From the NCBI GenBank assembly GCA_014084085.1, contig NPFB01000001.1:72033-136032 (forward strand): 64,000 nt of DNA. Reading direction: 5' to 3'. This document shows, one piece after another, positions 1 through 64,000 of the stretch (position 1 is its first letter; each line of letters opens with the position of its first letter). The position numbers were made by a program, and so were the translations under genes. Under the pieces are notes generated by a model. It saw only the letters and a list, made by a program, of their open reading frames with translations. It was not told the DNA's origin and did not search any database. The DNA is from Hondaea fermentalgiana (lineage: Eukaryota; Sar; Bigyra; Thraustochytrida; Thraustochytriidae).

Positions 1-465
1 GGTGAAACGCGAGCACTTGCGGACTCTGTTCAGTCGAATGAACTTGCAGTCCTTGGAGTCTTTGCGACAGAGCTCGAGGCACTCGGCGACAGTTTTGTCT
101 CGACCCGAAGTTGAATACGGGCTCTCCTTGCAGGTGGAGCTGAGGTGCGGAATGAGGTCCTCGTCTCCGCTGTCAAAGGTGTCCCGGGCCCACACAAAGG
201 AGTCGTCGCTGGCATCCATCAAGTCGCAGAACTTGAACTTGGCGCACTTGCCTGCGTCATTCTCTACGACGGCCATGCAGTCATCATTAGCGTGGCACTC
301 TTCAAGGCAGATTTCTACTGCCTGCTCCTTGGCGGTGCCGATGATATACTTGTTGTTTGGGTTGTAGCATTTCTTGGCGGTAAGCTTGCTGTATTCGTCC
401 ACCGTCGCCGCAGAAGCGGCTGCGATGCTCGCAAGCACGGCCACGAAGCGAAGCGCGCAAACCAT
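1..465 (-). CDS. secreted PAN/apple-like cysteine-repeat protein (3' part outside window)
   Basis: The reading frame runs from an ATG at 465 down to the window edge without a stop, so only the first 155 residues are visible. The first 20 residues form a clear signal peptide (hydrophobic core, Ala-rich end, likely cleavage near ASA-A). Two similar Cys blocks follow: CLEECHANDDC at about residues 53-63 and CLELCRKDSKDC near residues 129-140, each with flanking Cys. This spacing resembles PAN/apple-type modules, which bind protein or carbohydrate ligands outside the cell. The family call rests on Cys pattern only. The gene is probably longer, with more repeats to the left. Function unknown. Confidence 0.6.
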   Translation of the reverse strand, partial: MVCALRFVAVLASIAAASAATVDEYSKLTAKKCYNPNNKYIIGTAKEQAVEICLEECHANDDCMAVVENDAGKCAKFKFCDLMDASDDSFVWARDTFDSGDEDLIPHLSSTCKESPYSTSGRDKTVAECLELCRKDSKDCKFIRLNRVRKCSRFT

Positions 466-1175
466 GGTGTGTTTGTGCTTGGGCTTGTGGTTGTGCTTGC
501 TCGGTCTTGGTCAGGTCGTTTGTCTTTCTCTGTTGCGGGTTTGCTTTGGCGGCAATGCTTGCCAATTTTCTCCGCGAGCAAGAAAATCCACGCTGCGAAG
601 GTATGTGTAACAGCGTGCATGCACGTCTTTTCGTACGTTCTCTATCACAAAAGCTGCGCAGAGCTACGGAGAATTTACGTGACTTCGTCCTGCTTCTCGG
701 TCCGTCGAGAATCACAACATGATCTAGCTCGTGCGCGAGTTCATTTCTTGCTGCGAGAAAAGATTGCTGGTCAAGGAAATCGGCTCGCCTCCCAAATGCC
801 CAGCTTCAAGCATAAAAGAGAAATTGAAAAGAGGGTCACGGACGCTCTGTTCATGCTGGCTCGTGGTATGGCGGAATGCGGAACTTGCCGTCCATTAAAA
901 ATGCTAGCAAAGGTCGTGGCACAGTCATAGGCGTCCGGCCCATTTGCCTTTGTTCAGATTCCCTTTTTCGGCTCAGCCCAGCGCAGCCGCAAATTGCGTA
1001 GCGCCGCGGTGTGCTGCGCTGCGCCGCGGCCGTGAGCACATACATTTTTCGCCTACCTCAGGTACGAGAGCACACGCCGCGCAATTTATCGCGTGTGCGA
1101 TTCAGCCAGAAGACCAGTCCGTCTGTGCCTTCTATTTTGACGTCTTGCCTCGCCTCCTCCCGCCTCGAGCGCGCC

Positions 1176-1210
1176 GTCAGCGTCAGCGTCGGCGTCGGCG
1201 TCGGCGTCGC
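1176..1210. repeat. GTCGGC/GTCAGC hexanucleotide repeat
   Basis: About six tandem copies of a hexamer alternating between GTCAGC and GTCGGC. It is in non-coding DNA. Confidence 0.8.
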
Positions 1211-2278
1211 CATTTTCGCGGCAGTGTGTTGCGACTAAGCTGGGCGGAACGCTTTCACAACGGAAAAAAGTACTGCAGCGATAGATTTCGGAACGTCTCT
1301 GGATTGCCATCACTGCCATCTCTATTATTTCCGCACGCGCTGGCGAGTGGAGGTGGGACGGTGCCAAGACAGAGAGAGAGAGGGAGAAAGAGTATGCTCA
1401 CAGTCAGTGGCGCGCATGCACCTCGCTTCGAGCTTGCGTGCGAGATTTTCCTGGATGGAAGAACTGTCAAAGTCTTAATGTTTAACTTCCTGAACAGGAA
1501 TTTGCGCAATTTTAAAGAAGGTGACGCTCTCTTGATGAAGCCGCTCTGGCCGATTATTCCCGAGCACGTGCTCTGCGAGATGGGTTGCTTTTCCCTACCT
1601 CATGTCAGTCAAAGGTGGCGTCGGCGACAAAAGTAGCGTCGGCGTGACGTCAGATTTTGTCGTCTTTTGACTCTGTTGACAGGCACTGCAAGACCTTGCG
1701 GCACGTTTCACTCGTAGTTTCAAGAAGAGAAAGCGAAAGGGAGCACAAGTATGGTACGCGGTACGTATACATACGGATATTCTCAGGTCGTGCTTGATTG
1801 CAAGATAAGAACGCCACCCAACCTTGAAGATGGAAAAAGGATCGGAAAACTTGTTCAGCCAACAATCTGCCGCACAATAAATTGCCGCGCAAATGCAATG
1901 GATTTCGCTGAGAACCATCATTAAACCGATCGTGCTTCACGGACAATATTACGTACAAAGAAGCGCCGTACGCTACGTGCGACAATTGGGGCTCCTTTTG
2001 CCTAGATGAAGCCTGGGCTTACATGTCGAGATGTGCAAGCGTCAATGATTCATAACTCGTGAACAACCCATACGCTCTTTGATCTCAAACTGCTTTTTGA
2101 CAGTGTCGTACAGGCTCAACCGATGTTTCACATTGTTTGAGAAAAGAGAGACCTGATTTACCTTTTTTGGCGAGATTTGCTCTTTTCCAGAACAGGATCA
2201 ACTGCAAGGTAGGGTATTGCGTTCAAAGATCCAGGCCTCGCCGTGTAGGGGCGCCAGAACAATCGATCTTCTTCAGGT

Positions 2279-2299
2279 ATGCATGCATGCATGCATGCA
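2279..2299. repeat. (ATGC)5 self-complementary tetranucleotide repeat
   Basis: Five perfect ATGC units. The unit is its own reverse complement in a shifted register, so the tract can fold on itself. Confidence 0.85.
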
Positions 2300-2618
2300 G
2301 TGCAGGCACTGACGAAAACGGAACAAGCTAGCAAGACCACCCACCTCACATTCGAGAGCGAGCACACGACTCGAACACAACCATTTTTGGAACACAGATG
2401 TATACACATGAATGCAAACGACTTCGTCGTTTTTGTCGATGGGGCCTCCGATCATTCATTCAAGTGCCGCGTTCGATCGAGTGCAATTTCGTTTCGTTTG
2501 GCGAATAGGCGCCAGGACATTTGATGCAGCAAACATGCATGATGTGCGGGCAACGGCGAAACACAAACAAGTTAGGAAGATGACGAGCTGCACGATCAAG
2601 AGCGAGCACGCGACTTGA

Positions 2619-2846
2619 CTGTGAGCACACGACTCAAGTTTCTAACTCGGGCACATAACTCAAGCACACAAGTTCACAAGACTGTTCGACAGCAGAACTC
2701 AAGCACACGACTCGAGATCATCACAACTCGAACGCACGACTCGAGATCACAACTTGAGCACACGACTCGAGATCATCACAACTTGAGCACACGACTTGAG
2801 ATCACAAGCCGAACGCACGACTCGAGATCACAACTTGAGCACGTCT
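2619..2846. repeat. degenerate minisatellite with GAGCACACGACTCGAGATCA-like units
   Basis: Seven to eight imperfect copies of a unit of roughly 25-30 bases. The core reads GAGCACACGACTCGAGATCA and is followed by CAACTT or TCACAACT. Each unit carries the palindrome CTCGAG (or CTTGAG) next to GATC. Single diverged copies of the core also occur at about 2355-2380 and 2592-2625, so the array seems to have spread outward. No coding role is seen. Confidence 0.8.
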
Positions 2847-4676
2847 GCATGTCTGATCATGAGAAGGTGAACGACTTTGACGTTGCATAGAGCTTGCAAT
2901 GAGATCTCCGAGTGTTCGAATGGCGCGCTTTCGTATCATTTTGTAGCGTGTGCGACGAAGAAGGCGAACTCGCAGCCTTGTAAAAAGCACGTTGAGCATA
3001 TCGCCATAGCTACTTCGAGTCGAACAATAAGTCTCAGTCCTTGCATTGCATAAAAGCGCGTCTTGACCTCGACCTCTTCTGCTCATTGGCTAGACTCCGA
3101 TGCTCCTCGCATCACCCCGCGCAGCACCCTACCCCACCACTGGTCTCATCATCCGACATCTGCGATTGATGATCAATCCCGATGCTGACCGCTTGCCCCC
3201 ACGTCTGGGCGCTGTCCCGACCTCTTGTCCGGTCAGGCCTGGAAGGCTGGCGAGGCTTGCCGGGCGGCCAGACATTGCGCAATCATTGTCCTATCGCGAC
3301 GCCATCGTCAGCATCTCACTTTTGTTGGGGGATTAGTCGCGCGCTGACCAGGGACAGCACGACTCCAGTGCCCGCGCCTCCCCTTCCCCCTCTCGCTTCA
3401 TATCTCCCACCCTCCACCCCTCGCTCGCGCCGCGGCAGCTGCGCTCGAGACTCGCAGCTCCAGGTCGCGTGGAGGATGTGAGCAAGCGCCAGCGCTGCAA
3501 GATCAAGATCAAGTTCAAGACCAAGATTAATATAATAAACCAAGACCATGCCCGACGTCCGCGAGGCTCGGCCTGGCCAAGATTCGCTCCACCATCGTCG
3601 TGACGCTCGTCGGTCACCTCGTCAATCAAGGCCGCGAGATTTGGATTTTCCGTTCCTGCATTCGACGGCCGAGGCCTCGCCGCCTTCCTCGCTCGCCTCG
3701 CCCAGCGCAGCATCGCAGACGTTGCTTTCCAACCAGGCTCGCGCGACTCGCTGACGCGGGCCGCCTTCGCATTCCATCTCGAGGCCTCCGCTTCCACGCT
3801 TCAGCGGCTCGAGGGCCGCGTCCCTCGCTCGCCTCGACGCCACATCCGACTTGAGCACGTCGCGGTCGCGATCTGCATGTTCTTCGTCGTCCTCGAGCAC
3901 CTCGCCCTGCCGAAGGCGTCCGGCTTCTGCTGGGTCTCATCGTCCGCGCGCGACGGCATCGACGCTTCGCATCTTGCCGATCAAACTTAGATCCATTGCA
4001 TCTCCGCACTTTTCCAACACCCTCGCTGTCGGTCGCAGGACGAAGGAATGAAGAAATGACCTCGCCTCGCCGCCGCCTCTCGCGCGTCTTCTCCTGCTCT
4101 TCCCCGCGCCCTGGCCTCGCCTCGAGGCGCCTCGAGTTGAGTTGCGTCGGTCGAGTTGCGTCGCGTCGCGTCGAGTCGGGTCGCGGGCTCGCAGTACCGG
4201 CCTCGCTGGCAGCCACCCGTTCTTGTCTGCGCGACTTCCTTTTAGCGCGCACCTGCATTTTTTCTTTCCTTTTCCGCATGGCGAGTGAGTCCTCTTCCTC
4301 TCCCTTTCACATCCCTCGCGCGCTTCCCGCTCGCTCCTCTCCAGCCAAGGCGCGCGCTCCTCGACCGCGATGCCGGCCTCGGGTTGGGGAGACAGGACGC
4401 GAGAAATGCAAGTCGAGTCGCACGAGTCGGGGCGGGTGGAGCGAGGAGGCGAGTTATTCTTTCTTAGCGCGTTACGCGCCGCTAACAGGCTACTATAGTA
4501 TAACCAGCCCAACGAGATGCCACTGGGGAAAGAACTCACTAATACCCGGACGACGCAGCTGCGCGGTGCAGGCCAGGCCGCCCGCGGGAGGCACGCAGTT
4601 TCTTCTTTCGCGCGCGCGGGCGGGCGTCGAGCCTCGTGTCCGCCTGCCTGCCTGCGTCTTCTGGCCTCGGAATCGA

Positions 4677-4714
4677 GTGGAATGGAGAGGAATGGCATGG
4701 AATGGAATGGAATC
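4677..4714. repeat. GGAAT/GGCAT pentanucleotide repeat
   Basis: Imperfect tandem GGAAT units in non-coding DNA upstream of the fusion synthase. Confidence 0.75.
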
Positions 4715-5160
4715 TGAGAAAGAAATCGAAACTCGCGGGTGCTGCCTGCGAGGCGAGCGGCGCCCACAGTGACGCCGCTGCGGGGCGTCATCGTTCGTGG
4801 AACGAGTCTCCTCGGGACCGCACTCGCGGCGCGACGCCGCGCGACGCTACGCGACCCTCGCTCGCCTCGCGACTCTCACTCGCCTCGCTCGCCCCGCGCC
4901 TCCTCCGTCCGCGTCCGCAGGTCTGCGCAGCGCGTGCGAGCGTGTGCGCTGGAGAGGCAGGTACTGACCTGACAGTGAGAGAGAGGTAAAGAAAGAGGCG
5001 GTGTTCGTTCGTCTGCTTGTTGATCCTCCGCGGGGTTTCGTTCATAGATTCGTCCACCGCCGACCCCTGCGAGCGACCACCGTCCATCCATTCGCTGCCC
5101 CGGCCGAGCTTTCGAGCGGTCATCCGTTGCTCGCGGGGCTCCTCGGCTTGCAACAACCAG

Positions 5161-5226
5161 CCACCGCCGCTGCCTGCCTGCCAGCCAGCCAGGCGGCCAG
5201 GCAGCCAGCCAGGCCGGCCGGCTGGG
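5161..5226. repeat. GCCT/GCCA tetranucleotide-rich tract
   Basis: Tandem TGCC followed by CAGC/CAGG units, 320-390 bases upstream of the synthase ATG. Probably promoter or leader DNA. Confidence 0.65.
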
Positions 5227-5546
5227 CAATGGCATGTGGCTTGCAGCGCAGCGCAGGACAGGGCGAGGAAGAGGATCTCGGAAGAGAGGGAGGACTCAGG
5301 CCGCGGTGGGGCGCCTTACATTTCCATGGAAGGTCACCTTTGGCCGGCGCTTACATAAAGTAGGACAATCGAAATCCATCGGCCGCAGAGATCATCCGGC
5401 GAGGGCGAAGCAAACCTGCTTGATCGTAGCTGACGCGACCGCGACGGCGACGGCGAGCTTTGCGAAGGAGAGGAGGAGGAGTTCAAGAGAAGAGACGGAG
5501 ATTGAGAGTGAGATTGGTCGAGCGAGAGAGACCCCCAGCCAAGACG

Positions 5547-8500
5547 ATGACGAGCGTACTCGTGTTCTCCGGCGTGGGCAGCGTCAGCGCCGAGACGGCG
5601 CAAGTCATGGAAAAGATGCTCGGCGTCGAGCACGTTGATGCCGTTGCAGAGCGCCTCGAGCAGGAGCACGGCGTGCAGCTCCGCGAGGTGCTCCAGCGCG
5701 TGCGCACGGCGCCCGAAAGCCTTACCGCCCTCGAAGAAATCGTGGCGCAGCTCGTCGTGCAGCTCGGCGCCGCCCAAATTGCCCGCAGCGCCCTCGGACC
5801 CGAGGCCGAGATTGTCGTCGTCGGCCATAGCATCGGTGAGCTCGCTGCCGCCGTTGTGGCCGGCCACCTCTCGCCCGCCGAGGCCGTCGACGCCGCCGTC
5901 TGCCTCGCCCACGTGACCGGATCCGAGCAAGGAGGCCTCGTCTACGGCACCCTCGGCCCCCAGGACCAGGTCGCTTCTCTCAACCACGTTGACGAGGACG
6001 GCGCCGACGTTGGCGCTGCCATCATCCTTGGCGACGAGGCCGCAATCGAGGCCGACAGCCGCTCCAAGGTGCATACCGGATTTCCCTGGCACGCCTCCGT
6101 CTACGAGTCCCACGAGTGGCGCAAGCTGCCTGCGCGCCCAGCTGGGTCGGCCGATGGCAAGAACCTCCCGCTGGCACTTTCCTTGCTCGGTGGATTCGGA
6201 AATGACGAAGAGAACATGACGCTCTTTGACGATGAGTACTGGGCCCGTTGGACCCACACGGGCGTTGATTTGGCCAAGACCCTTGCGGCTGTCCAGGAGC
6301 GCTGCGCCGGCAAAATCGCCCGCGTCGTAGAGCTCGGCGCGCACCCCATTCTCGCGCCCTCCCTGCGCCGTGCCTTTGGACCCGACAGTCCTGCTCCGCG
6401 TGCCATGGTCGACCGCCAGCGCGGTCTCCACCTCGACGCCTGGCGCGAGATTGTTGGCGCCACGCAGGGTGCCGGTGTGCTGGCTGCACTCCGCGAGGCC
6501 TTTCCCGTGGCCCTCGATATGGACGCCACCTGGCTCGAGAGTGGGCTCGCCAGCGCCGACATTGTGCAGGGCGCCGCCAAGCTGCACCGCAGCGGCGTCT
6601 TCGTGGGCCTCAAGGCCCACGACTTTTACCGGCACGTGACCCCGCAAGACCTCATTGAACGCTTTGGCGAGGTCGCCGGTGCCAAGACTGCCGAGGGTAC
6701 ATCCGCTGCTGCTGAGAGCGCCTCCGAGAGCGCCATCTCCGCTTCAGGCGCTCGTCCTCGTGTGGTCATCCGCGCCATGAGCTGCCTGTTGCCGGCCAAC
6801 ATCAAGTCGCCGGCACAGCTGTTCGCGTTCACGTCGTCGCAGGGCGACGCTGTGCGCTTCGACGCGGGCTTTGACGGCGGCAAGCGCGCAGCTGCCTTTC
6901 TCGGGGATCTGACGCTGGACTGCGCCAAGTTCGGAATCTCGCAAGGCGAGGCCCAGACTCTGGACCCGCAACAGGCACTCGTGCTCTCGTGCGTGGACAA
7001 GCTTCTCACTGAGCATGGTATCGAGCAGCTTCCCGTGCGCACCGGCGTCTACATTGGCGCCTGGAACTCGGAGTTTGCCGGCGACCGCTCCTCGGTCTTT
7101 TACCCGACGGGCACCAACCCGAGCATCATCGCCGCGCGCGTCAGCCACGTCTACCGCCTCCACGGTCCTTGCAAGGTCATCAACTCCGCCTGCGCCTCCT
7201 CGCTCGACGCTGTGCTCGAGGCCCAGCGCGACCTCGCCGCCGGCACCATCGATGCCGCCATTGCCGGTGGCGTCAACCTGCTCTGGGACCCCGCCTTCTC
7301 CACCTGCATGGCGCAGTCCGGCTTCCTCGCCCCCGGTGCGCGCTGCCGCTCCTTTGACTCTAGCGCCGACGGCTACGTGCGCAGTGAAGGCGCCGCGCTC
7401 GTGCTGCTCCAGCGCCGCGAGCCCAAGAACTCGGATGCTCTCAACGGCTCTGACGCCGGCAAGGTCAACAATGACGACTGCGAGCCGTATTACGCCGAGG
7501 TGCTCGGCGGCGCCTCCAACCAGAATGGTGGCCGCGGCGCGAGCCTGACCGCGCCCAGCCCGGCCGCTCAGGAGGAGTGCATTGCGGCGGCTCTGCGCGC
7601 GGCGCGCGTGGATGCTGGCGAGGTGGACTTTGTCGAGTGCCACGGTACCGGCACGAAGCTCGGCGATCCGATCGAATGGAGCGCTCTCAAGGCTGCCGTG
7701 GGCACGTCCCGGTCGGCGGACCGTCCCTGCTACCTGGCGAGCGTCAAGAGCAGCCTCGGCCATCTCGAGGCCGCCGCCGGCGTCGCAGGTTTGCTGCACG
7801 CAGCCATGGTGCTCTCGCGCCAGGAAGTTCCGCGCATGGCCAACTTTGTCGAGGCCAACCCGCTTCTGGAACCCTGCGAGGGTCTTCGCCTCGCCGCCGA
7901 CGCCAACGTCCGCCCTGACCAGCCGCTCCGTGTCGCTGGCGTCTCCTCCTTTGGCTTTGGCGGCAGCAACGTCCACATCTTGCTTCGTGCCGCGCCGCAG
8001 CAGCTCTTGCCCAAGCCGCTTCCGCCCGTTGCCGCCCCCGCCAAGGAGCGCAACAGCAACAGCAAGGTCTTTGTCTTTGACCGTACGCAGCAACGCGCCC
8101 AGATTCTCGAGCAGCAGCAGCAAATGCAGCAAATGCAGAAACTGCAGCGAATGCAATTGCAGCACGAACCCGCGCAGCAGGTTTCCTCCGCCGCCCACGA
8201 GGACGCGAGCATGCAGCAGACCGTCATGGAGCAGATTTTCTGGGACGTTGTGAGCTCCGTCGCTGGCCAGGTCTCCCCCGAGGCGCAGATTCTTCAGAGC
8301 GGCGTCGACTCGCTTGGCCTCACCGAACTTTTCTTGCGCATCGAGCAAAAGATGGCCGTCGAGGCTTCCTCGCTCAGCGACTTTCTCGGCGGTGGCTATA
8401 CCTGGGCCGACCTTCGTGAGAAGATCATGCAGTCTGCCAAGATCGCCCCCAGTGAGATCTCGCGCGCGCAGGCCACTGCTGCGCCGACCCCTGTTCCCGC

Positions 8501-11500
8501 CGTCGCGCCGCAGGCCAAACGTCAGTCGGCCCGCGCACCCGAATCCGAGCGCGAGGATTCTGTGCCGGATGCTTTTACCTGGGCTGTCCCGCGTTTCGAT
8601 GGTCTTATCCGGACTACTCACGTCGGCTCGCTTCCGCGTCCCCGTGAGCCGGAGCAGCAGTACAAGGAGCTCCACAAGATCATTCAGACCCAGCTCAGCA
8701 TCGGTATTAGCATCATCAATGACGGCGAGGCCGGCCGCATGGACTACGTCACCTCGGCGCTCACGCGCATGTCCGGCTTCGAAGAGCAGGACGAATCCGT
8801 CGCGCCGCAGCCGCTCGACCTCGAGGATTTGCCCTGCCTCGCGCGCCGCTTCCTCGTTCGCGCGGGTCTCATCACGCTCAACAAGAGCGTGCGCACGTGC
8901 AACCCGCACTGCATCGGCGAGGTCACCTACACGGGCCAAAAGGCCCTCGAGCGCGAGCTCCAGACCGTGCAGCGCGCCATGCGCCTCTGCAACGCTGGAC
9001 TTCCCGGTCAGGCCTTTTACTCTGCGCCCTCCCCCGGCACGCTCGCCATGTTCTTCAACAATGATGCCCCTGAGGTCTACCCCACCTACGAGGAGTACCT
9101 CGGCGCGGTGGCCGACGCGATGCACGTCGAGTACGCCACGATCGTTCGTCATGGTTTCACGCTCCAGGTCGACTGCCCCGATCTTGCCATGTCGCGTCAC
9201 ACGCGCTTCAAGCACCTTGGTCTCATGGCCTGGAAGCGCATCGCCCGCATGCACGTCAAGATGCTCAACCGTGCGCTCGAAGGCATTCCTCGCGAGGCTG
9301 TACGCGTCCACGTCTGCTGGGGCAACTACCCGGGCACGCATCACCGCGACGTGAGCGCGCGCGAGGTCATGCCCATTGCTTTTGGTATCAACGCTGGTGG
9401 CTTTGGATTTGAGACCGCCAACCACCGCCACAACGCCGACGCCGGCGCGCTTCTGGACGTGGACATTCCCAAGGACGTTGATCTGTACCCGGGCGTCATC
9501 GACACCTGCTCCTCGAGCGTCGAGGACCCCTCGGTGGTCTGCGAGCGCATCTGCCGCTATGCCCGCGTTGTGGGCCCCGAGCGGGTCATCGCCGGTACCG
9601 ACTGTGGGTTCTCCACCACGGCGGAGACCCAGGGCATCCCGGGCCAGGTCGCCATGCTCAAGATGCGCGCCCTCGTTGCCGGTGCCCGCATGGCCTCTCG
9701 CGCCTTCTTCCCTAAGGTCGTCCCGGGCTTTGTCCTTCGCCCCGCCCGCCGCCGTTTCTACTTTGCCCAGGAGGCGTCTGCCAAGGTGCTCGATGCCGTG
9801 CAGCCGGATCCTGCCGACGGTGGCAGCGAAGAGACGCGGATCGTGCTCACCGGACATCTTGATCCGGAACAGGATGCCGCCCGCTTTGCGGCCCATGTCC
9901 GTCTCTTTGTTGACGTCCCCGTGCGCTTTGCCACGGACGGTTCCGCCCAGTCCGAGGACTTTGTCAAGCGTGTCAAGGCATACCTCGCCGACGGCAAGCG
10001 TCGCAACTCCCCGGCCTACCCTGTCGAGGATGATGAGGCCGTCGGCCTGCTCACCAAGGAAGACATGGTTGTCTCAACGTCTGGCGCTCCCCGGGACTCT
10101 TATGAGGTGGTCGTCGTCGGCGCCGGTGTGGTCGGTCTGCTCGCCGCCAAGCGCCTCATGGATGAGGGCGTTGACGTTGTCGTCCTTGAGAAGGAGGAGT
10201 TTTGCGGCGGCATCTGGACCACCTTTGCCAACGCCAAGAGCCAGGTCAACAGCTCCGAGGGCTCGTACCGCGTCGTCCACGACTACCGCTCGCGCCCGAA
10301 CCGCGACCACAGTACCACGGCCGAGGTTCGCGCCGATATTCTCAAGCTGGCACGCGAGCTCAACGCCCAGGGCCGCCTCTTCACGAGTACCCGCGTTGCA
10401 AACGTCGAGCGCTCCGGCGCCTCGGGTTCCTCGTACACTGTGAGCCTCGAAAAGAGCGGGGCCAAGATCACCGCGACGGGAGTCATTCTCGCCATTAACG
10501 ATCGCGTCGGTACCCCTCGTCCCATTGTCTGGAAGCAGCACGAGGTGTTCTCCGGCCAGATTGTCGATGGTTTTGGAGGCGACGCCGAGAACAAAAACAT
10601 TGACTGGGCTGGCAAGCGGGTCGTCGTTGTTGGCATGGGCGCCTTCGCCGTCGAGAACGCGCGTACTGCGCTTGAACACGGTGCCAAGAACGTAGTCGTC
10701 CTGGCGCGTCGCCATGGCACCATTTGCCCCAAGTACATTGACTACATTAACTTTGTGCACCGCGCAAGCGTCGATGACATTGGCGACGAGATGAATGCCA
10801 CCCACAACAGCAAGAACATGTTTCTTTGGCGTCAGCTTTACGCATCGAGCAACTCGACCATGCCCGAGTGCTGGCTTGACCTCATCAAGCACACGGGCCA
10901 CACTATTAGCGTCTCGGACGTCTGGTTCGTGGGCCACTTTCTCGGTAAGCTCGAGACCTGCGTTGGCGAGATCGACCACTTTGTCGAGAACGGTGTCGTC
11001 GTGCGTGGCGGCAGCGCGGACGATGTGATCGAGGCGGACATTGTGGTTCGCTGCACTGGCTTTGAGCGTAACGCCAGTCTTGTGCCCGACCTTACACCCT
11101 ACACGCACATGAACGCCATCAACTACCTTGACACCAACGTCATGTACCTGGCGGACGCCTTTATTGACGACGACGCCTTCAACTCCTTCTTTGGCTCCAG
11201 CGTTGTCGAAATGTCCAAGTTCTACGTCATGGTTTACCTGCACTTTTTCAAGGGCAACGACGCAGCCATTCTTGACAGCGCCGAGCTTGCCAACAATGTT
11301 GATGTGCAGGATCGCAAGTGGACGGACTACATTCGTGGCGCCGAATTTCTCGTGGACAAGGTCCCTGGTATCCGAGAGAAGGCTAATGCGCTCCTTCGCA
11401 GCCGTCGGGACGACTTTGTCGATTCTCAGTCGGTCGAAGAGTATATTGCAGCCAACCGTCGCGAGTGGCAGGAGCTGCACGACATTCTCTCGCAGGGCAT

Positions 11501-11546
11501 CATCGACGAGTCTTGCGCGCTGCCCTACCCTGACTGGAAGGCCTGA
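5547..11546 (+). CDS. AT-KS-ACP-MetE-like-FMO fusion polyketide synthase
   Basis: A 1999-residue single-exon protein starting at the first in-frame ATG (5547). Domains in order: an FabD-like acyltransferase (about 1-345; GHSIGE with Ser95, likely catalytic His182 in GFPWH); a ketosynthase (about 405-850; Cys549 in ACASS, His699 in HGTGT, His739 in GHLEAA, a complete C-H-H triad); a Gln/Met-rich linker (about 855-885); an acyl carrier domain (GVDSLG, phosphopantetheine Ser922); a cobalamin-independent methionine synthase-like domain (about 1018-1390; HVC with His1255 and Cys1257, and GTDCGF with Cys1353, the expected zinc ligands); and a flavin monooxygenase-like domain (about 1518-1990; FAD motif GAGVVG near 1525, NADPH-type GMGAFA near 1696). 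No ketoreductase, dehydratase, enoylreductase or thioesterase is visible. It probably makes one condensation, with alkyl or thiol transfer and oxidation acting on the product. Substrate and product are unknown. Confidence 0.9.
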   Translation: MTSVLVFSGVGSVSAETAQVMEKMLGVEHVDAVAERLEQEHGVQLREVLQRVRTAPESLTALEEIVAQLVVQLGAAQIARSALGPEAEIVVVGHSIGELAAAVVAGHLSPAEAVDAAVCLAHVTGSEQGGLVYGTLGPQDQVASLNHVDEDGADVGAAIILGDEAAIEADSRSKVHTGFPWHASVYESHEWRKLPARPAGSADGKNLPLALSLLGGFGNDEENMTLFDDEYWARWTHTGVDLAKTLAAVQERCAGKIARVVELGAHPILAPSLRRAFGPDSPAPRAMVDRQRGLHLDAWREIVGATQGAGVLAALREAFPVALDMDATWLESGLASADIVQGAAKLHRSGVFVGLKAHDFYRHVTPQDLIERFGEVAGAKTAEGTSAAAESASESAISASGARPRVVIRAMSCLLPANIKSPAQLFAFTSSQGDAVRFDAGFDGGKRAAAFLGDLTLDCAKFGISQGEAQTLDPQQALVLSCVDKLLTEHGIEQLPVRTGVYIGAWNSEFAGDRSSVFYPTGTNPSIIAARVSHVYRLHGPCKVINSACASSLDAVLEAQRDLAAGTIDAAIAGGVNLLWDPAFSTCMAQSGFLAPGARCRSFDSSADGYVRSEGAALVLLQRREPKNSDALNGSDAGKVNNDDCEPYYAEVLGGASNQNGGRGASLTAPSPAAQEECIAAALRAARVDAGEVDFVECHGTGTKLGDPIEWSALKAAVGTSRSADRPCYLASVKSSLGHLEAAAGVAGLLHAAMVLSRQEVPRMANFVEANPLLEPCEGLRLAADANVRPDQPLRVAGVSSFGFGGSNVHILLRAAPQQLLPKPLPPVAAPAKERNSNSKVFVFDRTQQRAQILEQQQQMQQMQKLQRMQLQHEPAQQVSSAAHEDASMQQTVMEQIFWDVVSSVAGQVSPEAQILQSGVDSLGLTELFLRIEQKMAVEASSLSDFLGGGYTWADLREKIMQSAKIAPSEISRAQATAAPTPVPAVAPQAKRQSARAPESEREDSVPDAFTWAVPRFDGLIRTTHVGSLPRPREPEQQYKELHKIIQTQLSIGISIINDGEAGRMDYVTSALTRMSGFEEQDESVAPQPLDLEDLPCLARRFLVRAGLITLNKSVRTCNPHCIGEVTYTGQKALERELQTVQRAMRLCNAGLPGQAFYSAPSPGTLAMFFNNDAPEVYPTYEEYLGAVADAMHVEYATIVRHGFTLQVDCPDLAMSRHTRFKHLGLMAWKRIARMHVKMLNRALEGIPREAVRVHVCWGNYPGTHHRDVSAREVMPIAFGINAGGFGFETANHRHNADAGALLDVDIPKDVDLYPGVIDTCSSSVEDPSVVCERICRYARVVGPERVIAGTDCGFSTTAETQGIPGQVAMLKMRALVAGARMASRAFFPKVVPGFVLRPARRRFYFAQEASAKVLDAVQPDPADGGSEETRIVLTGHLDPEQDAARFAAHVRLFVDVPVRFATDGSAQSEDFVKRVKAYLADGKRRNSPAYPVEDDEAVGLLTKEDMVVSTSGAPRDSYEVVVVGAGVVGLLAAKRLMDEGVDVVVLEKEEFCGGIWTTFANAKSQVNSSEGSYRVVHDYRSRPNRDHSTTAEVRADILKLARELNAQGRLFTSTRVANVERSGASGSSYTVSLEKSGAKITATGVILAINDRVGTPRPIVWKQHEVFSGQIVDGFGGDAENKNIDWAGKRVVVVGMGAFAVENARTALEHGAKNVVVLARRHGTICPKYIDYINFVHRASVDDIGDEMNATHNSKNMFLWRQLYASSNSTMPECWLDLIKHTGHTISVSDVWFVGHFLGKLETCVGEIDHFVENGVVVRGGSADDVIEADIVVRCTGFERNASLVPDLTPYTHMNAINYLDTNVMYLADAFIDDDAFNSFFGSSVVEMSKFYVMVYLHFFKGNDAAILDSAELANNVDVQDRKWTDYIRGAEFLVDKVPGIREKANALLRSRRDDFVDSQSVEEYIAANRREWQELHDILSQGIIDESCALPYPDWKA

Positions 11547-11830
11547 ACAGCCTTTGAAAACTCGCAACTTTGTGTGAGCTGAATGAACGTCTGGCTGGGG
11601 AATTATGATACGTAAATTGTACTGTAAGTAATACCTTTTCTGTAAAACAAACAAACAATCCAAGTCGTGCGCACCGCCCCACGAGATTCTCTCCAGGTCT
11701 GTCTACCTACGACTTGTTTTTCGAGAGAGAAAGATGAGAAGACCAAATACCCCGTGGGAACATCGATTCTTTTTGTGCTATCACCAGCAGCGAGCTGCCC
11801 GCAAATTTGTGTCTCTAAAAGATAACTCAT

Positions 11831-13276
11831 TCATGAAGAGGCCCCGGGAGCACTCGCTGCTGGGCTCGGGTTGTCAAACGTTTGCTCCGATGATTCGAAC
11901 GTATCCTGAGGATCTTGCGACGGTTGCGAGTCTGCAGTTTGATAGATTTGCGCTGAGCTGTCGAACTGCTGAGCTGTGAGCGTTGAAGCTTCCTCTGACA
12001 AATTCGAGTTCGCAGTTTGAGAGGTCTGCGTTGCGCTTACGAACTGCTGAGCTGCGGAGGCTGGAACGTCTTGCAAAAGGCTTGCGCTGGCAGGCTGAAG
12101 ACTCACGAACTGCTGAGCTATGGGCGTTGAAAGTCCATGTGAGAAATTTGCGCTCGCAGGCTGAATACTTTGAACTTGATTCAAGAGCTGCTGGTGTACG
12201 AGCGAACGATATTGCTGAAAAAGCTGTTGCTGTTGCTGATGAAATTGGATCTCTTGCGCAGCAAGAGACTGATCGAAAACAGTAGTGGGATTGGGACCTG
12301 AGATCGCTGCACCACGTTGTGTGAATGCAGAGTGAACGGGAAAGCCAGCTCCTCGAGTTGGTGGAGAGACCTCAAGGCTTGTGGTGGTGGCTGCGTGAGC
12401 AGCTTCCGGCATCACTGCCCTCCGATTAGATTGTGTGTGCTGAAGCTCCTCTGTCTGCGCTCGAATAGGTTCTTGCTCATAGACTTGTTCTGGCTCGAAA
12501 TAATGATATCCTGGCGCCGACAAGACCTGTGCTGTAGCTTGTTCGAGACTGTCATCTCTGTCTCCTTCCTCTTCACCTGCATTTCCCTGATCTGATGCCG
12601 ATTCGGAGACTCCTTCCAATTCTTTCATTTGCTTTTGTACAAGCTTGAATTCAAAATGCATTTCTTCTTTGAGACTGAGGACAAACCGAAGCACAACGCC
12701 AACGATTAAATAACCGATCCAGCTGAAGAAGATTGTTGCGAAAATCCAAATACACAGGACCTCCCCATTCATCATTGGAGGAGCATACTTTGACAGTTTG
12801 CTTTCCTTTCCCTTCATTGCGTAAAAGGCGGGAATGATGCACACGAGTGGCATTGCGTAGAGCAAGATAAGCACAGAAGCAATTATGTGCTTGACGGTCA
12901 CGCTGACAAGGCGGCCACTTGTATAAACCCGTGTTGGATTTGAATCGTACCAATCATCATCGACTGTTGGACTCGATGTCGTGGGTGAGATGCCATACCA
13001 ATTGTACTCAGAAGACGAATAGCATTCAACGGTGCCGTAGCTACTGTACCAGGACAGCTTGCAAAAGTCATAATAATACAGCGAGCACTCATTGTAGCAG
13101 CACGAACTTGATACAGAATAGACACCACCATTGCAAATACTCGCCTGCGCGGGATCTGCGAGTGGAATCTCTATCGGTCCCATCGTTCCTCGTAGCAGAG
13201 CTTCACGTTGTAGCACTGGCCAGGAGAACTGCAATGGATGTTTGCCTTCCCGTTTTGATGCACATCGAGACAGCAT
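11831..13276 (-). CDS. membrane protein, Tyr/Cys-rich N-terminal region and Gln-rich repeat tail
   Basis: 481 residues from an ATG at 13276; a second ATG 31 codons later (13183) is a possible start. I do not recognise the family. Visible parts: a Cys/Tyr/Ser-rich segment (about residues 45-95; several Cys including a CC pair) that could be an ectodomain; two strong membrane segments (about 127-155 and 172-200) joined by a basic loop; and a long Gln/Ser/Ala tail from about 205 to the end. The tail contains at least three imperfect repeats of 30-40 residues built around AQQF-V/D-S. No signal peptide is clear, so topology is uncertain. It is convergent with the fusion synthase (284 bases between stops) and lies between it and the transacylase gene; a link to either is only a guess. 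Confidence 0.65.
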   Translation of the reverse strand: MLSRCASKREGKHPLQFSWPVLQREALLRGTMGPIEIPLADPAQASICNGGVYSVSSSCCYNECSLYYYDFCKLSWYSSYGTVECYSSSEYNWYGISPTTSSPTVDDDWYDSNPTRVYTSGRLVSVTVKHIIASVLILLYAMPLVCIIPAFYAMKGKESKLSKYAPPMMNGEVLCIWIFATIFFSWIGYLIVGVVLRFVLSLKEEMHFEFKLVQKQMKELEGVSESASDQGNAGEEEGDRDDSLEQATAQVLSAPGYHYFEPEQVYEQEPIRAQTEELQHTQSNRRAVMPEAAHAATTTSLEVSPPTRGAGFPVHSAFTQRGAAISGPNPTTVFDQSLAAQEIQFHQQQQQLFQQYRSLVHQQLLNQVQSIQPASANFSHGLSTPIAQQFVSLQPASASLLQDVPASAAQQFVSATQTSQTANSNLSEEASTLTAQQFDSSAQIYQTADSQPSQDPQDTFESSEQTFDNPSPAASAPGASS

Positions 13277-13735
13277 TATATTCGTTGGTCTGCCGTGACC
13301 AACGTCCAGACGTTTTCTTTCACCGTCGAAGCGCAGAGGATAAAAAAATGATTCTCTACGGGCAAAGTGCTCTCTTTATTGTCCTATACGCCTTATCAAA
13401 AGTAGGCTCGGACATTACTTCTGTGTGAAAAGGAAAGAGGGGCCGGAACAAACGTGACGACTCAACGGATTTTTTTTTCTTTTTTTCTTTTCCGACACCA
13501 ACTTTCTTTTTCCTTGCTATAACAAGTGGGCTTGTAAATGGAAGACCTTCTCTCCCGCCGGTGAATCGAGCCATGTTTGTTCTCCCTTTTGGAACATCAT
13601 TAATGAATTTTAATTCTCAGTCAAGGTGCCATCGTGAAATCGAACTTTTGCGCAAGACAATCTCGATGAAGAAGCTGATTGCAATTTCATGAATTCTTCA
13701 GTTAGCTGAAGAGTTGCACTTATTGTAGCTCCCAC
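13277..13735. other. intergenic spacer, 5' flank of the membrane protein
   Basis: 459 bases between two minus-strand genes. It is AT-richer than the genes, with T-runs near 13470-13490. It should hold the promoter of the membrane protein and the 3' end of the transacylase transcript. Nothing else seen. Confidence 0.5.
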
Positions 13736-14656
13736 CTATTGGAACTCGACAAAAAGAGACTCATCTTCGACGAGGGAGGGGTCAATCGAACGAAGCATTG
13801 CACGAAATTGTCCCTTTGACGCAAGATCAACGATGACCTTTGGGCGCGGATCAGCGACAATTGACTGCAAAATGCTCTCCCATTGCACCGTGGATACGAC
13901 CTGGTCCGCAAGGCACTCGAGCACATCATCAGTGTCAGTGTAGAGTTTGCCAGATACATTGGCGAAGATGACGCTATCGGGGCGTCCGCGAGCCGGCATG
14001 ACTTTACCGCGTAAATTGCGGATAGCATCGGCGCCAGGAGTCATTTGTTCGGTGTGAAAGGCACCTGCAAGGTCTGTACGGACTCTGGCTCGCTCAGCTA
14101 GCTCTGGGACCCAGTTCACTTTGGTCAATTTGGCACTTGGGCCCGCCACGACACAACATCCGGGGTACAATTTGGATGCGATACTGCCGTGCGCCAACAG
14201 CGCCGTCTCGTCTTGCACGCCTTGCAAGGTGACCATTGTTCCCGGGACAGCCTCACACGCGGATTGCATTGCTGCAGCTCGCGCGCGGAGGACACGCAAG
14301 CCATCACGGAGGCTGAGTTTCCCAGCGCCGACAAGGGCCGGGATCTCGCCTACAGAAAAGCCGGCAAAGCACGTCTGCGTACCTGGCTGTGCAAAGAGGT
14401 CGCTGCGTTCCTTGCGCAGCCTATCGATGCGGTCCAACGCGCGCACGCCTACTGCCAGCTGCGCGTAGTAGGTGTTGCCGCTGAGCTGCTCTGCCGTGAG
14501 CCGTGTCACGTCTAACCCAAGCTCATCCTGGGCACACGAGGCAACACGCGCGCTCTGCAGCGGCGCGACGCCTTCGCTGCGCGTGCCTTGGCCCGGCACG
14601 AGCACGAAGATCACTCGCGCCGTCGTCGCCTCGCTCGAGTCGGAAGGGACTGCCAT
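13736..14656 (-). CDS. MCAT: malonyl-CoA:ACP transacylase (FabD/MCAT type)
   Basis: 306 residues, the normal length for this enzyme. It moves malonyl from CoA to the phosphopantetheine arm of an acyl carrier protein. Visible motifs: PGQG near the N-terminus, catalytic Ser101 in GFSVGE, and catalytic His201 in GAFHTEQM. I chose the ATG at 14656 because its context (AAAATGG) is good and PGQG follows about 20 residues later. An upstream in-frame ATG at 14728 would add 24 residues (Trp/Cys/Met-rich, ending QRRNK) that are not a convincing targeting peptide. The enzyme could serve mitochondrial fatty-acid synthesis or load the carrier domain of the neighbouring fusion synthase; the sequence does not decide. 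Confidence 0.88.
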   Translation of the reverse strand: MAVPSDSSEATTARVIFVLVPGQGTRSEGVAPLQSARVASCAQDELGLDVTRLTAEQLSGNTYYAQLAVGVRALDRIDRLRKERSDLFAQPGTQTCFAGFSVGEIPALVGAGKLSLRDGLRVLRARAAAMQSACEAVPGTMVTLQGVQDETALLAHGSIASKLYPGCCVVAGPSAKLTKVNWVPELAERARVRTDLAGAFHTEQMTPGADAIRNLRGKVMPARGRPDSVIFANVSGKLYTDTDDVLECLADQVVSTVQWESILQSIVADPRPKVIVDLASKGQFRAMLRSIDPSLVEDESLFVEFQ

Positions 14657-15128
14657 TTTATTTCGTCTTTGTTCGAAGCAAGCAAGCCAATCAAGCCAAC
14701 AAAGCGTCATCATCGTCACTTGCATCATCACCCTTCTTCTTCTTCTTCTTCTTCTTCTTCATTGACACCACTCTGCGTTGGCAGCCTCAGCCGAGCTTAA
14801 TGAGATAAACAGAGGATGGCTGGCATGAGGTTGTGTGAGCAGAAGGCAATCGTATTTAGTGTTGAGTTAGTGTTGAGCCTGTCATAGTCCTGTTGCGCAC
14901 AAACTTTGTGCTTTTGCCTGGATGAAAGTCAACAGAGGTGCTTCATTTTTTAGGAAAACGAAATATTCAAGCTTAGGGAGAACATGAGCAACAGTAGTAG
15001 AACGTGTCGTTCGTGTGGAACGCAAAGATAAAAAGTTTTGAAATCATGTCTTACAAAATTGCCAATTCTAAACTGATTGGCGGCGTCTTCTGAAGAAATT
15101 TCCCTCCGTTGAAGCGTGCAAAAGAAGA
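14657..15128. other. intergenic spacer with (TTC)9 just upstream of the transacylase
   Basis: 472 bases between the transacylase start and the HINT stop, both on the minus strand. A (TTC)9 tract lies at 14734-14760. The remainder shows no open frame of note. Confidence 0.5.
14734..14760. repeat. (TTC)9 / (GAA)9 microsatellite
   Basis: Nine perfect TTC units on the plus strand, reading GAA in the sense of the transacylase. It ends 6 bases before the upstream ATG at 14728, so it is probably in the transcript leader or promoter. Confidence 0.9.
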
Positions 15129-15683
15129 TCAGCCGGGCGGCCACGTAAGTTGGCGACCACCAATAACGTGAAGATGCAAATGGTAGACACTCTGGCACCC
15201 TTCGACGCCGTCATTGATGACTACACGATATCCAGTCTTGTCGAGACCCTCTTGGGCAGCAACGCGATTCGCCGTGTAAAGTAAATGACCCAGCATGCTC
15301 TTGTCGTCTTCCTGAGCCTTGCTGAGCTGTGAAAGGTTTCCGCGTTCCTTTGGGATCACCAAAAGGTGCGTGGGCGCTTGCGGGTTCACGTCGCGAAAGG
15401 CCATGCAGAGTTCATCCTCAAAGACCACCGTCGCAGGAATTTCACGCTTGATGATCTTATCAAAGATGGTCGGGCCTCCCTCGCTCGCCGACTTCGCCGC
15501 CGCGCGCGCCGCCGCCGCCTCGTCGTGCTTCTTGGCCTCGCCGCCGCAGTCCGCTCCATGAACCCCTCGCCGCTGCAGCAGCTGTTGCTGTTGCCGCACA
15601 TCCACGAGCTCTCGCCGCACGGCGCCGCTGCTGCCGAGCGTGCGTTGCAGGACGCCGATGCGTCTCGCGGCTGCCGACATCAT
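15129..15683 (-). CDS. HINT1: HIT-family purine nucleoside phosphoramidase (HINT-like), probably organellar
   Basis: 184 residues; two adjacent ATGs (15683 and 15680) start it. The C-terminal 110 residues are a full HINT domain: [24 protein letters not shown], and the histidine triad HLHLHV with His168, His170 and His172, ending [10 protein letters not shown] as in HINT1. The family hydrolyses AMP-lysine and similar phosphoramidates. The N-terminal 70 residues are extra compared with cytosolic HINT1. The first 40 are rich in Arg, Ala, Ser and Gln with almost no acid, which suggests a mitochondrial presequence. It is divergent from the bestrophin-like gene. Confidence 0.9.
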
Positions 15684-16501
15684 CGTCCTCCTCCGCCTTC
15701 CGTCGCCCCGAGCTCGCGCGCGCAGCTCACTTGCTGCTCTGCTGCGGCTCCTATCTTTCGATCGAGCTTTCTATCTTTTCCGAGATCCCGTCCTCGTCGG
15801 ACCAGCCCGGTTCGCTCCACGGCGAAGACGATCGGCGCAGGCAGCAAGCCAAGCAAGCCTGGTTTCTGACAGCCAAGCCAAGCCAAGCCTCGCCATCAGC
15901 CTGGCGACGCAAGGCTCGTGCGCGGCCGTTGCTCATCTGCCGCGCATCGTGCTCTCGGCCCTCGACCTGCACGTGCGCGGCGACTCTTCGTGACGAGGCC
16001 CATTCCAGAGCAGGAATCGTCCCTCGAGAGCGGAGCGCCGCAGCAGCGTCAGAGCTCGCGCGTCTCAGCCGGGCTGCGTGCGAGGAAGGTCTCTCTTGGT
16101 CTGGCTGGCGGAAACCTCTATCTCTGCACGACGCGCGGCCGAATGGAGCGAGAGCCGCGGCGACACGAAGGAGGCCACTGAAGAGAAGCAACTTGAGCAG
16201 AGAAGGTCGTCCCACATGACGATCATTTCGACATGGCCGGCCTTTTCCTCCTTCTCGATCCCCGTTCCGCGCCTCACTGCTCGCTCTCCGCGAAGCAAGC
16301 ATCCCCTGGCTGGGCGGATCGCGTCAGAAGCTTGTGGAAGTGGTCGTGGTTCATGAAGAAGATCTCCACTGGGGTCGACCATGAAAAGAGGTTTGTTCGG
16401 GTTTGTTTCACAAAAACTCGGAGAAAGAAAAAGAAGAAGCAGCCCGGACAAATAGAGGCTCCGGCCCCAAGCAGACACCAAACACGGAACAGGGCCGCGC
16501 A
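15684..16501. other. divergent promoter region between HINT and bestrophin-like genes
   Basis: 818 bases between two divergent start codons. GC-rich, with an AGCCA/AGCCAA repeat patch near 15838-15890. Open frames across it are multi-frame shadows. Two promoters are expected here. Confidence 0.5.
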
Positions 16502-17878
16502 ATGTCGTCGCCGCCGCCGCCGCCGCCGGCAAAGGAGGAGTCGCAGGCCGGCGCGGTGCCAGAGTCAGAGACGGAGGCGGCGGAGGATGCGCAGCCGAGC
16601 CTGGAGACGACGATGTCCGGCGTGCAGGCGAGCGGGTGGAGCAGCAACATGAGTAACAGCTCTCGCGCCATGGACATGTCGCCCAAGATGACGAACGAGG
16701 ACCTCGAGAAAGAGCTGCCGACAGACGAGCAAACGCCTTCGCCCGAGAACGGAGCGAACGATAGCATGCTCTTTCGACGACTCTCCGATTACGAGAGGAA
16801 TCTCGTGAATGAGCAGTTCGAGGGCAGCCCAGCAAAGGAAAGCATGCTCAACATGATGCGCAAACGGATCAAAACCACCTTGCAGGACCAAATTGCTGCC
16901 TTTTACATATATATTCGCCTCACTGTCACCTTTGAGGCCCTCATCGTCATGGCAAACGCTGTCGGTGCAACAATCTTCTTTTTAGAGTACGAGGACGACC
17001 GAAGCGGCGAACTCATTGCAGCCAAGCTCGACATGTCATTTTTGGCCTTTTCTGTGACCTTTCCGCTCACATATCTGTTGGGCCAGGCCTTTGGGAGACG
17101 GGAGCAGGCGCTTCAGCACGCCGCAGACTTTCGCTCCATTCTCACATCCATTGTCTGCGCCGACCTGACCTGGGACTTTCCGAGCGCCATCACCAAGAAC
17201 TGGGGTGGTCGCGCGGAGCTGCCGAGCACACATAATCGTTTGGTGCGCGACACGGGTGTCGAAATGGCAGAGATTCTTTATCAATACCTTTCCATTCCAT
17301 GGCTCGTCGGGCGTGCTCGCAACTTTGTCTTTCGTCATGATAGCCAACGCGTGCAGGAAGTCGTGGCGGTTCGTTTAGAGATTGAGCAGCGATTCGCAAT
17401 TCTTTTTCGCCAACTGTACGGCATCGTGGAAACTATGAAGGCTACAGGCATGCCAGGCAATGAGTCCTCGCGCATTAACCAATACGTTTGGTTCTTGCAA
17501 CAGCGCATCAATCTGTTGCGCAACCAGAAGATTTATCGCACGCCGCAGGCCACGCGATCCTTTGGCCGCGTCTATCTTTTTGTCTTGCCCTGGTTTCTTG
17601 GCCCCTATTTTGCCTGGGTCTACGAAGAGACTGAGAATTACGGCATGGCGCTCGCTATCTCGTGTCTTACATTTCTCGTTCTCTTGGGTCTAATCACCGC
17701 GGGTCGCGCGCTCGAGGATCCCTTTTTGCAGGAAAATGGCTTCGACAATATCAAACTCAAGCATGACATTGCCTTGCTCATTCAGACCATTGACTTTCAC
17801 TTTGATCGCGCCGAGGAAATACGCCTTAGCGCAGAAGCCGCTAAAAAGAGTAACCCAGAGTCCGCCACAGGTTACTAA
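16502..17878 (+). CDS. bestrophin-like four-TM membrane protein
   Basis: 458 residues from the first in-frame ATG (16502); the open frame extends upstream only through a TTG. The first 110 residues are Pro/Ser/Glu-rich and probably cytosolic. Membrane segments are predicted near 138-160, 177-196, 357-375 and 380-402, two pairs separated by a long soluble helical region. That layout, and a LEDPF segment just after the last TM, resembles bestrophin or UPF0187 anion channels, where a similar acidic turn binds calcium. Overall similarity is not strong enough by eye to be certain, so the channel role is inference. Confidence 0.5.
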   Translation: MSSPPPPPPAKEESQAGAVPESETEAAEDAQPSLETTMSGVQASGWSSNMSNSSRAMDMSPKMTNEDLEKELPTDEQTPSPENGANDSMLFRRLSDYERNLVNEQFEGSPAKESMLNMMRKRIKTTLQDQIAAFYIYIRLTVTFEALIVMANAVGATIFFLEYEDDRSGELIAAKLDMSFLAFSVTFPLTYLLGQAFGRREQALQHAADFRSILTSIVCADLTWDFPSAITKNWGGRAELPSTHNRLVRDTGVEMAEILYQYLSIPWLVGRARNFVFRHDSQRVQEVVAVRLEIEQRFAILFRQLYGIVETMKATGMPGNESSRINQYVWFLQQRINLLRNQKIYRTPQATRSFGRVYLFVLPWFLGPYFAWVYEETENYGMALAISCLTFLVLLGLITAGRALEDPFLQENGFDNIKLKHDIALLIQTIDFHFDRAEEIRLSAEAAKKSNPESATGY

Positions 17879-18390
17879 AAAACAAAACAGGCCTAGTTGT
17901 GAACTTATTCTTTATTTTTCTGCGGAAAGATTGGCCTCGGTTATTCCCTTTCCTTGGACTCACAGACTTCCTTCATCGGCCCACATGATGATGTCTTTCG
18001 GCCGACTCGGAAAACCAAGAGCCGTTCGGCCACTTTACTCTTTGATAGACCATTTAAACTTGAGTTCATGCAAGAACGGCACGGGCAAGCTTGCAAACCG
18101 CTGATACAGTAGCAATACCTATGTGAAGAAAGGGAGATTTGTTTGACTGAGTCCAAAAGAAGCAAGTTGCGAGGACGTTGTTCTCTTTTTTTTTTATGAT
18201 GTTCTTAGCCCCCCTGTAAAGTGAATTGTCAACGTTGGCCGTTCATCTTCAACTTGAGTTTCGCAGAATGCCGCATGTGAACACCAAAGCCACTGCACTC
18301 ACGAGCTGTAAGCTCGCTTTGTCGGCGATGGCGAGGCTGCCTCAGGAGCGTCACATGAAGGGTGCGGACAAACTGACAGCTGCAAGCAGG
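17879..18390. other. intergenic spacer
   Basis: 512 bases between two plus-strand genes, AT-richer than the genes and with a T-run at 18185-18195. The part from 18268 is an ATG-started upstream extension of the next open frame, probably leader. Nothing else seen. Confidence 0.45.
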
Positions 18391-21300
18391 ATGGTGCATG
18401 TCCGCATAATGTTCTTCTTTGTCGCAGCGCTGCTGCTCATTAGCAATGGAAAAGCGCGCACCATCGCAACCTATATTGACGAGACGCGCCAGACGAGGAT
18501 CTGCCCTCCTGGACATTACTGTATACAAAACGTCAAGACACCATGCGCAGCAGGGACGTACAATGGGGATGTCGGTAGCTCAGCGTGCCAGTCATGCCCC
18601 GCTGATGCAACATGTCCTCTTGGCAGCATCACACCTCGTCGTTCCATGCAAACGACGCTTACTGCCGCGCATACTAGCGTCGTTGCAAGCGTTGCTGATG
18701 ATCTTGAGATGGAATCTAACGCACAAGCAACCTGCGCGCCCAAGCTGGGTTTCTATTGCGTCAATGGGGTCCTCCAAGCCTGCCCTCGCGGGTATTACTG
18801 CGACAGCGCGGATGGCATTCCCAAGCCGTGTCCGGCAGACCTGGTCAGCTTTTGCCCCGAAGGGTCTTCGTCTCCGCAAATTGTAGGCGAGGGTCGCTAC
18901 GTGGATGCGGAAGTCCAAGAAGAGCGCATTTGCGAACGAGGGTTTTACTGTACGCAGGGCGTGCGAACACCATGTCCCGGCGGTACATTTGGAGAAACAC
19001 GCGGATTGAGCGATGCTGCCTGCTCTGGAAATTGCACAGCGGGCTATTTCTGTCCTGATGGCAGCATCAGTCCCGAACAAGAACCCTGCGTTGGGGCCGC
19101 GGATTATTGCCCCGACGCCTCTGCTGCTCCTCAGGTTACGGACCTCGGATACTATACGCCAAGAAATCGAACCATGCAAATCGAGTGCCCGATTGGATCA
19201 TACTGCGTGAGTGGCATGAAGATTCCTTGTCCAGCAGGCAGTGCCAACACGGACCGCACAGGCTTGCACGACCGATCACAATGTTCGCAGTGTCCAGCAG
19301 GCTATGTGTGTTATGCAGATCTTGCACAGAATTGCGGCGGCCCGCACCAGTACTGCCCTGCAGGCGACGCCAAGAATCCATTGACGGTTCCCGAAGGCTA
19401 CTACAGCGACACTGTCGATGGCGCGGCGCGAAAGACTACCCGAACAGAGTGCGATCACAGCTTGGCAGAGCCGTCGTGCAGACTCTATGGCTACGATGCG
19501 CTCTTGTATCAGAGCTTTACGATTGTTGGGGATCTTCTGTACCGAAGCGTGGCCAAAGTCTGCGAGCGCGGACACTACTGCATTGAAGGAGCCCGCTTCG
19601 AGTGCGCCCCGGGACGATACGGAGCCTCAGAGGGCCTCACCACGCAAGGGTGTTCTGGTCTTTGCAGCGCAGGATACTACTGTCCTGCTGCCTCGATCGT
19701 AAGTACGCAAATCGAGTGCCCATCCGGCGCATGGTACTGCCCAGAAGGAACAGGGACGCCGTATCCCGTGCAAACGGGCTACTATTCATCGGATGATCGC
19801 GCGAGCGAGCACATTTGCGAGCCTGGGCACTTTTGTGTGCGCGGGGTGAAACGAGTCTGCCCGGCAGGAACTTTCGGCGGCGAAGAAGGCCTTACAGGTC
19901 CATTATGTTCCGGCCGATGTCCGGCGGGCTTCTATTGCCCAGAAGGCTCGACAGAGGCACGAGCGAACGAATGCTCAAGTCCTGATGTATTCTGCCCTGT
20001 GGGCTCTGGCGAACCTCGAACAACACGTCCAGGATACTACACCAAGGCGGAACGCTCGAACGAATATGAATGCGAGCCGGGCAACTACTGTAAAGACGGT
20101 GTCAAGAGAGCTTGCCCTGGTGGCACTTTCGGCGATCAGGCCGCCTTGGCCAGCGCGGCGTGCGCTGGATCTTGTCCTGCGGGTTACTTTTGTCCCGAGG
20201 GAACTGTCGTGAACGATACATGGACGTGTCGCGATGCCTTGGCGTTGACCACTGACGACCAGACGTTTCGCGCCAACAACGTTGCAGATGATTCCTGCGT
20301 GGTCCATCTTTTGGACGTCTACCCCGAGCAATTCCTCGAGTTTTCCATTATTGGCGCTCGCAGGGAGTTTGATGTTTCCTCTTGGGACCTCGCTCATGCG
20401 AACATTGGCAGGTACGAGATTGCAAATTCGCTACGCTGGGATTCCGAGGAACTTGGCTTCCGCTCGCGCTCCAGCGATGAGAACATGCGCAAAGAGGTGA
20501 GCAATGAGACGTTGCAGTCGGGTTGGCGACCGGACGCAGGCCCGAAGACCATGTGTTTTTGGAAAAAGTTCAAGTCCTCTTACATTTTCGGCATTGACGG
20601 TCTTCGTAAGGACGAGGCTGAAAACGACTACTTTTTTGTCGGCACGCATTGGTCACATCGGGATCGCATTTATGCAAGTGCGGGCCCGACATTGGGCGGA
20701 TATGGATCTGAAAGCTCTGTGGTGGCAAGCAACGAATGGATCTTTTATTGTCTCGCTTCGGGCGGCAATGGGGGTACAGCAGAAGCCTACATGGCGAGTC
20801 CGACGGACCTCGCGCCCAAGCTGATGTGGAGCCAGAACGACAATGGCGCAGACCGCGGTGTCCTCGCAGGAAGCACATTGTCGGTAGAGTACGGTCGCGA
20901 CATGTCTGATGCAGTATATGGAGGCTTTATTCATTGGAACGCACATCTGAACGCGTCCGAAATTCTCAATGCGCACCAAGTGACAAAGTACTTTTATCAG
21001 AACGACGCGCGTCCCGTTCGCGAGTTGCACTGCGGGGCATACCCATCAACGGAATGGAATCAAGGTTTCTTGGGCCGCCATGTTGGCCCAGTGCCTAGCA
21101 TCCATTATGAGAAAGACGCTCAGGGCAACTATCAGCCCGTGTCAAACACGCCTGGCATATATCAGGCCAAGGAGTTTGTCGTGCCAAACCTTCCCCGAGC
21201 GCTCGATAACTCTGAGGCAATGCTCTTTTGCCCAGAGGGAAGTCCTCAGCCTCGAATGGCCAAACTTGGGTATTACACCAATGACGCTCGAACGGTGCAG

Positions 21301-21564
21301 CTCAAGTGTCCATTGGGCTCTTTTTGTATGCAAGGCATGAAAAAGCCATGCCCTGCAGGGACTTTCGGCGACCGCGAAGGCCTTGCTTCAGCGCTGTGCA
21401 GTGGATACTGTCCAGCGGGTGCGGCATGTCCTGAGGGCACATCCAAGCCTCTTGCATGTCCGGATCTTTGGTACGCCCCCCCGGGCTCTGCTTCGTGCGT
21501 AGCGTGCGGCACAGCGCAGGCTACATGCAAGACATCAAGAAATTGTTGCGTGATGTCTTTGTGA
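18391..21564 (+). CDS. secreted protein with GCC2/GCC3 (ephrin-receptor-like) Cys repeats and a LamG-like insert
   Basis: 1057 residues. The ATG at 18391 puts a good signal peptide (hydrophobic core FFFVAALLLI) at the N-terminus; earlier in-frame ATGs from 18268 would bury it. From about residue 30 to 610 there are many Cys repeats of the form YYC-x-G-x-x-x-PCPAGTFG and GYYCPEGS, typical of the GCC2_GCC3/ephrin-receptor-like family found in large protist surface proteins. A stretch without repeats (about 615-930) has the look of a concanavalin/LamG-like fold (residues around FWKKF, GGYGSESSV, WSQNDNG). Cys repeats then resume to the C-terminus. No TM segment or GPI tail is obvious, so it is probably secreted or wall-associated. 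Ligand unknown. Confidence 0.75.
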   Translation: MVHVRIMFFFVAALLLISNGKARTIATYIDETRQTRICPPGHYCIQNVKTPCAAGTYNGDVGSSACQSCPADATCPLGSITPRRSMQTTLTAAHTSVVASVADDLEMESNAQATCAPKLGFYCVNGVLQACPRGYYCDSADGIPKPCPADLVSFCPEGSSSPQIVGEGRYVDAEVQEERICERGFYCTQGVRTPCPGGTFGETRGLSDAACSGNCTAGYFCPDGSISPEQEPCVGAADYCPDASAAPQVTDLGYYTPRNRTMQIECPIGSYCVSGMKIPCPAGSANTDRTGLHDRSQCSQCPAGYVCYADLAQNCGGPHQYCPAGDAKNPLTVPEGYYSDTVDGAARKTTRTECDHSLAEPSCRLYGYDALLYQSFTIVGDLLYRSVAKVCERGHYCIEGARFECAPGRYGASEGLTTQGCSGLCSAGYYCPAASIVSTQIECPSGAWYCPEGTGTPYPVQTGYYSSDDRASEHICEPGHFCVRGVKRVCPAGTFGGEEGLTGPLCSGRCPAGFYCPEGSTEARANECSSPDVFCPVGSGEPRTTRPGYYTKAERSNEYECEPGNYCKDGVKRACPGGTFGDQAALASAACAGSCPAGYFCPEGTVVNDTWTCRDALALTTDDQTFRANNVADDSCVVHLLDVYPEQFLEFSIIGARREFDVSSWDLAHANIGRYEIANSLRWDSEELGFRSRSSDENMRKEVSNETLQSGWRPDAGPKTMCFWKKFKSSYIFGIDGLRKDEAENDYFFVGTHWSHRDRIYASAGPTLGGYGSESSVVASNEWIFYCLASGGNGGTAEAYMASPTDLAPKLMWSQNDNGADRGVLAGSTLSVEYGRDMSDAVYGGFIHWNAHLNASEILNAHQVTKYFYQNDARPVRELHCGAYPSTEWNQGFLGRHVGPVPSIHYEKDAQGNYQPVSNTPGIYQAKEFVVPNLPRALDNSEAMLFCPEGSPQPRMAKLGYYTNDARTVQLKCPLGSFCMQGMKKPCPAGTFGDREGLASALCSGYCPAGAACPEGTSKPLACPDLWYAPPGSASCVACGTAQATCKTSRNCCVMSL

Positions 21565-21984
21565 TTGAATCAAGGAGAAAAAGTGTTTCAATGGATGAAT
21601 GAAGCGCTCCGAAAGGCATGACTCAGGGGTTTGGCCTGGAGGGGGCGACAAACCGACAAACTCCATTTCCCCCAAATGACCAGAGTAGCAATATTTGCTC
21701 TGAACGTTCACGCGTAGAAAAGAGCGAGCTCTACGCACCACCGAAAATGCTGTGTTTGACTCACACTCTAAAGATGCCGATCTCGACGCTGCAGGCTCGC
21801 TAGACAAGAAGAGCAAGCGAAATATGTAAACAAACCTGCTGCTGATGATAATGATGGTGATGTCAAAGAATGTTTACTCATGGTCTGAAAGGGGAATACG
21901 TGGGTATAGAATCGAGATAGAGCAGCGAGGCAACTTGATGATGATGATGATGATGATGATGATCAAAAAAGAAGCCTGCATACC
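21565..21984. other. convergent 3' spacer with (ATG)n tract
   Basis: 420 bases between the stops of the Cys-repeat gene and argininosuccinate synthase. A (GAT)9 tract lies at 21937-21963, about 20 bases downstream of the synthase stop, so in its 3' UTR. Confidence 0.55.
21937..21963. repeat. (GAT)9 microsatellite
   Basis: Perfect trinucleotide tract in the presumed 3' UTR of argininosuccinate synthase. Confidence 0.9.
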
Positions 21985-23409
21985 TTACCAGTTGGTGCCA
22001 AAGTCGGTGTCACGCTTCTTGGTGGCCTTGAGGCGGTTGGCCAGCGTGTTAATGAAGCCGGTGCCGGCAGTGGGGTCAAAGCCACCGTGCTCGTCCATGC
22101 TGACAAGAGCCTCGGAGTAGAGCGAGTTGGGCGAAGAGCGGCCACGGCACATGATGTTGGCCTTGTGGAGGCGGATATGGGCCTCGCCAGTGACGGTGCG
22201 CTGGGCGTACTCCATGGAGTGCTTGAGGTAGGCCATCTCGGGCGAGAACCAGTAGCCGTTGTAGACGAGCTCGGCGTACTTGAGGGAGAGCTGGTCGCGA
22301 ATGCGCATGACCTCGCGGTCAAGGCAGAGGAGCTCGAGGTCGTGGTGGGCGGCGTAGAGGATGGAGCCGCCGGGGGTCTCGTAGCAGCCGCGGGACTTGA
22401 GGCCGACGTAGCGGTTCTCGACAATGTCGATGCGGCCGACGCCGTGCTCGCCGCCAATCGTGTTCAGGTAATCAAAGATCTCGAGGGAGCCAGTGATCTC
22501 CTTGCCCTCGGTCTTGTTGACGACCTTGGAGGGAATGCCGGACTCGAAGGAGATGGTGAGGTCGACGGGCTGGTCGGGGGTGTCCATGATCTCGCGGGAC
22601 TTCTTCTTGAGGACCATGCCGGGGTAGTCCTCGGTGCCGGGGAAGGCGGGGTCCTCGAGCTCGCCGGACTCGTAGCTGATGTGGAGCATGTTCTCGTCCT
22701 CACTGTACGAGTGCTTCTTGGTCTGGGAGATGGGGATATTGAACTGCGAGGCGTAGTCGATGAGGTCCTGGCGGCCCTGGAACTTGTCGCAGTAGGTGGG
22801 GTCGCGCCAGAGGGTGACGCACTTGAGGTTGGGGTCCATGCCGAGGTAGCAGAGCTCGAAGCGGACCTGGTCGTTGCCCTTGCCGGTGGAGCCGTGGCTG
22901 ATGTGCGTGGCGCCCTCGTTGTGGCAGATCTCGACCTGGCGCTTGCCGATGGCCGGGCGGGCGATGGAGGTGCCCAGGAGGTAGCGTCCCTCGTAGATGG
23001 CGTTGGCGGCGATCATGGGGTAGACGAAGTCGTCGACGAACTCCTGGCGGAGGTCTTCGCAGTAGAAGGCGTAGGCGCCGCTAAGCTCGGCCTTGCGCTT
23101 GATCTCCTCCTTGTCCTCTTCGGTCTTGACATCGTCCTGGCCGAGGTCGGCGATGTAGGCAGCGACCTCGAAGCCGAGCTCGTTCACAAGATACGCGAGC
23201 TGCGTGCTGGTATCCAGGCCGCCCGAGTACGCGAGCACGAGCTTGGGCTTGCTCTCGTCCGGCTTGCGGAACTCCGTGCGGTTGAACTGGCGTCCGCCCG
23301 CGGCCGCCGCGAGGCCGCGCGTCGTCATGCCCACGCCCGCCGCCGACTTCTGCACAAGCTTGCCGCCTGCCGCCGCCAGGCTGCGTCCGCGCATCGCCGC
23401 CGCCAGCAT
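21985..23409 (-). CDS. ASS1: argininosuccinate synthase with mitochondrial-type presequence
   Basis: 474 residues from the first in-frame ATG (23409); upstream extension is only through a GTG. The enzyme joins citrulline and aspartate using ATP in arginine synthesis and the urea cycle. Visible: the pyrophosphate loop AYSGGLDTS (residues 60-68), the STGKGNDQVRFE segment, and a complete C-terminus that aligns in outline with the family. The family is usually 400-415 residues; here about 50 extra N-terminal residues are Ala/Gly/Arg/Ser-rich with no acid before Glu46, which looks like a mitochondrial presequence. It is divergent from the epoxide hydrolase gene across 2 kb of repeat-rich DNA. Confidence 0.93.
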   Translation of the reverse strand: MLAAAMRGRSLAAAGGKLVQKSAAGVGMTTRGLAAAAGGRQFNRTEFRKPDESKPKLVLAYSGGLDTSTQLAYLVNELGFEVAAYIADLGQDDVKTEEDKEEIKRKAELSGAYAFYCEDLRQEFVDDFVYPMIAANAIYEGRYLLGTSIARPAIGKRQVEICHNEGATHISHGSTGKGNDQVRFELCYLGMDPNLKCVTLWRDPTYCDKFQGRQDLIDYASQFNIPISQTKKHSYSEDENMLHISYESGELEDPAFPGTEDYPGMVLKKKSREIMDTPDQPVDLTISFESGIPSKVVNKTEGKEITGSLEIFDYLNTIGGEHGVGRIDIVENRYVGLKSRGCYETPGGSILYAAHHDLELLCLDREVMRIRDQLSLKYAELVYNGYWFSPEMAYLKHSMEYAQRTVTGEAHIRLHKANIMCRGRSSPNSLYSEALVSMDEHGGFDPTAGTGFINTLANRLKATKKRDTDFGTNW

Positions 23410-23589
23410 CTTGCCTTCTCCCTCGCCCGCGCTGCCGTCTGCGCGCCGCTGCTCCTCCGCGCTCTGCTGCCGCTCCCTCGCTCCCTCGCTCGATCGCTCG
23501 CTGGCTGCGCGTCGGCCTTGGCTTTGCGGGTCTGCTGCCGCGGCTTTCCCTTCTTCGCCAGCCACGCATCCGGCGCCGCATCACCGGCG

Positions 23590-23860
23590 CAGTGTGGTGC
23601 ACTGCGCTGCGCTGCACTGCAATACAATGCACTGCAATACAATGCACTGCACTGCAATGCACTGCAGTGCAATGCAATGCAGTGCCATGCAGTGCGATGC
23701 AATGCAATGCAATGCAGGGCAGGGCACGGCAAGGCGGTGCAGCCAGTGCAATGGAGAAGAAGCAGCGCAGCGCAGCACAAAGCAAAGCAAGGCAAGGCAA
23801 AGCAAGGCAACGCAAAGCAAGGCAAGGCAAGGCAGTGCATGCAGCAACGCGAAGCCAACG
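23590..23860. repeat. degenerate pentamer array (TGCAR, then GCAAR)
   Basis: About 270 bases made mostly of five-base steps: TGCAC, TGCAA and TGCAG at the left, passing to GCAAA and GCAAG at the right (23780-23840). In the sense direction of argininosuccinate synthase it reads TTGCN. It is 180-450 bases upstream of that start codon. Confidence 0.85.
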
Positions 23861-23977
23861 CGAAGCAGACGCGAGCACAGCGGATGCAGGCAGCAGGCAG
23901 AGCAAGCTACAACTTGGTGCAGTGCACCGCAGCGGAAGCGGTGCAATCCAGAAGCGCCAACGCGATGCAGCGCCAAG

Positions 23978-24009
23978 CCCATGCGATGCGATGCGATGCG
24001 ATGCGATGC
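23978..24009. repeat. (GCGAT)n pentanucleotide repeat
   Basis: About six tandem GCGAT/TGCGA units in the same divergent spacer. Confidence 0.85.
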
Positions 24010-24095
24010 CCGAGACCTGGAGGCCGCGGCCCAGACGCATGGGGAGGACTTCTTGAGACGTGCTCTCGAGGAGCGCAGGTCCGCGCTGGCGAGGC

Positions 24096-24128
24096 AGGGA
24101 GGGAGGGAGGGAGGGAAGGAGGGAGGGC
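24096..24128 (+). repeat. (GGGA)n tract, G-quadruplex-capable
   Basis: At least six GGG runs separated by one or two A on the plus strand, meeting the usual G3+N1-7 quadruplex pattern. Confidence 0.75.
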
Positions 24129-25445
24129 CGGCGGGGGCTGGCTGCAAGGAAAGCAGGAAGGAAGAAGCGAGGGCTACGCGCACACACGCGGTGGTACTAG
24201 CACCCCAGCCTACTATACAGCCTCCTGCAGCTGCGCTGTGCACACACGCACAGTGCTGCGCTGCGGCATCAGCCACACACAAACAACGAGCAGCAGCAGC
24301 ACGCCGCGGCGTGCGCTGCACTGCAAGCAAGGCGTCCAAACAACTCGTGGAGGGCGAGGCATCGCGATCGACAGAGCGCTTGATCGATGGACACTCGCCG
24401 GCCCGGCACGGAGAGCGAGAGCGGCCCGGCGTCCATCGGCGCGGCGCAGAAGCCGGGGCCGAGGAGCGAGATGCAGGTGGCTGCCGTCAGCAGAGCAGAG
24501 CAGGCGACTGCGAGCTCCCTCCGCTTCCCACCGGCCTCCCGATCGGGCCGGACCCGGAAGGCGGCTTGGGTGGACATCGAGGGTGGTCGTCAACGGGTTG
24601 GTTGACATAATCAGCGTCGACAACAAGGCCAAGCCGCCCGAAGATCCATCCGGCAGTGGCCATGGTGGTGTGGCTGGCAGTGGCACTGGTGGCTGGCGAA
24701 GCAGAGGCGGCAGGCTGACTGTGAATGTTGCACGGGACTCATTCGCTGGCTGCAGCAGCAGCTGCAGCTGCTCCGGGCCGTCGATGGTCAGGAGTGGAAG
24801 TGAGCGCCTGCCGCACAAGCAGTTGCAGTGCACGATTGCTCGCAGGAGAGCTTTGGCTCGCAGGAGGAGATCAACGACGAGACCTGGCGGAAAGGGTGTT
24901 TCTCGCGGGTTCGACATTGTGCCGGAGATGTAGTCAATGCAGCTGCAGCTGCAGTGCCCGCTGGGTTCGCCTGAGCGATGGATGGTCCATGCCGCATGGC
25001 CAAAAAGGATGCAGTGCGTCCCATTCCATCATACATCCACCACCAGTTCTGCAGCATTGACAGTGAGAGCACGCAAACCCTGATCAGAGCTCTCTCCTTC
25101 GATCGGCGGAGGAACCGAGGGCGCGCGAGACGCCCGCGGAGACAGGCTCAAGATCCGCAAGCTCGACGCAAGTCGCAGGGAGCGAGCGAAGAGAAATGCA
25201 ACCCGGCCATGGCATGATGGCGACGGCGAGCGCCTCGACCTCGCAGAGTCCACGGCCCGCGTGAGGCGAGCAAGCTGGCAAGCCAAGAACTCGGACGAGG
25301 AGGAGACCCACCTCGAAGACACGGACGCGCGCTGCGCACGCACCCACGCACGCACGTCGGCACGCTCATCGGCACGTCTGCACGCGCGACTCCAGCTAGA
25401 ACCAGCGAGGCAGGCAGGGAAGGAAGGAGAAAGAGAAAGGAAGTC

Positions 25446-26858
25446 ATGACGACGGAAAGGTTCGCCCTCCACGTGCCCGACGCGACGCTGGAGGACCTGC
25501 GCGAGAGGCTCGCGAATCGGGACCTTAGCTGGCTGAGCGACTTCGTCCCGCCTGAACGCGGAGATCTCCCCGACCTCCGGGCCGATGAAAGGCTCGCCAC
25601 CTCGTACGCCAACGAAAATTACAGCGTCTCCGGGTCACCCTCAGCCTGGAGGTACGGCATCGACCCGGAGATTCTCGAGGACGTGCTCAAGTACTTTGAG
25701 ACGGACTTTCTCGACAACTGGCGCGAGAAAGAAGCCAAGCTCAATGAATTGCCGCAATACATTGCCGAGGTCGAACCAGGTGTAAAGATCCACTACATCC
25801 ACGCACGATGCGCTGCCGGCGATCAAGCGCTGACCGTCTTCTTGCTGCACGGATGGCCCTCAACCCTCTTTGACCACCACAAAGTTGTGCCCCATCTTAT
25901 CGCACGAGGATACAACGTCATTGTGCCATCGATTCCTGGTTTCGGCTATTCGCAGATTACCGGGGATCTGGTGCCGCACAGCGGCGCGGTTCGCACCGCC
26001 GAGCTTTACGACAAGCTCGCCTGCGAGGTGCTCGGGCTTCCCGCCTATGCTGTGCAGGGCGGCGACTGGGGTGGGGCCATCGGTACAATAATGGCTGCTC
26101 GCTCGAGCCACTGTATTGCTCTTCATTTGAACCTGCCCGTTGCTATGGTCACGAAACGGTTTTCTCTGCTCAATGCGAACAAGGTCGCTCGTCTCGCAGC
26201 ATACGCTCTTGCTCCTTCGTGGACGCTTGGCCCGCGCGAAGCTTCTGCAGCAGAAAACCTCGTCGCGTTTCTCCGAACGAACACGGGATACTTTCTGCAG
26301 CATGTTACGAAACCCGCAACGCTGGGCCACGCGCTGCGCGAGTCCCCGGCAGGCCTTGTGGCCTGGATCATGGAGAAGTTCTACATTTGCACAGACTTTC
26401 GCAGCACTGGCAATGTTTTTGATGCCGTGTCCAAGGACGAAATCCTCACCACCGTCATGATGTTCTGGGCGACTGACTCCATTGCCTCTTCTATGGCCTT
26501 TTACCGCCACTGCCGCAACCTCGCAGATGAGCTTCCCGATTTTGTCAGCGTGCCAACAGCGCTTCTGGTGGCGCCCTGCGAGCCCCTTCAAATGCCTCGC
26601 CGTCTCATGGACCTCTCGTTCAACGTTCGCCGCTACACAGAGCTTGACGTGGGCGGCCATTTTCTACCAATGGAGCAGCCCGAACTCTTGGCGAACGACC
26701 TCGCAGCCTTTTTGAAAGAGGTTGGTGCCGTGTCGCCCACGTCGCGGCCCGTTCGTGCAGAGCTTTCCTCCTTGCAAATGCTCCGCGCAAGTCTTCCGCT
26801 CGTGTCGTTGCCCGTCATGGTGGGTGGGGCTGCAGCTCTGATTCGGAGCCGGCTGTGA
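25446..26858 (+). CDS. microsomal-type epoxide hydrolase (alpha/beta hydrolase)
   Basis: 470 residues starting at the ATG at 25446. The N-terminal 120 residues match the epoxide hydrolase N-terminal segment (FALHVPDATLEDLRERL, then the DWREKE-like NWREKEAKLN). The catalytic core shows the HGWP oxyanion motif (His135), the nucleophile Asp207 in GGDWGG, and likely triad partners Glu379 and His405 (GGHFLPMEQPELL). This fits the EPHX1/juvenile-hormone-epoxide-hydrolase family, which adds water to epoxides. The usual N-terminal membrane anchor is absent. Instead a hydrophobic stretch near residues 448-466, followed by RSRL at the end, may be a tail anchor. Substrate unknown. Confidence 0.9.
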   Translation: MTTERFALHVPDATLEDLRERLANRDLSWLSDFVPPERGDLPDLRADERLATSYANENYSVSGSPSAWRYGIDPEILEDVLKYFETDFLDNWREKEAKLNELPQYIAEVEPGVKIHYIHARCAAGDQALTVFLLHGWPSTLFDHHKVVPHLIARGYNVIVPSIPGFGYSQITGDLVPHSGAVRTAELYDKLACEVLGLPAYAVQGGDWGGAIGTIMAARSSHCIALHLNLPVAMVTKRFSLLNANKVARLAAYALAPSWTLGPREASAAENLVAFLRTNTGYFLQHVTKPATLGHALRESPAGLVAWIMEKFYICTDFRSTGNVFDAVSKDEILTTVMMFWATDSIASSMAFYRHCRNLADELPDFVSVPTALLVAPCEPLQMPRRLMDLSFNVRRYTELDVGGHFLPMEQPELLANDLAAFLKEVGAVSPTSRPVRAELSSLQMLRASLPLVSLPVMVGGAAALIRSRL

Positions 26859-27480
26859 CCTCTTTCCTTCCATTATCGAAACACAATGTCGCACTCAGAT
26901 GCAGCAGCATATCTAATTTTATAATGTGATGTTCCACTTCCCCATCTTTGGCGAAAGTGTATTGCTTCGCCCTTTTATTGTCAACATTTCTCACGATAAC
27001 ATACGAGGCTGTGGTTCTCTATGGAACGCATGGGCGACACGTTGCAAAAGACGCATCATGAAAGGGAAACTGAGGCAAACCAACGAAGGAGGGTGCCACG
27101 CTCGTCACACATGAGCTTGTTGTTTTTGTTTGACAACAGTACTTCGAATTGGTAATACGAATCAACATACGGATTAGCTTCTCGCATTGACGTCCTTTAT
27201 CGATTCGTACTTTTGCTTTTGCTTTTGCTTTTGCTTTTGATGTCAAAGCTCTGAAGTGGAGACGAAGAAAATCATCGAGAAATTTCATTTGCGCACTCGC
27301 TCGCTCCACTTGACTGACAGAGTCTTTTCGTGAAACAAGTTTTTTGGTGTTGTTTCCAACAGCGACATCAAGTCAAGACGAAAGAAAAGGAAACATACGA
27401 GATTGTTTGTTTTTGTTTTTGTTTTTTGTTCTTTTGTTTTTTCAAACGGAATGGATGAACGACGCGTCGCGGAAGATGTA
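26859..27480. other. convergent 3' spacer
   Basis: 622 AT-rich bases between the epoxide hydrolase and RCC1-BTB stops. Contains (TTTTGC)5 at 27211-27239 and a T/G-rich run at 27404-27440. No gene seen. Confidence 0.55.
27211..27239. repeat. (TTTTGC)5 hexanucleotide repeat
   Basis: Perfect hexamer repeat in the convergent spacer, 240 bases beyond the RCC1-BTB stop. Confidence 0.85.
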
Positions 27481-29574
27481 TCATGAGAGAGCGGGCTGGG
27501 GTGGACGAATGGTGACGCCACGCTCATAGGCTGCAAGAAGCACGTCCGACAATAAATTGCGAGGCAGCTCGACGAAGCCCTTCGTTCCGATGACATTTCC
27601 AAAATTTTGAAGAATAAAGTCAAAGCAGCGACGACGCAACGCCAGCGCCTGCCGCTGGTCCGCAGTTTTAAACATGATCGAGACGTTCTCTGTGGAGATT
27701 GACTTTTGAATCGCAATCTCGCACAAGCTCTTGAGACGGTCCACAAGAAATTGATCCGCAACAGCCAAGAGATCGAGAGCGAATTCTAGGTCAACACCCT
27801 CAACGAGCGCTTGGACCTCGTCTGTGTACAAAAATTCGAGCAGCGCCAAAATAACGTGGTACTGCTGATCGCGAAGATGAACCTCGCGCTGATTCGCCTC
27901 GCGCATCGGACCATCCAGCATCGCCTCGAATGGCTCGCATCGCGCCATAATGATGGCCCGATGCGCATACAATGGCCGCCCTTCCACGACAAATGTCACG
28001 TCTGCACGCGCTGGGTTGTTGAGCATCTTGCGCAAATCCAGACTCAGCGTCGACGTCGGTACCTCCGAAGAGCGATCCGGCTGGCCTGTGAGGCAGACCG
28101 AGTGGTAAAAGCCCGCCGCGATTTGCGACACGTGATGATCCGCCAGCGCAGTCACACGAACAGGCGATGCGCAGCTCTCGGTGTCCGCGCATCCAAGCTG
28201 CGAGTGGTTGTTGCGCCCAAAGGCAAACACTTTACCATCGTCAGAGAGCAAGAGCGTATGGTAAGCGCCGCAAGCTGCGCTAATAATATTGTCCGAAATG
28301 CCAATCACGCGTCGTGGCTGCGGCTGGTTCTCACGTGCTCCGAGACCCAACTGACCGTAATCTCCTCTTCCCCACGCGTACACGGATCCTTCCGAGGTGA
28401 GTGCCACCGTGTGGTAGTAGCCACAACTCAGGTGGATTACCTGGAGCGAAGACGACGGCCCAGTGGAGCTGCCGGAGCGTTGCAGGCCAAAGCCAGCTGC
28501 ATGGAGCCTCGCCGGGGCAGCGGTCGGGCCCAACGGGTGCATCACGTGTACCGGAAGAGACTGCGGTTCGCTCGCAGTCGAGGACATGCCGAGCTGGCCG
28601 TTGTCGTTTTTACCACAGGAAAAAACACCAAGGCCGTCAATCGAAATCACGCTGTGATACTGTCCTGCTGCCAAGCTCAGCACAACGCCACGTGGCAAGG
28701 CCGTCAGCTGCACAGGGACATTGCGATCCACATTGTCGCCAAGTCCCAGTTGGCCAAAGTCATTGCGACCCATCGCGAACACCTCATCGTCGCTCGTCGA
28801 CAGAATTGTATGGTGATAGGAGCAGCTCACGCTCACAACGCGACGACTGGCCAGGGCCTCAACGAGACGCGGCCGCGATACGTGCGTCGTCGTCGCGTGC
28901 CCCAGTTGGCCCCGAGAGTTGTAGCCAAACGAGTACAACATGCCTTGTGAAGAAATGGCGAGAATGTGCTCGCATCCATTTGCCGAGCACAGAGAGACAA
29001 TGTTCTTGTCGCGCAGGGACACTACTTCTTGAAAAGACGATACGCGATTTGTGTGGCCCACGCCACACTGTCCTGAATCATTATAACCGACCGAATATAC
29101 GGCGCCTGATCTCGTCAAGATCGCCGTGTGCTCGTTACCAGCCACAACCTGTTTCGGTTCGAGACCCTGGTCTGTGAGAAAGCTCACAACCTCCGGTACG
29201 CTTCTTGGTTCAACATCTCCGTGCCCAAGTTCACTGTAGCTATTTTGGCCCCAGCTTAGCAGGTGAACGCCTTGACCGGGCTCATCGGGCTCTTGTTGGT
29301 GGTGTCGGCGTCCTGCTTGCTGTTTAATCTCTGCAGCATTCGAGCTCAGGCCCCTTGATCTCCGCATGGCTTCTGCATTCAGTTCCGCATCGCGCCGTGC
29401 GCTCTCGCGCCACATGACGAGTCGCGGATTTTCATCTTCCTCGACCACCACCACGCCGTCTGCGTCTTCCCCGTCTGAGCGATTATCGTTGGCTCTCGAG
29501 TTCGAGGATCGGCTGGCCCCTGTTGCAGTTCCGCTATTTTCCAAATTAGCTGATTCCGAAGTCGCGGCCGAAGT

Positions 29575-29608
<34 letters not shown>

Positions 29609-30126
29609 GCGGACAAAGCAATGTCTGCCGCCGAAGTGGCCTCGTCGACCTCGTTGCCGTCTTCATCCACCTCGTTTTGGCTCTGATGCTGCTCGAAGCT
29701 CTGGGCGCCGGCGTCATCCGCCGCGAGGTCTTGGGCCGCCTCGCCGACGCTTTGCGGCGTGCTCGGGGGCGAGAATCCGGACATGATCCCACGAATCACG
29801 CTATCGTACCCTCCCCGCAATCGCCGTCTTCCTTCGCCGTCGTCGTTGTCGTCAACGTCGCGCTTGTCGCAGCCCCGTCTTGCTTCGTCGCAGAGCCGCC
29901 GGGCCTTGGAGAACAGCGAGTCGGAAAAGCGAGCTCGCAGACCTGGCCGCCTGCGGGCCCTCGCGCAGGGTCGCGCGGCGCCGGGCTCTCCTTCCCTCCG
30001 GCCCGCGCCCGCGGTCTGTGCGCGCGGTGGCGGCGGCAGCTGCGGCGCGGGCGAGCTTTGCTTGCTTGCTTGCTTGTTGCCTCGAGCGAGACGCTCTCCT
30101 GGGAGAGATCCCGCGAGCGCTCTCAT
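27481..30126 (-). CDS. RCC1-repeat / BTB-domain protein (RCBTB-like)
   Basis: 881 residues from the ATG at 30126. That start has weak context and its first 114 residues are Arg/Ala/Pro-rich; an ATG at 29784 (MSGFSPP) has better context and may be the true start. A poly-Ala run coded by an AGC repeat (29575-29606) and an acidic Asn/Asp/Glu region precede the folded part. RCC1 beta-propeller repeats span about residues 288-675 (repeated SWGQNSYSELGHGD, FGYNSRGQLGH, GRNDFGQLGLGD). A BTB domain follows at about 700-800 (ADVTFVVEGRPLYAHRAI), then a BACK-like helical end. Such proteins often act as cullin-3 substrate adaptors; that role is family knowledge, not shown here. Confidence 0.88.
29575..29606. 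repeat. (AGC)n coding for poly-alanine
   Basis: Ten or so AGC units on the plus strand, read as GCT on the minus strand and giving the poly-Ala run of the RCC1-BTB protein. Confidence 0.85.
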
Positions 30127-30627
30127 CCAACGGTCACATGACTAGTCGCGACTAGTTCTCAGACAGAGACCCGGGGCCTCTTCGCTGCACGGCGAGCGAG
30201 GCCAAACAGCGAAGCAAGACAACAGTGAAGCAAGCACTCGAGCAAGCACAACAGCAGGAGCAGAGCTCGAGGCGGCGCCCGAGAAGGCCGTGAAGCCGCC
30301 TGTGGATGGGCGCACGAGCGCCGACGACCTTCGACGGAGCTGTCTGGCTGTTGAGTGCGAAGATAGCGAGGCGCGCGTGCGCAAACCGGGTGAAAAGGAG
30401 CCCAGCAAAAGGTTCGCCAAGCGTGCTTGCGAGGGCCAGAATAACCTCACCTTGAGCAGCAAGCTTCTGTAGAGCACGCCAAGTCAAGTCAAGTCAAGTC
30501 AAGTCAAGTCAAGTCAAGTCAAGTCAAGTCACGTTGATAAAAGTTAGCTCCGGTGAGCGTGCCTGCTTACCCTGGGTCATTCATCCTACGTGCAACTTGA
30601 TTGAAAGAAGACATATCCATAGGGCAG
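30127..30627. other. divergent promoter region with (AAGTC)10
   Basis: 501 bases between the RCC1-BTB start and the PIN-protein start. The only notable structure is the pentamer tract at 30481-30531. Confidence 0.55.
30481..30531. repeat. (AAGTC)10 pentanucleotide repeat
   Basis: Ten perfect AAGTC units, ending 97 bases before the ATG of the PIN-domain gene. Confidence 0.95.
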
Positions 30628-33165
30628 ATGGAGAAAGCTGTCAAACGGGAAGCCGAGACAACGGCAGACGACACGACACGCAATGCAGACGATGATGTCG
30701 CAGCGCCTCCACCTGCAAAACGAATCAAGATGGAGGATCAAAATGGCGGAACCGACAATGCCAAGACCGGGGCGCACGTTCCAGATCAAGTTCCTGCAGC
30801 ATCAGATGCAGCACCAGTCCCAGGCCCACTTGACGTGATTGTTGACCTCTTGCCCCAGGGCACCACCGAAGCGAATGGAAACGGCGCAACTCAAGAAGTA
30901 GCGCGTGGGTATCGCTTTACATCTCCTGAAGGAACGCCTCAGGTGACTCCTTTTACAATGTATGACGCCATTCATGGACCGTTGCGAGTCATTCCGCTTC
31001 GCGATGCACCCCGTTTGACGATTAAAGAGCTCGTACGATCGCGCGACGGCCCAGGTCTTCCGCTTTGGACGCAGGTCCATCTTCGCGCGGGCGCTCGTGC
31101 CATTTTGTGGCTCGAAGTTGAAGCCGGTGGCAAGCTCGCCTCCATGTGCAACGAGGCACATGCGCAGAATGCAGTCTATCTTGCGCAGAGTGGTCCCGAG
31201 ATGCACTCGGATGCCTTTCAGGTGTGCCTTGTACCGAAACCACCACAACGCAAGCGCCCCGAGGCCTCGCAAGAAGAGGGGGCAGCGGTCAAGACGGAAG
31301 AGGCGGCGCAAGTGAAAACTGAAGACAATGATCCTCCAAGTGCACAAGGCCCCGTTGGCTTTCTCGTGTATGCGGTGCCCAACGGGACCTTTGGTGAAGA
31401 AGTTCTCGTCAAGAACGAGAATGGCAAAGATGCAAGCACGTCGATCGCGCCTTTGCCCTCACGGTTTGCAAAAGGTATACTTTCGCACGCACAGCTAGGC
31501 CTCGTTCTCGGCGTAGAACACACGCTTTCCTGCATCTATGATCTTACCTTCAACAAACCTCCTCGGGAGACGGAGCTCGCAATGCTACAGGAATTCGATA
31601 ACAGACAACGCGTCTCGCTGGCAGGAGGAACGCAGATTATGGCCCAGATGGAAGACACTTGGCTCGATGACCTCGCCGTTCAAGAGGACGCTCTTGTTCC
31701 CGAACCGGAGGCCGCAGATGCGCCGACGGCCGAAAGCGCCTCCTTGGATAAACAACACCCCGTGGTGAGACTCTCGTCCGCAGAAGGCGAGCTGGTTCTC
31801 ACCAAGATTGCATATGGGCCGAATGGAAGCTTCGTGCGAAGTATCCTTGTACACATTCGGCCCGGTTGGCCAGAACTTCGCCGCTACATTCTCAACAATC
31901 AGCAAGGGCCCAACGAGGCGCAGCAGCAGCAGCAGCAGGGTGCGGCCAAAGAGTCTGCTTCTTCTTCATCACCAACGTCGTCTTCTTCGTCGTTACTTTT
32001 TCGTGTTTTCGCATGCTGCAAGCAGGCGCGATCGCGACGCGAGGCCCTCGAGCTCTGGCGTCTGCTTGACCCGGACAGCGAGCTTCTCGTGGACACAGGC
32101 GGTCTCTCGAGCACGCGTTCGCGTCTCTACTCGCACGCCACGGCACCGGAGCGCTCGATCACCGCTGCCCTGGAGGCCTTTCCTTGCGAACATCAGGTCA
32201 CTATGGCAGTGGATAATAGCACGCGGTGGTTTGGTCGTTCTGGACTTGCCAAAGTATGGCCTGTACGGCCCTACGAACCATATTCCGGCAACTTGGACAC
32301 TGGGCTTGCCGCCGTTCTGCACGCAGTGCACGCAATCCGCAACATGTTTTATGAGCGTTGCGACCTGCTCTCGCGAGAGCTGTCCGGTTGGCTGCGCCAG
32401 CTTGACGCAGAGGGCAATGTGCTCGGCGGCCTCTTGGTGGGGCCGCAGCCGTCTGTCCCAGACCTGATGCAGTTGGTGCAATTCCAAAAGCATCGTTGGC
32501 TGCAAGAATTTCAGGCGCCCCAAACGCGGGGCGTGCCCCCGGAGCTTGCCGCAGCCAAGGACTTTGCAGACCCGATCTTGCGCAGCAAGTGGCACATCGT
32601 CGTGGACACGAACGTGCTGCATCATTGCGCGTCGGATCGCTTCGAATTCTTCAAAACTCTCGAGCACACGCACGGCGACTCGATCGTCATGGTGATTCCA
32701 TTTGCGACCGTGCACGAGCTCGACTGGCAAAAGCATCACGTCAAGGACCCGGTCAAGCTCGCCAATGCGACGGCGTCCATCCGGTACTTGAATTCTCAGG
32801 TTGCGGCCGGCTCGCGTTTCATCGTCATGCAATCTGTCTCGGAGGATGCTCCGCATGCCGCCAAGCACAAGCACGTCAAGCCATTCAATGCGCAGAATGA
32901 TATGCGCGTCTTCGAATGCGCGAACTCGCGTGTCGCCGCTGGCATGCGTACGCTCGTGCTGTCCGGAGACACGAACTTGCGCAACGTTTGCATGTCGGCC
33001 AACGTTCCGGCCGTGCGCTTCCAGCCACTTTGGGGCATGCTCAACAATGCCAACTATCAGCGGCTGTCCCCGGAGCACTGGTTGCGTGCTCTGCAAAAGA
33101 TTGAGCAGGATAAGCAAGCCCGCTTACAGAAGCGGCATGCAAACCAGCTTAGCTTGAAGTCATAG
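30628..33165 (+). CDS. PIN-domain endoribonuclease-like protein (Swt1/SMG6-type PIN)
   Basis: 845 residues from the first ATG (30628); the frame extends upstream only via a TTG. The N-terminus is charged and carries a basic PPPAKRIKME patch that looks like a nuclear localisation signal. Residues 30-650 have no family I recognise and include a Gln run and a Ser run (about residues 430-455). A PIN domain lies at about 652-800, with the four acidic metal-binding positions visible: Asp660 (VVDTN), Glu697 (HELDW), Asp758 (QNDMRV) and Asp781 (SGDTNLRN). All four are kept, so it should be an active metal-dependent RNase. A role in nuclear mRNA quality control is inferred from the NLS-like patch and the PIN type. 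Confidence 0.78.
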   Translation: MEKAVKREAETTADDTTRNADDDVAAPPPAKRIKMEDQNGGTDNAKTGAHVPDQVPAASDAAPVPGPLDVIVDLLPQGTTEANGNGATQEVARGYRFTSPEGTPQVTPFTMYDAIHGPLRVIPLRDAPRLTIKELVRSRDGPGLPLWTQVHLRAGARAILWLEVEAGGKLASMCNEAHAQNAVYLAQSGPEMHSDAFQVCLVPKPPQRKRPEASQEEGAAVKTEEAAQVKTEDNDPPSAQGPVGFLVYAVPNGTFGEEVLVKNENGKDASTSIAPLPSRFAKGILSHAQLGLVLGVEHTLSCIYDLTFNKPPRETELAMLQEFDNRQRVSLAGGTQIMAQMEDTWLDDLAVQEDALVPEPEAADAPTAESASLDKQHPVVRLSSAEGELVLTKIAYGPNGSFVRSILVHIRPGWPELRRYILNNQQGPNEAQQQQQQGAAKESASSSSPTSSSSSLLFRVFACCKQARSRREALELWRLLDPDSELLVDTGGLSSTRSRLYSHATAPERSITAALEAFPCEHQVTMAVDNSTRWFGRSGLAKVWPVRPYEPYSGNLDTGLAAVLHAVHAIRNMFYERCDLLSRELSGWLRQLDAEGNVLGGLLVGPQPSVPDLMQLVQFQKHRWLQEFQAPQTRGVPPELAAAKDFADPILRSKWHIVVDTNVLHHCASDRFEFFKTLEHTHGDSIVMVIPFATVHELDWQKHHVKDPVKLANATASIRYLNSQVAAGSRFIVMQSVSEDAPHAAKHKHVKPFNAQNDMRVFECANSRVAAGMRTLVLSGDTNLRNVCMSANVPAVRFQPLWGMLNNANYQRLSPEHWLRALQKIEQDKQARLQKRHANQLSLKS

Positions 33166-33738
33166 TGGTAGTGGGCCTAGTAGTAGTCGCAGGAGAGAAA
33201 GAAAGAATGCTGCTTCTTCGAGTTCTTGCTTGGACAGTCTTATCAGCGAGCGATCAAGCTCGACCTTTTCCTTCCTTTGGCAAACCCGCGTCCAAAAGCC
33301 GGCTCCCGAAACCTGCAGCAGCAGTCACTCGCTGTCGCTTGAAGTGAGAAATCATGGACGTGCGCGCGCGCTCAAGCAAACTTGGACATGGACACCGGCC
33401 ACTCGTCTGGCTTCTCCCCGAGGGTTGTCCCACGCTCATGCTCTTTCGGCAGTGGCTTCTTCGTCGCTCCTTTATCCAAAGCCGCGAGTCAAGACCAGGA
33501 AAGGAATCCACTTCGCACACGCGGTGTGCAGTGCACACACCGGTCGGTCGGAGGAAGGGGGCACGTGCTTGCTGCTGCTGCTGCTGCTGCTGCTGTAGTA
33601 CAGTCCCGGCGAGCGAGGGCGCGAGGCAAAGAGGCTTCGCGAGCGAGAAGCAGAGCGCGAGCGAGGAAGCGGAGGCGTCGCTCGGAGAGTGGGAAAGCCA
33701 GGAGCAGCAGCAAGAGCGAGAGCAAGAGCAGCAGCAGG
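33166..33738. other. spacer and leader of the ADF-H gene, with (GCT)8
   Basis: 573 bases between two plus-strand genes. Contains (GCT)8 at 33571-33595. The reading frame of the next gene stays open back to an ATG at 33388, but that extension is Arg/Ser-rich with poly-Ala and is best read as leader. Confidence 0.5.
33571..33595. repeat. (GCT)8 microsatellite
   Basis: Trinucleotide tract about 145 bases upstream of the ADF-H gene start. Confidence 0.9.
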
Positions 33739-35196
33739 ATGGCGCTGAATGTGCCGGAGGACGTGACCGAGGCGTTGGCGAGCGTGCGGAGCGACGCGGC
33801 GCCTGAGAACTTTATGCTGGCCGGGTACGAGGACGACGACACGCTCAAGGTGATCGCGTGCGGCAGCGAGGGCGTCGCGGGGCTCAAGGCGGCCCTGCCC
33901 AGCTCCGATGTTGCGTACGGGCTCCTGAGATGCCAATTCATGGTGGAAAAGGTGGGCCAGGTGGCCGCCGACACGACCAAGTTCATCTTTGTGCTGTGGC
34001 GGCCAGACGCGATCCCTCTCAAGCGCAAGATGAAGATCGGGCGCTACGATGGCCAAGTCAAAAAGCTCTTTTCGAGCTACCACACCGACATGGATATCAA
34101 CGATGAGGACGAGATCTCGGACGAGATCATTCACGATATGCTCGCCAAGATCACGCAGACCGCCGATCGCGTGACGACGCGCAAGTCTATCACCATGTAC
34201 CTTGGCGGAAACAAGGTCGGCTGGAACAAGACGCGCGAGGTTGTCAAGCCCGACTCGCGCAACGAGTTCAAGGTCATCAAGGGTGCCAATATTAAGTGGA
34301 CCGAGGGCGCCGATCAGGAGCTCGCAGCCGCCCTTGCCGAGGTCCGCGACGACGCATCACCCATTCGCTGGTGCCTAGCCACCTATGTGAACAAGGATAC
34401 TCTTACTTTTAATAGCAAGGGTGAAGGCGACGTGAGCGAGATGCTTTCGCATACCAACGAGACTCAAGTCTCGTACGGACTCTTTCGTGTGCAGGAGCAG
34501 ATTGACAAAATCAGCGCGACGCGATTCTGCTTCGTCGTGCACACCCCCGACTACGTCCCGCCAATGGCCAAGGCTATGATCGCCACCCACAAGGGCGCGA
34601 TCACGCCTCTCTTCCGTCCGTTCCACGAGGATTTTCACATTTCGGAACCGGAGGAGCTTACGGAGGAAATTGCGCTCGAAAAGATTGCGAGCAAGTCCGG
34701 CACCATGTCCCACGTCACGGAGCGCAAGCAGGAGAAGCGAAAGTCCTTTTTCGCGCGCAGTTTTCTCGGTGGCGCGAACAAGGGCAAATTGTCGCTCGAG
34801 TTCACCAACAAGGAGGAGCTCAGCGAAGCGATCGCTGATGTGCGCAACGATGCAACGGAGACGAACTGGGTCATCGCGGAGTTGATTGGTCAGAATCACG
34901 ATCTCAAGCTCGACTTTTCTAATTCCGGAACGGGCGGTATGGATGAGCTCCTTGACGAGCTCGACCCCTCCAAGATCATGTACGGCATCTTCCGTGCTGA
35001 ACAGGTCATTGACCGCTCCACGGTCGTAAGGTTCTTTTTGGTCCGGTGGCAAGGTGCTGATGTGAGCATGACAAAGGCAGGAAATGCTGGCATTCTTGTT
35101 GGAGCTGCTTCTGCGTTCTTTTCTCCTTACCATTTTAACCTCGATGGGTCCTCGCGCGACGAGATTACCGCCGGTTATGAGGCCCAGATGGTGTAA
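33739..35196 (+). CDS. triple ADF-H (coactosin-like) actin-binding protein
   Basis: 485 residues. I chose the ATG at 33739 because the first ADF-H domain begins at once after it (MALNVPEDVTEALASVRSD). Three ADF-H/coactosin-like domains follow at about residues 1-145, 190-325 and 355-480. Each opens with a similar helix (LASVRSD, LAEVRDD, IADVRND), has a YGLLR/YGLFR/YGIFR strand, and ends with an FSSYH/FRPFH/FSPYH signature. Coactosin-type proteins bind F-actin sides and counter capping. Most family members have one domain; three in tandem suggests filament bundling or multivalent binding, which is inference. The linker around residues 330-350 is basic. Confidence 0.85.
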   Translation: MALNVPEDVTEALASVRSDAAPENFMLAGYEDDDTLKVIACGSEGVAGLKAALPSSDVAYGLLRCQFMVEKVGQVAADTTKFIFVLWRPDAIPLKRKMKIGRYDGQVKKLFSSYHTDMDINDEDEISDEIIHDMLAKITQTADRVTTRKSITMYLGGNKVGWNKTREVVKPDSRNEFKVIKGANIKWTEGADQELAAALAEVRDDASPIRWCLATYVNKDTLTFNSKGEGDVSEMLSHTNETQVSYGLFRVQEQIDKISATRFCFVVHTPDYVPPMAKAMIATHKGAITPLFRPFHEDFHISEPEELTEEIALEKIASKSGTMSHVTERKQEKRKSFFARSFLGGANKGKLSLEFTNKEELSEAIADVRNDATETNWVIAELIGQNHDLKLDFSNSGTGGMDELLDELDPSKIMYGIFRAEQVIDRSTVVRFFLVRWQGADVSMTKAGNAGILVGAASAFFSPYHFNLDGSSRDEITAGYEAQMV

Positions 35197-35599
35197 GCAT
35201 TGCGAGACCCAAGGTCGGGATCTGTAGACGTGCATTTGTGTGCGTAAAAGTATGTTAATTTTCTCTTCTTTCCATAAGGTTTTCGGTTCGCGACCAGGGT
35301 TTACGATCTTTTTTTTTTTGTGCTGGACTTGCATGCACCACCGCCGACGCCGCACTTGCCTTTTCCTCGTCCTTTTCCTCTTCTATTTCCTGTTCTCTGG
35401 AGCGCTTGGTGTACGTGGTACGTAGATCTACTATAACAAGACTCTTTGCCTTGCTTGGCTTGAAAAAAGTAGTAGACCTGGTACGTCATCCTCTCCGCAG
35501 TTGTCAGATCTTAAGTTATGGATGATGACGACGATCTCTGACTGACTAACATGACTGCGCAATCTTCGAACGCGAACCGAGACGTGCAGACGTGCGAGG
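35197..35599. other. intergenic spacer
   Basis: 403 bases between two plus-strand genes, with a T-run at 35309-35320. Nothing else seen. Confidence 0.5.
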
Positions 35600-36625
35600 A
35601 TGCAGGGCGCAGTTCGCGCAGCGGTGGACGTGGGCAGCGGGTCGACCAAGCTCGTGGTGGCCCGATTGGCGCAAAAGGCTGGCGGCCTCGCGATCGACGA
35701 GGTCTTGCTGCATCGCGAAACCGAGGTGCTCCTCGCGCACGCGCTCGAGTCTTCGACGTCCAAAGCCGAAGGGGGGGAAACCGCGACGGCAGCGGGAGAA
35801 GGAGAAATTGGCGCTGTTGCTCTGCAAGAGTGCCGCGACGCACTACAAGAGTACAAGAAGGCGGCCTTGGATCTTGGCGCCCCGAATCTTGAAGGCGTCG
35901 GCACGGCTGTCTTTCGTCTCGCCAAGGACGGGCCAGCCTTTCTTGATGCCCTACGGGAACAAGACGATATCAATGTTCGACTCATCTCGCAGGCCGAGGA
36001 GGGCAAGCTAGGTTGGGCGACTGCATGTGCGGTGACAGGCATGTCTCCGTCCGAGGAAGCTGCAAAAGATCTCGTGTGCTGGGACAGCGGCGGGGGTTCC
36101 TTTCAATTGTCGTGGAACCAGGGCAGCCAGCTCTTCAAGGGTCCCATGGGCACATCAACTGTCACGGCCGCACTGGTCCGTTTGCAAGGCCGTGAATTCT
36201 CCTCGGCAGTCTCGCCAAACCCGGTCCAGGCCTCGCATGTTGATGGCCTGCGAGACTTTATCCGCAAAACTCTCGAACCTCTCGACAAGGGCGACTGCCC
36301 CATTGGGAGCGAGACCTCTCGTGTGGTGGCCATCGGAGGCGATACCTGTGCGTTTAACATTGCTCGCTTGGCGATTGGAAGCGACGCTGCGCCTCATGTG
36401 GTGCAAAGAGAAGCGCTCGACGCTGCCATTGGACGGCATCTTAACCTCGACGACGAGGCGCTCATTGGGCTTGGCTATACGCGCGCGCTGCAGCCAAGCA
36501 TGGTGGTCTCCAAGCTTGTGCTCGTGTCCACGGTAATGGAGATCTTCAACGTGAAGGCCTTTGAGTATTGTCCCTCCACGGGATCTTGTCTTGGCGTCTT
36601 GCTTTCGCAGGCTGCAGCGGCATAG
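35600..36625 (+). CDS. Ppx/GppA-family phosphatase (exopolyphosphatase-like)
   Basis: 341 residues from the ATG at 35600. The fold belongs to the sugar-kinase/Hsp70/actin superfamily: phosphate-1 loop VDVGSGSTKL (residues 9-18), RLISQAEEGKLGW near 130-143, phosphate-2 loop WDSGGGSFQ near 160-168, and an adenosine-type GGDTCAFN segment near 248-255. Bacterial relatives hydrolyse polyphosphate or pppGpp. The length matches the short catalytic core without the C-terminal HD region. Substrate in this organism is not decided by sequence. No targeting peptide is apparent. Confidence 0.85.
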   Translation: MQGAVRAAVDVGSGSTKLVVARLAQKAGGLAIDEVLLHRETEVLLAHALESSTSKAEGGETATAAGEGEIGAVALQECRDALQEYKKAALDLGAPNLEGVGTAVFRLAKDGPAFLDALREQDDINVRLISQAEEGKLGWATACAVTGMSPSEEAAKDLVCWDSGGGSFQLSWNQGSQLFKGPMGTSTVTAALVRLQGREFSSAVSPNPVQASHVDGLRDFIRKTLEPLDKGDCPIGSETSRVVAIGGDTCAFNIARLAIGSDAAPHVVQREALDAAIGRHLNLDDEALIGLGYTRALQPSMVVSKLVLVSTVMEIFNVKAFEYCPSTGSCLGVLLSQAAAA

Positions 36626-37301
36626 CCCACTTGCCTCATCGGTCTCAAGATTTCATTAAAATGCCAATTATCTGGCGAATGACTCATGCCTTCCTGCCTT
36701 CTTTTACCTTGCAAGGAAAAGATGATAAAAGATGGTGATCCTCACATTTTGCTTTTTCATGATTAGCTCCTTGGCCTACTTGCCTCTTTCAAGTAAATAG
36801 TTATCATGATCTTGCTTTCGATGGTCTTGGAATGTCGATCAATCACTGGGATTCACGAGAATTATTTTCGTCACAAAGCTATCTCGCTAGCTCGCCCACC
36901 TAACTCCGGAGACACAAGAGATGCGTGACTGGGCTGGCAAGCGATTCTGTGCGTTTGGGGAAATGAAGATATCACCTCATCGCACTTGTGGAGCTTTCGG
37001 CACAATGTAGATTGTAAAGTCTTCATCGCAGCGTACCGTCCAGCGTTGGCTGCGCCCAATGAATCGCGCAAACTCGCCCTTGCACCTTCTCCGCTCACGC
37101 TGTATTGACAGTTCTGAATCGAGACAGAGTCAATGGAAGTCACAGTCTCCGTGGGCTCTTGTCCTCGAAGTGAGACCGCCATTTTGTGTGAATTCTCTAA
37201 AGTGTGTGCGTGAAGCTCATTCTTGTCACTGTCGTTTGCGGCGCTGCCCGCACGAAGAAGCAAAAAGAGAAGAGAGGGTACAGCTGTCTTTGATAGATCT
37301 T
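36626..37301. other. convergent 3' spacer
   Basis: 676 bases between the Ppx/GppA and transporter stops. A minus-strand open frame (36871-37608) overlaps the transporter and has no family features, so it is not called. Nothing else seen. Confidence 0.5.
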
Positions 37302-38510
37302 CTAGCTCGCCGCAAGCTTGGCAGCCCCGGGCTGGAGCGAGGCCATTTTCGACGTTGCAGCAGATGCTTGCGGCGTTGACGAGGCAACAGGCGACCCGAG
37401 CTTGGACTTGGAATACGCGTACAATGTTCCCGCGGCAAGCGAGATGGAAATGAAGATGACAGACTGGGAGTTGAGCTGCGTGTTGAACATGATAATGCCA
37501 ATGATGGCCAGAGGGATCTTGTTCATGGCCCCGACCATGGCATATGTGGTGGGTGAGGTCGATTGCACGCACTGAAAGGAAGAAAGGCTGAGGAAGAAGC
37601 CAATGCAACCGCTCACCAGAACAGTCGCAATGAATCCATAGTCTGTCTCGCCCGTGATTTCGGACGAGGGGGATGAATCAAAGCTCTGAAACATGCTCTG
37701 GATATCGCTGGTGACCACCAAGTCCGTGACCATGACGAGTGGAAGAGAGAGGAGATTGTTGTAGTAAACGCGGCCAAAGGCGTTGAGTTTAGAGTCGGCC
37801 ATTGCGCGTGGCATGTAGAGAACGTAGGCTGCTGTGATTGCGCAGTTGCAAGCTGCCCAAAAGTAACCCAGTGTGTTGAACTCAAGGTCGCTGCGACCGG
37901 CCAGCACGGCACCTACAAACATGAGCCCGAGGCTGCCTGCAATGCCTTGCGAAACGCGGCGTCCGTAAAAGACATAATCGCCCATGGTAATGAGAATGTT
38001 CGTGGAGTTCTTGAAGATGGTGGCCATGGGCACAGAGAGAAGGTTGAGACTAAAGAACGAGGTGAGAAGCATGCCTACAAAGAGGAAATTCAGCGGGATC
38101 CAGGCGATGAGTTGGCGCGTCTGCAGCGAGGCAAATTGGACCCAGCCCATCCAGCGCGCAAATTGTAACAAGAGCACGCTCATGGCATTCTGGTACAAAA
38201 GGAGCACCATGTGATGGTGAAAGTGGTACGTTGTAAGGATGACCTTGTTGACGAGCGTCATGCCGATCGAGAACGTGCTGTAGATCAGACAGCTCAGCAC
38301 GGCTGTGCCGCAGAGCATCTTGAGACGCTCTAGCCATGCGGCGAGACCCTTGGAGCGAGGAGCGCTGTCTTTTTTCGAGTCTTGCGGTCCGATGAGACCG
38401 TCCATGAGGTTATCCAGCTCTGCCTCTCCAAAGCCGGCCTCGGTCACGCTGGAGGAGCTCCGACCACGCATCGGATCCTGTCGTCGCTCTGACCTCGTTT
38501 CCTCCATCAT
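37302..38510 (-). CDS. nucleotide-sugar transporter, GDP-mannose type (VRG4/GONST-like)
   Basis: 402 residues from the ATG at 38510. About ten hydrophobic segments cover residues 65-375, after a charged N-terminal tail. Family marks include NKVILTTYHFHH in the first helix pair, LQFARWMGW, FKNSTNILITMGDY and GAMNKIPLAI (about 325-334), which matches the GALNK nucleotide-binding motif of GDP-mannose transporters. These Golgi antiporters exchange GDP-sugar for GMP. The exact sugar could be GDP-mannose or GDP-fucose. The C-terminus is Ala/Ser-rich and cytosolic. Divergent from the myosin I gene. Confidence 0.88.
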   Translation of the reverse strand: MMEETRSERRQDPMRGRSSSSVTEAGFGEAELDNLMDGLIGPQDSKKDSAPRSKGLAAWLERLKMLCGTAVLSCLIYSTFSIGMTLVNKVILTTYHFHHHMVLLLYQNAMSVLLLQFARWMGWVQFASLQTRQLIAWIPLNFLFVGMLLTSFFSLNLLSVPMATIFKNSTNILITMGDYVFYGRRVSQGIAGSLGLMFVGAVLAGRSDLEFNTLGYFWAACNCAITAAYVLYMPRAMADSKLNAFGRVYYNNLLSLPLVMVTDLVVTSDIQSMFQSFDSSPSSEITGETDYGFIATVLVSGCIGFFLSLSSFQCVQSTSPTTYAMVGAMNKIPLAIIGIIMFNTQLNSQSVIFISISLAAGTLYAYSKSKLGSPVASSTPQASAATSKMASLQPGAAKLAAS

Positions 38511-38997
38511 GATTTCTGCTGGAATGAAAACTTGGCCTCGAGCACTACGCGCCGAGCACTGCTATCACCTGTTTCGTTTGGCGCCGGGGGCAAAGGGATG
38601 TTTATGATTTTTCGCTGTTTGTTACCGGGCGAGAGACGGTATCCCACGTGGAGAGACAAGACGAGGATTGTCTGACTGACTGACTGATAGATTGATTGAT
38701 TGTCTGATTGATTGTGATCTGACAGACCTCTCTCCTTCGTCGGAACGCGCCAAGCAGGTCGTTCGAACAGCGAAGAGTATGCGCCACGCTGGCCTCGGCC
38801 GTCCGCACGCAGCAGAGCAGACCCAAGCCGGCAGGCTGGCAAGTGTCCACAGGTCCGCAGAGAGACAGCCAGCAGCCAGCAGACCAGCAGACCCGGCGTT
38901 CCACTCCAACCTATCCGGAGACGCGCGCACACAAGCACACGGAGGATAGAGCAGTGTATAGGCAAAGGAATAAACAGAGTAGTAAGTAAGAAAACAG

Positions 38998-39110
38998 AAA
39001 TATGGAGAGAGAGAAACACGGGGAGAGAGAGAGAAACAGGGAGAGAAAGAAAGAAAGAAGGAAGGAAAGAGGAAAGAAAGAAAGAAAGAAACAGAGAAGA
39101 AAAAGGATTG
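38998..39110 (+). repeat. polypurine tract (GAAA/GAGA-rich)
   Basis: About 110 bases almost entirely of A and G on the plus strand, able in principle to form triplex DNA. Upstream of both divergent genes. Confidence 0.8.
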
Positions 39111-39353
39111 ACGGGAAGCAGGCAGCAGAGCCAGAACGAGGCGCGCGTGCTGCACGCGCCGAGCGAGCGAGCGAGCGAGCGAGCAGCGGCGCGCAGGGCG
39201 GGCGAGGAGCGCGCGCGGAAGACGGGCGCCCGAGGGCGGGCGGCGCTGGGGATCGGCGCGCGGCCGCAAGCCTTCGGCGAAACGACCGGGTCTCTGGAGC
39301 GACTCGAGTGGACCCACGTGCACACGCGCCCCAGCACGCTCGCACGCCAAGAA

Positions 39354-39404
<51 letters not shown>

Positions 39405-39445
39405 GAGCGAGCAAGCAATCACAAGCAAAGCGAGCGAGCGAGCGA
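39354..39445. repeat. (AAGC)n / (GAGC)n tetranucleotide repeat
   Basis: More than ten AAGC units from about 39359, then GAGC units, ending 30 bases before the myosin I ATG. Probably transcribed as leader. Confidence 0.9.
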
Positions 39446-39475
39446 GCACACGGGGCCCAAGCTGTACGCAAGAAG

Positions 39476-42400
39476 ATGTCGAGGGCCACCAAGGGAGGCA
39501 CCTTTGCCAATGCCGCCATCTCAGAGCGCAAGGTGGTGGGCGTGGAAGACATGGTAATGTTGTCGCGCATCGAAAATGAAGCCATCCTTGAAAACTTGCG
39601 CAAGCGCTTCGTCGCCAAGGAGATCTACACCTACATCGGAGACGTGCTCATCGTGTGCAACCCGTTCGAATGGCTGCGGCTCTACGATACACCTTTCATT
39701 AAGATGTACGAGAATGGTGTCCGCGCCGACCTTGCACCACACATCTTTGCTGTTGCCGAGTCCGCCTTTCGCAACATGCTTCTTGAAGAGGAAAAACAGT
39801 GCATTATCATCTCGGGAGAGTCTGGCGCCGGCAAGACTGAGGCCGCCAAGCAGGTCATGAACTACATTGCCGCCGTCTCGGGAAGCGGCGCTGGAGACCG
39901 CAAGGTGACCGAAGTCAAGCAGATCGTTGTCGAGTCCAACCCGGCCCTCGAAGCCTTTGGCAATGCCATGACGCTGCGCAACAACAACTCCTCTCGTTTC
40001 GGAAAGTACTTTGAGCTCAAATTCGATCTCGCCAACGGCGGCACACCCCGCGGCGGCTTCGTCACCAACTACCTGCTGGAGAAGTCACGCGTCGTGCGTC
40101 CAGGGCCTGGTGAGCGCTCATTTCACATCTTTTACCAGCTTTGCCGCGGTGCCCCTCGCGATGTCATCGAGAACCTCGGCCTCTCCGACCCCGAGTCCTT
40201 CCAGTGCCTAGCCATGTCGGGCGTCACTGATATTGACAACGAAGGCGGTCGTGTCGACGACACAACCGAGTTCAAGGAGACTGTGCACTCGCTGCAGACC
40301 ATCGGCGCCTTTCCGGAAGACCAATTCGATCTCTTTACTGTCGTGGCCATTTGCCTCCATCTGAGTAATGTGAGTTTCTACGCCGTCAACGTTGACGGCG
40401 CAGAAGGCAGTGAGGTCGCCGATGCGCGGGCGCTCGAACCCGTCGCCGCGCTCATGGAGGTCGATTCCAGCGCGCTCGCCTACGCGCTCACGTATCGCAC
40501 CCTCACGACCATGGCCCCTGGCGGTCGCCTCGAGACCTACCAGGTGCCTCTCAACCCGACGCAGGCCACTGCGGCTCGCGACGCGCTCGCCAAGGATCTG
40601 TACTCGCGTCTCTTTGACAATCTCGTCATGCGCGTCAACAAGGCGCTCGAGAATACTGGCAATAACACGCGCATTTCTATGCGGCGCGACATGCGCAAGA
40701 TCGGCGATGAGGACGGCCTCAGCATTGGTGTTCTCGATATCTACGGCTTTGAGATTTTCGAGAACAACCACTTTGAGCAGTTCTGCATCAACTACGTCAA
40801 TGAAAAGCTCCAGCAAATCTTCATCGAGCTCACCATCAAGTCCGAGCAAGAGACGTACGCTTCTGAAGGCATCCAGTGGCAGTCCATTCCGTATTTTGAC
40901 AACAAGGTCGTGTGCGACCTGATCGAGGCCAAGAAGCCCCCTGGCATCTTTGCCATTCTCGACGATACCGTCAAGACCGCCCATGCGCTCGGCAGCGCTG
41001 ACGACAAGTTTCTCGAGAAACTCCAGTCGTTCCATAGCTCCCATGCGCACTACAGCAAGTTCCGCGGTGGCTTTTCCATTCTCCACTACGCCGGTCGCGT
41101 CAACTACAACGGTGACGGCTTTGTCGAGGCAAATAAGGATACCCTTAGTCAGGATCTTCAGCTCTTGGTGCAGAGCAGCACCAACACCTTTGTCGCCGGA
41201 CTTTACCCGGAAAAGATCGACCTTGATCAGCGTCGTCAGCCCACCACGGCCGGCTTCAAAATCAAGCGTCAGTGTGGCGATCTCGTCTACGCACTCATGG
41301 ATTGTGCTCCGCACTACGTGCGCTGCATCAAGTCAAACGACGAAAAGCGCGCAGGTGGATTCGATGACGACCGCGTCATGTACCAGGGCATGTACCTCGG
41401 TCTTCTCGAGAACGTCAAGGTGCGTCGTGCCGGCTTTGCCACGCGCATGGAGTTTGACCGCTTCATCGCCCGCTTCAAGGTTCTTGGCGCCGGTCGCCTC
41501 GACCCGCAAGTGCTCGCGCATGGCACGGACTACGACATTGCTGCGGCAATTCTCACCGTTGCCATGGACACCGTTACGGAGCTGCAAAAGCCGGGAGAGG
41601 CGCAGCTCGGTCGTACCATGGTCTTCATCAAGTCTCCCGAGACCTACTTTAAGATGCAAGAAATGCGCAAGTCTCTCGTCGGTGAGCAGGCCATCAAGAT
41701 CCAAAACCTCTGGCGTCGCTTCGCGAACCGTCGCGACCTTGTCTCGCTGCGTCTTGAGATGGCCGAGCTCTGGAACGAACAGGGCAAAGAGGCCACGCCT
41801 GCCGATCTTCTGCGCAACTACTATGCCTTTTACATCAAGGACCGCCCCCTGCTTTCGGCCATTAGCGACCTTCTCGAATGGTTTCAGGCCAACGAAATCA
41901 AAAAGGAGCGTATTCAGTATACAGAGCAGCTCTCGCGTCTCGATGTCCACGGCCGCTTCGTCCCCATCGTTTTTGTGCTCACCGATGCTGCCATGTACCT
42001 TGCGGAGTGGCGTGTTAAGCCGGGCCAGCCGCGCATGGCCCCTGGCGGTCGCGGCCTTGCCCGCGAGCAAGAATACCAGCTCTATCTTCGTCGCCGCACG
42101 GCGCTCAACAAGATTCAGGGCGTCATGCTCAGTCTGGAGGCCGATGATCTCGTCGCCATTCTCTGCGAGCCCCAGGAGAAGCTCAAGAAGCCCATCAAGG
42201 ACGGCTTCGAGGATAAGAAGAAGATCAAGCGCTGCCAGGAGACACAGCAGCCCTTTTCCTTCTTTGGCGCCTCCAAACACCAGTGCTCCTCTACCGGTGG
42301 AGTCTACGTCAAGGAGGTCATGTCCCCGGAGAAGATCCCATTGCCCGACCGTGGCTTCTACACGCCTGTGGAAGTCCACTCGAGCGTCCCGGGTCTCGTT

Positions 42401-43456
42401 TCCGTCGAGATGCGCGAAGACGTGGTGGTCATGTCTGAGAAGAAGGCCGAAATTGTCGCCGTCTTGCGTAACCTCGTGACGCTCGCCAAGGGTGGCGCCG
42501 CGCAGATGAATCAGCTTGATCGTGAGGCGCTCCGCAAGCAAATGCAGACGCCCCAAGAGGCCCCCATGGCGAACGTTCTGTACGACTATGCGGCTACCCA
42601 GGAGGACGAACTTGAACTCACGGAAGGCACCAAGGTGGAGCTCCTCGACACCGCGCATAGCGATTGGTGGCTCGGCAAGTACAAGGGCAAGACGGGTCTT
42701 TTTCCTGCCTCGTACGTACAAAAGCTCGCCGCGCCCATTGTCAAACCCAAGCGAGCCAACCCGAACCGGTACAAGATGGACGTCAGGTTTGAGAACACGT
42801 GGCACCTGAACCAGGCGACCGTGCCTGCGCTGAGCAACACGCCCAAGGGCGCGATCGAATTCCGACGGGACGAGGGCATTTCCGAGATGCGTCTGGGCAA
42901 ATCCGGAGGCAAGATTGTTGTTCACGTCCCGCTTGGTGTAGCGGGTCGCAAGCTGCGTGAGATTCAGGCTGCTCAGGCTGAGCGCGCAGCGCGTCGCGAA
43001 GCCGAGCGCCAGGAACTCTTTGAGCTGCGCAAGCAGAATGCTCAGCGTCGCGAAGCGCAGCGCCGCGCCGATCGCGAAAAGCGCCTCGACGCGAAGAAGG
43101 CCAAACGTCGGCAGGAAAAGGCCAAACGCGACAAGGAGACGGACGCGATGAACTTTGGTGCTCGGAATGCCGCCATGGGTGGCGCCTCTTTTGCTGCGCG
43201 CATGGAGGCCCAACGCCGCGACGATGGCGGCCGTACGGGAGGAGGCAGTGCCGCGAGCGCCGCACCTCCGCCCTGGGTCACTGCTCGTTCCAACAAGCCT
43301 GCGGCTGCGCCCAAGAAGCCCGCGCCTCCCAAGAAGAAGGAGGTGTGGGAGGCCTATCGCGACGACGACACGGGCGACATTTACTACTATAATGTTGAGT
43401 CCGGCGAAACCACCTGGGACAAGCCTCGCGGTTTTACTGGCCAGGTCATTGCCTAA
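39476..43456 (+). CDS. class I myosin with TH1, SH3 and C-terminal WW domain
   Basis: 1326 residues from ATG 39476. An actin-activated ATPase motor: P-loop GESGAGKT (114-121), switch I NNNSSRFGK, switch II LDIYGFEIFE, motor to about residue 730. One IQ-like segment follows (AIKIQNLWRRFANRR), then a TH1 lipid-binding tail (about 780-1020), an SH3 domain (about 1031-1090; VLYDYAATQEDELEL, DWWLGKYKGKTGLFPASYV), a highly charged Arg/Glu/Lys helix (about 1160-1225), a Pro/Lys linker, and a WW domain at the end (about 1291-1318; WEAYRDDDTGDIYYYN and TTWDKP). SH3 after TH1 is the usual long-tailed myosin I design for endocytosis and actin assembly. The terminal WW domain is the unusual part. Confidence 0.93.
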   Translation: MSRATKGGTFANAAISERKVVGVEDMVMLSRIENEAILENLRKRFVAKEIYTYIGDVLIVCNPFEWLRLYDTPFIKMYENGVRADLAPHIFAVAESAFRNMLLEEEKQCIIISGESGAGKTEAAKQVMNYIAAVSGSGAGDRKVTEVKQIVVESNPALEAFGNAMTLRNNNSSRFGKYFELKFDLANGGTPRGGFVTNYLLEKSRVVRPGPGERSFHIFYQLCRGAPRDVIENLGLSDPESFQCLAMSGVTDIDNEGGRVDDTTEFKETVHSLQTIGAFPEDQFDLFTVVAICLHLSNVSFYAVNVDGAEGSEVADARALEPVAALMEVDSSALAYALTYRTLTTMAPGGRLETYQVPLNPTQATAARDALAKDLYSRLFDNLVMRVNKALENTGNNTRISMRRDMRKIGDEDGLSIGVLDIYGFEIFENNHFEQFCINYVNEKLQQIFIELTIKSEQETYASEGIQWQSIPYFDNKVVCDLIEAKKPPGIFAILDDTVKTAHALGSADDKFLEKLQSFHSSHAHYSKFRGGFSILHYAGRVNYNGDGFVEANKDTLSQDLQLLVQSSTNTFVAGLYPEKIDLDQRRQPTTAGFKIKRQCGDLVYALMDCAPHYVRCIKSNDEKRAGGFDDDRVMYQGMYLGLLENVKVRRAGFATRMEFDRFIARFKVLGAGRLDPQVLAHGTDYDIAAAILTVAMDTVTELQKPGEAQLGRTMVFIKSPETYFKMQEMRKSLVGEQAIKIQNLWRRFANRRDLVSLRLEMAELWNEQGKEATPADLLRNYYAFYIKDRPLLSAISDLLEWFQANEIKKERIQYTEQLSRLDVHGRFVPIVFVLTDAAMYLAEWRVKPGQPRMAPGGRGLAREQEYQLYLRRRTALNKIQGVMLSLEADDLVAILCEPQEKLKKPIKDGFEDKKKIKRCQETQQPFSFFGASKHQCSSTGGVYVKEVMSPEKIPLPDRGFYTPVEVHSSVPGLVSVEMREDVVVMSEKKAEIVAVLRNLVTLAKGGAAQMNQLDREALRKQMQTPQEAPMANVLYDYAATQEDELELTEGTKVELLDTAHSDWWLGKYKGKTGLFPASYVQKLAAPIVKPKRANPNRYKMDVRFENTWHLNQATVPALSNTPKGAIEFRRDEGISEMRLGKSGGKIVVHVPLGVAGRKLREIQAAQAERAARREAERQELFELRKQNAQRREAQRRADREKRLDAKKAKRRQEKAKRDKETDAMNFGARNAAMGGASFAARMEAQRRDDGGRTGGGSAASAAPPPWVTARSNKPAAAPKKPAPPKKKEVWEAYRDDDTGDIYYYNVESGETTWDKPRGFTGQVIA

Positions 43457-43973
43457 ACAACGTTGTGAGCGTGTATGCACGCGCTCACAAATGTGCTCAT
43501 TTACCTTTTTCTCGTCTGCTGTCGTCTCGTTTGGTCTCCTCTCGGACTTGCCCTTTTCTGTGTGTTTTGTGGGCCTTTGTTGCCAAGTCGTAGAACTGAC
43601 GAAATGGTGGAGGAGGAGAAAAGGGTTAACACTTGTCTGCACTGTCTGCAAATCTCTAAATTCCCCAAAAATAATCTTCTGTTTTCGTTGCTCACTTTTT
43701 TTTTTTGGACTGAAAGGGGTGTCATCCTCTGTTTTACCAGCACTGGCCCACGATGTTGTCTTTTCAAAACGTCATCCGAGATAAGGCCTGACTGTAAATG
43801 TCGCCGTCGCAGCATTGACCGAGACCTTCGCAAAATCGATAGTAACAAGGGGAGAGAGAAGACTTCAACAAAAAAAATTAAGAAAAGGATAGGAGAACAC
43901 AATCGTATCCTGCGAGGTATAGCTAGGCAGTAAGTAGCTGACCAACAACTAACGAGCATGCTGTGGCGACCAA
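43457..43973. other. convergent spacer between two myosin genes
   Basis: 517 AT-rich bases between two myosin stop codons. A small inverted repeat, GAGCG...CGCTC, lies at about 43467-43486. No gene seen. Confidence 0.5.
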
Positions 43974-46900
43974 CTAGAGCGTTTCCGGAAGCTTGCTTTC
44001 ATACTTTTGCGCAATTTCCCGCAAGTACGGGTTCAGGTCGTTGATGGCCTTCAAAAACGCCTTGTCAGGAACGGAAGGCAAAGCACTCGCATCTTTCTTG
44101 ACCAGAGCCTCGATTTGCTCGTCGCGCCACGACAAGAGGGTACACAGCGTCTCGTTCGCCTGTTCAGCATGCTCTGCACGGGAATCCGCCTGAGCAAGCT
44201 TGCGCAGGACTGTGTTGTGACGGGCGCGTGTCTCGACGATCTCGTCCATGAGCGCAATGTTCTCCTTCATGAGCGAGGTAATCGACGCGGGAAGCTCCTG
44301 CATCATGGCCGCCGTCACTGTTGACGTTATCTCTCCCGCATCCTTGTGCGGCTCCTTTCGGTCATCATCGTACATATCGAGCGTCTTGGACTCTTCGTGC
44401 TCCCGTCTCTCTGCACTCTTTTGCAGTCTTCGCACCTGGTCGCGCAATGCATCGAGTTCAAGAGCTTGGTCTTCGTTCTCCCGTTTCAAGGTCTCGATTT
44501 TGACGCGCTCTTGCTCGAGCGAAGCGTCAGCGAACCCGCACTGCTTGAGCGCTTCTTCTGCGCGCTTATCGGCGAGTTGGGCGCTGTTGCGAATCTTTTC
44601 GAGCTCGGCCTGAAGATGCTCGACACTACGCTCTGCGGTCTCGGCGCGACGCAAGAGTTCGTGCTCCTCCCTTTTCCTGTCGCCATCGCCACGAATATGC
44701 TCCTGGACCGACTTGAACACCACATCCACTGCATCCTCCATGGTCCGAGGAGAGACGCGGCGACCTTCCGTTCGCGGTGAAGTGACCGCGGAGGTCCCTG
44801 TTTTGCTACCCTGGCCAAAGAGTGCCAGCACAAAGGAATTGAGATCGCTCAGCCGCGACACGACCGTCTTTTCGCGCTGCTCCCACCTGAGGATGGCGAG
44901 CTCTTGATCCGGGGATGCCATCAAGCTTACGACAGACGCACGTGGAGATCGCGGCGATCGCGGTGTTCGTGAGGTTTTCGACGCCCGTGATTGCGAGCGA
45001 GGACGTGCGGGGGATGTGGCAATATCTACCGCATTTGGCCGCATAGCGCCGTGGAAAAGTCGCGGTGAGGGCCCACCTGCGGGTGACTTGGCGGCGGCCT
45101 TCTCGGCGCGAACGTCCGTCTCCGAGGCAAGCTCGCTGTCCGGAGTCTGCGGAGAGCTGTCAGGCGTGCTCCATAGCGAGTGGGCGGCGTCCACCTTTTG
45201 CTGACCTCGCTTCAAAGCGCGCGCGAGCTCTTCGCGAAAAGCAGCTCGCGTTCGCATCCCACGGATGAAACTCTGCACGCGAACAATTTTGCGCACAAAT
45301 CCTACAAAGCGTACGCGAACGGAGAAGGCCTGAATGCGCAACGCGGCGCGCTCGCGCTTGGCAAGCATGGAGCGTCGAAAGGTGCGCGAAATGATGCGCG
45401 AGGCGGCTGTCAGCCTCGAGGCAACGGTGCGGTCGAGCTTTTCGGCAAGCTCGCGCCGCAAAAAGACCTTGGTGTGACCAAGCTGCCATTGCGCGTTGTC
45501 GTTGAGCCCAAAGATACGCGAGACGTAGCGCACGAGCTCACTGCAGTCGCGAGCCGTCGGCGCGAGCACGCGAAACCTGCGATAGAACGCCTCGTGGGGT
45601 TCCCGCAGTGCATAGCCCTGGTCCCGAATGCGGATCGTCTCGAGCATGCCTGCATGGCGGAGCTGATCAAGGCACTTTTTGGAGTGGAAGAACCCCGGGC
45701 GCTTGACCTCGTTTGGCTTGATGCAGCGAATAAAGTGCGGCTCGCAAGCCTCGAGACGCGACATGAGCGTATTGAGCTGCTTTCGGAACTGCTCCGACAC
45801 GGTCGGCGGGCGCAGCGACGCGGCGCGCTTGCGGGCGCGCTGCTTGCCGGACTTGGCGTCGCGGGCGCCTCCAAAAAGATTCTGGAACCACATCTCGGAG
45901 GAACCTCTCATCACCGCGGCAAGACCTTCCGAAAGGGAGTCATTGTTCTTTTGCAGAAAGCCGTCGACAGTGTATTGCACCGCGCCAGCGTAGTGGGCAA
46001 CGCCAAAGCAAGCATCATTGCCAAAGCGAGGAAAGACATAATGAGGATGGATGCCCTTGTGATTCGTGTGCAGTTTGCGCAGCAAGCTCTGGTCGGAACC
46101 ACGCGGCATTAGACATTCCTCGTCGAGCAGACTGAGCAGAGACACGTTCGAGGTCTCGATGAGGTCCAAACAAGCCTTGTTGTCATTGAACTCAATGCGC
46201 GACCAGTCAATACCCTCGCAGGCATACTCTTCCTGTTCGACCTCGAAGATGTGTTTGTTGAAGTGGCGCTGCAGGCGTTCATTGGCAAAGTTGATTGCGA
46301 ATTGCTCGAAAGAATTCGTTTCAAAGACCTCAAAGCCGTAAATGTCGAGAATCCCAATCGAACGGCCCGTTCCTGGGGAACACAGCGAGTCGATGGTTGC
46401 TGTCGAGTCGAGCGAGGCGGAGCGGCGCAGAACAGCCTGCTGTCGACTTCCCACCGCGTTCATGGCATGCCCCGCAAGGCTCGTGTTGATGCGCTGAATG
46501 AGCCAGCGGAATAATAGCGCGTAGAGCGCCTTCGCCAGAGCGTCGCGCTTGCCTCGCGCGGTGGTCGCTTTGACGGGCGTGTGGATCGTCTCGCCGCCAA
46601 CGGTGACGACGTTGGTGCATAGGGCCATTTCCAGCTCTGTTTCCTCGAGACCAAGCGCTTTGGCAGCGGCGGCGAGCTCGTCGGGCTCGCACCGAGAACC
46701 TTCCTGCTGCTCGAGACGCGAGTCGTGGATGGCGATCTGGCCAAGGAGAAGGACGGCCGCCAGGGTCTGGAAGACGGCATTTCGTTCCACCTCCGAAACG
46801 CCGACAGTCTCCATGCAGTGCACCGTGCGGGCAAATTTGGTGGCGTCGTTGGTCTCCTGCAAGGCCAAGCCCACGCCCTCGGCAATGTAGACAATTTCAT

Positions 46901-47810
46901 GCTCGGGAAGGTCGGAGAGTCCAATTTTCTCTAAGAGCTCGGCAGACCCGCCCCGAAGCAGCTGATAAAAAATGTGGTAGTTGCGCTCACCCTCGCCCTG
47001 GCCAATGATGCGGCTTTTCTCGAGCAGATAGTTGAGTACCTTGGCACCTTTGATAAGGCCCGACTCGTCGATTTCGATCTCTATAAATTTTCCGAATCGC
47101 GATGAGTTGTCGTTGCGCACTGTTTTGGCATTGCCAAAAGCTTCGAGCAGAGGATTTGAATCGAGCACGCGCTGTTCAAGCCCTGGAGGTGCCGCCTTGC
47201 CATCGGTGCTCTTTGTTTCACAAAATTGGCGCCCTGCACTCGACAGGTATTTCATAATGATCTTGGTGGCCTCCGTCTTGCCAGCGCCACTTTCTCCACT
47301 AATGATGATGGCTTGGCTTGCACCGGGCTTGGCGGTGGCGCTGCCATCGCCGTTTCCCTCCACGGCAGCTCGATATGCATTTTCTGCCGTCAAGAATACG
47401 TGTGGTTTGACTTGCGCCTTACGCTTGCCTCGGTAAGAAGCCATGTCACTTTGCGAGTAGATATCGCACCATTTGTACGGATTAATGGACACGAGAATGG
47501 GACCGACCATGGAGTAGAACTTGTCCTGCTCGTAGCGCTCGCGCAGACTGTGCAACAGCGACTCTTCGCTGAAATCGCTCAGGTGCAACAGGTCCTCGAC
47601 TGGATCGACGACTTGCGCATGTGTCGGTGTTAGCATTTCTGCCGCCACCTTGAGTTGCTGGCCACGGAGCGTGGTCACGGAGTACTCGCATGCATCGCTG
47701 ATGTGCGTGACCTCGGCGAACTCGAAGAGCCGTCTTTCGTCCGTGAGATTGACCCAAACCTTGGACCCCACGAGAATGTGCTGAGCGCCTTTGCCGGCGC
47801 TGTCAGTCAT
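43974..47810 (-). CDS. myosin heavy chain with IQ motifs and coiled-coil tail (unplaced class)
   Basis: 1278 residues from ATG 47810; the frame extends upstream only through a TTG. An N-terminal SH3-like subdomain (GSKVWVNL...) precedes a full motor: GESGAGKTEATK (about 171-182), NDNSSRFGKFIEIE, LDIYGFEVFETNSFEQF, and the relay and converter region to about 760. Two to three IQ-like segments follow (RLTAASRIISRTFRRSML, ALRIQAFSVRVRF, RVQSFIRGMRTRA). A Ser/Pro/Arg-rich stretch leads to a coiled coil at about 1060-1180 and a short C-terminal helical region. Motor sequence looks closest to the V/XI side of the tree, but I cannot assign a class. The coiled coil suggests dimers. Cargo unknown. Confidence 0.9.
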   Translation of the reverse strand: MTDSAGKGAQHILVGSKVWVNLTDERRLFEFAEVTHISDACEYSVTTLRGQQLKVAAEMLTPTHAQVVDPVEDLLHLSDFSEESLLHSLRERYEQDKFYSMVGPILVSINPYKWCDIYSQSDMASYRGKRKAQVKPHVFLTAENAYRAAVEGNGDGSATAKPGASQAIIISGESGAGKTEATKIIMKYLSSAGRQFCETKSTDGKAAPPGLEQRVLDSNPLLEAFGNAKTVRNDNSSRFGKFIEIEIDESGLIKGAKVLNYLLEKSRIIGQGEGERNYHIFYQLLRGGSAELLEKIGLSDLPEHEIVYIAEGVGLALQETNDATKFARTVHCMETVGVSEVERNAVFQTLAAVLLLGQIAIHDSRLEQQEGSRCEPDELAAAAKALGLEETELEMALCTNVVTVGGETIHTPVKATTARGKRDALAKALYALLFRWLIQRINTSLAGHAMNAVGSRQQAVLRRSASLDSTATIDSLCSPGTGRSIGILDIYGFEVFETNSFEQFAINFANERLQRHFNKHIFEVEQEEYACEGIDWSRIEFNDNKACLDLIETSNVSLLSLLDEECLMPRGSDQSLLRKLHTNHKGIHPHYVFPRFGNDACFGVAHYAGAVQYTVDGFLQKNNDSLSEGLAAVMRGSSEMWFQNLFGGARDAKSGKQRARKRAASLRPPTVSEQFRKQLNTLMSRLEACEPHFIRCIKPNEVKRPGFFHSKKCLDQLRHAGMLETIRIRDQGYALREPHEAFYRRFRVLAPTARDCSELVRYVSRIFGLNDNAQWQLGHTKVFLRRELAEKLDRTVASRLTAASRIISRTFRRSMLAKRERAALRIQAFSVRVRFVGFVRKIVRVQSFIRGMRTRAAFREELARALKRGQQKVDAAHSLWSTPDSSPQTPDSELASETDVRAEKAAAKSPAGGPSPRLFHGAMRPNAVDIATSPARPRSQSRASKTSRTPRSPRSPRASVVSLMASPDQELAILRWEQREKTVVSRLSDLNSFVLALFGQGSKTGTSAVTSPRTEGRRVSPRTMEDAVDVVFKSVQEHIRGDGDRKREEHELLRRAETAERSVEHLQAELEKIRNSAQLADKRAEEALKQCGFADASLEQERVKIETLKRENEDQALELDALRDQVRRLQKSAERREHEESKTLDMYDDDRKEPHKDAGEITSTVTAAMMQELPASITSLMKENIALMDEIVETRARHNTVLRKLAQADSRAEHAEQANETLCTLLSWRDEQIEALVKKDASALPSVPDKAFLKAINDLNPYLREIAQKYESKLPETL

Positions 47811-48490
47811 GTTGTTGGTCTTTTGGTTTGTCTGTCCTTTTCCTTTTGCCCTGCTTTGCGCTCTGCACCGTGCAGTGCGACGCGACGCGACGCGGCGCTG
47901 TCGGCGCGAGAATCCGCGGAAAAGCAAACCCGCGCAACGGCCCCAGCCCCCCCTCGCGCAAAAGAATTTATCTCCCGGGAAGACGAGCCGGCGGCCGTGA
48001 GCTCAGCGCAGAGGAGCGCAGCGCGGTCGCGTGCGCGCTTTTTATCTGAGTCGAGAGCTCTAGCGGTCACTTTTTTTTTTAGCGCTTCTTCTCGTGACCG
48101 CCGCCCGGAGCAGCTAGCTCAACGGATATGTTGGATGCTGATAGTGCGAGATCTGCACTGCAACGCCTAAGCGCGTAGTGGTCGATTATACGCCCTCCTG
48201 ATGCGTGTTGGACTGACTCACTGTCAGCACAACTGCAGCAACTCGCCACTGTCAGCAGCGTCCAGCGCCGAGATCGTGGAGAGCAATTAGCCGCTTACTT
48301 GCTCACTCACACTTGCCTACTGGGCCCCCCCATTCGTATCAACAGCTCGCTACTACAAGCCGAGAAGTGAAAGGACAACCTTTCCCAACCAAGCCGACCT
48401 CGCGATCGTCAGGAGGCTGGCTACACAAGCTTCTGGCCGAAGCAAGCTCTCTCCATGGCCCGCTCGACCGCACCGTCTCAACCACTATAC

Positions 48491-48511
48491 ATTCATTCAT
48501 TCATTCATTCA
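48491..48511. repeat. (ATTC)5 tetranucleotide repeat
   Basis: Five ATTC units in the myosin/fumarase divergent spacer. Confidence 0.9.
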
Positions 48512-49054
48512 CTTGTTCCCTGGTTCGCTTGCGTCCGGCCTGAGCCCGGCCTGCGTCGCTCGTCAGTGGCCCCTGGCCGACCTCGGCGTGCCAGGCCGTG
48601 CCCGCCCAGCAGGGTCCCTCGCGGTCCTCCCACGACGACGATCTTCGCCTCCGGGCCCTCCTGCTACGTAAGCAGCGCGCACGCGCTGCCTGTGAAGCAG
48701 GCGCCGTGAAGACGCCGAGGCCGGTGACGATGCGCGCCGCCGAGGCCCGGCTCGCCCGCCTCCCTGCGCGCGCGGCGCGGCGCGGCGGTCGCCGGCGACG
48801 ACGAAGACGGCGGAGGCGCTGAAGGCGACGGAGACGAAGACGACGCTGAAGGCGACGCAGACGGAGACGACGCAGACGACGAGCGAGAAGATGGATGCCG
48901 AAGAATGGAATGGGATGGAGCACAGCGCGAGCATGCAGGCAAGCAAGCGCGGCAGCAAACGCGGAAGCGGAAAGGCGGCGCGGCGGCACGCGGCGAGCGA
49001 GGTTGCGCGGCGCAGGCGACGCGGGCGGCGGCGGCAGAGCGGGCGGGAGCATGC

Positions 49055-49154
49055 NNNNNNNNNNNNNNNNNNNNNNNNNNNNNNNNNNNNNNNNNNNNNN
49101 NNNNNNNNNNNNNNNNNNNNNNNNNNNNNNNNNNNNNNNNNNNNNNNNNNNNNN
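49055..49154. other. assembly gap, 100 N
   Basis: Exactly 100 N, the conventional size for a gap of unknown length. It sits in very GC-rich, repeat-prone DNA about 250 bases upstream of the fumarase start. Confidence 0.99.
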
Positions 49155-49345
49155 GCGCCCGGGTCCGGTGCGGGCCGCGCGGCCGCCCGCGAGTCTGGAC
49201 CCGCGAATGAACGTGCGGCAGACCTCGATACCGGGCGAGACCTGCGCCGCGCTCTGAGCACCGGCGCCCGCGAGAGAGCGTCTCTCGCGCGCGCTCGGCA
49301 CGACCGACTGCGAGCGGGAGCTTGGTCTGCGCGCTCCGGCTGCCA

Positions 49346-49372
49346 GCGAGCGAGCGAGCGAGCGAGCGAGGC
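49346..49372. repeat. (GCGA)n tetranucleotide repeat
   Basis: About six GCGA/GAGC units, 30-55 bases upstream of the fumarase ATG. Confidence 0.85.
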
Positions 49373-49400
49373 AGCGAGGCGAGCCGAGGCGAGGAGCGGG

Positions 49401-51470
49401 ATGATGAAGGTGTCTCCCTGGCACCGCCTGCTGCGTCAGGCACGACCAGTGGCCGCGGCTTCGCGCAGCGCGAACGCGAACCTCGGCACGGCGACGAGGG
49501 CCTTTGCGTCCTCGTCGTCCTCGGCCTCGGGCGAGGGCGCCTTCGAGGGCGTCGTCATCAAGAACCACTCGGGCCGCCATGCCGTGCCGCAGCAAAAGAT
49601 GAAGGCCAAGGCCCCGGTGCCCTTCCAGTACCAGGAGCTCTTTGAGCACGCCAACCCGGTCGACACACCGTATTACAGGCTTGACGACGCCAGCGAGCAC
49701 GTGAGCACCTTCACCCTCCCCAGCGGCGAGGAGTGCCTCAAAGTAGAGCCCGAGGCCCTCCGCAAGCTGGCGGCCGCGGCCCTTCACGACATCTCGCACC
49801 TGCTGCGCCCCACGCACCTCGGGCATTTGCGCAAGATCCTCGATGACCCAGAGGCCTCGGACAACGACCGCTTTGTCGCCCTCCAGCTGCTCAAGAACGC
49901 TGTCGTGGCTGCCGATATGGTCCTTCCCAGCTGCCAGGACACGGGTACGGCCATCGTCATGGGAAAGCGCGGCCAGCACGTCTTTACGGACGGCGAGGAT
50001 GAAAAGGCGCTCTCGCACGGCGTCTACGACACCTACACGCTCAGCAACCTGCGCTACAGCCAGGTCGCGCCCCTTGACATGTACACGGAGAAGAACACCG
50101 CGTGCAACCTTCCGGCGCAGTTCGACCTCTTTGCCACCAAGGGTAACGAGTACCACTTTCACTTTATGGCCAAGGGCGGTGGCTCGGCGAATAAGACCTT
50201 TCTGTACCAGCAGACCAAGGCTCTTCTCAACCCCAAATCCATGATGGACTTTGTCAAGGCCTCTCTGCTCCAGCTCGGCACGGCCGCGTGCCCGCCTTAC
50301 AAGGGCGCTCTCGTCATTGGCGGTCTCTCTGCGGAGCAGAACCTCAAGACCGTCAAGCTCGCCTCCGCCCTTTACTACGATGACTTGCCCACCACGGGTA
50401 ACGAGCTCGGCCGTGCTTTTCGCGACATTGAAATGGAGCAGCAGATCCTCGAGATCACGCGCAACCTCGGCATTGGCGCCCAGGTCGGCGGCAAGTACTT
50501 TTGCCATGACTTCCGCGTCATCCGTCTTCCCCGCCACGGCGCCTCGTGCCCCGTCGGTCTCGGTGTTTCGTGCTCTGCGGATCGCCAGGCCAAGGCCAAG
50601 ATCACCAAGGACGGTGTCTTCCTCGAGCGCCTCGAGACCAACCCCTCGCAGTTCCTCCCGGACGTCACGGACCAGCATTTGGAAGACACGAACACCGTTG
50701 AAGTCAACCTCGACCGCCCCATGGCTGATGTTCTTGCGGAGCTTACCCAGTACCCGATCAAGACTCGCCTCAGCCTCACCGGTACGCTCATCGTGGCGCG
50801 TGACATTGCACACGCTAAGATCAAGGAGCGTCTTGAGAACGGCGAGGGCATGCCCGAGTACATGCTCAAGCACCCAGTGTACTACGCGGGTCCCGCCAAG
50901 ACCCCGGACGGCTACGCCAGTGGCAGCTTTGGTCCCACCAGTACGTTTTCCACTTCCCTTGACTTGTTTTCGCCTCGAGAACTTTCTTTTTCTCGGACGC
51001 TTGTTTCTGTTGCCTTTCCTTTTCTCCGTTCGAACAATTCCAATACTAACACTTTTGCGTTTGCAACAATTTGTCACAGCTGCTGGGCGCATGGACCCGT
51101 ACACGAACCAGTTCCAGGCCAACGGTGGCTCCATGATCATGCTTGCAAAGGGCAACCGTTCCAAGATGGTCACGGACGCCTGCAAGAAGCATGGTGGCTT
51201 CTACCTTGGCTCGATTGGTGGTCCCGCCGCTATTCTTGCCAAGGAGGCCATCAAGAGCGTCGAGGTTATCGACATGCACGAGCTTGGCATGGAGGCCGTG
51301 CACAAGATTCGCGTCGAGAACTTTCCTGCCTTTATCATTGTTGATGGTACGTTACTTTTCCACGCTCGCTTGCATCGTCTCGACGCATTTAACTCACGAA
51401 TCTTGCTATGTTTACATTTCATCACCTTACAGACAAGGGCAACGACTTTTTCTCGGAGTGGCTCGGCTAA
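49401..51470 (+). CDS. class I (4Fe-4S) fumarate hydratase, mitochondrial, three exons
   Basis: Exons 49401-50940, 51080-51346 and 51433-51470 join to 614 residues. Both introns have GT-AG ends, and splicing restores the conserved runs SGSFGPTTAGRMDPY and FIIVDDKGNDFF. The enzyme converts fumarate and malate in the TCA cycle. The cluster cysteines are Cys178 (SCQDTG), Cys297 (AACPPYK) and Cys391 (VSCSADR); their spacing of 119 and 94 residues equals that of E. coli FumA. The first 40 residues ([16 protein letters not shown]..., Arg/Ala/Ser-rich, no acid) form a mitochondrial presequence. Class I fumarase replaces the animal/fungal class II type in several protist lineages. This is the only gene in the window where I can show introns. 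Confidence 0.95.
50941..51079 (+). other. intron 1 of fumarate hydratase
   Basis: 139 bases, donor GTACGT, acceptor TTGTCACAG, with a pyrimidine-rich interior and a possible branch site TACTAAC at about 51043-51049. Phase 1. Exon joining restores the class I fumarase sequence. Confidence 0.92.
51347..51432 (+). other. intron 2 of fumarate hydratase
   Basis: 86 bases, donor GTACGT as in intron 1, acceptor CCTTACAG. Reading through instead would give an unrelated C-terminus; splicing gives the conserved DDKGNDFF end. Confidence 0.92.
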
Positions 51471-51728
51471 ATGTTGCCAATTACTTTCTCTACTTCTTCT
51501 TCTTCTTCGTCTTCGAATCTCGCGCCAGTCACGCACTGACTGGCACTTATCGGCTATGTTATCATCAACAGCGCCAGCGGCGACGCCCGCTCGACTTAGC
51601 ACCTCGAGCGCCGAGCGACAGCTTCGCCGCGCACAAAAGGCAAATCCATTCACATTCTCTGTGCGGTGCAGAGAATGGGTGCGATTTCTTGCTAGATATA
51701 ACCATCACAACAGTCATCTGTCTTGTCA

Positions 51729-51757
51729 CATTCCATTCCATTCCACTCCATTTCCAT
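51729..51757. repeat. CATTC pentanucleotide repeat
   Basis: Three to four CATTC units followed by diverged copies. Confidence 0.8.
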
Positions 51758-51926
51758 TATGCCTTTCTCTATCGTAACGCAACGCAACGTTTGCAAATCG
51801 GTTGGCATCGCCACTTTTCGCATTTCGTTCCCCACGTTTGCGCGCTCTTCGTTTTTCTTTGCCCTCATCGCTCGTCTCCTTCGACTCTGATCCATCTCGT
51901 TCCGCAAATGCCTTGGCCTTTCCTTT

Positions 51927-51950
51927 CCTTTCCTTTCTTTTCCGCGCACT
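51927..51950. repeat. CCTTT pentanucleotide repeat
   Basis: Four CCTTT units and a partial, about 265 bases upstream of the exchanger ATG. Confidence 0.85.
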
Positions 51951-52213
51951 CCATTCCCATCCCACCCCATCGGGCCAGCGACGTCAGCGTGCTCGCCGTC
52001 TTCGTGCCCAGCTCCCTGCTCGTCGACTCCTGGGCTTGTGCTACCTGTGTAACTAAGATAGACGAGCAGGAAGCCAGCCGAGCCTGCCTCCTCTGTAGTA
52101 ACTAGCAGCAGCTCGACGCAACTCGACCGAGCAGTCCTTCATTGAACGGTTGAGTGTCCCGCGTCGAGACAGCGAGCGCGGAGGCGCGAGGCAGGGCTCG
52201 GCGGGGAAGGGAC

Positions 52214-54007
52214 ATGGCGACGGACGTGATGGCGGCGGCGGCAATGCGCGCCGGCGCCGGAAACGTGAGCGTGGTCGAGGTCGAGGAGGAGCAGGAGGAG
52301 GTGGAGTTCCTCGTCCTGGTCGTGTTCATGGCGACCCTGCTCGTGTCGCAGCTGCTCCTGTACCTGTCGCGCAAGCTGAACCAGTCGCTGGTGCCGGAGG
52401 CGGGCCTGCTGCTCTTGCTGGGTATGGCCATCGGCGCCATCATCAGGGCCAGCGAACACGGCGGCATCCTCACGGCCGTCGGCAAACTCACAGAATTTGA
52501 CGAAAATCTCTTCTTTATTGTGCTCCTGCCCCCGATCATCTTTGACTCGGGCTTCACGGTGCGCAGGGATATGTTTATCGGCAACTTCTTTGTCATTCTC
52601 GCCCTCGCTGTCGCGGGAACAATCATCTCCACCTTTGTGGTCGGCATCTGCATGTATGCCACATCCTCGTCCGCGGCCGGCTCTATGTACCAGACGACGT
52701 GGATCGAAAGTCTCGTGTTTGGGGCCATCATCTCTGCCACAGACCCTGTTACAGTGATTAGCGTGTTTCAGAGCATTGGTGTGAAACCAGCGCTTCACAT
52801 TCTCGTCTTTGGCGAGAGCGTGCTCAACGATGCTGTCGCCATCGTCCTCTACAGAACGCTGGTTCTCTTTGAGGACAAGGCGCTCGATGAAGACGCTACG
52901 GCCCCTGTATTGAGCGCCGTGGCTGAATTTGCCATCAACCTCTTTGGCTCAGCCTTCTTGGGCATTGCCATTGGCATCGGCAGTGCTATCCTCTTCAAGT
53001 GGCTCCGGCTTTGGGAGGTGGAGCTGCGTGAGCTCGAGTGCACCGTTGCCGTCACGGTGCCCTATCTATCGTACACGCTAGCACAGGGCGTGAACATTTC
53101 TGGTATCGTCAGCATGCTCTTTACAGCCATTTTTATGGCCTCCTTTACACGGCACAACCTGAGCACCGAGGCCGCCAAGTTTGTGGCAGAGATTTTCCAT
53201 CTCCTGGCGCACATGGCCGAGACCTTTGTCTTTATCTACCTTGGAATGGCCGTGTTCACGGGTGACGGGACCTGGAACACAGGTTCGATCATTTACGGAT
53301 TTGTTGCCGTGCTTGCATGTCTCGTGGCTCGCTTTGCAGCCATCATTCCACTCTGCACGATCGGGAACATTTTTCGCCCGCGCTCACAGCGCATCTCATG
53401 TGCAGAAATGTTCATGGTTTGGTTCTCCGGCCTCCGCGGAGGCATGGCCTTTGCGCTCGCCGCGAGTTCCTCGAACACGCTTTCGCGTGAAAGTACGGGG
53501 CAGGTCTTTGAGGCTGCTACAACGATAATCGTCTTCATGACGGTTTTCCTTTTTGGTGGAAGCGTGAAAATGCTATCAAACCGTCTCGATCTCGTCGACA
53601 GATCTGCACCATCTCCGATTCCGTCCCCTTACGCGGACGAGCACCAACTCATCAACCAGGCGAGCCCATCGTTTCCCAAAGTGGATTCTTTTACTGCAAA
53701 CAATGGCACGACCAGGGAGGGCGGTGATTTGGCGGAAGTAGAACTTGCCGATCTGTCTGCAACGACGTCGTCAAGCACGGCAGCATCATCGGGTGAAGCG
53801 GCGCAGAATCCGTTTGCGGAGGCAGCAAGGGTTTCTGCATCTCAGGATGAGTCGACGGGCATCGCTTCGCGCTGGGAACGCTTTGAAAATCGTTTCTTGA
53901 GACCCGTGCTTATTCGGCAGAGTGACAGTGATAATCAGCGAAGCAACACCGTGCGCGACATTTCAGAGCTGGAAATTGACGCTCACGAGGACCTTGCACA
54001 CATCTAA
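52214..54007 (+). CDS. Na+/H+ exchanger (NHE/CPA1 family)
   Basis: 597 residues from the first in-frame ATG (52214); the upstream extension uses a GTG. A polytopic CPA1 antiporter with about 11-12 membrane segments from residue 35 to 450. Family marks: the amiloride-region sequence FFIVLLPPIIFDSGF (about 97-111), SATDPVTVISVF (about 174-185), and FGESVLNDA with the ion-binding Asn205-Asp206 pair. WFSGLRGGMAFALA near 403-416 is the usual late-helix signature. The C-terminal 130 residues are cytosolic, Ser/Ala/Glu-rich and probably regulatory. The motifs look closest to organellar NHE6-8-type exchangers, so an endomembrane location is likely but unproven. Confidence 0.93.
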   Translation: MATDVMAAAAMRAGAGNVSVVEVEEEQEEVEFLVLVVFMATLLVSQLLLYLSRKLNQSLVPEAGLLLLLGMAIGAIIRASEHGGILTAVGKLTEFDENLFFIVLLPPIIFDSGFTVRRDMFIGNFFVILALAVAGTIISTFVVGICMYATSSSAAGSMYQTTWIESLVFGAIISATDPVTVISVFQSIGVKPALHILVFGESVLNDAVAIVLYRTLVLFEDKALDEDATAPVLSAVAEFAINLFGSAFLGIAIGIGSAILFKWLRLWEVELRELECTVAVTVPYLSYTLAQGVNISGIVSMLFTAIFMASFTRHNLSTEAAKFVAEIFHLLAHMAETFVFIYLGMAVFTGDGTWNTGSIIYGFVAVLACLVARFAAIIPLCTIGNIFRPRSQRISCAEMFMVWFSGLRGGMAFALAASSSNTLSRESTGQVFEAATTIIVFMTVFLFGGSVKMLSNRLDLVDRSAPSPIPSPYADEHQLINQASPSFPKVDSFTANNGTTREGGDLAEVELADLSATTSSSTAASSGEAAQNPFAEAARVSASQDESTGIASRWERFENRFLRPVLIRQSDSDNQRSNTVRDISELEIDAHEDLAHI

Positions 54008-54478
54008 AAACGAAACAATGACAGGGTGGCGAGAAACGGCTGAATGGAGAGGCAGAGAGACAGAAGATGCCTTCGGCATGTGCGCTGTCAAAAACAGTGG
54101 CTCAAATTGGTGACTTCCGCGATGATAGAAACTACGCCCTTTACCGTGAATTACAATACATGTATGTGAAATTTGATGAAGTTTGGCAGCCTGAATAGGT
54201 TCTGTCAGCCGGAATGCGTTCTTCACTATTGGAAGAGCGATAAGACAAGGGGCTGTCACTGCAAGACTGGCAGATGGATGAAAAGATGAACGGACTTGTG
54301 CTGGATGGCTATCGTTCACGGAAGTGTGGAAAATCTTGAATGAGAGCAAATTCTTGCAATGTTTCCATTCTTTTTCTTAAAATTTTCTTTTTTGCTGCAA
54401 CTTCTTCTTCTTCGTTTTCTTCTTGGTCACAAGTTTTGATACGTCAAAGCAGAGGGATAGAGGGGAAAAAATATAGTG
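54008..54478. other. convergent 3' spacer
   Basis: 471 bases between the exchanger and PXMP4-like stops, AT-rich with TTC runs near 54402-54424. No gene seen. Confidence 0.5.
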
Positions 54479-55177
54479 TTACTTTCCGCCAGCAGCAATC
54501 TGCCGGGCGCGAAGGACCAAGTACACAAAGACGCCCGCCGTGGCTGGGCTGGGGAGGAAGTCTTCGGCAGTGCTCCACTCGTTGGTTTGATGGTACAAAA
54601 AGTCCATCGAGGAAAAGAGGCTCACCTGAAGCGTCTCCGGGTGGTACTCGTAGAGCCAGAGCACCGAGGCCCAGACGCTGGTGGCCAGCCATGGATATGC
54701 CTGACTAAAGGAAATGGAGGCAAAGGGCTGGATCTCGCGCTTGGCGAGAAGGTGGCAGAACGCGAAGATGACGCGGCTGAGCAGATACATTACAATCTGG
54801 GAGTTCACCGACGAGTACCTTGCCCAGACCAGGTTGGCCGTGAGCCCCGCGGCCAAGATGGTCTCGAGCTGGCTCGTGGGGACGCCCGGGGGCGTCTCGA
54901 GGCGGTCGCCGAGGCGGAGACGGACCAGGCGCGAGACGGCCAGGAAGAGCTTGTAAAAGCCCGCGAACATGGCCAGGTTCCGCGAGTGCTCGTACGTCAT
55001 GCGCGCTACGGGGTCGAGCATCTTCTTGATGTCCGAGTTCCTGCGGAACAGCAGCGTCATGACGCCTGCGTGCACGAGCCGGATCTTCGTCCCGTAGAAC
55101 AGCCCATTCCTGAACGCCCTCCACACGCTCAGCACCGCGATCTTCACCTCCTCGTCCATCGCCGACGCCGCCACCAT
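54479..55177 (-). CDS. PXMP4: peroxisomal membrane protein 4-like (PXMP4/PMP24, Tim17-22 superfamily)
   Basis: 232 residues from the first in-frame ATG (55177); an ATG at 55159 (MDEEVK) is an alternative, and the frame upstream uses only GTG. The start matches the PXMP4 pattern: AFRNGLFYGTKIRLVHAGVM, then SRNLAMFAGFYKLFLA. Later hydrophobic segments include RVIFAFCHLLAKREIQPF and YPWLATSVWASVLWLYEYHP. Length agrees with the family (about 210). These proteins sit in the peroxisomal membrane; the transport role is poorly known. The pattern LQVSLFSSMDFLYHQTNEW near the C-terminus is also seen in the family. Confidence 0.87.
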   Translation of the reverse strand: MVAASAMDEEVKIAVLSVWRAFRNGLFYGTKIRLVHAGVMTLLFRRNSDIKKMLDPVARMTYEHSRNLAMFAGFYKLFLAVSRLVRLRLGDRLETPPGVPTSQLETILAAGLTANLVWARYSSVNSQIVMYLLSRVIFAFCHLLAKREIQPFASISFSQAYPWLATSVWASVLWLYEYHPETLQVSLFSSMDFLYHQTNEWSTAEDFLPSPATAGVFVYLVLRARQIAAGGK

Positions 55178-55610
55178 CCTCCTCCCCCGCGCTTCGTCCG
55201 CCACGGCGCTCCCGCTGTGTCTTGCTTGCTCTCTCTCCCCGCGCGCTTCTCTTCTGCTCCTCCTCCGCCGCGTCCGGCTCGCTGCTCCGCGCCTCCGCTC
55301 CGCGCCGCGCCGCCCGCGCTGCTCGCCGCGTCTCGGCTCTGCTGCGCTGCGCTGCGCTGCGCTGCCGCGGTCCTGCTCGCGCACGGGCTCCGGGTCCGGG
55401 TCCGGGTCCAGGTCCACCTGCTCCGCAAAGACGTCGCCGCTCGGTCCGCTCTGCGCGATCGAGCGCCTCCGTCGCTGCCCGTCGCCGCCGCTGCGCTGCG
55501 GCGCTGCGCGCGGCGCTGCTGCGCTGCTGCGCTGCTGGCGCTGCTCTGCGCGGCGCGGGGCGTCTCTCTGCGGCGCGGCGTGCCTGCCTGCCTGCCCGGT
55601 TGCGTGCTTG

Positions 55611-55650
55611 CTTTGCTTTGCTTTGCTTTGCTTTGCTTTGCTTTGCTTGC
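55611..55650. repeat. (CTTTG)7 pentanucleotide repeat
   Basis: Seven perfect CTTTG units plus a partial, 430-470 bases upstream of the PXMP4-like start. Confidence 0.93.
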
Positions 55651-56046
55651 GCCTTCGCCGCCGCGGCGTGCCTCCAAGCCTGGTTTCTTTCCTTCTTTCC
55701 TTCTTTCCTTCTTTCTGTCGGCCGGGAAATCCGGGCCGCGCGGGAGGAAAGCAAAGCGGGAGAAAGGCAGGGCAGGAGAGATGGACGATGGATGCCCTCC
55801 TGGGCGGGCGCTATGTCCTATGTTATCTAAGGCAGGGGCGAGGATATGCGGCGAGGGGGGGCTGGCGGCGATGTTCCGCTCCTTCAAGAAGCGGCGATGG
55901 AGAGAGCGCGAGAGGTCCTCGTCAGCGGCGGCGAAGGTGGAGGAGAGAGGTCTTCTTTCGTTGGGTCGCGTGAGGGGAGAAGATGTGATTGAATTTATGT
56001 TTACGGATAGTGCAAAGTCAAAGGGCGTCGGCGAAGGAGACCCACG

Positions 56047-56096
56047 TAGCTAGCTAGCTAGCTAGCTAGCTAGCTAGCTAGCTAGCTAGCTAGCTA
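56047..56096. repeat. (TAGC)12.5 self-complementary tract
   Basis: Fifty bases of perfect TAGC repeat. TAGC and its complement GCTA are the same repeat in shifted register, so each strand can form a hairpin. It lies 50 bases past the stop of the START-like gene. Confidence 0.95.
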
Positions 56097-56148
56097 TGGA
56101 CAAGGACCAGAGCGAAGGATCACAGCAGATGGAGACGCACCAGTCGCA

Positions 56149-57273
56149 TCACACCTCTTCGGAAATCTGGTTGCGAATATGCTGACGCACGAGCTGGTCC
56201 GCTTGGTGCTCCTTGACGAGACGCTTGGCGACGCGCTCGGCGCCAAGAAGCTGGTTCGCAAGCGTCTTACGCGGCGAAGCGTTCCAAAGCCAACGAGGAG
56301 CCCAGCCGCGAGGGTCGACGCTGCTCACGGCCACGACATCGCAAATCGAGTGAATCGACTTGCCGCCCAACAAGGTGCGCTTCTCCTCCACCAAAGGACG
56401 AATGACCATACCTCGAATGCGCGTTTGTGCGCGAACGACACCGGGAATGGATTTACGAGGCACCACATTTACAATGGATACGGCTGCGACCACGATCGTG
56501 CCGTCAGCACGTTCCTCCCAGGCGAGTAGCTCAGCAAAGTCGCGCGTCGCACAAAGTGCCGGACCGTCGCGAATGGAATGAAGTAAGATGGTCTGATCGC
56601 CGCGAAAGCGATAATGCTCACGGGCGTAGACCAGATACGGATCGCTCTCTCCTGCAAGACTTGCACGGATTTGGGTCAGCAAAAGCACGCGGGCTGGCAC
56701 ATCGAGCCTCGCTTGCACGCGCACGTATGGCACACTACGCGTCGACCGCGAGGTATTGGAGGACCCGAGGACATCGCCCATCCAAAATACCTTTTTCGGC
56801 TCTGACCATGTCTGCGCATCCTTGGTCTCCTCCGCTTTGGTCGCCGTGTTGTCGGCAGCGTCGTCAGCATTCTCATCATCATCATTCTCAACAATATCAT
56901 CACCTCCATCAAGATCATCATTGCCGGTCGCGTCAGTGGACGTGAGATCATCGGATGCTGCAGCAAAAACCTCGGCTAAACTCGAGGAGGCGACTTCTTT
57001 CCATGGCATCGTTTCGCCAGAGTACAGCTCAAGCTCGGACGGGATGCCCTTGCTGCGCTCCCAAAATTGGTACCATGCCGTAGAGCCTGTGAGCTGAGTG
57101 ACTTTCCCAAAGCTCTCCAAGTCGCCGTCCGGGTCTCTCGCGAACTCATTGACTCGCTCCATGGCGGACCGCTTGGCGCGCTGAAAGGCGAGCTTGGCAT
57201 GGCTCACGGACTTTCGTGCTTCCTCGCGCTCCTGCGCGTAGTCGGCGCCACGCCACCAGGAGAAGATGCCCAT
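56149..57273 (-). CDS. START-like lipid-binding protein with possible N-myristoylation
   Basis: 374 residues from the ATG at 57273 (MGIFSWWRG). The upstream open frame has no folded features and is treated as leader. Gly2 followed by a hydrophobic/basic start suggests N-myristoylation, though position 6 is Trp rather than Ser. A helical region is followed by an acidic insert (about 95-135, Asp/Asn/Glu-rich). The rest resembles a START domain: VPYVRVQARLDVPA, ALCATRDFAELLAWEE, TIVVAAVSI, RTRIRGMVIRPL-like segment, and DPRGWAPRWLWN near the end, which matches the DPKGxIPxWxxN signature. START domains bind lipids or sterols. The START call is by eye and moderate. Confidence 0.62.
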   Translation of the reverse strand: MGIFSWWRGADYAQEREEARKSVSHAKLAFQRAKRSAMERVNEFARDPDGDLESFGKVTQLTGSTAWYQFWERSKGIPSELELYSGETMPWKEVASSSLAEVFAAASDDLTSTDATGNDDLDGGDDIVENDDDENADDAADNTATKAEETKDAQTWSEPKKVFWMGDVLGSSNTSRSTRSVPYVRVQARLDVPARVLLLTQIRASLAGESDPYLVYAREHYRFRGDQTILLHSIRDGPALCATRDFAELLAWEERADGTIVVAAVSIVNVVPRKSIPGVVRAQTRIRGMVIRPLVEEKRTLLGGKSIHSICDVVAVSSVDPRGWAPRWLWNASPRKTLANQLLGAERVAKRLVKEHQADQLVRQHIRNQISEEV

Positions 57274-57772
57274 CTTTCTTTCGCCTCGATGTCTCGCTCG
57301 GCAGCTTGGCCGGTGTATGGATGGTACCTTCCTCTTCCTCTTGTTGCAAGCGCGTGCGGCACGTGCAGGCCAGCGCACGCCCGCGCGGGAGACCGCGAGC
57401 GGGGAGCGCACGCACGCAGCGCGGGGCTGGCGGACGAGGGACGGAGACCGACCGAGCGTGTTCGGGTTCTGCCAGCTCTTCTGAGCTCCTGGTGGTATGA
57501 AGCCCAAAGACCTAAGAAGAACGCCTCTGATAAAATGAGAGCCGCGCTCGATCTGGCTGCAGCACTCGTGCTGGATGCAGACGGGTGGTCGTATACGTTT
57601 TATTTGGCAGGAACAAGACCATTTTCTCGCTCGTGATGCTGCAAAGTGGCCAAGATCGCACGGGTTCCTTTCCAAAAAGCGAATGAAAGTTGCTCTTTGG
57701 ATTGGAGAAAAAGGTAGTATGCACGCGCCAAGCGTGCAGGTAGGTAGTCGATTCATTTCAGGTATGTCTATG
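57274..57772. other. intergenic spacer
   Basis: 499 bases between the START-like start and the ATG9 stop, both minus strand. It should hold the START-gene promoter. Nothing else seen. Confidence 0.5.
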
Positions 57773-60451
57773 CTAGGTCATTTCTAAAGCCTGCGAACCG
57801 CGCCTTGATCGAGATGCACGCGACTGCGAGGCGTCTTGAGAACCCAAAAGACCCTCTCCCTCTTCCCCTTCGTCTGCCATTGCCACGCGACCGCCTGTGC
57901 CTGGACGACCGCCTGTGTCTGGACGACCGCCGGTGCCTGGACGACCGCCTGTACCTGGGACCTGAGAGTATTCCACAGGTGGTTGACCTTGTACCTGATC
58001 CTCTCGGTACTCTTCGAGCCAGTAAAAGTAGTTCTCCGCACTGGGATACCGAAAAGTGTCGAGAGGTGCCATGGCCATCTCTGCCGTCGCAAAGTAATCG
58101 TGGTCTGCTGCAACTCGACGGCCCGAGGACTGTCTCGAAAGCGACGCATACGAGGACGACGGTGACGATCTTGCAAAAGAAGGGCGCGGATTGAATCCTC
58201 TAGTGCCCTCGCGTGCAAAACCAACACTTTGGGCATGCGCGCTTGCCATAGACAGCCGCATGTCGCCGTGGCTACCGTTCTGACTCGCCTCTTGAGCCTC
58301 CGCATTCATCGAGTTGACCATTTCACGCTGAAATGCGGCAAGACGATCGTCCAAGGCCGGGTCAACAGTTTGGGGATCGTGCCACGTCGGGTAATTGAGG
58401 CGAAAGTTGAGCCAGGACTTTTCCAGTTTACCATCCGAGGCAGCGCGGCTGTCGACGCGAACGAAGGGATCCAAGTCTTTTTCGACGCGGGTGCCTGCGG
58501 ATCCGTAGCGAGGGTCGCCGTGAGCGGCGAGGTCCATGAGTGAATAAATACAGATATCGCCAAGCCCATCAACAGAGACGGTGCGCGCCTCAATGAACTC
58601 GCTAATCAGACGTGCGCGCTCCGGAAGCACAAAGAGAAGGACATAGGGCGTAGTGAGAATCCCGAGGAGCTCGCGCATGAGCAAGACTGCTTTGTACTGA
58701 AAGTAATCACTAAAACTGTCACGGACGTCGTATGTGTGAGTCTTGGGCCGCCACTTGTCGGGGAGGAAATGTGTGTATGCGACAACGCGCCGCATGGCTT
58801 TTTCAGGAGAAAACACGAGCTCCTCGGCGGGCGGCACGAGGCTGCGCGATATGGCGAGAATCCCAGAAAAGATGGCAATGTACCACACGAGGTCACGATC
58901 CCAGAGCTTGATGTGCAAAAGAATGCTTTCATCCATTAGCGTGAAGAGCATGAGGACGGCGACAAAGGCGCCTGCGACAAAGGAAACGCCGCCCGCCAAA
59001 ACGGTGGGCACGGGCGTAGGGAATTGACGAATGTACAGATCGGCGTGCTTCATGGAGGCCGCAGCGCGACGTCCAAAGAGATGCTTGACCTCATTGAACT
59101 CGCGAAACTTCCAGAGTGCGTAGGCAGACCAGGTGCGTGGCCCAAGATAGTTCCGCTTCGAGTGAAATTCCTCGGCATATTTGAGGAACGAGTACATGAA
59201 CATGAATCCGATGGAGAACGGCACAAGTGCGAGGCAGACGACTCCATACACGAGAAAGCGTCTCCGCAGAGCAGCTGGCGAAACTTCGTGACGGCGAAGA
59301 CGATGTTGGTCATCAAACATGGGCTCGAGAATGGCAAGGTCAAGAACGAGCTCGAGGTTCTTGCCAAGGAACCACGAGTCCCGCTCATAGAGACCCGTGC
59401 CCACGGGAAGAACGTCTTCATCGATCATTGCAATCATGTAGTTTTCGCGACGCATGATTCGTGTGACTACGTCCTTGGCCGAGAAGCTGCTGCCGTTGAT
59501 TTGAATGCGGTAGATGCCCTGCTCCTGCACCTCGATCATTTTATCTACAACCTCGTGCCACTCCATGGTCTGAAGCTGGCGCGTGGGGATGCCAAGACGA
59601 CGACCAACGAAGCGGCAAATTTCCCAGTTGCGCTTGACGTTTGGCACGAACGAAGCGACTGTCCAGAGCCAGTATACGAGAAAGAGCACGCAGTACAGTA
59701 CAACGAATACACGAAAGAGCAAGGAATCGTGCGAATCGAGCGTGCGAATGTATTCTGAAAAGGAAAGACACGAGTCTTCGTCCTTGCAGGTGAGAAGCTT
59801 GGCCCAGTCCATAAATCCGAGCAAAAAGGTGGAAAAGACGACTGTGAATCCGAGTGTCACGATATTGACTGCACCCTTTGTGACAATGCATGCAAAGCCG
59901 CCCTCCAGGTAGTAGCTGTACACGCGCGAAAAGAAGTCGTCGAGGTTATTTTGCACAATCCAGAGGTCCTCGTCCTCTTCTGCGGCGTCGACGTAAACAC
60001 CGCCGCCGCCGCCGTCGCCGCCGCTGCCTCCGTAGTCTGCGAAGTCGCCGTTTTGCGCAGAGGTGGCGATACCGAAGAACCCGCCTGCGCTCGACAGAGG
60101 TCGTCGGCCAGTCGCTACGGCTGCGTGATACTCGCGGCGGGCCTCGCCGAGCAGCCAGTCCCACCACGCGCGAGCGTTGCGTCCTGCGCCGCCGCCGTAC
60201 CGCTGCTCGTCGTCGCCATGCCCGGTCCGCGGAACGTTGTCGAAGTCCGCATGGCGTATCGCGCTGCGCGAAGCCTCCAGGTCTGCGGACTCGCGGGACG
60301 AGGGTAACGGCGCGAAGGCCGCGGCCCCGCTCGCGTCCACGGGTTGCACGGACATGGCGCTCCGACTCGCCAAAAGGGTTTTGCGTGTCTGTTGTGTCGT
60401 CTGCCCAGATTTGGAGTTTTCTTCGTCGTCGTCGTCACTGGCACTGACCAT
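57773..60451 (-). CDS. ATG9: autophagy protein ATG9 (lipid scramblase)
   Basis: 892 residues from the ATG at 60451. ATG9 is the only multi-spanning core autophagy protein and scrambles phospholipids on the growing phagophore. The disordered N-terminus (about 1-160) is acidic, then Gly-rich. The conserved start of the core is visible: WIVQNNLDDFFSRVYSYYLEGG (quoted in two parts: WIVQNNLDDFF, SRVYSYYLEGG). Membrane segments follow near 190-215, 245-270, 415-440 and 500-560. The reentrant/C-terminal core shows FQYKAVLLMRELLGILTTPY and EFIEARTVSVDGLGDICIYS, standard for the family. The C-terminal 200 residues are disordered and contain four GTGGRP-type hexapeptide repeats. Confidence 0.93.
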   Translation of the reverse strand: MVSASDDDDEENSKSGQTTQQTRKTLLASRSAMSVQPVDASGAAAFAPLPSSRESADLEASRSAIRHADFDNVPRTGHGDDEQRYGGGAGRNARAWWDWLLGEARREYHAAVATGRRPLSSAGGFFGIATSAQNGDFADYGGSGGDGGGGGVYVDAAEEDEDLWIVQNNLDDFFSRVYSYYLEGGFACIVTKGAVNIVTLGFTVVFSTFLLGFMDWAKLLTCKDEDSCLSFSEYIRTLDSHDSLLFRVFVVLYCVLFLVYWLWTVASFVPNVKRNWEICRFVGRRLGIPTRQLQTMEWHEVVDKMIEVQEQGIYRIQINGSSFSAKDVVTRIMRRENYMIAMIDEDVLPVGTGLYERDSWFLGKNLELVLDLAILEPMFDDQHRLRRHEVSPAALRRRFLVYGVVCLALVPFSIGFMFMYSFLKYAEEFHSKRNYLGPRTWSAYALWKFREFNEVKHLFGRRAAASMKHADLYIRQFPTPVPTVLAGGVSFVAGAFVAVLMLFTLMDESILLHIKLWDRDLVWYIAIFSGILAISRSLVPPAEELVFSPEKAMRRVVAYTHFLPDKWRPKTHTYDVRDSFSDYFQYKAVLLMRELLGILTTPYVLLFVLPERARLISEFIEARTVSVDGLGDICIYSLMDLAAHGDPRYGSAGTRVEKDLDPFVRVDSRAASDGKLEKSWLNFRLNYPTWHDPQTVDPALDDRLAAFQREMVNSMNAEAQEASQNGSHGDMRLSMASAHAQSVGFAREGTRGFNPRPSFARSSPSSSYASLSRQSSGRRVAADHDYFATAEMAMAPLDTFRYPSAENYFYWLEEYREDQVQGQPPVEYSQVPGTGGRPGTGGRPDTGGRPGTGGRVAMADEGEEGEGLLGSQDASQSRASRSRRGSQALEMT
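57889..57960. repeat. 18-base coding minisatellite in ATG9
   Basis: Four copies of an 18-base unit (GACCGCCTGTGCCTGGAC and variants) encode the GGRPGT-type hexapeptide repeats near the C-terminus of ATG9. Reading frame is kept. Confidence 0.88.
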
Positions 60452-61692
60452 GCTGACAGCAGCAGCAGCAGCAGAAGGCAGGATCTCGGAAATTGCACCG
60501 AGACAAAACTCGCGTCAGCAGGATGGTGCGTGGTGAAAAGAAGAAGAGCTTGCTCAGTGTGAGAGCTTGAGCCTGGGCCCGCTCTCCTTGATGTTTTTTG
60601 GTGATGTACGTGCTGTGTTTTGTCATGCTCGCCAAGACGAGACCTGACTACACTGTCTTCATTTGGTGCTCACAATCACCATTGCTCATCAATCAATCAG
60701 GCCTTGTGTTCATTGGAGAACAACAATAATCCACAATAGGCCTAGGCCTAGTTTTTCTATGGCTAAACATCAATCAGGAAATTGATTATCAAGTCCGTTG
60801 AGATCATCAATCACTGGCAGTGATGTGGAAATAGAAGCGAAAGAATGATTCGTGGTCTGTTATAAAGCAAGCAAGCATGTCAGCCTGCCGTGGCGTCGTC
60901 TTCTCGAGCTTTAGACATCCATGCACAAGCAAATCCCACGGAGACCTCGACGGGATATTTCCACATCTGCAGCACATCCTGTCCTTGTCCCCGAGGACTC
61001 CCTCCCCGGGACTGCACAACTCACAAATACTCCCAGTGTGTACGGTATGCTTTGGGCTTCGTTTCCCCTCTGATAAAATCTTCCTCGGCCAGGGTATCAA
61101 CAGTGGAGTCCGTTACTCTGGGGCCAGTGGAGCAGTGAGGAGGCCCACTGACGCGATCTTGGGGTTGCAGTTCCGGCCGGCCGCGCTCATTTGGCAAAAG
61201 CGCAATCGAGACGCAGCTGCAGCAGAGCCCGAAGCCCCAGCGCGAAGCCAGGTAGGTCACTTGCGAGAGAGTCGCGCCCAGCGGCGCCCAGCGCGCTCGC
61301 GTCGGCACTGGACGTGCACGCCCCGCTGTCTCTTCTCCCCTTCGCGAGGAGGTGGATGGGGCCGGGCCCGCGATGGATTTTTTCACGAGAGAGTGCCTCA
61401 GCCTCGGTCAGGATGGGTGAATGCCGCCGCCGTTGCGGTGGCCAAAGGCAGGCGCTTGAGGCCCTCTCTCGTTTGCATTGAGTTGCGTTGCGTTGCACTG
61501 CATTGCATTGTATTGCATTGTATCGCTTTGCTTTGCTCTGCTTTGGTTTGCGTTGGGTTGCTGTGCCCGCGGACTTTACTAACGTGATCGTGATCGACAA
61601 CGTCAACGACCTCCTTTCTATTCTATTTCTCTCGTGGCGAGAGCAGCCGTAGCACAGACTTCTTCGTCGAAGACGAAAATACCAGCTTCAAG
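60452..61692. other. divergent promoter region with TTGCN pentamer array
   Basis: 1241 bases between the ATG9 start and the small secreted protein start. Contains a TAGGCCTAGGCCTA palindrome at 60738-60751 and the TTGCN array at 61471-61563. Frames at 60807-61100 and 60877-61587 have no recognisable domain and are not called. Confidence 0.5.
61471..61563. repeat. degenerate pentamer array (TTGCN)
   Basis: About 18 five-base steps: TTGCG, TTGCA, TTGTA, then TTTGC/TTGGG variants. Same motif and same sense orientation as the array upstream of argininosuccinate synthase. It ends 130 bases before the next ATG. Confidence 0.85.
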
Positions 61693-62193
61693 ATGGGTTC
61701 TAGCAACGTGATCCTCGTGGTCATTCTGGCCGTTCTGGCGCTCGTGATGGAGCCTGCCTCGGCGCACTTCACGGATCTTCTCGTGGAGACGAAGGAAGCC
61801 CCCAACAGTCTTCGCGGCGTGGAGACGGCCAACGAGAGCGGCGCGTGCTGGAAGAAGATCGAGTGGCGAGGCCTCGGACACCTCGGCAACTGCACGGCCG
61901 ACGAAGAAAAGCAGATGGGCCTGTGCTACGCCAAATGCGGTGAAAAGGGCGCGATTGGTGAGGGCCCGACGTGCTTCGACCCTTGCCCGGCGGGATACGA
62001 CATCAATGCTGGTGCCATCTGCTGCGAGGACAAGCAGGTCTGCTCGCAAAAGGTGATTGACTTGGCTGTGCGCATTCCTTACGAGATTGCCCGCGCTGCC
62101 ATGGACGAGCACAACCCGGTGGCGCTCATTCACGATATTCAGAATATCATCAAGGACATGACGCAGCTCGCTTTCCCGGAGTGCACATACTAA
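61693..62193 (+). CDS. small secreted cysteine-rich protein
   Basis: 166 residues from the ATG at 61693. A clean signal peptide covers residues 1-24 (VILVVILAVLALVM core, cleavage near ASA-H). The middle holds about ten Cys in a pattern CTADEEKQMGLCYAKC, then GEGPTCFDPCPAGYD, then ICCEDKQVC. This is like the GLLCYPKC...GVGPVCW...CPxG repeats found in secreted proteins of many protists. The C-terminal 50 residues are helical and mostly without Cys, with one near the end. One likely N-glycosylation site (NCT) lies before the repeat. Function unknown. Confidence 0.75.
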   Translation: MGSSNVILVVILAVLALVMEPASAHFTDLLVETKEAPNSLRGVETANESGACWKKIEWRGLGHLGNCTADEEKQMGLCYAKCGEKGAIGEGPTCFDPCPAGYDINAGAICCEDKQVCSQKVIDLAVRIPYEIARAAMDEHNPVALIHDIQNIIKDMTQLAFPECTY

Positions 62194-62700
62194 CAAGTTT
62201 GTTGCGAGCGCGTAGTCCTAATCCAGCAATTTGTGGGTCCCATACCAAGGCCGTTGCAAGTGCGGGGCCCCAGTCAAAGGTTTTCTTTCGGCCGTAGAGA
62301 GTCATCATATACATGAGCTTGCTCATCAAAGACTATGTTTTCATTTTCATTATCTTCACATTGCATTGTATTGAACAAGGAAATTGAGACAGCATTTTGC
62401 ATTGTGACAATATAAAAGAAGGCACCCGTTTTTTGGAAGAAAACGTCCGTGGTGGCTTCCCTCGAAATGTGCTTGCTTGCACCATGGTGCATGAGGTGAT
62501 GTCCTCCTATCTATCATTCAGGCCGTCGGGAAAGCCTTCGACGAACCTCCATCAAAAGAGCATACGTTTGCAGCCAGAGATGGCGAGACACACAAAACAG
62601 AAAAGAGAGACAACGCTTCGCTTAGATTACGATTGCGCGCACGCAGACTGCCGCGAGAAAAAAGAGAACCAGCATGCGCATGCGCGCGAGCATGATGGCA
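62194..62700. other. convergent 3' spacer
   Basis: 507 bases between the secreted-protein and TPR-protein stops. No gene or repeat of note. Confidence 0.5.
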
Positions 62701-63912
62701 TTATTCAGAGGCGTACATGGACCTGGTGGACTTGAGGGCATAGAGACTTCGATCTTTTGCGTGGAGATCAAAGGAGACCTCGTAGCCGTCAGCGAGGGCG
62801 CTCTCGAGCTCGGCGATGACCTCGGATGTGTCGCGGATCTGCTGTTCGATATCATCGTGGATGTCCTGTGGCTCTGCGCGCCTCGAGTGGAGTGCCTGGG
62901 TGGCTGTGAGAATTTCGAGCTGGCGACGGCCGTATTCGATGGCCTCTTCGTACTTTTTCATATTGACACAGGAAAGCAGCGCGTTGGCGACGACAAATCG
63001 TTCCCGCGTCAGATCCTCGTTCTTGCGCAAGAGGGCGATGCAGGTTCTGTAGAGTGCGAGGGCCTTTGCGGAGCGAAGCGTGATTTCGTATACATTTGCG
63101 AGGTTTGCGAGGGCGCGCGCCGCGAGCATCTCGTCCTGTTGCAGCACGGCGAGACGTGCGCACTTTTTGAGATTTCGTTTTGCGCGCGCGTAGTCCTTGC
63201 GGTAGCATGCCTCGACGCCGGACTGCAGCAAGTCGACGGGAGCTGCTGCTGCTGCAGCAGCAGCAGCAGCAGCAGCGGAAGATGTTGAGGACGTGTTTTC
63301 GGCCTCGCCTTCGTCGTCCGAATCGGCCAGCGAGTCTTGGAGTTCGTGGATAAAGGCGGACGAAGGGTCGGCGAGCGAGACGCCTTGTGTGGATGTTTGG
63401 GCGCTTTCCTCCGGCTTGCTCGTCAAGAAGCTGCTGAGGAGGTCGAGGTCTCGGTTGCTGAAGCCGGTCATGTGCGAGAATCCGGAGACGCGGGCGAGCT
63501 CGCTCTCGTGGAGGTTGAGGTCGAGCGGCTCGGACCCCTGTGCGTGGGCCTCGAGGTTGGCGACCTGTTCGTCGAGGGAGCGATTCTTTTCAACCATGGC
63601 GCGAAGTTCCTCGTCAACGAGCCTCTCCCTTTCGTCGAGGTCCATGAGTTGTTGCTTTTCCTCTGCCTCCCATGCGTCGAGGGCCTTGGTCTGCTCCTCG
63701 ACGAAGATTCGCGTATATCTGTCACTCGGCTCGCGGCCGATGAAGCGCGCGAGGCCGTCTGCATCGTCGAAGAGATCCACGCTGGGCAGTTTCATGTCCG
63801 CGCCGTCCGCCTGCGCGGGCCCCTGCCCGAACACGGAGAACGCCTTGACGTCCTCGCCGTGCGAGTCGCCGCGCCGCGCCTCGCCGCAGCACAGTTCCAG
63901 CAGGCTCGGCAT
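62701..63912 (-). CDS. TPR-like / coiled-coil protein
   Basis: 403 residues from the ATG at 63912. The N-terminal 150 residues include a coiled coil (about 75-125; EEQTKALDAWEAEEKQQL, then ERERLVDEELRAM). A Ser/Glu-rich acidic linker and a poly-Ala run (coded at 63242-63276) follow. From about residue 225 to 345 there are three helical pairs with TPR spacing: GVEACYRKDYARAKRNLKKC, ARALANLANVYEITLRSAKAL, and ANALLSCVNMKKYEEAIEYG. TPRs bind partner proteins. No family assignment is possible by eye, and no membrane segment or signal is seen. Confidence 0.7.
   Translation of the reverse strand: MPSLLELCCGEARRGDSHGEDVKAFSVFGQGPAQADGADMKLPSVDLFDDADGLARFIGREPSDRYTRIFVEEQTKALDAWEAEEKQQLMDLDERERLVDEELRAMVEKNRSLDEQVANLEAHAQGSEPLDLNLHESELARVSGFSHMTGFSNRDLDLLSSFLTSKPEESAQTSTQGVSLADPSSAFIHELQDSLADSDDEGEAENTSSTSSAAAAAAAAAAAAPVDLLQSGVEACYRKDYARAKRNLKKCARLAVLQQDEMLAARALANLANVYEITLRSAKALALYRTCIALLRKNEDLTRERFVVANALLSCVNMKKYEEAIEYGRRQLEILTATQALHSRRAEPQDIHDDIEQQIRDTSEVIAELESALADGYEVSFDLHAKDRSLYALKSTRSMYASE
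63242..63276. repeat. GCT/GCA run coding for poly-alanine
   Basis: (GCT)4 meeting (GCA)7 on the plus strand, an inverted-repeat-like trinucleotide tract in the coding part of the TPR-like gene. Confidence 0.85.
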
Positions 63913-63946
63913 CCTCGCCGCCCGCCCAGCGGGCTGCCCTGCTCTT

Positions 63947-63947
<1 letters not shown>

Positions 63948-64000
<53 letters not shown>
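63948..64000. repeat. (CTG)n tract, at least 17 units, cut by window end
   Basis: Perfect CTG/TGC repeat from 63948 to the last base, 36 bases upstream of the TPR-like ATG. The full length lies outside the window. Confidence 0.95.

Follow-up and report, generated by a model that had tools for sequence, protein, structure and literature searches.

The window, a 64,000-nucleotide stretch (positions 72033-136032) of contig NPFB01000001.1 of the thraustochytrid Hondaea fermentalgiana, contains a gene whose single frame runs without interruption through a protein of 1999 aa (Table 1). A ketosynthase (KS) with its Cys-His-His residues, an acyltransferase (AT) and a carrier domain lie in one chain, as is characteristic of type I polyketide synthases (PKS), together with a MetE-like barrel, an alpha/beta part and a flavoprotein-like domain, in an order that we regard as practically certain. 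The sequence-only reading had named five modules (AT, KS, ACP, MetE-like and FMO) in one frame, and all the residues that it listed are in place and conserved in relatives, with a single departure in the alignment (His699, 27/28 rows). The module order and the catalytic residues were right as far as they had been given; the list of modules was incomplete, as it overlooked the carrier-like region around Ser336 (ACP1).

Table 1. Synthase gene, its predicted domains and a separate transacylase-like gene, in positions of the window.
Feature	Position	Strand	Residues and marks
Whole gene	5547..11546	+	One frame, 1999 aa; AT-ACP1-KS-ACP2-MetE-like-alpha/beta part-FMO-like
Acyltransferase AT	5547..6446	+	Residues 1-300; Ser95, His182; Leu120 at the malonyl-AT Arg site
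Putative carrier ACP1	6459..6680	+	Residues ~305-378; Ser336 at 6552-6554
Ketosynthase KS	6744..8036	+	Residues 400-830; Cys549/His699/His739; Pfam, PDB matches, conserved columns
Carrier ACP2	8199..8411	+	Residues 885-955; Ser922 at 8310-8312; Pfam PP-binding
Single-barrel "core" MetE-like domain	8589..9716	+	Residues 1015-1390; His1255, Cys1257, Glu1289, Cys1353; acidic Glu1061, Asp1209
Alpha/beta part, no assigned role	9717..10085	+	Residues 1391-1513; alternating strands and helices in the structure model
Class B flavoprotein-like (FMO-like) domain	10086..11543	+	Residues 1514-1999; FAD motif 1525, NADPH motif 1696
Malonyl-CoA:ACP transacylase-like gene, separate	13736..14731	-	GFSVGE, Arg at +25, AFHT

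The reverse strand of the same region holds an open frame of 1050 aa, so that the length of a frame alone is no proof of a gene here, and this second long frame is what could be said for a chance frame or an assembly join. The proof comes from full-length homologues: among the best 120 of 2391 matches listed, P0002 (68% identity) and P0003 (61%) cover 100% of the query and lie on contigs of their own. Members of the family were also found in named protist genomes and in a transcriptome. The homologues on other contigs rule out an assembly join or a chance frame, for which the remaining probability is negligible, and the fusion is real, as the earlier reading had held.

The architecture search that had been suggested for relatives was run with an aligned family set of 69 proteins (P0001-P0031 and P0241-P0278). 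All six domain positions were filled in 23 of them, the window's own included, and this layout was not confined to thraustochytrids; the remaining 46 lack at least one domain, and many of these are shorter records or fusions of another kind. Proteins with six domains occur in Amoebophrya sp. A25 (P0012), Pedinellales sp. CCMP2098 (P0014), Effrenium voratum (P0016), Cladocopium goreaui (P0018), a symbB gene model (P0021), Symbiodinium sp. CCMP2592 (P0023, named "PKS40") and Chrysophaeum taylorii (P0027), and the record of Emiliania huxleyi (P0244) holds only the ACP2-MetE-FMO part. P0012, P0016, P0018, P0021, P0023 and P0027 share the six positions and their order with the window protein, but are only 33-42% identical to it, with an aligned part of 49-100% of the query, and P0012 and P0027 differ from it further by extra carrier-like copies. 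For P0008-P0027 as a whole, among the best 120 of 2391 matches listed, identity was 29-42% over 23-100% of the query. As judged from these alignments, the family reaches beyond thraustochytrids, into dinoflagellates, Amoebophrya, Chrysophaeum, a pedinellid and Emiliania. An alignment-based scan of viral contigs found no relative, and the scan of a genome-contig collection gave one locus (L009), whose best match was in the KS region (31%, residues 521-815).

A Pfam search of the protein, proposed earlier as a check, matched the KS, the PP-binding domain at ACP2 and the FMO-like part. None of the 25 of 28 Pfam families listed for the protein was a DH, ER, TE or adenylation domain, and none matched the alpha/beta part (residues 1391-1513). 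The only sign of a KR was a weak match (14.1 bits versus a cut-off of 22.6) inside the Rossmann part of the FMO-like domain.

ACP1 is absent both from the list of the earlier reader and from the four-domain description in the accessible part of PMC9734096. Its Ser336 is kept in 25/25 rows of the alignment that cover the region, as is Ser922 of ACP2 in 31/31. In a Pfam PP-binding comparison, the Amoebophrya piece scored 21.8 bits versus a cut-off of 20.8, three others, among them that of the window, stayed below it (14.8-16.7 bits), and a fifth piece had no match. The comparison of ACP1 and ACP2 profiles (hhalign) aligned the two Ser residues with an E-value of 2.5e-4 and a probability of only 43%. 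Carrier proteins have their active Ser at the start of a helix, and in the AlphaFold model (mean pLDDT 89; 94-96 in the ACP1 block) Ser336 starts a 14-residue helix (336-349). The alignment of the NCBIfam Pks13 model starts within the ACP1 region, at query residue 326 and profile position 28. ACP1 is probably a working carrier.

The active Ser95 and His182 of the fused AT are kept. An Arg 25 residues past the active Ser, as in malonyl transferases of the FabD type, occurs in 0/25 rows of the alignment, where L, I, N, M or V stands instead, so that the fused AT does not have the pattern of a malonyl-specific one. In loading-type ATs this Arg is replaced and a carrier directly follows the AT; both are the case here, with ACP1 directly downstream. 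The fused AT is probably a loader of a non-malonyl starter, and a carrier after the AT with a second one after the KS would then form a loading module and one AT-less extension module. The Arg is present in the free transacylases, that at 13736-14731 (-) and one on contig C29. Leu stands at this position in the AT-like site of a frame on contig C199. In this frame two KS domains are accompanied by a GLSLGE stretch resembling an AT, by FabD_helical_ins and, weakly, by a nitronate-monooxygenase match, which fits the KS-CLF-AT-ER layout of thraustochytrid PUFA synthase subunit B and supports a thraustochytrid origin of the DNA. This second Arg-less site weakens the starter reading, as the loss of Arg may go with chain release rather than with starter loading; the Arg-less AT fits either starter loading or the published view of EPA release discussed below.

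The transacylase-like gene lies 2.2 kb from the synthase gene and, from its sequence, could encode either a partner that loads the extender or a mitochondrial enzyme. Its nearest PDB match is human mitochondrial MCAT, which weighs against a starter AT combined with loading in trans. A similarity ranking of the KS with 223 non-family segments revealed no trans-AT signature: 13 of the 20 best matches were in proteins with the AT motif GHSxG[EQ] and 7 in proteins without it, and the corresponding numbers for all segments were 79 (median 222 bits) and 144 (median 184.5 bits). KS similarity thus does not favour AT-less synthases, which weighs against a starter AT followed by an AT-less extension.

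The MetE-like domain is a single barrel with the His-x-Cys ... Glu/Asp ... Cys zinc site of core-MetE and MetE-type zinc transferases, and all four ligands are kept in every aligned row with a residue there. Only ~60 residues separate it from ACP2, which does not fit a canonical tandem-repeat MetE, and the 25 of 28 Pfam families listed do not include that of the folate-binding half (PF08267). Canonical MetE was rejected, as there is one barrel only and the folate-binding half is missing. Free-standing "methionine synthase II family" proteins are 40-46% identical to the fused domain (120 listed); they are mostly metagenomic, three being labelled Desulfobacteraceae or Desulfocapsaceae. A tree of MetE domains was built from 92 rows, namely 44 fused domains, 23 others, 8 plasmid proteins and 17 of the 120 listed free-standing proteins; P0007 and P0278 had been excluded. 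The 8 plasmid proteins are split from the fused domains by a supported branch (100/99), and the 67-row group with the fused domains also contains the 17 free-standing proteins (99/93); this group has four branches, whose relations the tree does not settle.

We also examined the neighbourhoods of MetE-like relatives in 8 of 42 matching plasmid records. On a Croceicoccus plasmid the MetE-like gene is located behind genes for methylenetetrahydrofolate reductase, purU, folD and dihydroneopterin aldolase; on a Marinovum plasmid a DmdA gene lies ~5 kb away, and on a Sphingobium plasmid a glycine-cleavage-T-barrel gene ~6 kb away. In three loci from Roseobacteraceae (Octadecabacter, Ruegeria and Marinovum) the neighbours include hisD and genes of the ester-cyclase or SnoaL-like kind, Dietzia and Rhodococcus loci have 2-oxoglutarate/phytanoyl-CoA oxygenases, and a Natrinema locus has nothing informative. 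Deducing the function of the fused domain from these neighbourhoods was dropped, since all 8 lie across the supported branch of the tree.

In the FMO-like domain, the FAD and NADPH Rossmann motifs are kept in 30/30 rows, in agreement with the two-motif pattern of class B flavoproteins. The fingerprint of class B flavin monooxygenases is FxGxxxHxxxW; the window protein has FxGxxxD, and in the 30 rows the His is replaced by D (19), R (6), N (4) or S (1). Baeyer-Villiger monooxygenases, DiatB and, from a PKS, the LbmA Ox-ACP didomain are among the sequence and fold matches of the domain.

Tentatively, and with somewhat less than an even expectation that every part is right, we prefer to read the protein as an enzyme that takes a non-malonyl starter, adds one malonyl unit and then, with the chain still on the carrier, uses zinc-thiolate chemistry for an alkyl transfer and flavin for an oxidation. 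The AT, as the missing malonyl-binding Arg suggests, would load a non-malonyl acyl starter onto ACP1. The KS would carry out a single condensation of this starter with a malonyl unit carried by ACP2, which would be charged in trans, possibly by the neighbouring transacylase. As the Pfam families listed include no DH, ER or TE, and KR only below its cut-off, the beta-keto product would stay on ACP2. The zinc domain would transfer an alkyl group, most likely methyl, with a thiol as acceptor or donor. Oxidation of the product would fall to the NAD(P)H/FAD domain, which may also help to release it, and the outcome would be a small acid that on this scheme probably contains sulfur. We infer the substrate of the AT, the malonyl source and all chemistry past the condensation from the anatomy described above. 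A single condensation seems the likelier course, the movement of an alkyl group on the bound chain by zinc-thiolate chemistry comes close to an even chance, and a sulfur-containing product, an idea of the sequence-only reading, is possible though somewhat doubtful.

In one alternative, the cis AT might load all malonyl units and the synthase might work iteratively, making a longer chain. This would agree with the mixture of AT-containing and AT-less PKSs among the nearest KS relatives, and the Arg site does vary in some ATs; however, Arg is missing in every one of the 25 rows, neither DH nor ER is among the Pfam families listed, and the KR match is below its cut-off, which makes this quite unlikely. 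In another, the flavin domain could oxidise N or C in an acyl or aminoacyl chain attached to the ACP, and the MetE barrel could bind the chain or methylate a non-thiol on it. LbmA Ox of the lobatamide PKS does oxidise an ACP-bound chain. Nevertheless, the lack of an adenylation domain among the listed families leaves no evident route for loading an amino acid, and the zinc ligands, which are of the thiol-activating type, are unchanged wherever an aligned row has a residue at these positions; we consider this alternative unlikely.

A further explanation comes from the only description of a PKS-MetE-flavoprotein fusion found in the literature searched. The Schizochytrium "MetE-like" gene A0661, with AT, KS, MetE and CzcO flavoprotein domains, was credited in 2022 with methionine synthesis and EPA release (PMC9734096). 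The architecture is thus already in print and not new, contrary to the earlier statement that no enzyme with the full order had been described. According to that report, the MetE domain is a cobalamin-free methionine synthase that replaces MetH, and AT and KS act on PUFA synthase to release EPA. The A0661 transcript rose 4.21-fold without cobalamin, was lowered by added methionine, and rose at 15 °C, with EPA increasing from 1.26% to 7.63% (PMC9734096). The window genome offers a parallel: in profile searches of the 36.0-Mb assembly, MetH (PF02965) was found in one place, and PF01717 and PF08267 gave no match at the search thresholds, the fused domain itself being below that of PF01717. The kept zinc ligands and the missing Arg, which the AT-like C199 site lacks as well, are also compatible with the published view. 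PF00698 was found in at least four places, two being the fused AT and the neighbouring transacylase, a lower bound since the GLSLGE stretch of the C199 frame was missed, and PF01648 in three, one inside a long frame on contig C101 that also holds an AT.

However, the published link is correlative, with no knock-out or enzyme assay found in the accessible part of PMC9734096, and one barrel that lacks the folate-binding half fits it badly; bacterial core-MetE is described in PMC7005905 as taking methyl from methylcobalamin, not methyl-THF, and as not complementing an E. coli metE mutant. Nor would the published role on its own account for two carriers and a flavoprotein having been kept together from dinoflagellates to stramenopiles. 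Emiliania huxleyi, moreover, has an ACP2-MetE-FMO protein (P0244), and yet needs vitamin B12. Taken together, the presence of two carriers, the MetE domain with its one barrel and the wide occurrence of the family argue against a role in methionine synthesis and EPA release, which appears improbable.

What is new here is ACP1, the Arg-less AT, the single-barrel MetE, the FMO without the fingerprint His and the wider spread among protists. Conservation of the enzyme in dinoflagellates, their parasitic relative and stramenopiles suggests that marine protists in general probably make use of its product. Tests built on the six-domain layout, the AT without Arg and the single MetE barrel could link an orphan enzyme of coral symbionts and oil-producing thraustochytrids to its metabolite. 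The sole functional claim found in print, as far as the accessible text goes, is correlative and fits the anatomy badly. It is doubtful, on present evidence, that all parts hold at once: a widely conserved marine-protist line, with core-MetE acting in cis on a bound chain, flavin-dependent finishing and release, an unrecognised and possibly abundant (sulfur) metabolite in dinoflagellates, haptophytes and thraustochytrids, and a mistaken methionine/EPA role. Alkyl transfer by a zinc core-MetE in cis on a carrier-bound chain is, to our knowledge, a logic described for no PKS.

Mycobacterial Pks13, with the order ACP-KS-AT-ACP-TE, likewise has carriers on both sides of one KS; in the window protein, unlike Pks13, the AT comes first and MetE-FMO stands in place of the TE. 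LbmA Ox-ACP of the lobatamide PKS (8odw) resembles it in that a class B flavin domain adjoins an ACP in a PKS, but identity is 19% over 395 aligned residues, and the fingerprint His there is Asp in the window protein. The bacterial core-MetE, as far as PMC7005905 describes it, and the free-standing "methionine synthase II family" proteins have the same single barrel and zinc site, but no fusion to a PKS. A0661, compared by its published description and not by sequence, likewise combines AT, KS, MetE and CzcO flavoprotein domains in one gene; its zinc ligands are H, C at +2, E at +34 and C at +97, versus +2, +34 and +98 here, and carriers, unlike here, are missing from the four-domain description (PMC9734096).

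The synthase shares its genome with what is seemingly an AT-less multimodular polyketide synthase, encoded by a giant open frame of 5708 aa on contig C161. About 5060 of these residues were scanned for Pfam domains, and at least four KS domains were found there, together with KR, carrier and methyltransferase domains. The Pfam families displayed, 17 of 17 and 25 of 30, included no AT, and C161 was absent from the places listed by the PF00698 search of the genome, which gives a lower bound.

On contig C199 of the same genome, an open frame similar to subunit B of PUFA synthase carries two KS domains, an AT-like GLSLGE stretch with Leu at +25 (the site of the malonyl-AT Arg after the active Ser), FabD_helical_ins and a weak NMO match; the locus includes 3427 N.

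Nearer to the synthase, the only Pfam match of the 481-aa frame was a weak one to the Ctr copper transporter (E 0.12).

Locations of the features
Feature	Location	Strand	Remark
481-aa open frame	window 11831-13276	-	between synthase and free transacylase
Epoxide-hydrolase-like protein	window 25446-26858	+	EHN and alpha/beta hydrolase; about 14 kb downstream of synthase
Giant PKS frame (L025/L026)	C161, about 226811-241999
PUFA-synthase-like frame (L027)	C199, from 3530
NRPS/PKS cluster (L010)	Vibrio nigripulchritudo plasmid, 13231-17127		plasmid-borne

Among proteins matching the synthase or its parts, the MetE-FMO pair is present twice, in tandem, in the P0006 record, from which KS is absent; ACP2 is duplicated in P0004, and P0255-P0257 each combine a related MetE-like domain with an HpcH-type aldolase domain (PF03328). 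A flavin domain of the Vibrio nigripulchritudo cluster is 23.9% identical to the FMO part of the synthase.
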